Assembly: GCA_023150845.1 (NCBI GenBank)
Contig: JAKLKD010000033.1
Location: 1-38,502, forward strand
Source: Myxococcota bacterium
GTDB lineage: Bacteria; Myxococcota_A; UBA796; CAJQPC01
Direction: 5' to 3'
Length of the DNA stretch: 38,502 nucleotides
Made by a program: the position numbers and the translations under genes. Shown one piece after another: positions 1-38,502 of this stretch. Each line of letters begins with the position of its first letter. Position 1 is the first letter of the stretch. The notes beneath the pieces are model-generated. The model was not told the origin of the DNA, ran no database searches, and saw only the letters and a program-made list of their open reading frames with translations.

Positions 1-369
1 CCCGCGCCGAGCCCTGCGCCGCCGAGCCCTGCGCCGCCGACCCCGCCGCCGCCCACGAGCGCCGCCGTCGCCCGCCCGCCGCGGGAGGAGCCCCTCTTCT
101 CCACGAGCCCCGACAAAGGTGAGCTGCGCGCGAAGTGGCGGGCCCAGGCCTCCTTCGCCCGCGACTTCCACGACCAGGTGAGCCAGCGGCGCCTAGACGT
201 CAGCGACGTCGAGGGCCTCCCCGCCGAGGGCGCCTTCATCAACCTGCGCTTTGAGCTCCCCGACGGCCAGGTCATCGCCCTGCGCGGCCGCCGGGTCGGC
301 GACGAGCTCGAGCTCGACATCCCCCGGCCCGCGCTCCAGAAGCTCCGGCGCCTCGCCGAGACGGCCTGA
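1..369 (+). CDS. Hypothetical protein, C-terminal part (5' end outside window)
   Basis: The frame is open from the first base to TGA at 367-369, so this is the last 122 residues of a longer protein. The first ~30 residues are a Pro/Ala/Ser linker with a repeated PSPAP unit. The remaining ~90 residues form a compact domain (RAKWRAQASFARDF, then INLRFELPDGQVIAL, ending in a LQKLRRLAE helix). The strand pattern 'LRFxLPDGxxIxLxGRxV' loosely resembles a PilZ-type c-di-GMP barrel, but no RxxxR motif is visible, so I do not assign it. A GTG at 178 could serve as an internal start, but it lies inside the domain and the upstream coding pattern continues, so truncation by the window edge is more likely. 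Function unknown. Confidence 0.7.
   Translation, partial: PAPSPAPPSPAPPTPPPPTSAAVARPPREEPLFSTSPDKGELRAKWRAQASFARDFHDQVSQRRLDVSDVEGLPAEGAFINLRFELPDGQVIALRGRRVGDELELDIPRPALQKLRRLAETA
7..36 (+). repeat. Two perfect 15-base tandem units in a Pro-rich linker
   Basis: The unit CCGAGCCCTGCGCCG occurs at 7-21 and again at 22-36, in frame with the partial gene, each encoding PSPAP. More copies may lie before the window. It is a coding low-complexity linker rather than an independent element. Confidence 0.7.
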
Positions 370-385
370 GCCCCCTCGGCTCAGG
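365..385. terminator. 8-bp hairpin spanning both stop codons of convergent genes
   Basis: CCTGAGCC (365-372) pairs perfectly with GGCTCAGG (378-385) around a 5-base loop. The left arm holds the plus-strand TGA (367-369) and the right arm holds the complement of the minus-strand TGA (381-383). There is no T-tract on either side, so intrinsic termination is uncertain. The hairpin could equally stabilise the 3' ends of both transcripts. Confidence 0.4.
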
Positions 386-1760
386 GCAAGACGCCCATCC
401 GTAAGGTCCGGGCGAGGTCTGGCTGCGGGCCGATGGGGGTCGCGGCGTCGTAGCTAGGCTGGGGCGTGCCGAAGTCCCTGAGCCAGGCCCGGACGAGGAG
501 CGGGTCCGGCGGCGCGCCGTGCAGGTGGAGGTAGATGGCGCTCAAGGCCCCGGCGACCCCGGCGAGCTGCGCCGAGGCCCCGGACGTGCCGCCGAAGCGG
601 CTGGTGTAGGCCTGGTTGGGGTCGGAGTCGGGGAAGAACAGGTCGTTGAGCCCTGCGCTGCCCGAGCCGACGGTGATGGTGTCGCTGAACCATCCCTGCA
701 CGTCCACCCGCGCGCCATAGGAGCCGCCGTAGGGGTACCAGGTGCGCGCGGGGTCGTCCCGGCCCGGGGGGATGCCGCCGCCGACCATCACCGCGCCGGA
801 GTCGCGCACGGCCCGGTCAAACCACCCGCCCCACTTGGGATCGTCGAGGTTCTGGGCACCGTTTCCGCCGGGCTCGATCACGATGATCCCCTTGGCGACG
901 GCGAGGCTGATCGCGTCGAAGACCGCTGGATCCACCTCCACAGGGCAGTAGGCGCCCCGGGAGTAGGCCTGCTGCTCGATGAGCAGGACGTCGCCGGGGT
1001 CCAGGAGCGCCGTCGCGCCAGCGATGGCCGCGGCGATGTCGTAGGTCTCGGCGTCTACGAAGGGGAAGATCACCATCGGCGTGGCCTCGGGGACCAGCCC
1101 GGTGACGCCATACCCGTTGTCCCCGGCGAACAAGATCCCGAGCACCCCATTGCCGTGGTATTCATACAGGCCGCTGTCAAAACCCCAGGTCTCCGCGGAG
1201 TCTGCCGCGCTGAGGTCCTCGTGCCCCGCCGTCCAGCCGTACTCCAGGTCCGCCACCGTGACCCCGGCCCCCGCGCCGCCGGGCCAGGTCCGGGCCCAGG
1301 TGACGCCGAAGCCGTCGGGGGCCGCGTCAGGGTAGACCTGCTGGGCGCTGAAGTCCGGGGTCTCCGGCGGGAGGTCCCCGGGCGGGGGCTGGGCGTCCGG
1401 CGCCAAGGTCGCCAGCTCCACCCAAGGCTCGGCGTTGAAGGCGTCGGCCACGGCGGGGCCCCAGCCCGGCGCGACCTCGATCCGGTAGTAGAGGCTGAGG
1501 TCGGCGAGGCCCGGCGCCCGCTCGTCACGCAGGGCGCGCAGGGCGGCGCCGTCGGCGAAGACCGGGCGCACGAAGGCGCCGTCCATGGTCGGCGCGCCGC
1601 GCACCCCCTCTTGGAGCTTCACGATGACGACGTCGTCGCGGAGGCCTTCCTCCCAGACGGTCTCCGCGGGCTTCGTCGGCGGGGGGCCGCGGCGCGGTGT
1701 GGCGGCCTGGGCCAGCCCAGCCATCCCGAACCACAAGAGCGCGCAGGGCACGAAGCGCAC
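381..1760 (-). CDS. Secreted subtilisin-like serine protease (S8 family)
   Basis: This is a predicted exported peptidase of 459 residues. A signal peptide is evident (VRFVPCALLWFGMAGLAQA, then Ala-Thr). A ~110-residue N-terminal region could be a propeptide. The triad reads as Asp171 (VTVADLEYG), His202 (YHGNGVLGI) and Ser393 (GGTSGASAQ), with the oxyanion Asn at 300 (PGGNG). The His motif lacks the second His of the usual HGTHVAG, and the Ser motif is GTSGAS rather than GTSMAS, so it is a divergent subtilase with an intact triad. I chose GTG at 1760 rather than GTG at 1766 because GAGGA ends at 1767: this gives 6-base spacing to 1760 and none to 1766. It converges on the preceding gene with only 11 bases between. 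Confidence 0.85.
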   Translation of the reverse strand: MRFVPCALLWFGMAGLAQAATPRRGPPPTKPAETVWEEGLRDDVVIVKLQEGVRGAPTMDGAFVRPVFADGAALRALRDERAPGLADLSLYYRIEVAPGWGPAVADAFNAEPWVELATLAPDAQPPPGDLPPETPDFSAQQVYPDAAPDGFGVTWARTWPGGAGAGVTVADLEYGWTAGHEDLSAADSAETWGFDSGLYEYHGNGVLGILFAGDNGYGVTGLVPEATPMVIFPFVDAETYDIAAAIAGATALLDPGDVLLIEQQAYSRGAYCPVEVDPAVFDAISLAVAKGIIVIEPGGNGAQNLDDPKWGGWFDRAVRDSGAVMVGGGIPPGRDDPARTWYPYGGSYGARVDVQGWFSDTITVGSGSAGLNDLFFPDSDPNQAYTSRFGGTSGASAQLAGVAGALSAIYLHLHGAPPDPLLVRAWLRDFGTPQPSYDAATPIGPQPDLARTLRMGVLP

Positions 1761-1787
1761 GGTCACTCCTCGGCGGGTGGGGTCTCC

Positions 1788-2579
1788 CTAACGGTGAACG
1801 AGCCAGCGCCCTTGGCGCAGCGTCACCCGGGTCGGGCCCTCGACGCGGTCCGTCGAGGGGTGCAGGGGGTCGCCGGGCAGGTAGATGGTCACACTGCCGT
1901 CCTCGTGCAGCGCGCCGGTGGGCTCGATGGGCACGACGCGGCGGCTCCCCGCGGCCTGGAGCACGTCGTCGGCCCGCTCGAAGGGCAGGAGCTCCTGGAG
2001 CGTCACCCAGGTCGGCGGCGCGAGCTGCACCTGCCCGGCGTCGAAGCGGGCCAGGGCCTCGGCGGGGGTCCACCAGGCCGACTGCACGGTCTCGCCGTCG
2101 TCGTGGCTGGCCTCGGCGGCCTCGGGCGCACGGGCGACGAAGAAGCGGGTGCTGTAGCGCCGGGGCTCGATCTCCGGGGTGATCCACCAGGACCAGAGGC
2201 GGATCGCCTCGGCGTCCAGGCGCAGGCCGAGCCGCGTGATCAGCTCGGAGAAGACGAGATCCCCCCGCAAGAGCGCCTGACGATCCTCAGCGCTCGGCGC
2301 GCCGCCCCGGGCGAGGAGCACGCCGGCCTCCTCAAAGGTCTCGCGGATCGCCGCGGCCTGCAGGGCCGCCGCGCCCTCAGCGCCGATACGCGCCCTGTCC
2401 AACGCGCCACCGTCCAGAGGCAGGGCGTTGTCCGCGGCGTCGACGCGACCCCCTGGAAAAACATGAGCGTCCGGCATAAACGCCATTCGCGCCGAGCGCT
2501 TCACCATGAAGACCTGCGGGCCCCCGGGGCTGTCGCGCAGAAGAAGAACGGTGGATGCAGGACGCGGCTCAGAGGACAT
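1788..2579 (-). CDS. Nudix hydrolase, NUDT19-like
   Basis: This is a 263-residue Nudix-fold hydrolase, probably cleaving a nucleoside diphosphate linked to another moiety. FPGG lies at residues 41-44 and the core helix REtfEEaGVLL at 79-89. Arg79, Glu80, Glu83, Glu84 and Gly86 match the REUxEExGU half of the Nudix box. The ~35-residue insertion between FPGG and this helix, and the later ITPEIEPRRYSTRFF segment, resemble the NUDT19 family, whose studied animal members hydrolyse coenzyme A derivatives. The substrate here is inferred only. The start is ATG at 2579, with GAGAAG just upstream. The frame stays open far upstream only because it is antisense to an Asp-rich gene. It ends 27 bases before the subtilase start on the same strand, so the two may be co-transcribed. 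Confidence 0.85.
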   Translation of the reverse strand: MSSEPRPASTVLLLRDSPGGPQVFMVKRSARMAFMPDAHVFPGGRVDAADNALPLDGGALDRARIGAEGAAALQAAAIRETFEEAGVLLARGGAPSAEDRQALLRGDLVFSELITRLGLRLDAEAIRLWSWWITPEIEPRRYSTRFFVARAPEAAEASHDDGETVQSAWWTPAEALARFDAGQVQLAPPTWVTLQELLPFERADDVLQAAGSRRVVPIEPTGALHEDGSVTIYLPGDPLHPSTDRVEGPTRVTLRQGRWLVHR

Positions 2580-2723
2580 ACACTTCTCATAGCGCCCACG
2601 TCGCCGTCTCGCACGCGCGGCCCGGGCCTCAGACGCACCCCCTGGTCTCCACACCCTCCCCTGCTCGCCTGACTGGCGCCAGGAAGAATCGATGATCTGC
2701 ATGACGCAACCGCCGAGGTGTAC

Positions 2724-6383
<3,660 letters not shown>

Positions 6384-6401
6384 CGCCGTCTTTCAGCCGC
6401 C

Positions 6402-6426
6402 CTCCGCGCGCGTCCGTCGCGCGGAG
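6402..6426 (+). terminator. GC-rich hairpin after the OmpA fusion gene
   Basis: CTCCGCGCG (6402-6410) pairs perfectly with CGCGCGGAG (6418-6426) around a 7-base loop, 19 bases after the stop codon. No T-run follows directly; a run of seven T lies 30 bases downstream (6456-6462). It is a plausible terminator or 3'-end stabiliser. Confidence 0.45.
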
Positions 6427-6548
6427 CTTGGCGTTGAAGCATGGGAACGCTCCACTTTTTTTGACCCCTCGCCGCCTTGTGATCTCAAGGGTGTTGGCCC
6501 CGGCCCAGTGATGCGGTAGGGTGAGAGGAGCCTCCGGAGCCTTCGCGG

Positions 6549-7550
6549 ATGTCCAACAGCGAGAACTCAGCACCCAAGGCCGACACTCTGTTCAGCGTTG
6601 GCGCTGGGCGCCCGCAGCTTGAGGAGCCGGCTGAGGTCACGATGAAGCTCGCCCTGCCGCGAGGCCGCCGGGGACGGGGCGTGCTCATCCCGACGGTGCG
6701 TGTGGTGGCCGGGCCGGACCTGCTCCAGTTCGTGACCCTCTCGGGCGGGCAAGAGATGGTCATCGGCCGCGACGAGTCCGCGGGCCTCGTGCTCGGCGAC
6801 GCCTCGGTCTCCCGAAACCACGCCTCCTTACGCTGCGACGACAGCGGCGAGATCTCGGTCTTTGACCTCGGCAGCACCAACGGCACCGCGGTGAACGGCG
6901 CCACGGTGCAGCGCGCCCTGCTGCGCCCCGGGGACCACCTGGAGATCGGCGCCGTCTCCCTGCGCCTCGACCTCCTCGGCCTCGATGAGCTGCACCACCT
7001 CAGCCGTGTGCTGGAGCGTATGCGCGCCGCGGGCACCGACCCCCTCACCGGCCTGCAGACCCGCGCCTGGCTCGACGAGCGCCTGCCGTCTCTGCTCGCC
7101 CGCTGCGAGGACGCCGGGCAGCCCTTCTCGGTGATCTTCCTCGACGTGGACCGCTTCAAGTCCATCAACGACACCTTCGGCCACCGCGTCGGCGACCAGG
7201 TGCTCCAGGCCCTCGCTCGCCTCGTGCTCCTCGACGTGCGCGACAGCGACACCTGCGCCCGCTACGGCGGCGAGGAGATCCTCATCTTCTTGCCCGGCAC
7301 CGACGAGCGCGGGGCCGCGGACGTCGCCGAGCGCCTGCGTAAGACCATCGGCACCCACGACTGGTCCCGCACCGCGATGGGCCTCAAGGTCACCGCGAGC
7401 TTAGGGGTCGCCCAGAAGCTCCCCGACGAGGAGATCGTGCTGTGGCTCGACCGCGCCGACCGGGCGATGTATCGGGCGAAGCAGTCGGGCCGAAACGCCG
7501 TGCGCTCGGCGAGTGAGCCCGCTCTGGCCGCGGCCCCCTCTCCGGGCTGA
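6549..7550 (+). CDS. FHA-GGDEF diguanylate cyclase
   Basis: This is a soluble 333-residue protein predicted to make cyclic di-GMP from two GTP. An FHA phosphothreonine-binding domain (~52-140) shows GRDE (73-76), SVSRNHA (86-92) and DLGSTNGT (106-113). A GGDEF domain follows (~160-325), with DPLTGL at 164-169, FLDVDRFKSIND at 197-208 and the active-site variant GGEEI at 240-244. An RxxD inhibitory site (Arg231-Asp234) lies five residues before it, so product feedback is expected. No membrane segment is visible. GGAG at 6535-6538 precedes ATG 6549. It is the first of three same-strand signalling genes, which suggests the FHA domain reads a Ser/Thr-kinase signal in the same circuit. The last ~10 residues are a Pro/Ala tail. 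Confidence 0.9.
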   Translation: MSNSENSAPKADTLFSVGAGRPQLEEPAEVTMKLALPRGRRGRGVLIPTVRVVAGPDLLQFVTLSGGQEMVIGRDESAGLVLGDASVSRNHASLRCDDSGEISVFDLGSTNGTAVNGATVQRALLRPGDHLEIGAVSLRLDLLGLDELHHLSRVLERMRAAGTDPLTGLQTRAWLDERLPSLLARCEDAGQPFSVIFLDVDRFKSINDTFGHRVGDQVLQALARLVLLDVRDSDTCARYGGEEILIFLPGTDERGAADVAERLRKTIGTHDWSRTAMGLKVTASLGVAQKLPDEEIVLWLDRADRAMYRAKQSGRNAVRSASEPALAAAPSPG

Positions 7551-7592
7551 GCGGCCGGGCGCCCGCGCCCCGAGCCCGCGCCCCAAGGCACC

Positions 7593-9599
7593 ATGCAAGA
7601 CGGCTCCCGCTCCCGGCACCTCCCCGCCACGGTCGGCATGGCCCTGGTGGTGTTGTTCTTCTCGGTGTTCGGGCTCGTCAACACGACCTCACGTTACCAA
7701 GACCGGGAGCGGCGCGCGGTCATCGAGGCCGAGCGAGACCTCGACCGCCTCGCCGACCGCTGGGAAGAGCGCGTCGGGGACGCCGTGACGGCGTTCATGG
7801 ACAACATCGACCCGCCGCTGGTGGAGTCGAGCCTCGCCGAGCTGGAGCGCACCCGCGCCGAGCGCACCCCTTGGCTCCAGGCGCTCTACCTCTGGCGAGA
7901 CCGCGGCGGCGGCCGCGAGGTGCTCTACCCCAAAGACCCGCCGGACTACAACCTCCCCGCGCTCAACGCCGAGTCCTGCATCCGCCAGGCCACCGCCGCC
8001 CGTGAGGCGGGGGACGAGGCCGGGGCCCGGGTGGCCTACACGCTCTGCGCCGACCACGGGGCGGAGCCCGCCCTGCGCCTCTTCGCCCGGGTTCAGCTCG
8101 TGCAGAGCCTGCTCGACGCCGGGCTTCCCCAAGACGCGCTCCTGGCCGCCGACGCCGCGCCCCTGCCCGCCCGCATCGACGAGTCCTTACGCGGCGGCCT
8201 GCCCCTCACCGGCGTGCTGAGCCTGCAGCAGCTCGCCGCCTCCGCCGCCCGAGACAGCGGCGACCGCGACGGGTCCGCCCGCCGCCTCAAGACCTTAGGC
8301 GAAGAGATCGGCGCGCTCCGCGGCCCCGGCCTCGACCGCTCCTTGGGCAAGCTCAAGAACTCCGTCATCCCCGACCTCCGCGACCTCGGCGCCGCCGCCG
8401 AGGCCCGGGCGCTCGAGCCCCTCGCCGCCCTGGCCGACCGCCGCCTCGCCGGTTGGGGTGAGTTTGAGCGTGGGCTGCTGCGTAACGCGAGCCCCGAGAC
8501 CGGCCTGCACGCGGTCTTTGACCAGTACGCGCCCCGCTCCTACCTGCTCATCTGGACCTGGCTGCCCAAGGATCAGATCTTCGCCGCGGTGCAGATCGAC
8601 CAGCCGACCCTGCTCGACGAGCTCCTCGCCGAGCAAGGTGAGCAGGGCAGCCTCGACGACCACCTCATCGTGCGCACCGTGAACGACGTCTGGGTCGCGG
8701 GCGGCGGCGACGTCGAGGGCGTCGCGGTGCAGAAGCCCCTCGGCGGCCTCCTCGCCCACCTCAAGCTCGCCTACACCGACTCCCGGCTGTCCGGCGCCCG
8801 GGAAGAGAACACCCGGCAGACCCTCGCCGAGTCCATCTCCGTCTTCGTGATGAGCCTCATGGGGGTGTGGGCGCTCTTGGCCCTGCAGAACGCCTACCGA
8901 AAGGAGCAGGAGCTCCTCGACCGCCAGCGGGAGTTCGTCACCCGGGTCACCCACGAGCTCAAGACGCCCCTGGCCGGGATCCGCGTCATGGCCGAGAGCC
9001 TGGAGCTCATCCCCGAGCAAGATCCCCGCACCATCGAGAGCTACGCCGGGCGCATCGTCACCGAGAGCGACCGCCTCACCTCCCGCATCGAGGAGATCCT
9101 CGCCGTCGCCCGGGCCCAGACCCCCGCGGCGAAGGCGCCCTACGACCTGCGTGAGCTGCTGCACCAGATCGCTGACGAGTGGTCTCCCCGGATGAACGAC
9201 GCCGGGGTGCGCCTGCACCTCCAGCTCGGCGAGCTCACGGTGCCCCTGGTCGGCGACGCCAAGCTCGTGCGCGACGCCTTGGTCTGCCTGCTCGACAACG
9301 CCCTCAAATACCGCAACACCGAGCGCCGCGATCCTCAGGTCTGGCTCATCCTCCGCCACGACCCGCGCTACGCCACGGTGGAGGTCCTCGACAACGGGAT
9401 CGGCGTGCCCGCGAACAAACGAAAGGTCATCTTTGAGCGCTTCGTGCGCATCGAGGGGCCCGGCCGCGGCAAACAGGGCGGGCACGGCCTGGGGCTCGCC
9501 TTTGTCGCCGAGGCGATCCAATCCCAGCGCGGCCGCGTCGAGTGTCGTGAGGCCACCACAGGTGGGGCGAGATTCATCGTCCGCCTGCCGTTATCATAG
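7593..9599 (+). CDS. Membrane sensor histidine kinase with large periplasmic sensor
   Basis: The protein has 668 residues. TM1 is ~14-30 and TM2 ~415-431; the ~380 residues between are predicted periplasmic, with a helical, TPR-like middle (~125-290). There is no recognisable HAMP domain: TM2 leads through a short helix to the dimerisation box with phospho-acceptor His454 (THELKTPLAG). The ATPase domain shows the N-box with Asn569 (LLDNALKYRN), DNGIG at 600-604 and GHGLGL at 630-635, so it should be catalytically competent. It is followed 30 bases later by the OmpR-type regulator at 9630, its probable partner. The ATG start at 7593 has only a weak AAGG site. The signal sensed cannot be read from the sequence. 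Confidence 0.92.
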   Translation: MQDGSRSRHLPATVGMALVVLFFSVFGLVNTTSRYQDRERRAVIEAERDLDRLADRWEERVGDAVTAFMDNIDPPLVESSLAELERTRAERTPWLQALYLWRDRGGGREVLYPKDPPDYNLPALNAESCIRQATAAREAGDEAGARVAYTLCADHGAEPALRLFARVQLVQSLLDAGLPQDALLAADAAPLPARIDESLRGGLPLTGVLSLQQLAASAARDSGDRDGSARRLKTLGEEIGALRGPGLDRSLGKLKNSVIPDLRDLGAAAEARALEPLAALADRRLAGWGEFERGLLRNASPETGLHAVFDQYAPRSYLLIWTWLPKDQIFAAVQIDQPTLLDELLAEQGEQGSLDDHLIVRTVNDVWVAGGGDVEGVAVQKPLGGLLAHLKLAYTDSRLSGAREENTRQTLAESISVFVMSLMGVWALLALQNAYRKEQELLDRQREFVTRVTHELKTPLAGIRVMAESLELIPEQDPRTIESYAGRIVTESDRLTSRIEEILAVARAQTPAAKAPYDLRELLHQIADEWSPRMNDAGVRLHLQLGELTVPLVGDAKLVRDALVCLLDNALKYRNTERRDPQVWLILRHDPRYATVEVLDNGIGVPANKRKVIFERFVRIEGPGRGKQGGHGLGLAFVAEAIQSQRGRVECREATTGGARFIVRLPLS

Positions 9600-9629
9600 G
9601 CGCTCATTCACGCGCTCAGGAGTCCGCCG

Positions 9630-10328
9630 ATGGAGCCTACGGCCCGCATCATCCTCGTCGAAGACGACGACACCATCGCCCTGGGCGTCACCAAGATGCT
9701 GGAGCACGAACGCTACGAGGTCGAGCGCTACGACAACGGCGAAGATGGGCTCGCCGCCGTGCGCCGCGACCCCCCGGATCTTTTGCTCCTCGACGTGATG
9801 TTGCCCGGCATGGACGGCCTCGCGGTGCTTCGCGCCGTGAAGAACGAGAACGCCCATGTGCAGATCATCATGCTCACCGCGAAGGGCGAAGAGATCGACC
9901 GGGTGCTCGGCTTAGAGATGGGCGCGGACGACTACGTCACCAAGCCCTTCTCGCTGCGGGAGCTCATCGCCCGGGTGAAGGCGCGCCTGCGGGGCCGCAC
10001 CACGGAGCCCCGCCCGGTGACCGCCGAGACCTTCACCTTCGGCGACTGCACCGTCGACCTGCGCCGCCGGGTGCTCTGGACCCGCGGCGAGGAGCACCGC
10101 CTCACCACCCACGAGGCCCGGGTGCTCGACTTCTTGATCTCCCACCGCGGCGCCGACGTGCCCCGGGAGACCTTGCTGCAGGAGGTCTGGGGCTACAGCT
10201 CGACGTCTTTGACCACCCGCACCGTCGACAACCAGATCCTCAAGCTGCGCAAGAAGGTCGAGGCCGTGCCGTCGGATCCGCGCCACATTCTCACCGTTCA
10301 TGGGACTGGATATCGTTTTGAGCCGTAA
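9630..10328 (+). CDS. OmpR/PhoB-family response regulator
   Basis: This is a 232-residue DNA-binding regulator. The receiver domain (~5-118) has acidic residues Glu11, Asp12 and Asp13, phospho-acceptor Asp55 (LLLLDVMLPGMDG), Thr83 and Lys105 (TKPF). A winged-helix output domain (~135-230) ends in the typical TVHGTGYRFEP. AGGAG lies 7 bases before ATG 9630. It is encoded directly after the histidine kinase and is almost certainly phosphorylated by it. Its target sites are not identifiable here. Confidence 0.95.
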   Translation: MEPTARIILVEDDDTIALGVTKMLEHERYEVERYDNGEDGLAAVRRDPPDLLLLDVMLPGMDGLAVLRAVKNENAHVQIIMLTAKGEEIDRVLGLEMGADDYVTKPFSLRELIARVKARLRGRTTEPRPVTAETFTFGDCTVDLRRRVLWTRGEEHRLTTHEARVLDFLISHRGADVPRETLLQEVWGYSSTSLTTRTVDNQILKLRKKVEAVPSDPRHILTVHGTGYRFEP

Positions 10329-10357
10329 AGAGGGCTGAACCGTCTCCCCAGGCGCGT

Positions 10358-11236
10358 ATGCCCCCCGACATGCTCCGTTACCTCCTCGTCTCCTACGGCC
10401 TCGCCGCGCTCATCGGCGGCGGCGCGGGCCTCATCGGCCAGGGCCCCGGCACCCTCGGCTTCGTCGTCTTGGGCGCCGTGATGATGTGGACCCCCGCCGT
10501 CGGCGCCTGGGCCGCCCAGCGCGCCCGGGGTGAGGCCCTCGTCGAGCCCCTGGCGCTGCGCCCGGTCCTGAACCGCTGGCTGCTCGTCGCGGCCCTCGCG
10601 CCGCTGGGCCTCGCCGTGCTCACCACGGCGTTTCAGCTCCTCATGCCCGGCGTACGCTTCAACCCCGACCCGGCGAACATCCTGGGCCGGGTGGCGGGCG
10701 CGCTGACCCCGGAGCAGCTCGCCGAGGTCGGCGCCAAGCTCAGCGAGCTCCCCGTGCACCCCTACCTCCTGAGCCTCGTCCAGGCCGTCGGCGCCGGGGT
10801 CACGGTGAACGCCCTCTTCGCCTTCGGCGAGGAGGTGGGCTGGCGCGGCTACATGGCGCGGGCCCTGGCCGGGCGGGGCTTCTGGAGCGTCTCGCTCCTG
10901 ACCGGCGTCGCCTGGGGCCTCTGGCACGCCCCGGTGATCCTCCAGGGCTACAACTACCCCCAGCACCCGATCCTCGGGGTGCCGCTCTTCGCCGTGTTCT
11001 GTGTGCTCTTGAGCCCCCTGCACACCCTCGCCCGGGAGCGCGGCGGCAGCGTCTGGCACGCCGCCGTGCTCCACGGCACCTTCAACGCCGCCGCCGGGAT
11101 CCCGCTCCTCGTCGTCGAGGGCGGGGACGACCTCACCACCGGCGTGGTGGGCCTCCCCGGCCTGATGAGCCTCGTCGTCGCCAACGGGCTCATCTGGATC
11201 TGGCGGCGGGCCGAGGGCGCCAGCGCCGCTCAGTAG
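10358..11236 (+). CDS. CPBP (CAAX/Abi-type) intramembrane metalloprotease
   Basis: This is a 292-residue multi-pass membrane protein. The three family motifs are present: EExxxR (Glu158, Glu159, Arg163 in FGEEVGWRGYM), the WGLWHAP segment (His190) and HxxxN (His239, Asn243). Together these make up the glutamate/histidine active site of the CPBP family (Rce1-like prenyl-protein proteases and bacteriocin-immunity or Abi proteins). Several hydrophobic helices flank them. The substrate is unknown. It starts 29 bases after the response regulator, so it may be in the same transcript. Its stop codon lies inside the 3' end of the convergent haloperoxidase gene (7-base overlap). An alternative start is ATG 10370. 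Confidence 0.88.
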   Translation: MPPDMLRYLLVSYGLAALIGGGAGLIGQGPGTLGFVVLGAVMMWTPAVGAWAAQRARGEALVEPLALRPVLNRWLLVAALAPLGLAVLTTAFQLLMPGVRFNPDPANILGRVAGALTPEQLAEVGAKLSELPVHPYLLSLVQAVGAGVTVNALFAFGEEVGWRGYMARALAGRGFWSVSLLTGVAWGLWHAPVILQGYNYPQHPILGVPLFAVFCVLLSPLHTLARERGGSVWHAAVLHGTFNAAAGIPLLVVEGGDDLTTGVVGLPGLMSLVVANGLIWIWRRAEGASAAQ

Positions 11237-14037
11237 GCCGTGCCGTCCATGTAGGTCCGCGCGAGCTCCCAGGCGCTCGCGCCGATCTCCGCGCCTTGGG
11301 TGCGGCCGTCGCTGTCGTCGGGCCAGATGTGGATGCCGCCCCAGATGCGGGACTGGCCGGCCTGGTCCGCGGCGTCGTAGTACGTCGCCCACTGCAGCCG
11401 CACCTCGTGGATGGGGCCATCCTCAAACACGAGGTAGGCGCTGGGGTTGGCCACGAACTCGCCGAGCCCGCCCGGGAAGTAGGGGCTCCCGGTGAAGGAG
11501 CTGAGCACCTCGGCGGCGGAGCGGCTGAACGTGCTGTGCCCGGAGATGTAGCCGGGGAAGCCCGGCGTCACAAAGGTGCGGCGCTGGTAGGGGATCCACT
11601 CCAAAGCGCGCACCCAGGCGTGGCCGCCGACGTCGTTGGCGCGGTCGCCGGGCTCCCCACGCCAGGTGTAGACGGCCAGCTCGCCAATGAACCAGCGCAG
11701 GTCGTAGTGGCGCTCGCCGGGCGCGGCGCTCTCCTCGGTGATCAGCTCGACGACGCCGTCCTCAAGGGGCAGGCCGTTCGGGTCGTAGCTCGGCAGGCTG
11801 GGGTCGGAGGACTGACCGAGGCTCGCCAGGTACCGCACGAGCTGGATGGGCCGGGCGGCGGTGTAGTCACGCTTCACGCCCCAGGCCGTGATCGCGGCGT
11901 CGTGGACCGCGCCGTTCAGGGCGAGGTAGAGGCTCACGTCCCACTGCAGGCGGTCCACCGGGTCCCCCTCGCCGCCGATGCGCAGCTCGTCCGCGGCCAA
12001 GGTATCGCTCACGTCGTTGGCGATGACGTTCCAGTGGCCGGGCGGGGTCTCCGACTTGGGGCCATCCGCCCAGTACTCGGCGAGCACCCGGCCAAAGTCC
12101 GAGCGCAGCACGACGTTGGACTCATAGGCCTGCCCGGTGACGGGGTTCACGGAGTAACCGACGCCGTCGTTGGTCCCGAGCGGGTTGTTGCCGAAGGCCC
12201 CCGGCGAGAGGTCGACGGTCGTGGTGTCGGAGACGTCGAGCCAGGCGGTCTTCCGGATGACGTCCATCACCCAGTCAACGAGCTCGGGGTCAGAGAGCGT
12301 CGGCGGGTCCATCGTCTCGGGCGGCCCGGCGATGGAGAAGGGCTCGACGAGGCCCCAGGTTGGGCAGATGTAGCTCTGCAGGCCGGAGTCGAGGACGATG
12401 CCGTTCTGGGTCTCGGCCAGGGCGATGTTGAGCAGGGTCCACTCGCCGGGGTCCACGATGGCGCCGACGCCGGGATCGTCCACGACGATGGGCGGGTTCG
12501 GTGAGGTCCAGCCCGTCGTGTCCTTGTAGTTGTCGTGCTCGTTCGCGCCGTCGTCGGCGTAGTGGTTGATGATGGCCTCAGCGACGCGGTTCCCCAGGGC
12601 GATGGGGTCATCGCCGTCGGTGTGGGTGTCCGAGGGGTCGAGACCCAGCACCCCCATGAACTTGTCGTAGCAGTCCGTCGAGGTCGCGCCGCCGATGGCG
12701 GCCTCGTAGCGGTGGTAGAGCACCCGGTACGCCGCGTAGGAGATCGCGATCTCCCGGTCACCCTCGACGTCGTCGCTCGTGAGCTTCTCCGAGGTCAAGA
12801 GCCCGTCGGCCACCTCGTCATAGGCCGCCCAGGCGTCCCACATCGCCGCGCTGACGTGGAAGAGGTTGCGGGCGTGAACCCCAGGCCGCGGGATGTCCCG
12901 GCGGATGCTGTTGATCATCTGCTCGTTCCACCGATGGGCGATGGAGCCCTCGGGGACGGGATCCTCACCCCCCGCGGGGCAGGCCGTCGAGGCCGGCTCG
13001 ATCTCCGCGGCGACAAACTGCTCCGTCACCTTGTCCGTGCGCCAGATGACGCCAGCGTTCAGCGCGCCGGTCAGCACCGAGCCACCGACGGTCCAGAGCG
13101 ACTCGCCGTCATGCCAGGCGCCGTGCAGAGACTCCGGCGGGGTCTCCTCGTCGTTGGGGATGTAGGTCCACTCCCCGCCTTCGCGGCGGAAGATCGCGGC
13201 GTCGGCGCCGGTCACCCACAAGGCGCCGCCGTCCTCAAAGCTGAGGCCCTGGAGCACGGGGGCCCCGGCCGGGGTCGCGTCGGTGAAGCCGCGCTCGGCG
13301 TCGCCCAAGAGCACGACGCCGGTGGAGTCCCCGCCGGTCACGGCGATCTGGGTCTCGTCGCCGGTCACCGTGAAGAGGCGCGCCGTGGTGCCGCTGGGCA
13401 CGACCGACCAGGTCGAGCCGTCGTAGTGGAGGATGGCGCCGTTGCCGCCGACGACGTACACGTCGTCCTTCGCCCGGCCCCAGACCTTGAGCAGCGCCGG
13501 GAGCTCCCCGTTGGCGTCCAGGGGCATGTCGTCGGGCAAGGAGACGTTCACCCACTCCATGCCGTCAAAACGCCAGATGAAGCCCCAGCGCCCCGCCCAG
13601 CCGCCGACCGCCCAGACCTCGTCGGGAGAGGCGCCCCAGAGGCCATAGACCGTGTCGCGGGCGAGGCCCGGGGTCTTGTGCCGGGTGACCGTCGTGCCGT
13701 CCCAGGAGAGGATGGTCGCCCCGGCCCCGGCGAACATCACCGAGTCCGTCGCGAAGGCGTGAACCCACCACAGGTCGTAGCTCGACGTGCCCGAGAGCGT
13801 CGTCCACTGCGCGCCGTCCCAATGCACGGCGAGGCCGCCCGTGCCTGGGTCGGCGCCGACCACCCACACGTCGTCCGGGGCGGTGCCGCCCACCGACATG
13901 AACGCGGCGAGCTCGTGGCTGCCCGCCGGGAGCACCTCGGCGGTGAAGGGGGTCTCGTCGCTGTCCGTCGGCTCAGGCGCGTCCTTACAGGCGAAGAGGA
14001 TGGACAGGGGGAGGAGGAGGAGCAGGTTCCGGGTCAT
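11230..14037 (-). CDS. Lipoprotein: beta-propeller fused to vanadium-dependent haloperoxidase-type domain
   Basis: This protein has 935 residues. The signal peptide ends in the lipobox-like LFAC, with Cys17 as the expected lipidation site. Residues ~40-335 contain about seven repeats of the 'DDVWVVG...WDG..W' kind, suggesting a seven-bladed propeller. Residues ~360-935 match the PAP2/vanadium haloperoxidase superfamily. Every vanadate ligand of the fungal chloroperoxidase has a counterpart with matching local spacing: Lys722 and Arg729 (7 apart), Ser832-Gly833-His834 (YISGHSTF), and Arg897 and His903 (6 apart, RIWGGIH). Oxidation of halide by peroxide at the cell surface is the family-based prediction; a phosphatase is the alternative. 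A possible promoter is at 14085-14114. It converges on the CPBP gene with a 7-base overlap. Confidence 0.88.
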   Translation of the reverse strand: MTRNLLLLLPLSILFACKDAPEPTDSDETPFTAEVLPAGSHELAAFMSVGGTAPDDVWVVGADPGTGGLAVHWDGAQWTTLSGTSSYDLWWVHAFATDSVMFAGAGATILSWDGTTVTRHKTPGLARDTVYGLWGASPDEVWAVGGWAGRWGFIWRFDGMEWVNVSLPDDMPLDANGELPALLKVWGRAKDDVYVVGGNGAILHYDGSTWSVVPSGTTARLFTVTGDETQIAVTGGDSTGVVLLGDAERGFTDATPAGAPVLQGLSFEDGGALWVTGADAAIFRREGGEWTYIPNDEETPPESLHGAWHDGESLWTVGGSVLTGALNAGVIWRTDKVTEQFVAAEIEPASTACPAGGEDPVPEGSIAHRWNEQMINSIRRDIPRPGVHARNLFHVSAAMWDAWAAYDEVADGLLTSEKLTSDDVEGDREIAISYAAYRVLYHRYEAAIGGATSTDCYDKFMGVLGLDPSDTHTDGDDPIALGNRVAEAIINHYADDGANEHDNYKDTTGWTSPNPPIVVDDPGVGAIVDPGEWTLLNIALAETQNGIVLDSGLQSYICPTWGLVEPFSIAGPPETMDPPTLSDPELVDWVMDVIRKTAWLDVSDTTTVDLSPGAFGNNPLGTNDGVGYSVNPVTGQAYESNVVLRSDFGRVLAEYWADGPKSETPPGHWNVIANDVSDTLAADELRIGGEGDPVDRLQWDVSLYLALNGAVHDAAITAWGVKRDYTAARPIQLVRYLASLGQSSDPSLPSYDPNGLPLEDGVVELITEESAAPGERHYDLRWFIGELAVYTWRGEPGDRANDVGGHAWVRALEWIPYQRRTFVTPGFPGYISGHSTFSRSAAEVLSSFTGSPYFPGGLGEFVANPSAYLVFEDGPIHEVRLQWATYYDAADQAGQSRIWGGIHIWPDDSDGRTQGAEIGASAWELARTYMDGTAY

Positions 14038-14084
14038 CGTCTCGTCACTCCGCGCGAGGAGGTAGGCGCTCGCAGGCTAGAACA

Positions 14085-14114
14085 TGGATACGATAACCGT
14101 AGAACGCCGCGCAA
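14085..14114 (-). promoter_or_regulatory. Candidate sigma-70-like promoter of the haloperoxidase gene
   Basis: On the minus strand, TTGCGC (14114-14109) is followed after 18 bases by TATCCA (14090-14085), in an unusually AT-rich patch. Transcription would start ~40 bases before ATG 14037. The same patch lies just upstream of the divergent lipoprotein gene, so control may be shared. Confidence 0.35.
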
Positions 14115-14129
14115 ATAAGGCTGATCCGA

Positions 14130-14633
14130 ATGTCGCACCTCGCGCCGATGTTGGCGCTCCTCGCGCTGATGGGCTGTCCTGGCCGGGACAACATCGACAC
14201 CGCCTGCCCGGCTCTGGAGAGCAGCGTCGAGCTCGGCACCGGCACGGAGAGCTTCATCCCCCTCGAAGACGGCGACCCGCTCCGCTTCGAGCGGGGCCCC
14301 CAAGGCGGCTACCACGCCTACGGCAGCCTGCGCGCGACGGGGGTAGACGCCGGAGACCCGAACGCCCCCTTTGACCTCGAAAACCCCCACATCTGGTTCA
14401 AGCTTGAGCGCGACGGCGAAGAGCTGGCGCTGCTGCTCGACCAGCCCCGGCTGCTCCAGCCCCTCGACGACGAGGGCCACGTCGGCGTGCTCGGTGAGCT
14501 CGTCATCTTCAGCTTCGCCGACCCTCCCGCGCTGGACGGCGCCGCGGTGACCTTCCGCGGCGGCCTCACCGACTCCTGCGGCCGCGGAGGGGAGTCCAGC
14601 CACGAGGTCGTCCTCAACCTCGGCGCGCTCTGA
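14130..14633 (+). CDS. Small lipoprotein of unknown function
   Basis: The protein has 167 residues. A short signal sequence ends in the lipobox ALMGC, with Cys16 as the lipidation site. The mature part looks like a single beta-rich domain (SFIPLEDGDPLRFERG; HIWFKLERDGEELALLL) and carries Cys26 and Cys149, which might form a disulphide. I do not recognise a family. It is divergent from the haloperoxidase lipoprotein, with 92 bases between, and the two may be expressed together. It converges on the biotin-carboxylase-like gene. Confidence 0.75.
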   Translation: MSHLAPMLALLALMGCPGRDNIDTACPALESSVELGTGTESFIPLEDGDPLRFERGPQGGYHAYGSLRATGVDAGDPNAPFDLENPHIWFKLERDGEELALLLDQPRLLQPLDDEGHVGVLGELVIFSFADPPALDGAAVTFRGGLTDSCGRGGESSHEVVLNLGAL

Positions 14634-14639
14634 GCCGCG

Positions 14640-14659
14640 GCGCCCGCCCTATTGGGCGC
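14640..14659. terminator. Short hairpin between convergent genes
   Basis: GCGCCC (14640-14645) pairs with GGGCGC (14654-14659) around an 8-base loop that contains the minus-strand stop (TAG, complement at 14649-14651). There is no T-tract. It is a weak candidate for a bidirectional 3'-end structure. Confidence 0.3.
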
Positions 14660-15875
14660 TCCAGAAGCCCGCGTCCCCCAAGGCCTCAAGGTGCGCGGGG
14701 ATGTTCGTCTCGACGCCGCTGATCACGAAGCTCCGCAGGAGGTGCTGGGCCTTCACGATGCAGGCCTGGCGCGTCGGCGCGCGCACCACGAGCACGGCGA
14801 GCAGCCCCGAGACCCGCTGGGTCGGCGCGGGCTCACCGAACACCAGGGCGTCCTCCGGGGGCTCCCAGGTCTCGATCTCGCCGGGCGCCAGGGCCCGGAT
14901 GCGGAAGCCCAAGGCCACGCCCGTCGCGCTGAGCTCGGCGCGCTGGAAACCCATGGACTCCCCGCGGGCGAGGCGGAGCTGCAGCTCCGGCGAGCGCAGG
15001 CCGTAGACGTGGTCGTTGAGCAGCATCCCGAGGTCGAGGCGCGGGCGCAAGCCCAGGCACCAGGCCGCGCCGGAGGGGTCGGTCAAGAAGCCGACGGCGC
15101 CGACCCCCTGGAGCCCGACGCCCTTGGCGACGGCGACGGCGGCGTCCTCCAAGGCGGCGGCGAGCTGGGGCGAGATCGACGCCGGGAGCTGATCGACGGT
15201 GAGCAGGCCGTCCCGGCGTAAGGAGCGCTCCCGCACCCCGAGGGGCACGACCGCGCCCTTGGCGTCGGCGGCCACGGCGACGACGAGGTGCCGGGCCTGG
15301 CGGACGTGGGCCTCAAACCAGATCGCCTCTCCGGCGTCGAGGCGCGCCCGGGCCAAGGCATCCGCCTGTTCGGCGGTCTCGGCGCGCTGGGCGAGGCGGC
15401 CGCGGTTGTCCTTGATCCAGAGCGGCAATCCCAGGTGCTTCACGACCTCGTCGATGGGCGCGGCGTCCCCGCTGCGTAAGAGCCCCGTGCCCGGCACCGG
15501 CATCACCTTCGCCCGGCGCGAGACCTCCCGGGCGCGGTGCCGGTCCCCGGAGGCGCTGACGCGGTCGTAGGGCGGGCCGATGAAGAGGAGGTTCGCCGCG
15601 GCGACCTCTTGGGCGAAGGCCGGATCCTCGGCGATGCGGCCCAAGCCGGGGTGCACCGCGTCGCAGCCGGCGTCGTTCGCCGCGCCGATGAGCTGGTCCA
15701 CGGTGGGCTCATCGGGCACAAACGCGGCGTAGGTCGCCTCGTCGAGGCGCGGCGAGGGCTCCTCGTCCTCGGTGAAGGCGACGACGGTCTCCGCACCTTG
15801 GGCCCGCAGACAGCGGTCAATCCACACCGCCATGGGGCCACGCTCGACGATAAACACACGGGTCCCGACGCTCAT
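14649..15875 (-). CDS. Biotin-carboxylase-like ATP-grasp protein, active site degenerate
   Basis: This is a 408-residue homologue of the biotin carboxylase subunit of acyl-CoA carboxylases, a little shorter than the usual ~450. The N-terminal domain follows the family closely (ERGPMAVWIDRCLRAQG; CDAVHPGLGRIAEDPAFA; LLFIGPP). Active-site features are altered. The glycine-rich ATP loop (normally KASGGGGGRGM) reads IKDNRGRLAQR, and the lysine of MGDK is Arg (SGDR). The signature ExNxRxxVEH reads GLRPRLDLGM, losing the metal-binding Glu and the Asn while keeping an Arg. I infer a non-catalytic or repurposed paralogue. It overlaps the upstream crotonase gene by 4 bases (ATGA), so translation is coupled; this pairing is typical of acyl-CoA carboxylase or leucine-degradation clusters. 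Confidence 0.8.
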   Translation of the reverse strand: MSVGTRVFIVERGPMAVWIDRCLRAQGAETVVAFTEDEEPSPRLDEATYAAFVPDEPTVDQLIGAANDAGCDAVHPGLGRIAEDPAFAQEVAAANLLFIGPPYDRVSASGDRHRAREVSRRAKVMPVPGTGLLRSGDAAPIDEVVKHLGLPLWIKDNRGRLAQRAETAEQADALARARLDAGEAIWFEAHVRQARHLVVAVAADAKGAVVPLGVRERSLRRDGLLTVDQLPASISPQLAAALEDAAVAVAKGVGLQGVGAVGFLTDPSGAAWCLGLRPRLDLGMLLNDHVYGLRSPELQLRLARGESMGFQRAELSATGVALGFRIRALAPGEIETWEPPEDALVFGEPAPTQRVSGLLAVLVVRAPTRQACIVKAQHLLRSFVISGVETNIPAHLEALGDAGFWSAQ

Positions 15876-16660
15876 CGACCACTCCAGACCGGCGGGCGTT
15901 TGCCCAAGAACGCCATGATGCCCTCAGCGCTGTCTTCGCTCATGAGGTTGGCCTCAAGCTGGCCGTGCAGGTAACGAAGCGCGGGCTCATAAGGCAGGTC
16001 AGCGGCCATAAACATCGCGTCTTTGCCCAGGCGCACCACGGCGGGGGAGAAGCTCGCCGCCGTCCGGGCGAGGGCCAGGGCCCCGGCCAAGGCGTCGTCC
16101 TCGACGCGGTTGATGAGCTGGGCGGAGAGGGCCTCCTCCGCGCTGAGCAGCCGGGCGGTGAACACGAGCTCGGAGAGCAGCTTCGGCGGCAGGCAGCGCT
16201 GCAGCTCGGCGAGGATAATCATCGGGAAGAGGCCGACCTTGACCTCGGGCGTGCCCAGGCGCGCCCCCGGGCGCGCGACGACCATGTCGCAGCCGAGCAT
16301 GAGCCCGAAGCCGCCGCCCAAGGCGTCGCCGTTCACCGCGGCGACGACGGGCTTGCCCAGGCGCCGCAGGGCGAGGAGCAGCTCCGCGAAGCGCCCCCGC
16401 CCGCGGATCGCCGCCAAGGCGCCGTCGTCGGTGAAGCCGCCGCCGCCGAGGTCACCCCCAGCGCAAAACGCACGATCTCCCGCCCCGGTGATGACCACGG
16501 CGCGCACCTCGGCGTCTTGGCCCGCGGCGAGCACGGCGTCATGCAGCGCGGCGACCAGGCCCGGCGAGAGCGCGTTCCGGCGGTCGGGCCGGTTCAGGGT
16601 GAGCAGAGCGACGCCGCCCTCAAGGCGCTCGCTCAAGACCAGGGGCGCGGGCTCCTCCAT
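15872..16660 (-). CDS. Enoyl-CoA hydratase/isomerase family protein
   Basis: This is a 262-residue crotonase-fold protein acting on acyl-CoA thioesters. The oxyanion-hole segments are present: AFCAGGDL at 64-71 and NGDALGGGFGL at 110-120. Of the two glutamates of classical enoyl-CoA hydratase, the second is kept (Glu139 in TPEVKVG) and the first is Gly119. A single catalytic Glu fits isomerases and several other crotonases better than a standard beta-oxidation hydratase. GGAGG lies 4 bases before ATG 16660. It is upstream of, and coupled by a 4-base overlap to, the biotin-carboxylase-like gene. The context hints at methylglutaconyl-CoA or branched-acid metabolism, but this is inference. Confidence 0.9.
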   Translation of the reverse strand: MEEPAPLVLSERLEGGVALLTLNRPDRRNALSPGLVAALHDAVLAAGQDAEVRAVVITGAGDRAFCAGGDLGGGGFTDDGALAAIRGRGRFAELLLALRRLGKPVVAAVNGDALGGGFGLMLGCDMVVARPGARLGTPEVKVGLFPMIILAELQRCLPPKLLSELVFTARLLSAEEALSAQLINRVEDDALAGALALARTAASFSPAVVRLGKDAMFMAADLPYEPALRYLHGQLEANLMSEDSAEGIMAFLGKRPPVWSGR

Positions 16661-16751
16661 CAGACCTCCAGCACGGCACGGGTGAGGAGGATATCAAACT
16701 CCCCGGCCAAGGGGCGCCCGGCCGCGGCGCCCCCCAGCCCCAGGAGCCGCT

Positions 16752-17534
16752 GTGCGTGTGGTGATCGTCGGACGAGGCCGTCTTGGGCGCAGCCTGGCGC
16801 TCCTGCTCCCGGCGCGGGGGCAGCCCGTCACCCTCTGCGCCCACGACGCGCCGGTCCCCGAGGCCGAGCTCGTGCTGCTCACCGTGAACGACGACAACGT
16901 CGCGGCGACGGCGGCGGCGCTCCCCGTCGGCCCCATCGTGCTGCACACCGCCGGGGCCCTGGACCTCGACGTGCTGCGCCCCCACGTCCGCCGGGGCTCC
17001 TTGCACCCGCTGATGTCGTTCCCCGGCCCTGAGCGCGGCGTGCCGCCCACAGACGGCACCCCGGCGGCGATCGCCGGTCACCCCGACGCCTTGGCGGCGG
17101 CGCGGCGCCTCGCCGAGCTCCTCGGCATGAGGGCCTTTGAGGTGCCTGGCGACCGGCGGCTCTACCACGCCGCCGCGGTGATGGCCGGGAACTACGCCAC
17201 GGTGCTCCACGACGCCGCCTCCGCCCTGCTCGCCGCGGCGGGGGTGCGCCCGGAGGACGCCCCGAGCCTCCTCGCCCCCCTCGCCTTGGCCTCGATCCAG
17301 CAGGGCGCCCGGGTCGGCCCCAGCCAGGCTTTGACCGGCCCCCTCGCCCGCGGCGACGCCCAGGCCGTCGCCCGGCAGCTCGACGCCATCGAGGCCCTCG
17401 ACCCCGAGCTCGCCGCGCTCTACCGCGCCGTCGGGGCCTACGGGCTCCGGCACACCCTGCGTGACGCCGGGCTGAGCGAGGCCACGAAGGCGGCGCTTCG
17501 GGTCGCCTTAGGCCTTGACGACGCCGCGCGCTGA
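16752..17534 (+). CDS. Rossmann-fold / DUF2520 protein
   Basis: This is a 260-residue protein. An N-terminal Rossmann domain (~1-125) has the nucleotide loop GRGRLG at 7-12, and a helical C-terminal domain (~130-255) matches the DUF2520 type, with LYHAAAVMAGNYATVL as its most conserved part. Such proteins are annotated as NAD(P)-dependent oxidoreductase-like relatives of ketopantoate reductase and F420:NADP oxidoreductase; the reaction is not established. In many genomes the family sits near pantothenate genes, but none is visible here. The start is GTG 16752, with AGGAG 5 bases upstream. It is divergent from the crotonase gene. Confidence 0.82.
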   Translation: MRVVIVGRGRLGRSLALLLPARGQPVTLCAHDAPVPEAELVLLTVNDDNVAATAAALPVGPIVLHTAGALDLDVLRPHVRRGSLHPLMSFPGPERGVPPTDGTPAAIAGHPDALAAARRLAELLGMRAFEVPGDRRLYHAAAVMAGNYATVLHDAASALLAAAGVRPEDAPSLLAPLALASIQQGARVGPSQALTGPLARGDAQAVARQLDAIEALDPELAALYRAVGAYGLRHTLRDAGLSEATKAALRVALGLDDAAR

Positions 17535-17537
17535 CCG

Positions 17538-17565
17538 TTGCCGACCCCCCTCCCGGTGGTATATT
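17538..17565 (+). promoter_or_regulatory. Sigma-70-like promoter of the 61-residue protein gene
   Basis: TTGCCG (17538-17543) and TATATT (17560-17565) are separated by 16 bases. The -10 element stands out in this GC-rich sequence. Transcription would start near 17572, giving a ~34-base leader with a strong AGGAAGGAG ribosome site. The -35 directly follows the DUF2520 stop codon. Confidence 0.55.
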
Positions 17566-17605
17566 CGTGTGTGAGCGGCGTGAAGCCGCCAGGAAGGAGC
17601 AGCCC

Positions 17606-17791
17606 ATGCTCGACGCCTACATCATCCGCAAGATCCGCGAAGACCGCGAACGGCGGGAGTCAGGGGCGCAACCGCTGCGCATTGAGGTCCCACGGCCCCC
17701 TCCGGAGCCGCCTTGGGACGAGCGCGCGGGCAGCGAGCCCAAACGTGACGACTCCGAGCGCGGCGTCGTCATCATCGACTTCAACATCTGA
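17606..17791 (+). CDS. Small charged protein of unknown function (61 residues)
   Basis: The start is ATG 17606, with AGGAAGGAG at 17591-17599 six bases upstream; an in-frame start at 17567 would skip this site. The protein opens with a predicted helix (MLDAYIIRKIREDRERRES), has a Pro-rich middle (VPRPPPEPPWDE) and ends in a hydrophobic strand, GVVIIDFNI. The conserved-looking ends around a disordered centre, its own promoter and a strong ribosome site argue that it is a real gene. It has no signal peptide or membrane segment, so it is probably cytoplasmic, perhaps binding a partner through its termini. I do not recognise a named family. Confidence 0.75.
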   Translation: MLDAYIIRKIREDRERRESGAQPLRIEVPRPPPEPPWDERAGSEPKRDDSERGVVIIDFNI

Positions 17792-17811
17792 GCGGCCCAC
17801 CCCTCACCCCT

Positions 17812-17837
17812 GCCGCCGCCCATGAAGGGCAGGCGGC
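17812..17837. terminator. Hairpin between convergent genes
   Basis: GCCGCCGCCC (17812-17821) pairs with GGGC-A-GGCGGC (17827-17837), ten base pairs with one bulged A and a 5-base loop. It lies between the stop codons at 17791 (plus) and 17841 (minus). No T-tract is present on either side. Confidence 0.5.
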
Positions 17838-17840
17838 CGG

Positions 17841-18557
17841 TCAGCCGTTGAGCTTCACCAGCAGGCGCGCGACGACCAAGGCGTTGCGCACCATCGGGCT
17901 GAGGTGCTCTGGCGGCATCAACCCCATCAGGATCTCGACGCCCTTCGAGTCCTGACGGATCGCCTTCACCCAAGGGAAGTGCATGAGCTGGGTGACGGCG
18001 CTGACCAAGGCGCCCTCGTTCAGAAGCGGCCGGGCCATCGACGGCAGCTCCGCGCGGAGCACCCAGTTCATGTGCTGGCCGACGAGCTTCCAGTCCGTGT
18101 CGTCGGCCAAGGCGCCCTCGGCGTGGGCGGGCATCATCATCAGCGGCTGGCGACCCGACGAGGCGACCCACACCGTGACGTAGCCCTCGCCGATGGGCTG
18201 GACGATCACCTCGGTGCGCACGTTGTCGGCCTGGCTCGCGAAGCCGATCCCCTCCTTGGGGTGAATCTCGACGCGGCGGCCGTACTCCCCGGCGACGGGC
18301 TCAAGCTGCTGCACCCAGATCTCGTAGACCTCGGAGTTGTCCGACGCCCACTGCCAGAGCTGCCAGATGCCCACGAGCAGCACGCAGAGGCCGAAGATCG
18401 CCAAGAAGAGGTTCAGGTACACCCCCGCCATCACGACCTGCTCGCCGCTGATGAGCGCGAAGCGCACCATCATCTCGGCGAGCGGCGTGGCGTGGCTGGC
18501 GCCGTAGAGACAGGCGGCGCCAGACAACAAGAAGACGGTGGGGGCGATCCACCGCAT
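17841..18557 (-). CDS. Membrane protein of unknown function, two TM helices
   Basis: This is a 238-residue protein. Two hydrophobic segments lie near the N-terminus (~3-20, PTVFLLSGAACLYGAS; ~45-68, LNLFLAIFGLCVLLVG). They are followed by a ~165-residue soluble domain with no motif I recognise (VEIHPKEGIGFASQADNV; FPWVKAIRQDSKGVEILMG). The start at 18557 is chosen because a good promoter lies at 18589-18616: longer in-frame starts would fall in or before the promoter. GAGGAG lies 9 bases upstream. It diverges from rpmB. Confidence 0.75.
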   Translation of the reverse strand: MRWIAPTVFLLSGAACLYGASHATPLAEMMVRFALISGEQVVMAGVYLNLFLAIFGLCVLLVGIWQLWQWASDNSEVYEIWVQQLEPVAGEYGRRVEIHPKEGIGFASQADNVRTEVIVQPIGEGYVTVWVASSGRQPLMMMPAHAEGALADDTDWKLVGQHMNWVLRAELPSMARPLLNEGALVSAVTQLMHFPWVKAIRQDSKGVEILMGLMPPEHLSPMVRNALVVARLLVKLNG

Positions 18558-18588
18558 GGGCTGAGGCTCCTCGTTTGGGTGCGCTACC

Positions 18589-18616
18589 ATTCTATTGATG
18601 CGGCGTGCCTTGTCCA
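18589..18616 (-). promoter_or_regulatory. Sigma-70-like promoter of the two-TM protein gene
   Basis: On the minus strand, TGGACA (18616-18611) is followed after 16 bases by TAGAAT (18594-18589). Initiation near 18582 gives a ~25-base leader to ATG 18557. It is back-to-back with the rpmB promoter candidate. Confidence 0.5.
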
Positions 18617-18633
18617 TCCCATCGGCGCGTCCC

Positions 18634-18662
18634 TTGCCGAGCCGCGTCGATGGTGCTATCTG
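18634..18662 (+). promoter_or_regulatory. Candidate rpmB promoter
   Basis: TTGCCG (18634-18639) and TATCTG (18657-18662) are 17 bases apart. The -35 is identical to that of the small-protein promoter at 17538. The leader would be ~70 bases, rich in pyrimidine (CTCCTCTCCCTTCCTC), before the AGGAGG site. Confidence 0.45.
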
Positions 18663-18741
18663 CCTGTGGCTTCTGTCGAGCGCTCTGTCTCGGCGATCAT
18701 CTCCTCTCCCTTCCTCATCTATCGGTTCTCAGGAGGCCCCA

Positions 18742-18978
18742 ATGGCCCGCCGTTGCAGTCTGACCGGGAAGCGCCCGAACATCGCGCACAAGGTCTCGCA
18801 CTCGAACATCAAGACCAAGAAGCGCCAGCTCCCGAACATCCAGAAGCGCAGCCTGTGGCTCGAGGAGGAGCAGCGCTTCGTGACCCTGCGCCTGTCCACC
18901 CGCGCGATCCGCACGCTCCGCAAGAAGAGCCTCGCCGAGTTCGCCAAAGAGAACGGCGTCGATCTCTCCAAGTTCTGA
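18742..18978 (+). CDS. rpmB: 50S ribosomal protein L28
   Basis: This is a 78-residue protein with the L28 signature: [12 protein letters not shown] at the start, then [17 protein letters not shown], and a [15 protein letters not shown] helix near the end. It belongs to the large ribosomal subunit. A full AGGAGG (18731-18736) lies 5 bases before ATG 18742. Only one Cys (Cys5) is present, so this is not the zinc-binding paralogue. It is monocistronic here: rpmG, its neighbour in many genomes, is absent, and a strong hairpin follows the stop codon. Confidence 0.97.
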
Positions 18979-18998
18979 GCCGCGCCTCCCGCGCTCTC

Positions 18999-19034
18999 CC
19001 AAGAGCCCGCCCCTCCCCGGGGTCGGGCTCTTGG
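18999..19034. terminator. Strong 11-bp hairpin after rpmB
   Basis: CCAAGAGCCCG (18999-19009) pairs perfectly with CGGGCTCTTGG (19024-19034) around a 14-base loop, 20 bases after the rpmB stop codon. The following bases (TGTCTCTGGG) are only moderately U-rich. It lies between convergent genes and may act in both directions. Confidence 0.65.
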
Positions 19035-19035
19035 T

Positions 19036-19089
19036 GTCTCTGGGCCTCGCAAGGGCTCTGGGCTTGGCAGCGTCTCTGGGCCGCTCAGG
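19036..19089. repeat. Three imperfect 18-base direct repeats
   Basis: Units begin at 19036, 19054 and 19072, with the core (T/G)CTCTGGGC repeated exactly every 18 bases. The third unit runs over the PlsB-like stop codon. The array fills the space between the rpmB hairpin and the convergent gene. Confidence 0.55.
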
Positions 19090-20614
19090 CCTCAGCGACA
19101 CGCTCCAGGTGGTGCGCGATGGAGTTCGCGTAGTAGGCCACGAGGCCGTCCGAGCCCGGCGCCAAGAAGTAGCGCCCGCCCAGCTCGGTGAGGATCCCGC
19201 GGCGCGAGAGCAGCGCGGCGGCGAGGATCCCGATCTGCTCGGCCTCCTCGGCGTCGAGCACCTCGGCGTCCAAGAACGGCACGCCCGCGTCGGCCTCCCG
19301 GCGGTGGTGGAAATGATCGAAGGCCCGGCCCAAGGCGATGGGCGCCCCGGCGGCGCGGAGCGAGCGCAGGATGCCCCGGACCCGCGACTCCACCGCGGGC
19401 ACGGCGAGCTCACCACCTTGGAGGATCGCCGCGCAAAAGATCGGCACCGGGGTCGCGGGGATCACCTCAGCCACGCGGCGCGTCAGCAGCTCCGCGGCCA
19501 GGGACTCCAGCGCCGCCTTCCGCGCGTCGTCGGGCAAGGTGTGCAGGGTGGCGCCGCCAGGCCAGTCCGTGAGGCGCAGCGGGCGCCCGAAGCTCACCGC
19601 GGCGTAACCAAACTTGCGGTGGGAGCGTGTGGCCACCCGCAGGGCGTTGGCGATCACGAGGGTCGGCGCCCGGGCGAGCATGCGCCCGAGGCCCACCACC
19701 CGCTCGCTGAGGCTCGGCGCGGCGCGGGGGCCGTCGAGCTCAGCGACGAGGCTGCGGTCCTCAAAGACGCGGTCGTAGTTGACGCCGACGGGCATAAACA
19801 CGATCTCGCGGGTGGGATCCTCCCGGCGCAGGCCGATGAGGTAGTCCAAGAGCCCGAGCTTGGGCTTCCGAAGCGCGCCGTCTCGGCTGAGCCCGCCCTC
19901 GATAAAGAAGCCCGTGGCGACCCCGGCGCTGGCGATGATCTGGACGAAGCGCTCCAGCACGGTGTGGTAGAGCGGATCCTTCTCGCCACGGCGCACGAAG
20001 TAGCTACCGAAAGCGCGAAAAAGGCTGTCGAGGGGCCACACCCGGGCCCACTCCCCGACGGCGTAAGACAGCGCGACCTTCCGCAAGAGGCCGTAGGACA
20101 AGACCAAGGAGTCGCCCGTCGAGCGGTGGTTGAGCACGTAGACGTGCACCGCGCCGGGGGGCGCTGAGGCGCGCTGGGCCTCAAAGGCCGTGGGGTCGAG
20201 GACGAGCTCGTAACAGAAGCCCACGGCGAGGCGGGCGAGGCCGCCGCCGAGGCGGTAGTACGCGCTCAGCGAGAAGTAGGGGGCGATCTCGTCCACATAG
20301 GCGTCGGCCCGGGCGCGGGTGATCGCCAGAGGCTCCCCGGCGGCGCGGCTGGCGCGCAGCACGGCCTCCTCGACGCGCTCGTCTTGGGCCAGGGCCTCAC
20401 GCACCCACACCCGGTCGATGAAGCGCCCCGCCTCCAGCTTCACCTTGTGGCGGCGCACAAACGCCACGGCCCCGGCGCTGAGCCGCCCCCGGACCCGGCG
20501 CAGCACCGCCCAGCGCAGCAGCTCGTAGCCGAGGATCGCCGCGAGGACGCTGAGGATGCTTGTGAGGGCGCTGATGGCGGCTCCAGGGAGGCGGCTGATC
20601 TCCCTGGATAGCAC
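19085..20614 (-). CDS. PlsB-like glycerol-3-phosphate acyltransferase
   Basis: This is a 509-residue membrane-associated acyltransferase for phospholipid synthesis. The acyltransferase blocks appear in order: NHRSTGD (catalytic His163 and Asp168), GSYFVRR (203-209), FFIEGGLSRDG (236-246, with RKPKLG after) and FMPVGVNYDR (273-282). The FxxEGxxSRxG and GSYFxRR forms favour the glycerol-3-phosphate (PlsB/GPAT) branch over the lysophosphatidate (PlsC) branch. It is shorter than E. coli PlsB (~800 residues), and an N-terminal hydrophobic helix (~11-30) may anchor it. The GTG at 20614 has no clear ribosome site, so the start is uncertain. It follows the exported protein gene by 23 bases. Confidence 0.88.
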   Translation of the reverse strand: MLSREISRLPGAAISALTSILSVLAAILGYELLRWAVLRRVRGRLSAGAVAFVRRHKVKLEAGRFIDRVWVREALAQDERVEEAVLRASRAAGEPLAITRARADAYVDEIAPYFSLSAYYRLGGGLARLAVGFCYELVLDPTAFEAQRASAPPGAVHVYVLNHRSTGDSLVLSYGLLRKVALSYAVGEWARVWPLDSLFRAFGSYFVRRGEKDPLYHTVLERFVQIIASAGVATGFFIEGGLSRDGALRKPKLGLLDYLIGLRREDPTREIVFMPVGVNYDRVFEDRSLVAELDGPRAAPSLSERVVGLGRMLARAPTLVIANALRVATRSHRKFGYAAVSFGRPLRLTDWPGGATLHTLPDDARKAALESLAAELLTRRVAEVIPATPVPIFCAAILQGGELAVPAVESRVRGILRSLRAAGAPIALGRAFDHFHHRREADAGVPFLDAEVLDAEEAEQIGILAAALLSRRGILTELGGRYFLAPGSDGLVAYYANSIAHHLERVAEA

Positions 20615-20617
20615 GTT

Positions 20618-20640
20618 TGAGCCGCCAGATCCCCGGCTCA
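20618..20640. other. Inverted repeat overlapping the stop codon of the exported protein gene
   Basis: TGAGCC (20618-20623) pairs with GGCTCA (20635-20640), loop 11 bases. The right arm contains the minus-strand stop codon of the upstream gene, and the structure sits immediately before the PlsB-like start at 20614. It could limit read-through or affect initiation. Confidence 0.35.
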
Positions 20641-21309
20641 GCGCCCCAGGGTCAACATCAGCTCCAGGTCGTCGCCGACACCTTCAGGGCGCCCGGCCGC
20701 GGCGAGGGCCTCGGCCACGCAGGCCATGTCGGGGGGCGCCTCGGTCAGAAAGGCCTGCACCCGGAGCATCCGCGCCTCGCCCGCGCCGTCGTAGAGCATC
20801 ACGATGGGCAGCTCGTCCACGGCGGGCCCGGCGCAGAGGCCCAGGGCCTGTAGCACCCCTGGGAGCGCGTCGCCCAGGGCCTCCCCGCCCCGTAGAGACG
20901 CCGCCCGAGGCGCCGCCCGAGGCGCGGTGACGGCGCTCACGCCGACGGCCTCCACGCCGACCCAGCCCGCCGAAGGGGTCGCCCGCTGGCCCCAGCGCCA
21001 GGCCGTGTAGCCCTCCGGCGCGGGCTCGCTGACCTGAAATCCCGAGCGCCACTCCATGCCCGCGGTGCGACGCCAGACCCGAGCGCCGCCCTCGACGGGC
21101 CGCTCGTCGCGGCGGTAAGCCCGATCCACCACCCCCTTCGGCGCGCAGAGCAAGGTGGCGCCTTGCCACCAGCCGCAGCCCGCGTCGAGCTCCGCGGCCC
21201 AGGGGTAATCATGCTCAGCGCGGAGCTCCGCGGGCGGCGAGGCGCCCAGAGGGAGCCCCTGCCACCAGCTCACCTCCATCGCCCACACCATCCAGAGCAG
21301 AGCGGACAT
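20638..21309 (-). CDS. Hypothetical exported protein
   Basis: This is a 223-residue protein. A short hydrophobic N-terminus (MSALLWMVWAMEVSWWQG) suggests export. The middle is rich in Trp and Arg (WRSGFQVSEPAPEGYTAWRWG). The C-terminal ~70 residues have the pattern of a periplasmic domain with paired Cys (LGLCAGPAVDELPIVMLY; PPDMACVAEALAAAG), somewhat like the C-terminal domain of AgmX/PglI-type proteins; I would not assign it on this alone. GTG 21312 directly precedes ATG 21309 and either could initiate. It is divergent from the sulfatase-fold gene and upstream of the PlsB-like gene. Confidence 0.7.
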   Translation of the reverse strand: MSALLWMVWAMEVSWWQGLPLGASPPAELRAEHDYPWAAELDAGCGWWQGATLLCAPKGVVDRAYRRDERPVEGGARVWRRTAGMEWRSGFQVSEPAPEGYTAWRWGQRATPSAGWVGVEAVGVSAVTAPRAAPRAASLRGGEALGDALPGVLQALGLCAGPAVDELPIVMLYDGAGEARMLRVQAFLTEAPPDMACVAEALAAAGRPEGVGDDLELMLTLGR

Positions 21310-21458
21310 CACGCGGCACCTCGGGCTTGAAGAGGAGAGCCCGCTGACCCTTCCGTTTCATCCCGCAGGAGGAAGCTCGGCTGACGCTGGCGTCCGCTGT
21401 AGCGGGACAATAGACAGAGACGGCGTATCCGATCCCTGCGCTCCGAGCACCACACCCA

Positions 21459-23447
21459 ATGGCTAGTGTCCAGAACGCCACCCGTTGCGCCGGCATGGGC
21501 GCGTCTTTTGGTATGGCATTCCTAGGCTCTGAAGAGCTGCTGAACGTGTTTATCGGCGCGCCGCTCCGGCTCGGCGAGCTCGTTCAGGTCCTGCCATTCT
21601 ATGTGCTCATCCCCGCCGTGCTCGGGGCGATCCTGGGCGCCATCGGATTTCAGGGGATCGCCGCGGCGATCTGGATCTGGGGCGGCTTCACGCTCTGGCT
21701 GAGCGTCGGCCCCGCGGCGGCGATCCTCAGCGGCGCGGGCCTGCCCGGCGTGCTCGGCGCGGCCTTGGCGGCGGCGGCGGTCTTCGCCGCGGTGATCCTC
21801 ATGCTCTTCTTGTCCCGGGATCGGGATGAGCTGCGCTGGGGCTTTCTGACCGCGGGCTGGGTGGTCGTGCTCTTTGGCGGCGCGGTGCAGCAGCGGCTCC
21901 CGAGCGCGACGAGCCTCTTGGCCATCGGGCTCAACGTCGGGCTCTTGCTCATGGGCGCGGCGATCGCGCTCGGCGTGGCGAAGGCCCTCGGTCATCGGCA
22001 GCCGCGGGCGGGCGTCATGGCGGCGCTCCTCGCCGTGCTCGTCTGGATCGGCCGGGCCACCATCGCCCCGGCCATGGTGGCGCCGATGCCCGCGCCGGAT
22101 CCCGCCGCGACGGCGAGCGGCCAGCCGCCGATCCTCCTCCTCGTCGTGAGCGGCCTACGCGCCGATCACATGGGCTTCTTCGGCGCCCCCGCCGAGAACA
22201 CCCCCACCCTCGATGAGCTCGCCGCGCGCTCCATCACCTACGACCAGGCCCAGAGCGCCTCTCCGTCGCGCCTGCCCGCCTTGGCGTCGATGTTCACGGG
22301 GCAGCTCCCCTCGGTGCATGGCCTCACCCCCGAGAGCCCCTCGCTGAGCCCGAGCGCCCGGACCCTCGCGGAGTACCTCCAGGCCAAGGGCTACTCGACG
22401 GGCGCGATCTTCGCCGACCCCGCGGTGAGCACGGCCACGGGGCTCAACCAGGGCTTCCGGTACTTCGACGCCCGGCCCGGCCTCAGCCACCGCCCCTTGG
22501 TGCTCACGACGCTCAACCTGCTCAACGTGCCCGTCCTTCAGACGCGGAACCGGCGCCCCGCCGCCACCGTCGTCGCCGAGGCCCAGGCCTTCTTGTCGCT
22601 CCAGGGGCAGACGCCGTTCTTCCTCGTCGTGCAGCTCGCCGACCTCCTCCCGCCTTATGACGGCCCCTCCGAGCTCGTCGGCGGCCGGGACATCCCGGAC
22701 ATCGAGGCCCGGTACACCGCCAAGCTGCGCGCTTTGGACGCCGACATCCAGCGGCTCATCGAGGCCGCGCCCAAAGGCACCTGGATCATCGTCACCTCGG
22801 ACCACGGCGTCGCATTGGCCGAGCGTGACAGCCGCTACCCCAACCGGGAGCGCGCGCCGGGGGTGTACTTCGGCGACACGATGTACCAGGAGCAGCTCCG
22901 GGTGCCGCTCGTGTTCTTCAAGCCGAGAAACCTCAAACCTTACACCGCGCTCCGCCCGGCCCGGACCTACGACATCTTGCCGACGGTGCTCAAGATCATC
23001 CAGGAGCGCGCCCTGGAGGGCGTAGATGGCGAGCTGCTCTACGAGGTCATCGGCTCCGCGCCTGAAGAGAACATCGGCGAGGTGCTGGTCTCCGAGGCCA
23101 ACGGTGTCGGCGAGCCGATGCGGGCCGTGCGCAGCGGCCCCTGGAAGCTCATCGAGGGCCCCGAGGGCGACGAGCTCTACAACCTCATCATGGACCCCGG
23201 CGAGACGATGAACCTCGCCAGCCAGAGCCCCGACATCGCCAAGGAGCTCTCCTGGCGGATGCCCGGTCGCCAGCGCCCCGCCGACGCCCCGCCCTTCCGC
23301 CTCGACGAGACGACGCGGCGCCGCCTCGACGGCGACGACGGCCTCCCTGGGGCCGTCCCCGTTGAGGGGGACGCGACCACGCCGCCGACGGACGCCCCGG
23401 CGGCCCCGGGCGCGCCGGGCACCCTGCCGCCGCCGACGGGGCTCTGA
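21459..23447 (+). CDS. Membrane-anchored sulfatase-fold protein, probably catalytically inactive
   Basis: This is a 662-residue protein. The N-terminal ~205 residues hold about six hydrophobic helices. The sulfatase/alkaline-phosphatase-superfamily domain spans ~222-610, with a Pro/Ala/Thr-rich tail. Family landmarks are GLRADHMGFFG (232-242), SPSRLPALASMFTG and the metal-site TSDHG. Two key positions are altered. The first metal-binding Asp of 'vDtLRADH' is Ser231, and the residue converted to formylglycine (Cys or Ser in CxPSR) is Ala267. I infer loss of sulfatase activity, with a possible binding or scaffold role; a transferase relative of the superfamily is an alternative. No clear ribosome site precedes ATG 21459. 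It converges on glgA. Confidence 0.82.
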   Translation: MASVQNATRCAGMGASFGMAFLGSEELLNVFIGAPLRLGELVQVLPFYVLIPAVLGAILGAIGFQGIAAAIWIWGGFTLWLSVGPAAAILSGAGLPGVLGAALAAAAVFAAVILMLFLSRDRDELRWGFLTAGWVVVLFGGAVQQRLPSATSLLAIGLNVGLLLMGAAIALGVAKALGHRQPRAGVMAALLAVLVWIGRATIAPAMVAPMPAPDPAATASGQPPILLLVVSGLRADHMGFFGAPAENTPTLDELAARSITYDQAQSASPSRLPALASMFTGQLPSVHGLTPESPSLSPSARTLAEYLQAKGYSTGAIFADPAVSTATGLNQGFRYFDARPGLSHRPLVLTTLNLLNVPVLQTRNRRPAATVVAEAQAFLSLQGQTPFFLVVQLADLLPPYDGPSELVGGRDIPDIEARYTAKLRALDADIQRLIEAAPKGTWIIVTSDHGVALAERDSRYPNRERAPGVYFGDTMYQEQLRVPLVFFKPRNLKPYTALRPARTYDILPTVLKIIQERALEGVDGELLYEVIGSAPEENIGEVLVSEANGVGEPMRAVRSGPWKLIEGPEGDELYNLIMDPGETMNLASQSPDIAKELSWRMPGRQRPADAPPFRLDETTRRRLDGDDGLPGAVPVEGDATTPPTDAPAAPGAPGTLPPPTGL

Positions 23448-23461
23448 GCCTCGGGGCTCAG
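23444..23461. terminator. Hairpin spanning both stop codons of convergent genes
   Basis: CTGAGCC (23444-23450) pairs with GGCTCAG (23455-23461) around the loop TCGG. The arms contain the plus-strand TGA (23445-23447) and the complement of the minus-strand TGA (23458-23460). The layout is the same as at 365-385. No T-tract is present. Confidence 0.45.
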
Positions 23462-24891
23462 CCCTTGTAGACGGCCTCGTAACGCTCCGCCGCCGGTCCC
23501 CAGCTCCAGTCCTGGGTCATGCCGTTGACCCGGAGCTGCTGGATGGACTGCGGGTGGTCCCACCAGGTGCGGAAGGCCCAGAACCAGGCCTGGCCGAGCT
23601 GGTCGGGCTCATCGTAGAGCCAGCCCGTGCCATCGTGGCTCACCGGGCCCCAGGGGCGCACGGAGTCGCGCAGCCCGCCCGTGGCGCGCACGACGGGGAT
23701 GGCGCCGTAACGCATGGCGTAGAGCTGGGTGAGGCCGCAGGGCTCAAAGAGCGAGGGCACGAGCACGAAGTCGGCCCCGGCGTAGATGCGGTGGGAGAGC
23801 GGCACGTCGAAGCCGATGATCGCCCGCGCCCGGTGCGGCGCCCGGGCCTCCATGCCCTTGAGGCCGTTCTGCAAGGAGCTCGCCCCGCTGCCCAAAGCGA
23901 CGAACTGCAGGTCTTGGTACAAGATCCAGGGCGCGAGGCGCAGCACGCTGTCGATGCCCTTCTGGCCGTCGAGACGGCTCACCAAGGCGAACAGCGGCAC
24001 CTCAGGGCGCACGGGCAGGCCGAGCTCCCGCTGGAGCGCCGCCTTACACTCCGCCTTGCCCTCCCAGTCGCCGAGGCCGTAGGCCTGGGGGAGGTGCTTG
24101 TCTTTCGAGGGATCCCACAGGTCGGTGTCGATGCCGTTGAGGATGCCCGTGAGCGGCACCCGGCGGAGGATCGGGTCGAGGCCGAAGCCACCCTCGGGGG
24201 TGCGCAGGTCCCGGGCGAAGCTCGGGCTCACCGCGGTGACGTGGTCCGCGCTCACCAGCCCGGTCTTGAGGGCGGCGAGGGTGTCGCCCCATATCGTCGC
24301 CTCCATGTGCCGGGGCGAGAGGTCGAGCCCGCCGAACTCCGACGCGGCGTAGCGGCCCTGGTGCGCGGCGTTGTGGATTGTGAGCACGCTGCGGCAGCGG
24401 GTGTAGAGCCCGACGGGGTGGTAATGCGCCCGGAGGTAGAGGGGCGCTAAGCCCGCGTGCCAGTCATGGGCGTGGAGCACAAACTCGTCGCCGAGGCGGC
24501 CATCGGCCAGGGCCTCGACCCGGCGGGGCACCTCCAGCGCCGCCCGGCAGAGCAGCGCGAAGCGCATGAGGTTGTCGCCATAGACGCCGTTGCTGTCGCC
24601 GTAGATGCCGCTGCGGCGATAACAGAGGCTGTCCAAGAGCACAAAGGCGAGGTTGTCCGACGGGCGGTAGACCCGGTACCGCACGTCGTGGTGCTCCCCA
24701 AACAGCCAGAAGCGCGCGGTGACCCCGGTGTCCCAGGCGAGGTGGTCGTTCGCCCGGCCATAAGCCGGAGAGACGACGACGACGCGGTGGCCGCGCTGGG
24801 CGAGGGCGATGGGCAAGGCGCCGCAGACGTCCCCTAGACCGCCGGTCTGGGAGAAGGGCGCGACCTCAGACGACACGAAGAGCAGGTTCAT
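23458..24891 (-). CDS. glgA: Glycogen synthase (GT5), Lys15 replaced by Gln
   Basis: This is a 477-residue glucosyltransferase that extends alpha-1,4-glucan from ADP- or UDP-glucose. The GT5 hallmarks are SSEVAPFSQTGGLGDV at the N-terminus, HAHDWHAGL (140-148), NGIDTDLWDP, RLDGQKG (306-312) and FEPCGLTQ with catalytic Glu383, then ATGGLRDSV. The usual KTGGL reads QTGGL: Gln15 stands where E. coli GlgA has Lys15, a residue assigned to ADP-glucose binding, so affinity or donor choice may differ. It is the last gene of the GH57/GalT cluster, 41 bases after the lipoprotein hydrolase. Confidence 0.95.
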   Translation of the reverse strand: MNLLFVSSEVAPFSQTGGLGDVCGALPIALAQRGHRVVVVSPAYGRANDHLAWDTGVTARFWLFGEHHDVRYRVYRPSDNLAFVLLDSLCYRRSGIYGDSNGVYGDNLMRFALLCRAALEVPRRVEALADGRLGDEFVLHAHDWHAGLAPLYLRAHYHPVGLYTRCRSVLTIHNAAHQGRYAASEFGGLDLSPRHMEATIWGDTLAALKTGLVSADHVTAVSPSFARDLRTPEGGFGLDPILRRVPLTGILNGIDTDLWDPSKDKHLPQAYGLGDWEGKAECKAALQRELGLPVRPEVPLFALVSRLDGQKGIDSVLRLAPWILYQDLQFVALGSGASSLQNGLKGMEARAPHRARAIIGFDVPLSHRIYAGADFVLVPSLFEPCGLTQLYAMRYGAIPVVRATGGLRDSVRPWGPVSHDGTGWLYDEPDQLGQAWFWAFRTWWDHPQSIQQLRVNGMTQDWSWGPAAERYEAVYKG

Positions 24892-24932
24892 GCGCCGAGC
24901 TTAACCGAAACGCCGCCTCGTCGGCGCAGGAC

Positions 24933-26063
24933 TCATAGCCCCTTGATCTCTACGGCCACCCCGGCGCTGGGATCCGCGCTGAGGTCTCGCGCCTCGCCCC
25001 GCAGGGTGAGGTCAAACCACTCCGTGCTGTAGCGGCGCACAGCCTCTTGGGCCTCGTTGAGATCGCCGTACTCCTCCACCGAGCAGCTCGGCGGCGGGGC
25101 GCCCGTGGGGCAGCCGTCCGTGGCGAGCTGGAGGAGCAGGCCGTAGAGGGTGTCGTTCAGGTCGTCGCGGTCGGCGAGGAGCTCCTCGCCCAGCTCGTCG
25201 AGCTTGAGCGCGCAGAGGTCCGAGAACGCGAGGTGCCCCGCCCCGGCGATGGACACCCAGGCGCCGCGCTGCAGGGCCTCATAAGACGCCCCGACGCTCC
25301 CCTCACCGGCGAAGCTGTCGCACTCCCCGCCCATGACCATCGTCGGCACGTCGCGCTCGACGCTGCCCCCGGCGGCGAGGGTCAAGAGTGAGGTGAAGCG
25401 GGTGTCCTCCTCCCCCAAGGCGACGGTGGTGCCGCCCCCGGCGCTGTGCCCGCTGAGCCCCACCCGGCTCAGGTCCACCGCGCCGTAGAGCCAAGACTCC
25501 TCGTAGATGGATTGGTTGGTCAACCAATCAAGCGCCTCGGCGACGTCGTCGGGGCCGGGGTCCTCCACGGTGCCGCTGAGGTCGCAGCCGTCTAAGGGCG
25601 GCGAGAGCAGGCAGGGCAAGAGGTCGGTCATGCGGCGCCCGACGTGATCCGCGCTCAGCACGACGTAGCCGCGGGACGCGAGGTGGGTCGTGTAGTCGAT
25701 GGACTGCACCCGGGCGCCGCCGAGGCCGTGGGAGAAGAACACGACGGGGTACGGCGCCTCGGGCACCCGCAGCGGGAGGTCTCGGGCGGCGAGGCCGCTC
25801 ACGGCGGGGAAGCTGAAGTCCCCGACGGCCTCATAAAACACCTCGGGCACATAAGCGTTGAAGTTCACCGCCTCGGCCGCGGCGCTCGCGTCGTCGTCCG
25901 ACGCCGGGTACCAGATCTCCAGGCTGAGCCCGCCGCTGAGCGTCACCGTGCGCACCCCCACCGGGGCCCCTCGGGCGGCGGGGTCCGCGGGGAGCTCCAG
26001 GGGCTCCGGCGCGGGGCCGCAGGCGGACAGCAGGGCGAGGGCGGTGAAGGTCAGGCTCAGCAT
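24933..26063 (-). CDS. Lipoprotein alpha/beta-hydrolase (PAF-acetylhydrolase/dienelactone-hydrolase-like)
   Basis: This is a 376-residue hydrolase. The signal peptide ends in the lipobox LLSAC, with Cys15 as the lipid anchor. The fold shows the oxyanion segment FFSHGLGG (109-116), the nucleophile elbow GHSAG with Ser207, a likely acid at Asp249 (GGECDS) and His277 (AGAGHLAFSD). Order and spacing resemble secreted platelet-activating-factor acetylhydrolase-like lipases. The substrate is unknown: an ester or lipid in the envelope is likely. It sits between galT-like and glgA on the same strand, although an exported lipoprotein is an odd member of a glycogen operon, so it may simply share the transcript. 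ATG 26063 has TGGAG upstream. Confidence 0.85.
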   Translation of the reverse strand: MLSLTFTALALLSACGPAPEPLELPADPAARGAPVGVRTVTLSGGLSLEIWYPASDDDASAAAEAVNFNAYVPEVFYEAVGDFSFPAVSGLAARDLPLRVPEAPYPVVFFSHGLGGARVQSIDYTTHLASRGYVVLSADHVGRRMTDLLPCLLSPPLDGCDLSGTVEDPGPDDVAEALDWLTNQSIYEESWLYGAVDLSRVGLSGHSAGGGTTVALGEEDTRFTSLLTLAAGGSVERDVPTMVMGGECDSFAGEGSVGASYEALQRGAWVSIAGAGHLAFSDLCALKLDELGEELLADRDDLNDTLYGLLLQLATDGCPTGAPPPSCSVEEYGDLNEAQEAVRRYSTEWFDLTLRGEARDLSADPSAGVAVEIKGL

Positions 26064-26143
26064 CGTCGGCGCTCCAGAGGTTCTCGCGCACCTTGGGTCA
26101 GCGGGCGGCGAGTCTTGCGAAGATCGGCCACAGGACGGCGGCT

Positions 26144-27088
26144 TCAGAGGCCACGCAAGAACGCGGCGACCTCCTCCGGCGGCACGGCCTGCTCGGCGCA
26201 GCCCGTCGCTAAGGTCAAGGCCCGGGGGTTCTCGATGACCGGGCGCAGCTCCAGCCGCCAGCGGAAGGTCGGGCAGGACGGCTCGGTGCGCAGGACGATC
26301 TGCAGGGGCGCGTCGCCCAAGGCCGTGTGCAGCCGCGCCAGGAGCCCGCAGAGGTGGCTCGCCAAGGCGGCGCGCTCGTCGTCGTCCGTGGCCTCGAAGG
26401 CCGGGCCGCCCGCCCGGGGCCAGATCCAGCACTCAAAGGAAGACCAAGGCGCGAAGGGCACGAGGCTCACGAAGCGGGCGTCGGCGGCGATGAGCCGGGC
26501 GCCGTCTTGGAGCTCGTGCTGGATGAGGTCGTGGGAGAGGCTCGCCCCGCCGCGCTCCCGGGCGTAACGCTCGTGGGCCTCGACCTCCCGGGCCGCCATG
26601 GGGCCAGGCTCGGGCAGGGCGATGACCTGGGAGTGGGGGTGGTTCACCCGGGCGCCGGCCTCGGGGCGGTGGACCTTGATCCAGGAGAGGCAGCGCAGGC
26701 GGGGGTCGCGGCGCAGGTCGATGAGGCGCTCCTGGGCGAGCCCTAGCACGTCGGCGAGCTCCGCCGGGGTCTGCCGCCAGGGGGTGCGCCCGTGCTCGTC
26801 GGACTCGACGATGACCTCATGGGCGCCCAGCCCCTCGCGCCGCTCGTAGGGCCCCACCCGCTGCCAGCCGCCCTGGGCCTCGATCTTGAGCGCCGGGCGC
26901 CCGTTGGGCACCACAAAGCAGGCCCCTCGCCGCCCCAAGACCTTCCAGCGCCGGGCCGGGCCGTCGGCGCAGAGCACGCAGCCCTCGGGGCTGCCGGGCT
27001 GGGGCGGGCGCAGGTCGGGGGTGACGAGGCGGTCCGTCGCTAAGATGACCTGGTGCCCACGGATCGGGCAGCGGCGCAGCTCACTCAT
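26144..27088 (-). CDS. GalT-family sugar-1-phosphate nucleotidylyltransferase
   Basis: This is a 314-residue HIT-superfamily enzyme. It begins in the family style (MSELRRCPIRGHQVILATDR), has a CxxC zinc pair (Cys37, Cys40) and the active-site triad segment NHPHSQ (149-154) with nucleotidylated His152. It would swap a nucleotide between sugar phosphates. The neighbours are two GH57 enzymes and glycogen synthase rather than galK or galE, so a role with ADP-glucose or UDP-glucose in glycogen metabolism is more likely than galactose use. A plant GalT-like protein is known to act as ADP-glucose phosphorylase. ATG 27088 is preferred to the GTG at 27142, which overlaps the upstream stop codon and would add a low-complexity extension. 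Confidence 0.9.
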   Translation of the reverse strand: MSELRRCPIRGHQVILATDRLVTPDLRPPQPGSPEGCVLCADGPARRWKVLGRRGACFVVPNGRPALKIEAQGGWQRVGPYERREGLGAHEVIVESDEHGRTPWRQTPAELADVLGLAQERLIDLRRDPRLRCLSWIKVHRPEAGARVNHPHSQVIALPEPGPMAAREVEAHERYARERGGASLSHDLIQHELQDGARLIAADARFVSLVPFAPWSSFECWIWPRAGGPAFEATDDDERAALASHLCGLLARLHTALGDAPLQIVLRTEPSCPTFRWRLELRPVIENPRALTLATGCAEQAVPPEEVAAFLRGL

Positions 27089-27138
27089 CGAACACCTGGA
27101 CGTTGCCGGGGTCGCCGGGGGCCGCGTCGCGCCGCCGG

Positions 27139-28824
27139 TCACTCACCCCAGAGGTTCAGATCAAGGTCGGGGAAGATATCGTCGCACGCGCGGGCCTCGT
27201 TGAGCACCGCGAGGTCGGTGTCGGACAGGATCTCGCCCTTCGCGACGGTCTGGGCCATGTCGCAGAGGCGGTCAAAGCGGGTGGCGTGGCCCGAGAAGCG
27301 CTTGATGCCGTAGTCGGGCGCGCCTTTGGTCGTGATCACGAAGGGCCAGTCCGAGGCCTGGAGCAGCAGCAGCTCGCGCGCGGCGTCCTTGAGCAGCGCC
27401 TCGAGCTCGCCGCCCTCACGCCAGGGCAAGGTCAAGCACAGCTCACCGAAGCGGCTCTCGGCCTGGTAGATGACCTCCCACATCCACTTGAGGTCGTCGT
27501 TGAGCCACACGCGGTGGTCACCCCCCGCGCCCCAGGAGCCCTCGGGGAACCAGGCGACCTTGTCCGCGGGCTGGGCGCCGAGCTGCTCCGAGGCCGTGCG
27601 CACGTTGACCTCGGCGTCGGCGTTCAGGGTCAACATCACGTCGCGCAAGAAGATCGGGCCCTCGTGCCACCAGTGGCCGAAGAGCTCGGCGTCGAAGGGC
27701 GCCACGACGACGCCCTCCCGGCCGTGGCGCTCGTGGTGCTGGCGCAAGATGCCGCGCACGACGGAGCAGAAGTGCTGGGCGTGGGAGAACACCGCGCCGG
27801 GCACGTCCTCGGGGCTGTAACGCTCCTTCTCGCCCAGGCCCGCCCGGGCGCTCGTGACCTTCCAGTAGCGCAGGCCGTCGACGCCGTGCTTCTTGTGGAA
27901 CTCGAGGTAGCGGCCGTCCGCGGGGTAACCCACCTGGCCCGACCACACCTGCTCGCTCACCTCGGGGTGGCGGCCGAAGACGCTGAGGTCGGTGTCGGTG
28001 CCGTCCGTCGAGGCGATGTGCGGCTCCAAGACCGAGCGCCACACCCGGCCCACATCCCAGGCCGCCTGATCCCAGCCCACCTTGAGGTAGCCGTCCGCCG
28101 TGCGGATGCCTTCAGAGCGTGCGCCGCGGAAGAGGTGGGCGTCGAGGATGGTGAACTTCACGCCCTCCCGGGCGAGGTGCTGGTCGGTGCCCAGCCGCAC
28201 CCGCGACGGCGTCGTGCCCACGGGGGGGTTCCAGGGCCCGCCGGGGCGGTAGGCGCACTCCGGCAGCCAGTAGCCCGTGGGGCGGCGGCCCAGCACCCGC
28301 TCGCTCGTGCGCAGGCCCATGCGGAGCTGGGCGCGGATCGACGAGTCCTGGAGCAAGAGCGGGGTGTAGCCGTGGGTGGCGCTTGAGGAGATGAGCTCGA
28401 TCTGCCCGTCGGACCAGAGCTGGGAGAAGGCGCCGGGGATGTCGCCCTGGATGGCGTCGAAGAGGGTGTTGAGCTGCTCGAAGCGGTCGGCCCAGCGCCG
28501 GGCCAGCGAGACGAGGTGGCCGTCTCCCCAAGACTCAAACTCTTGCTCGTCGCGGTGGGCGCGCTCCTCCCGCTCGGCGAGCCAGACGGGGAAACGCTCC
28601 TTGAAGTAGGGGTGCGAGAGCTGCTCCAGCAGGACCGGCGTGAGGCCCAGGGTGATGGGGCAGCGGCCCCCGGCGGCGCGGCAGGACTCGATGACCTCCA
28701 GGAGCGGGAGGTAGGTCTCGGCGGCGGCCTCAAACACCCAGTGGTCCCCATGCGGCCAGCGCCCGTGCTTGAGGACGTAGGGCACATGGCCATGAAGGAC
28801 GAGGACGAAGCTGCCGATGGCCAT
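27139..28824 (-). CDS. GH57 1,4-alpha-glucan branching enzyme
   Basis: This is a 561-residue cytoplasmic enzyme that makes alpha-1,6 branches in glycogen. It has the GH57 opening (FVLVLHGHVPYV), nucleophile Glu189 (YWLPECAYRP) and acid/base Asp378 (APFDAELFGHWWHEG). The WLPECAY and FGHWW motifs and the C-terminal domain are those of the branching-enzyme subfamily rather than amylases. The length fits (~530-560). The start is ATG 28824. It lies between the GH57 amylase-family gene and the galT-like gene, 50 bases before the latter. Confidence 0.92.
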   Translation of the reverse strand: MAIGSFVLVLHGHVPYVLKHGRWPHGDHWVFEAAAETYLPLLEVIESCRAAGGRCPITLGLTPVLLEQLSHPYFKERFPVWLAEREERAHRDEQEFESWGDGHLVSLARRWADRFEQLNTLFDAIQGDIPGAFSQLWSDGQIELISSSATHGYTPLLLQDSSIRAQLRMGLRTSERVLGRRPTGYWLPECAYRPGGPWNPPVGTTPSRVRLGTDQHLAREGVKFTILDAHLFRGARSEGIRTADGYLKVGWDQAAWDVGRVWRSVLEPHIASTDGTDTDLSVFGRHPEVSEQVWSGQVGYPADGRYLEFHKKHGVDGLRYWKVTSARAGLGEKERYSPEDVPGAVFSHAQHFCSVVRGILRQHHERHGREGVVVAPFDAELFGHWWHEGPIFLRDVMLTLNADAEVNVRTASEQLGAQPADKVAWFPEGSWGAGGDHRVWLNDDLKWMWEVIYQAESRFGELCLTLPWREGGELEALLKDAARELLLLQASDWPFVITTKGAPDYGIKRFSGHATRFDRLCDMAQTVAKGEILSDTDLAVLNEARACDDIFPDLDLNLWGE

Positions 28825-28908
28825 CAGATCACCCGCGGATTGTGCAGAGCATGGCTGACCGCCGAGCGCGGCTTTCGGCACAGCCACGGCGCGCCTGCGC
28901 GGCGATGA

Positions 28909-30894
28909 TCACACCCACCAGTCCGTCTCCTCGTGCAGGTGCACCGGCACGTCGCCGTCTTGGGGGTACCGCGCGACCTCGACGCCGTCGCGGATGAGCG
29001 CGACGTGCAGGCTCCCCCGGAAGTCCGGCGGCAACAACAAGCTCAGCTCGGTACACAGCTCCCCGGCGACGAGGCCGTCCGAGCGGCTGCCCTCGTCGGT
29101 GTAGGGCCAGCGCAGCGTGCGCGTCTCGGGCCCGCCCATGAGCACGAGCTGCCACTCCGTCCCCGGGCGCTCCGGCGGCAAGGGGCGGCGGTGGTCGAGG
29201 CGCACGTGGAGCAGGTTGTCGTCGAGGCCCCAGGCGATGCCCTGGAGGTGCCCCGCGCTGAGGCTCATCGCCCCGCCGGGCCGGGCGCAGTCGGCGTAGC
29301 CCGCGCCCACCCACTCAAAGAACAGCCTGCGCGCGCCGTCCACCCGGGGGCGGATCGCCCGGGTCGGCAGCTTGAGCCCCGGCGGCGGCGTCGTGAGCGC
29401 CTTCACCGGCACCGAGAGCGCGTCGGGCGGCGTCTGGCCCAGGGCCCGGTAGGCCGCGGCGAGCTGGCCACGGAAGAGGCGGTCGAAGTCCAAAGCGAAG
29501 GGGGTGTCGAACTCCCGGCCATACCACCAGAACCAGTCCGAGCCTTCAGCGGCGTAGATGTGCTCCAGGGCGTCCGGGGGGTCTCCGGCGGCGGCCACGG
29601 CCTCCCGGGCCTTGGCGAGGAGCGCCCAGCCCCGGCGGTCCTCCTCGTCGCCGAACCAGATCGCCAGGTCCGAGTTCACCCAGCTCCCGGTGTGCAGCGC
29701 GTAGACCTTGCCCGCGACGGGCTCGGCGGCGGCCTCGGAGAAGCGCACCGGGCGCACCCGATCGCCGCGGTTCAGGGCCTCACACAGCCGCGTCAAGAAG
29801 GCCTCCCCGGCGTCGGCGAAGCTCTCCCAGGGGTTCTCGCCATCGAGCGCGATGGTGACGAGGCCGCCCCGGGCCTCACAGGCCGAGAGCAAGGCGTCCA
29901 CGGCGTCTTTGGCCGGGCGCCGGGCGTAACGGAAGCCGATGTCGTCGGAGATCGAGCGGTCGCGGAAGAAGCCCACGACCCCCTCGCCGAGATCCCACGG
30001 CGCGCCCACCGTCGAGAAGTCGCGCTCGGAGCGCAGGAGGTTGCCCTCGTCGCTCACGAGCCAGCGGAAGCCTGCCCTCGCGGCGAGCTCGGGCAGCTCA
30101 TGGCAGATCGCGCCCTCCGGCGGCCAGAGGCCCACGACCGAGGCGCCCACGGCGCGCTCCACACGCTCCCGGCCCCGGATGAGCTGGGCCAAGGCGTCCT
30201 CGGGGCGCTGCACCCGGGGGATGTCCGGCGGGAGGTCGGGCAGGCAGCGCCGGGCGTTCTCGGTGTCGATGAGCAGCGGGAGGATCGGGTGGTAGTAGGG
30301 CGAGGCGGAGATCTCGGCCACGCCGCGCTGGGCCAAGGTCCGGTAGAGCGGCATCACCGAGCGCACGAGGCGCTCACAGGCCGCGAGCATCCCCTCCTTG
30401 TCGCCCTCGCTGAAGCCCGCGCCCTTCTGGCGCAGCTCCTTGAGGGCGGCCTCGTCCCGCGCGCCGCTCCAGCCCACCCAGGCCAAGGTGGACCAGACCT
30501 GAAGATCGCGGAGCTCGTTGACCCCGAAGGGCTCGCCACGATCCCGGCGCTCCTTGAGCCGCCGCGCCCCGGGCCAGGCGTCGAACATCGCCGGGTGACC
30601 CGCGATGAAGGTGCGGAGGATCTCCGCGCGCTCATGCTCGTTGAGATCCGCCGCGGGGCGCCGGGTGAGATCGAGGTGGCTGTCCCCTCCCCCGCCCGCG
30701 TACCAGTCGAGCTGATCGAGGAGCGACGGCACGAGGTTCACGGTCATCGGCGCGCCGCTCTCTAAGAGCGCCACGCCTACGTCGCGATAGCCCCGGAGCG
30801 CGTGCAGGCGCGTCCACGGCATCATCGGGCGTCCCGTCGCCGGATCGCGGTAGTCGGGCTGGTGGTGGTGCCACAGGATGGCTGCTCGGGTCAT
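28909..30894 (-). CDS. GH57 alpha-amylase/amylopullulanase-family glycosidase
   Basis: This is a 661-residue protein. The N-terminal GH57 barrel shows AILWHHHQPDY (5-15), nucleophile Glu260 (LWPPEGAIC) and catalytic Asp351 (IALDGENPWE). The C-terminal ~200 residues form a beta-rich module after a helical region. There is no signal peptide, so it acts inside the cell, probably trimming or transferring alpha-1,4-glucan chains (amylase or 4-alpha-glucanotransferase). It is the first gene of the minus-strand glycogen cluster. ATG 30894 has AAGG 5 bases upstream. It is divergent from the WD40-like gene across 122 bases. Confidence 0.9.
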   Translation of the reverse strand: MTRAAILWHHHQPDYRDPATGRPMMPWTRLHALRGYRDVGVALLESGAPMTVNLVPSLLDQLDWYAGGGGDSHLDLTRRPAADLNEHERAEILRTFIAGHPAMFDAWPGARRLKERRDRGEPFGVNELRDLQVWSTLAWVGWSGARDEAALKELRQKGAGFSEGDKEGMLAACERLVRSVMPLYRTLAQRGVAEISASPYYHPILPLLIDTENARRCLPDLPPDIPRVQRPEDALAQLIRGRERVERAVGASVVGLWPPEGAICHELPELAARAGFRWLVSDEGNLLRSERDFSTVGAPWDLGEGVVGFFRDRSISDDIGFRYARRPAKDAVDALLSACEARGGLVTIALDGENPWESFADAGEAFLTRLCEALNRGDRVRPVRFSEAAAEPVAGKVYALHTGSWVNSDLAIWFGDEEDRRGWALLAKAREAVAAAGDPPDALEHIYAAEGSDWFWWYGREFDTPFALDFDRLFRGQLAAAYRALGQTPPDALSVPVKALTTPPPGLKLPTRAIRPRVDGARRLFFEWVGAGYADCARPGGAMSLSAGHLQGIAWGLDDNLLHVRLDHRRPLPPERPGTEWQLVLMGGPETRTLRWPYTDEGSRSDGLVAGELCTELSLLLPPDFRGSLHVALIRDGVEVARYPQDGDVPVHLHEETDWWV

Positions 30895-31016
30895 CCGGGC
30901 CTTCGTGATCCTCGCGGGGGCGCCAGGGCGGTTGTGGTGAGATACTACCCCGTGGGTGTATCCTCTGTCTGCTCCCCCGGCGGGCGCAGGCCGCTGACAG
31001 GGAGAGGAGATCGCGG

Positions 31017-32852
31017 ATGCCGTCGCTCGCTGACCAGTTCTGTCCCAACGTCCATGACGCGCCGATCACCGGGGCCGCCTACGATCCCCACAGCGGGGTC
31101 TGGGCCACGGCGGACGCCACGGGCGTCGTCGCCGTCACCCGGCGCAACGAGACCGCCCCGGGCCTCGTCTTCCACCCCGGCGCGTCGATCACGCACAGCA
31201 TCGGGCTCATCCGCGGCGGCGGCTACATCGCCGTGGGCGACGACGACGGCACCGTCGGTGTGTACCGCACCGACAACGGCCAGGCCGTCTTCTTGGAGCG
31301 TCGCGAGGGCGCCCGGGGCCGCGTGCGCGCCATGCGCGGCGTGGCGATCTCCCCTGAAGGCACACGGCTGGCGTCCATCGCCGTCGACGGCCTCGTGCGC
31401 CTCTGGGACATCCAGCGCGGCGACCGCGAGATCGCCTGGCAAGGCTTCGGCGGCATCACCGTCGAGTTTGACGCCCGGGGCGATCGCCTCTTGTGCATCG
31501 ACGGCAACGGCCAGCCCCGCCTGGTGGACCTCCGCACCCGCGAGGGCCTGCCCATGGACAAGATCCAGATGCCCGCGGACGAGGCCTACTTCTCTCGGGA
31601 CTACACCTACGTCGTGTGCTCGGGGCCTTCAGGCATCTCGCTCCTGCGTGTCATCGACGGCGTGCTCTGCGCGTCCTTCGCCACCCGCGGCGGCTCGGGC
31701 ATCGGCAACGTCGTGCTCTCCCCGGACGGCACCCAGGCCGCGGCGATCACCCGGCGCTCGGTGCACGTCTTCTCTTTGCCCGACCTCCAGCCCGTCGAGA
31801 GCCTCAAGCACGGCGCCCCGGACTCCTCGGGCGTCGGCCTCTGGAGCCACTCCGGGATTCAGGTGGGCGGCTCGGACGGCCTGCTCCACGGCCAGAACGA
31901 CGAGGGCGTGCCCCCGGTGATCACGGCGAGCGGCTTTGGGGCCTTCCGCGCCGCGACCCACACCGACCGCATCACGGTCTGGAAGGACGAGAACCGGGTC
32001 AACGTCATCGAGCCCAACGCCGGGGAGCTCGCCTGGAGCCGCATCGACCGCGACGGCCAGCTCGTGCTCGTGCAGCCGATGAAGGGCCCGCTGCTGGTCT
32101 ACAGCACCCGCAACGGCAAGAAGCTCTTTGACGGCGGCCAAGAGACGGTGAACGCCGTGGAGATCGCCGTGGGCGGCAGCGTCGTCGCCGCGCAGCTCGC
32201 CTCGGGCGGCGTGCGCTGGTGGGATCTCGCCCGCAACCAGGCCCTTGAGCTGCGCTGGCCCCGGGCCATGGCGCTCTCGGGCAGCGGCACCTGGCTCGGC
32301 GTCGTCACCCCCAAGGGCGCGGTGAAGATCCTCGACCCCGAGACCGGCCGCGACGCCGTCCACCCGCCGGTGCCCCTGGCGGAGACGCCGATCTCCCGCC
32401 TCGCCTTCGTGAACCGCCGCCCGGACCTCCTCGTGCTCGACAGCGACGGGGTGCTCGGCCACTACGACCTCAGCGAGGCCATCCGCGAGGGCCGCCCCGG
32501 CGAGGGCCGGGACGTGCTCGACTTTAAGGTGGAGATCGACCGCCTCTGGGGCATCACCGGCGGGCGCTACGCCGCCTTACGCCTGCCGTCCGACGACCGC
32601 TGCACCGTCCTGTTCGTGGACCTCCAGAACAACGACGTGGTGCATGAGGTGAACGACCTCCACCCCTTCGCGTGGGTAGACGCCGAGACGGGCTACATCT
32701 TGGAGCCCGCGCGCTCCGGGGCCATCATCGAGCGCAACATGGACGGCAGCGAGCGCCGAGTGCTGCGCAGCCTGCCCGGCGGGCAGTGGATCTCCTTCAA
32801 CCAGCGCGGCATCTTGGGCGCCTCGGACGGCGCGGGCGGGGCGATCCGCTGA
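31017..32852 (+). CDS. WD40-like beta-propeller protein
   Basis: This is a 611-residue cytoplasmic protein (no signal peptide or TM segment). WD40-type repeats run along the whole length, for example the units ending VDGLVRLWDIQRG, VRWWDLARN and VKILDPETG, and enough repeats exist for two propellers. It is a protein-interaction scaffold of unknown role. AGGAG lies 7 bases before ATG 31017. Its stop codon overlaps the start of the STAS-like gene, so the two products are made together. Confidence 0.82.
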   Translation: MPSLADQFCPNVHDAPITGAAYDPHSGVWATADATGVVAVTRRNETAPGLVFHPGASITHSIGLIRGGGYIAVGDDDGTVGVYRTDNGQAVFLERREGARGRVRAMRGVAISPEGTRLASIAVDGLVRLWDIQRGDREIAWQGFGGITVEFDARGDRLLCIDGNGQPRLVDLRTREGLPMDKIQMPADEAYFSRDYTYVVCSGPSGISLLRVIDGVLCASFATRGGSGIGNVVLSPDGTQAAAITRRSVHVFSLPDLQPVESLKHGAPDSSGVGLWSHSGIQVGGSDGLLHGQNDEGVPPVITASGFGAFRAATHTDRITVWKDENRVNVIEPNAGELAWSRIDRDGQLVLVQPMKGPLLVYSTRNGKKLFDGGQETVNAVEIAVGGSVVAAQLASGGVRWWDLARNQALELRWPRAMALSGSGTWLGVVTPKGAVKILDPETGRDAVHPPVPLAETPISRLAFVNRRPDLLVLDSDGVLGHYDLSEAIREGRPGEGRDVLDFKVEIDRLWGITGGRYAALRLPSDDRCTVLFVDLQNNDVVHEVNDLHPFAWVDAETGYILEPARSGAIIERNMDGSERRVLRSLPGGQWISFNQRGILGASDGAGGAIR

Positions 32853-33193
32853 CCGGCCTCACGCTCAGCCTCCTCCACGGCGTCGTGACCGTTGAGGGGG
32901 AGCTTCAGGCCGCCGAGGCCGAGCGGGGCTGGGCTGCGCTCGTGGCCTTCGCCGAGCCCGCCGCCGCCGCGGGGCCCCTGCGCCTCGACCTCACCCACCT
33001 GGAGCTCCCCGACGGCGTGAGCGTCGCCGCGGGGATCACCGCCCTGCGGGGCCTGCTCCGCCGCCACGGCGCGCTCACGCTCATCGGCGCGCCGCAGATG
33101 TTGGCCCACACCCTCTACAAGATCGGCGGCCTCGACGACCGCAGCCTGCGCCTGGAGGACGTGCGCGCCGATGAGCCCACCACCGCCAACTGA
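32849..33193 (+). CDS. STAS-like domain protein (start uncertain)
   Basis: This is a single-domain protein of ~114 residues. The pattern LLHGVVTVEGEL, then LRLDLTHLELPDG, ITALRGLLRRHGALTLIGAP and TLYKIGGLDD follows the strand-helix order of STAS domains (anti-anti-sigma factor fold). The usual DSxG phospho-site is not conserved (ELPDGVSV), so regulation by phosphorylation is unlikely. The first beta strand is kept only if translation begins at CTG 32849, which overlaps the preceding stop codon (CTGA); GTG 32885 is the alternative. It overlaps the next gene by 23 bases. Confidence 0.65.
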   Translation: MTGLTLSLLHGVVTVEGELQAAEAERGWAALVAFAEPAAAAGPLRLDLTHLELPDGVSVAAGITALRGLLRRHGALTLIGAPQMLAHTLYKIGGLDDRSLRLEDVRADEPTTAN

Positions 33194-33902
33194 GCCTCGG
33201 CGGCGCCCCTTCACCGGGCGGCGGCCGCCGAACGCCCGAGAGCGGGCGCTCATGGCCGAGCTCTTCGGCCCGTCCCTAGACCCCGACCGGGTGGTGATCT
33301 GGGTGGACGGCCCCCTCACCCTCTGGATCCCCAAGGTGATCCTCGGCACCCTCTACGTCCCCCGCCGCTGGGGTGGGCGGCCGATGCTCGACGACGACGG
33401 GGCCTTCTTGCCTGAGCGTGAGCACATCTTCGTGCACGAGTGTGTGCACCTCTGGCAGCACCAGCGCGGCGGCCGGGCCTACCTCGGCGAGAGCCTCGGC
33501 GCCCAGCTCGCGGCGGTGCTGCGCGGCGAGGGCCGCCAAGGCGCCTACCGCTGGGATCGGGCCTACAAGGCGGGCCTGGACTGGGCGCGCTGGAACCCCG
33601 AGCAGCAGGCCGCCGCCGTGGAGTGGTGGTTCATTTGCCGGGAGCGCCAGACCCAGCGGATCAGCGCTGAAGACGCCGCGATCTGGGCGGAGCGCCTCAC
33701 GCCCTTGCTGGACCACCTGCGCGCCGGGGAGGGCGCCCCGACGCGGAGCCCCTGGGGCGCGGCCTTGTTCGGGGGGTTCGCCGCCGGGCTGGGCGTGCTC
33801 GCGGCGCTCGTGTTGGGTGAGAGCCTCGCCGCGCCGGGGCTCACGCTCCTGGCGGCGCCGCTGGGGCTGGGGGCGATGGCGGGGCGCTGGGGGTGGGGGT
33901 GA
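33171..33902 (+). CDS. HExxH zinc-metalloprotease-like protein with C-terminal membrane segments
   Basis: This is a 243-residue protein. The motif VHECVHLWQHQRG holds His89-Glu90-x-x-His93, the zinc signature. Downstream NPEQQAAAVEWW (142-153) could supply the third ligand and resembles the EqQA motif of 'vgr-related' and DUF4157-type proteins. The last ~50 residues are hydrophobic (~195-235, one or two helices), so it is probably membrane-bound. The N-terminus is Pro/Arg-rich and has no signal peptide. It overlaps the STAS-like gene by 23 bases, forming a coupled three-gene unit with the WD40 protein. Its last 62 bases overlap the end of the opposing HNH gene. Substrate unknown. Confidence 0.75.
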   Translation: MSPPPPTEPRRRPFTGRRPPNARERALMAELFGPSLDPDRVVIWVDGPLTLWIPKVILGTLYVPRRWGGRPMLDDDGAFLPEREHIFVHECVHLWQHQRGGRAYLGESLGAQLAAVLRGEGRQGAYRWDRAYKAGLDWARWNPEQQAAAVEWWFICRERQTQRISAEDAAIWAERLTPLLDHLRAGEGAPTRSPWGAALFGGFAAGLGVLAALVLGESLAAPGLTLLAAPLGLGAMAGRWGWG

Positions 33903-34605
33903 CCTCGGGCGCGGCGGGGGCGGGCGCGGCCGGGGCGGGCGGGAAGATGCGGGCGCGGTCGGTGCCGTTGAACTCTTCAATGAGGCGCTCGACCATCTCG
34001 GCGTCATCACGAAACACCGTGAGCCAGATGGAGAAGAAGCCACACGCTTTGGCTTCTTTCAAGATCCTCCGCCGCACCAAGGGGGTTGGCTGTTCAAGAA
34101 GATCTTTCCGCGCGTCGTTCGCCTCATCCCAGGCCTGTGAACGCAGCTCCCATCGGCGGTCGCTCGCGGTCTTGATCTGCTCAGGCTTCAGTCCTGCGCC
34201 TGGCCGCTTGAGCAAACCCACCATCTCTGCCGTCATCTTGGCCTTGCTCAGCTCAGCCGGATCCTTGAGCTCCGCGATCGAGACCACGCCCCCTGCGCTG
34301 TAGACGAAGGCGTCTTGGGTGCGGTCACGATCAGGCCACAGGCGCGCTGCGACGTCGTCCTCTGTGCTCACGCTAATCAGCTTTGTGCTGTTACAGCTCG
34401 TGCACGCAAGCAGGAAGTTTGACCACTCCAGCTCAAGCGTCGGGTTCTTGTCCTTACAGCGAATGTGCTCGACGGCGAGGGTGGGTGCATGAACCTCACA
34501 GTAAGAGCAATAGTCCCCCATCCGCCTAAGCAGCACCGGGCGCGCGTGGGCGTACTCCGTCATGCTCAAGCCCTCGGGACAAGGGCCACGAATCACCGGC
34601 CTCAC
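33841..34605 (-). CDS. PtuB-like HNH endonuclease (Septu-type)
   Basis: This is a 254-residue nuclease. The N-terminus MRPVIRGPCP and the core match the HNH family that partners AAA ATPases (the PtuB/TIGR02646 type). YCSYCE carries Cys33 and Cys36, LAVEHI has His47, WSNFLLAC has Asn63, and Cys68 and Cys71 lie in ACTSCN. The paired CxxC motifs form a zinc site, with His and Asn near the scissile phosphate. A helical region follows, then an Ala/Pro-only tail (~222-254) encoded opposite the HExxH gene. GTG 34605 overlaps the ATPase stop codon (GTGA), so translation is coupled. The MRPVxRGP start supports it over ATG 34563. It is the predicted effector, cutting DNA when licensed by the ATPase. 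Confidence 0.88.
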   Translation of the reverse strand: MRPVIRGPCPEGLSMTEYAHARPVLLRRMGDYCSYCEVHAPTLAVEHIRCKDKNPTLELEWSNFLLACTSCNSTKLISVSTEDDVAARLWPDRDRTQDAFVYSAGGVVSIAELKDPAELSKAKMTAEMVGLLKRPGAGLKPEQIKTASDRRWELRSQAWDEANDARKDLLEQPTPLVRRRILKEAKACGFFSIWLTVFRDDAEMVERLIEEFNGTDRARIFPPAPAAPAPAAPEVTPTPSAPPSPPAPAAPPGA

Positions 34606-37600
34606 GGGCGGCGCCCCTCAGCCACTAGACGTTTCCGCTCCAAGAAGTTCGTGTACGCGACAAATGCGGGATTGTCGTTGTACGGAGCGAGCAGCTTATC
34701 CAGACGCGCCTTCACACGCGCTAGCTCCTCAGGCTCAGCCTGGGACACCCGTTCTAGGAGCTCAAAATACTCCGCCGCGACCCGCTCAGCCTCAGCACGG
34801 CGCTGACTCCGCTGCGGCACCGGTACCCCCATGATGTGCTCGGCGATGTCCTCGGGGCTCTCATCGGCGTAGGGTTCATACTCGGAGACGTTGGGGTCCA
34901 GATTGACGAGCTGGCCCGGCTCCAAAGACTGGATGATGAACGGCGAGTGGGTGGTCGTGATGATTTGGATGCGTGGGAACGCCGCGCGCAGGTCGGCCCG
35001 CACATGCCGCTGCCACTTGGGGTGGAGGTGGAGGTCAATCTCGTCGATGAGCACGACGCCTTCAGCCAAGGCCGGGGCACGCTCGCCGAGCTGGGGGTTG
35101 AGCACGGAGGCGCGCCAGGCGATGTCGGCGACGAGCGCGACGATGTTTCGCACGCCGTCGGAGAGCTGGGCGAAGGGCAGGCGGTCGCCGTCTGCTTTGG
35201 TGAGGACGAGGCTCTCCGTCTCGATGTCATAGAAGAAGTCCGTCGTGCCCTCAACACAGCGGAGGACCGCGTCGCGGATCGCGCGGAGCTGGGGCACGGG
35301 CCTCTTCTGCTGGAGCTCGGCGAAGGTGAAGTCCCGCACCCATGAGAGGAGCTGCTGGTGCGTTGAGGCGGCGACGAGGCAGTCCCGATAGCCCTCTAAG
35401 CGGTCACCCGCTTTGCGTGGCTGAGGGTTGAGGTCGGGCGGCCAGAGGCGCTGGGTGCCGTAATACGCCAGGACGGGCAAGGGGCGCGCGGGCCAGCGGA
35501 GCAGCTCTTGGGCGATGCCCTGGGTGATCACGGTGAGCCCCTCGGCGCCCTCCTCTGACGCCGACGCGCCCGCGCCGTCCACCTGCCGGGACCACCGGAG
35601 CGCCTTGCCTTGAAGCGTCCCCTCCAAGTTGATGCTCATCGGGAAGACTGGATGCCGAAACGTGCGCTCCCCTGCGACCTGGGTGACGTGGCGAACGTCC
35701 TCCTGCCGCAGTGGCAGGGCGGCCGAGGCGCCGAGCCCAGGCAACATGGCCTCTAAGCCCTTGGCGATGGCCTCAAGCCACGCCGTCTTGCCTTTGCCGT
35801 TCTCGCCAATGATCACCGTGGTGTCGCTCAGCGGCTTTGACGCCTCCACGATGTTGCGGAAGTTGGTCGCGCTCACCTTCGCCAAGCTCAGCATCGGCGG
35901 ACGAGGGGGGAGCGCGTCCTCGTGGTTGAAGCGAAGAAGGTGCGTTGGGGTCTCCAGCTCGACCCGCTCACTCTCCAGGATCAGTCGCGCGGCGATGCCA
36001 TTGACGTAGCCAGGGCCTTGGCCCCAGCGTTCAAGGCAGTCGGCCCAGAGCTCGTCGGCCTCGGGTGAGGCGAAGTAGGCCGTGATGGCGTCAAAGTAAG
36101 CTTTGTCGATGGCGTCGTGCCAATTCTCCATCGCCTGAACCAGCGCAGCCATCCTCAAGTTGAGGTACTCGACCTCTTGGGCGCCGACTCGGCCGTCCAC
36201 CGTGGCGGTGATGGGACCGAGGACCGCCCCGATGTAGTCCACTCGCGACTGCTCCCACCCTTCCCACTCGAGCTTGTTGAGCACCTTCGCTAGGTCAAGC
36301 TTGTGGTAGCGCCCACGACGACGGATCGTCGCGTGGATGTGTGACCAATGCTCAACCCAGGGCCTGCCTCGCAGGATGTACTCCCCCAGTTCGTTGAGGG
36401 GGCGGAACGTGGCATACGCACGAAGCACGCCAACATGCGCCTCCCAAGCCCACCACAGCCGCATGTCAATCTCACGGCGCAAGGCCGCGCTCTCAACATC
36501 CGCGAGCACTTCGAGCCCCTGCTCCGCCTGCCCAATCGCCTCTTGCAGCCGCCCCGCCCTCCGCGACCGCTCCTCGTCCACCATCCCGCCGAGGGCGCCC
36601 CGCAGGGCCTCGTGCTCCCGGCGCACGTCGATGGCGAGGACTCGCTCCTCTGAGATGACGCCGTCAAGCTCCTCCCGTCTTAGATGCTTGGCGCAGGTGT
36701 CGATCCGCGCGAAACGGTGGTCTTCCGCCTCGGCGCCCGTCGTCTCCTCCCGCTTGTCTACGAGGAGGAGTCGCAGCCCTCGCCCCTCCCAACGTCGCGC
36801 CTGGGCCTTCAGCAGCTTCAGCACCTCCAGCGCCACGCCGTCCGGCGCGGCGGTGTAGTCGGCGCAGACGACCAACATCACCGAGGGATCGTCCATCAGC
36901 CCCATGAGGTCGGGCCGCGCGGTGAGCATCCGCTGGGTGTTCGTGGGCTCTAAGCCTTGGGTGTCGATCACCGCGTCGATCCCCAAGACCCCCGCCCGGC
37001 TCTGCGGCACGCTCAGCGTGGTCACGGCGGGGGCTGGGGCGTCGGCCAGGGTGCCCTTCATCAGCCCCGCGAGGGTGCTCTTGAGCTCGGTGAGCCCGGC
37101 CTCATCGTCGGGGAAACGCCGCTCATACGGCGCTGACCGTGTGTTGAGGTCCACCCGCGCCTTGAGGGCGACGACGGCGTCTTGTAAGGTCTCCTCCGCC
37201 GTCACCCATGTCTTCAGCAGGTCCCGAGCGTCCCGCTTGCTGAGGTCACCGCCGGTCAACCACATGCGCAGGAGGTCGTAGAGCTCCTCCCCGGCGCCGC
37301 CGCCGCCCGACGCCGCGCCCTCCTTGGGGGGCCGCCGCGCCGCGCGCCAGGTGTCCTCGACCAAGAAGGTCAGCTCCTGGGCGAGGCGCTCGGCGGGCAC
37401 CGGCTCAACCCGCAGGACGAGCTGCGTCTCTTGGGCGTCGACCTTCACGCGAAGCTCACCCAAGGTCGTGTTGCCGTCGCCGATGGGCAAGACCGACCAT
37501 CGCCTTGGGCTGCCTTGCGCGGGCCCGATGTGCAGGCCCATGGCGGCGGCGATGAGCGAGCTCTTGCCCATGCCGATCTGGCCGATGAACCCGAGGCGCA

Positions 37601-37775
37601 GCGGCGCGCGCCACGCCCGCTCGGTGTGCTCGACCAGCTTTCGCCACGCGGCCAGGGTGTCGCGCCGGGACTCGTCCAGCTCAGGGCTGGCCGCGAGGGT
37701 CGTCATCCGCTCATAGAGCGCGTGAAGCCGCTCATCCAGCGAGCCAGGGGACGCCACTTCAGACGACGTTGCCAT
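34602..37775 (-). CDS. Fusion of GTPase-like P-loop module and PtuA/AAA_21-type ATPase
   Basis: This is a 1057-residue protein with two P-loop units. Unit one (~1-560) has GQIGMGKSS (65-73), a TT pair in LPIGDGNTTLGEL, and DTQG (271-274) as a G3-like motif. A later VDKRE (339-343) sits where NKxD would be but does not match it. It looks like a dynamin-like or large GTPase head with helical regions after it. Unit two (~630-1057) is an ABC/RecF-type ATPase: Walker A GENGKGKT (657-664), signature LSDGV (871-875), Walker B VLIDEID with Asp911 and Glu912, and switch His943 (TTTHSPF). Known PtuA proteins carry only the second unit. The GTGA overlap with the HNH gene fixes the pairing. The start is ATG 37775, with a weak ribosome site. 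Confidence 0.87.
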   Translation of the reverse strand: MATSSEVASPGSLDERLHALYERMTTLAASPELDESRRDTLAAWRKLVEHTERAWRAPLRLGFIGQIGMGKSSLIAAAMGLHIGPAQGSPRRWSVLPIGDGNTTLGELRVKVDAQETQLVLRVEPVPAERLAQELTFLVEDTWRAARRPPKEGAASGGGGAGEELYDLLRMWLTGGDLSKRDARDLLKTWVTAEETLQDAVVALKARVDLNTRSAPYERRFPDDEAGLTELKSTLAGLMKGTLADAPAPAVTTLSVPQSRAGVLGIDAVIDTQGLEPTNTQRMLTARPDLMGLMDDPSVMLVVCADYTAAPDGVALEVLKLLKAQARRWEGRGLRLLLVDKREETTGAEAEDHRFARIDTCAKHLRREELDGVISEERVLAIDVRREHEALRGALGGMVDEERSRRAGRLQEAIGQAEQGLEVLADVESAALRREIDMRLWWAWEAHVGVLRAYATFRPLNELGEYILRGRPWVEHWSHIHATIRRRGRYHKLDLAKVLNKLEWEGWEQSRVDYIGAVLGPITATVDGRVGAQEVEYLNLRMAALVQAMENWHDAIDKAYFDAITAYFASPEADELWADCLERWGQGPGYVNGIAARLILESERVELETPTHLLRFNHEDALPPRPPMLSLAKVSATNFRNIVEASKPLSDTTVIIGENGKGKTAWLEAIAKGLEAMLPGLGASAALPLRQEDVRHVTQVAGERTFRHPVFPMSINLEGTLQGKALRWSRQVDGAGASASEEGAEGLTVITQGIAQELLRWPARPLPVLAYYGTQRLWPPDLNPQPRKAGDRLEGYRDCLVAASTHQQLLSWVRDFTFAELQQKRPVPQLRAIRDAVLRCVEGTTDFFYDIETESLVLTKADGDRLPFAQLSDGVRNIVALVADIAWRASVLNPQLGERAPALAEGVVLIDEIDLHLHPKWQRHVRADLRAAFPRIQIITTTHSPFIIQSLEPGQLVNLDPNVSEYEPYADESPEDIAEHIMGVPVPQRSQRRAEAERVAAEYFELLERVSQAEPEELARVKARLDKLLAPYNDNPAFVAYTNFLERKRLVAEGRRP

Positions 37776-37802
37776 ACACCACCACCACGCCAGCGCGCCG
37801 AG

Positions 37803-37815
37803 TCAGGGCCCCTGA
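37803..37815. promoter_or_regulatory. 13-base palindrome upstream of the fused ATPase gene
   Basis: TCAGGG-C-CCCTGA is a perfect inverted repeat with a single central base. It sits 28-40 bases before the ATPase start, in the 71-base gap after the 207-residue protein gene. The position suits an operator, but one site in GC-rich DNA could be chance. Confidence 0.25.
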
Positions 37816-37846
37816 TCCTAACCCGTCCCTCTCCCCCTAGCCCCCC

Positions 37847-38470
37847 TCACCCCAGATCCGGCGCCAGCCGCCCGAGCTCGTCGCCCAAGACGAGCTTGGC
37901 GTGCTTCACCAGCCGCGACCATGCGTCGTCGAACGCCGTGTTCGCCGCCTGCAGCCGCGCCGAGCAGGCGGCCTGGTGGGCCTCGGCCTGGGCGCGGCGG
38001 GCCAGGGCCTCGGCGAGGTCTTGCACCGCGGCGCGGAGCTCGGCCACGAGGGCGACGTTGATCTCCAAGGACGCGCCGCCGTCGAGGCGCCGCAAGAAGT
38101 CCTGGAGCGCCTGGACCTCTTCAGCGTAGGGCAGGCGGCAGAGCGCGCCGTAGCCGCGGTCGCCCCACAAGGAGTTGAGCGCGCGCACGCCCTCTTTGCC
38201 GTGGTTGACATCCACCCAGACGTGGACGCGGTGGACCACGTCGTCCACGCGCCCGTCCTTGGCCACCACATTGGCGTGCTCGGCCTCCGTGGCCACGGTC
38301 GCCGCGCGGTGGGCGGCGAGCGCCGCCGACTGCTCGGCGTCCGCCGGGGCGAAGAGGCGGTCATAGGTGCCGCGCAGCTCAGGGTCGGCCTCGGCGCTGC
38401 CGAAGTAGAGCCGGGCGGACTCGGAGATCGTCGAGCGGTCTGCGTTCGATTCGGGGCGATAACGGGCCAT
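37847..38470 (-). CDS. Helical protein of unknown function upstream of the Septu-like pair
   Basis: This is a 207-residue protein predicted mostly alpha-helical, with a long Ala/Glu/Arg-rich coiled-coil-like stretch at ~130-190. It has no signal peptide, membrane segment or catalytic motif that I recognise. An N-terminal segment (RYRPESNADRSTISESARLYFGS) and VHRVHVWVDVNHGKEGVRALN in the middle look the most structured. The start is ATG 38470, with GGAG and AGAGG just upstream; TTG 38497 is less likely. It is on the same strand as the ATPase, 71 bases away, and may be a third component (sensor, adaptor or regulator) or an unrelated neighbour. Confidence 0.7.
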   Translation of the reverse strand: MARYRPESNADRSTISESARLYFGSAEADPELRGTYDRLFAPADAEQSAALAAHRAATVATEAEHANVVAKDGRVDDVVHRVHVWVDVNHGKEGVRALNSLWGDRGYGALCRLPYAEEVQALQDFLRRLDGGASLEINVALVAELRAAVQDLAEALARRAQAEAHQAACSARLQAANTAFDDAWSRLVKHAKLVLGDELGRLAPDLG

Positions 38471-38502
38471 GATCCTCTCCAGCACGAGAACATCCAAATA
38501 AT

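Follow-up and report, generated by a model that had tools for sequence, protein, structure and literature searches.

The analysed window, a 38,502-nucleotide stretch of DNA, belongs to a 7.1-Mb genome of a member of the Myxococcota. An ORF located on its minus strand (positions 11230–14037) encodes a predicted lipoprotein of 935 aa, for which an ATG codon is the sole possible start. This protein comprises (i) a signal peptide with a lipobox, LLLLLPLSILFA-C17 (residues 1–17; 13987–14037, minus strand), in which LSILFA precedes Cys17 and Lys occupies position +2, (ii) a seven-bladed β-propeller with DDVW-type repeats (residues ~39–335; 13033–13923, minus strand; AlphaFold2 model and Foldseek), and (iii) a vanadium haloperoxidase (VHPO) domain (residues ~345–935; 11233–13005, minus strand; Pfam, phmmer and Foldseek). 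A divergently oriented gene (14130–14633, plus strand) encodes a small lipoprotein of 167 aa, modelled as an Ig-like β-sandwich.

Two Pfam families were matched by the 935-aa protein: DUF6851 (residues 395–516; 62 bits vs. a cut-off of 27, E=1e-16) and, just above its cut-off, VCPO_2nd (residues 809–929; 27.5 bits vs. 27, E=3.9e-6). FG-GAP and UnbV_ASPIC domains were not found in it with Pfam, no NCBIfam model was matched by the VHPO domain, and a PADLOC search for anti-phage defence gave no match.

The structure of the protein was predicted with AlphaFold2, using an 84-row alignment of the window protein and the proteins of the fetched loci as input. The resulting model of 920 residues (model residue n corresponds to protein residue n+15) had a mean pLDDT of 92.6 and a pTM of 0.90, the latter value suggesting that the propeller and the VHPO half are held in a defined mutual arrangement. 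The N-terminal half contains seven consecutive groups of three to four strands (pLDDT mostly above 90), and a strand at the N-terminus (residues 39–41) is able to close blade 7. The model and the Foldseek results thus describe a ring-closed propeller of seven four-stranded blades, whose matches in the PDB are seven-bladed WD40 and YCF48 propellers. The C-terminal half adopts the two four-helix-bundle fold of VHPOs (AlphaFold2, Foldseek and Pfam). Its top-ranking PDB matches were NapH3 (E=3.2e-19), NapH1, XhnO11, the vanadium chloroperoxidase (VCPO) of Curvularia inaequalis and the iodoperoxidase of Zobellia galactanivorans, with E values from 3e-19 to 3e-10. By sequence (phmmer), the best solved relatives were XhnO11 (9l8x; E=1.7e-14) and 9ptr (4.1e-14), and further ones were NapH3 (8cxl), NapH1 (3w35) and the Zobellia enzyme (4cit). 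The original prediction, which proposed a propeller of about seven blades joined to a haloperoxidase and named structure prediction as a check, was therefore borne out as regards the folds of both halves of the protein.

It had also claimed a complete vanadate site, and all seven residues were indeed found at the numbers given, in the order and with the spacing of VCPO: Lys722 (11872–11874, minus strand, as are all the following; VCPO Lys353 position), Arg729 (11851–11853; Arg360), Ser832-Gly833-His834 (11536–11544; Ser402-Gly403-His404, Gly403 being what we take to be the counterpart of Gly833), Arg897 (11347–11349; Arg490) and His903 (11329–11331; His496, the vanadium ligand). Two more residues accompany the site, Trp719 at Lys722 −3 (11881–11883) and Phe827 at His834 −7 (11557–11559), presumably the position of VCPO Phe397. 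None of these nine positions varies among the 110 relatives that cover the site (46 with a propeller and 64 others), a few of which are duplicate fetches of one genome. Since the loci had been found by other motifs (SETPPGHW and DGANE) or by a profile, this invariance is no selection effect. The family signature SETPPGHW (residues 662–669; 12031–12054), identified in the alignment, served as a search seed, so its own invariance is partly by construction. In VCPO, Lys353, Arg360, Ser402, His404 and Arg490 contact the vanadate and His496 is the ligand (PMC10278073).

In a profile alignment, the vanadate positions match the Zobellia enzyme VIPO1 (4CIT/4USZ) column by column, including the motifs FPxYxSGHS and SRxYGGIH and the Trp at Lys −3, at an overall identity of 16%; this iodoperoxidase retains the His of S-G-H, like the window family, but has neither a propeller nor evidence of being a lipoprotein. 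The fungal VCPO of Curvularia (1VNC, 1IDU) shares the seven ligand positions and their spacing, the Trp at Lys −3 and the Phe at His −7; it also lacks a propeller, gave a weaker fold match (target TM ~0.51–0.56), and was not detected by phmmer or profile searches from the window protein. Trp at Lys −3 is found in the Curvularia and Ascophyllum enzymes, and across enzymes of differing halide preference, a preference that is not traceable to one residue (PMC11871015). The residue before the catalytic His, suggested originally for distinguishing chloro- from bromoperoxidases, is thus not a reliable criterion, and no halide was assigned to the propeller-VHPO because single residues do not decide the preference.

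The residues that bind vanadate also bind phosphate in related phosphatases, and the two sites are identical, which counts against a reading based on halides. The protein could accordingly be a secreted acid phosphatase that binds phosphate at this site and hydrolyses phosphate esters held by the propeller; the motifs of the vanadate site are common to acid phosphatases (PMC4859513), and, by the PDB title of 3bb0, apo-VCPO is capable of phosphatase activity. We regard this as unlikely. PAP2 (PF01569) was not matched by the protein at E values up to 1, nor was the gene among the matches of a genome-wide PF01569 search. The matches of the VHPO domain in the top 50 Foldseek results were all VHPOs, with no phosphatase, and Trp719 and Phe827, which are shared with VCPO and invariant, are both missing from the one PAP2 protein of the genome.

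The fold alone is no proof of halide oxidation, because NapH3, a close structural relative, is described in the title of its PDB entry (8CXL) as a VHPO homologue that catalyses a rearrangement. By analogy, the window protein might perform some specific non-oxidant chemistry, with the propeller as a substrate receptor. The closest structures, the Streptomyces-type VHPOs and homologues NapH1 (3W35/3W36), NapH3 and XhnO11 (9L8X), have the same two-bundle fold (target TM 0.78–0.83, Foldseek) and a detectable sequence similarity (~18% identity). However, all three replace the His of S-G-H (SGF, SGS), whereas the window family retains it in 110/110 relatives, as does the Zobellia enzyme; they also lack the propeller, while the window family has the conserved SETPPGHW segment and the lipobox. 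Moreover, no conserved biosynthetic neighbourhood was found among the propeller loci. This explanation, too, appears improbable.

A profile search revealed VHPO-domain matches in 55 of 379 sampled genomes of Myxococcota, and the 30 loci fetched from among the best matches all had the propeller. Eight genomes from the genus or order of the window encode full-length relatives (50–86% identity), the copy in the same genus being broken. Cultured Corallococcus strains (L025, L028) are also among the carriers of the gene. A tree built from 105 VHPO domains placed the sequences with a propeller in one clade of 44 rows (support 100), 41 of which have the propeller. The remaining three are a contig-edge fragment (L038) and two lipoproteins (L035 and L080), in which absence of the propeller is a probable loss. 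A lipobox was identified in all 38 propeller-bearing relatives with a complete N-terminus (37 by pattern and one, L124 with ASVGC, by eye), in agreement with the lipoprotein nature originally proposed for the window protein, with Cys17 as the lipobox Cys. Judged from these sequences, the propeller-VHPO fusion is a conserved myxococcal architecture of essentially single origin. Since stand-alone propellers of the window type are common in related genomes, it probably arose when a local lipoprotein propeller was joined to a widespread enzyme domain. The presence of the same architecture in dozens of Myxococcota also makes the protein less unusual a device than first put. One row inside the clade, L048, is labelled Candidatus Hydrogenedens, which may reflect either a wrong label on a single-cell genome or a transfer.

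The occurrence of the VHPO domain in other phyla was analysed in the best 80 of 572 candidate stretches retrieved by a motif search (SETPPGHW plus DGANE). Within this set, the same domain was identified in Chloroflexota, Actinomycetota, Verrucomicrobiota, Planctomycetota, Candidatus Binatota, Methylococcus and others. At least eight of these loci carry a VHPO domain fused C-terminally to an FG-GAP/ASPIC-UnbV (CRTAC1-like) propeller, as recognized by Pfam (L032, L067, L068, L070, L082, L085) or by a profile (L081, L088). At least 22 further loci, of a Chloroflexota–Actinomycetota clade (e.g. L036 and L051 of Chloroflexota), have an FG-GAP/ASPIC gene as the immediate, co-oriented neighbour of the VHPO gene, located upstream or downstream depending on the locus, with domain-to-domain gaps of 41–434 bases. 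The two genes stay together despite the varying gene order. Four rows of this clade are devoid of an ASPIC partner, two of them (L042 and L046) ending at a contig edge. Ten ASPIC neighbours were checked with Pfam: nine contain both FG-GAP and ASPIC, and in L061 FG-GAP alone was recognized. L026 is the one myxococcal case in this set of ten. A single ASPIC/UnbV match per genome was observed in 9 of the 12 searched genomes with an adjoining pair, and in L036 and L039, the two for which coordinates were converted, this sole match is the VHPO neighbour.

The FG-GAP/ASPIC-UnbV propeller belongs to a family different from the DDVW-type propeller, and the window protein has no FG-GAP/ASPIC match; two different propeller families are therefore linked to one enzyme domain. 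This implies that the propeller is important, and is the strongest reason to regard it as coupled in function to the VHPO rather than incidental. ASPIC was also considered as a regular neighbour of the myxococcal propeller-VHPOs and was rejected, being linked only in L026/G080 and possibly L048, and elsewhere mostly multicopy and unlinked. The verrucomicrobial and planctomycetal VHPO copies have C-terminal tails that, by eye, resemble dockerin-type or PEP-CTERM-like sorting segments, which is consistent with an exported enzyme.

The product of the divergent gene at 14130–14633 matches no Pfam family; its model is a β-sandwich (pLDDT 93.3) with weak Ig-like matches. Members of its profile adjoin propeller-VHPO genes in seven loci (L132, L135, L141, L047, L150, L149 and L024), another lies slightly farther away in L062, and in L087/G083 the domain is fused to the VHPO C-terminus. 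A phylum-wide profile search added nearby copies in G071 and G214, as well as another fused one in G083, none of which had been used to build the profile. Overall, the small lipoprotein is found next to a VHPO in about ten loci and, by this genomic association, represents a second neighbour of the propeller-VHPO, less frequent than the ASPIC type. In the search of 379 myxococcal genomes, its top-scoring members adjoin VHPO genes; the domain family as a whole occurs in 163 of these genomes, so that an exclusive partnership was rejected. A conserved operon was likewise rejected, since 21 propeller loci share no neighbours except the small lipoprotein. No conserved H2O2-producing neighbour was found among the propeller loci.

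The original prediction placed the enzyme on the cell surface. According to PMC3222651, 8 of the 12 lipoproteins of the inner membrane of Myxococcus xanthus carry Lys at +2, and 7 of its 10 matrix lipoproteins carry Ala at +7. In the window lipoprotein, +2 is Lys and +7 is Pro; these residues argue against export to the matrix, although the Myxococcus rule may not transfer between classes, and under this rule surface exposure is not supported. Among the propeller relatives the +2 residue varies, being mostly Pro, Asp, Gly or Ser. A surface oxidant device, as first proposed, may still be considered plausible. The Lys at +2 would also fit an inner-membrane lipoprotein facing the periplasm, and hence a peroxidase that detoxifies H2O2, in which halide turnover consumes periplasmic peroxide and halogenation is incidental; such a role has been proposed for soil haloperoxidases (PMC4926216). 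We consider it quite improbable, as it leaves the two separate propeller pairings unexplained and hypohalous acid (HOX) formed within the periplasm would do damage.

The explanation that we consider best, and on balance probable, is that of an envelope VHPO lipoprotein which binds vanadate, oxidizes halide with H2O2 and uses its propeller to dock a target, with an FG-GAP/ASPIC propeller as the equivalent elsewhere. The precursor would be exported and lipidated, and the C-terminal two-bundle domain would hold vanadate through His903 together with Lys722, Arg729, Ser832, Gly833, His834 and Arg897. To judge from the intact site and the fold, H2O2 would then oxidize halide to hypohalous species at the membrane. 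The rigidly attached propeller would most likely be a docking site for a substrate, polymer or partner and so place oxidant production right beside the target, and outside Myxococcota the FG-GAP/ASPIC-UnbV propeller, fused or encoded by an adjacent gene, probably has the same role. A broader proposal is advanced tentatively, at slightly below an even chance: a multi-phylum extracellular module in which two unrelated propeller families were separately coupled to a VHPO and aim the oxidant at a bound target, the Ig-like lipoprotein being a third part in some myxococcal lineages.

The pairing of enzyme and propeller seems to be a genuine and widespread module that is as yet uncharacterized. The superfamily to which the VHPO domain belongs is known; as far as searched, neither the fusion of this domain to a propeller nor its pairing with a second propeller family across phyla has been described. 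No papers on a haloperoxidase with ASPIC/UnbV or with a β-propeller were found in the literature searched, which covers few subscription journals. Because the enzyme is matched only by DUF6851 and VCPO_2nd and by no NCBIfam model, surveys of the halogen cycle may miss it. Should it prove to be an active haloperoxidase, an exported or anchored oxidant maker would be present in many bacteria of soil and water, among the Myxococcota, Chloroflexota, Actinomycetota, Verrucomicrobiota and Planctomycetota, and a subset of the ASPIC/UnbV (CRTAC1-like) propellers of bacteria would acquire a role as partners of haloperoxidases.

Outside Myxococcota, the vanadium haloperoxidase-type (VHPO) domain is paired with another propeller family, FG-GAP/ASPIC-UnbV. 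Fusion proteins of Candidatus Binatota, Actinomycetota and Opitutaceae carry this propeller on the N-terminal side of that VHPO domain (loci L032, L067, L068, L070, L081, L082, L085 and L088). At 22 further loci the VHPO gene is directly adjoined, on the same strand, by an FG-GAP/ASPIC-UnbV (CRTAC1-like) gene (L036, L039, L040, L041, L043, L044, L049-L053, L055, L056, L058, L059, L061, L063-L066, L077 and L078). The ASPIC match is single-copy in 9 of the 12 sampled genomes with this arrangement. One myxococcal locus (L026:6284-8797; G080:C57) carries both a propeller-fused VHPO and an FG-GAP/ASPIC gene, the two genes being convergent and 71 bases apart.

Two Myxococcota VHPO lipoproteins without a propeller (L035 and L080) are positioned within the propeller clade, and have probably lost it. 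The propeller-VHPO copy of the same-genus genome G001 is divided between contigs C699 and C126, and its frame shifts near residue 630, which may reflect an assembly error or real decay. A myxococcal-type propeller-VHPO is also present in a record titled Candidatus Hydrogenedens (L048); this may be a mislabelled single-cell genome or a case of transfer.

Within the window, the FHA-GGDEF gene (6549-7550, + strand), which adjoins a histidine kinase/response regulator pair (7593-10328), is not conserved together with the VHPO gene. The small Ig-like lipoprotein gene (14130-14633, + strand; no Pfam family) is a repeated neighbour of propeller-VHPO genes, and in genome G083 (L087/L131) its domain and VHPO are fused in one protein.
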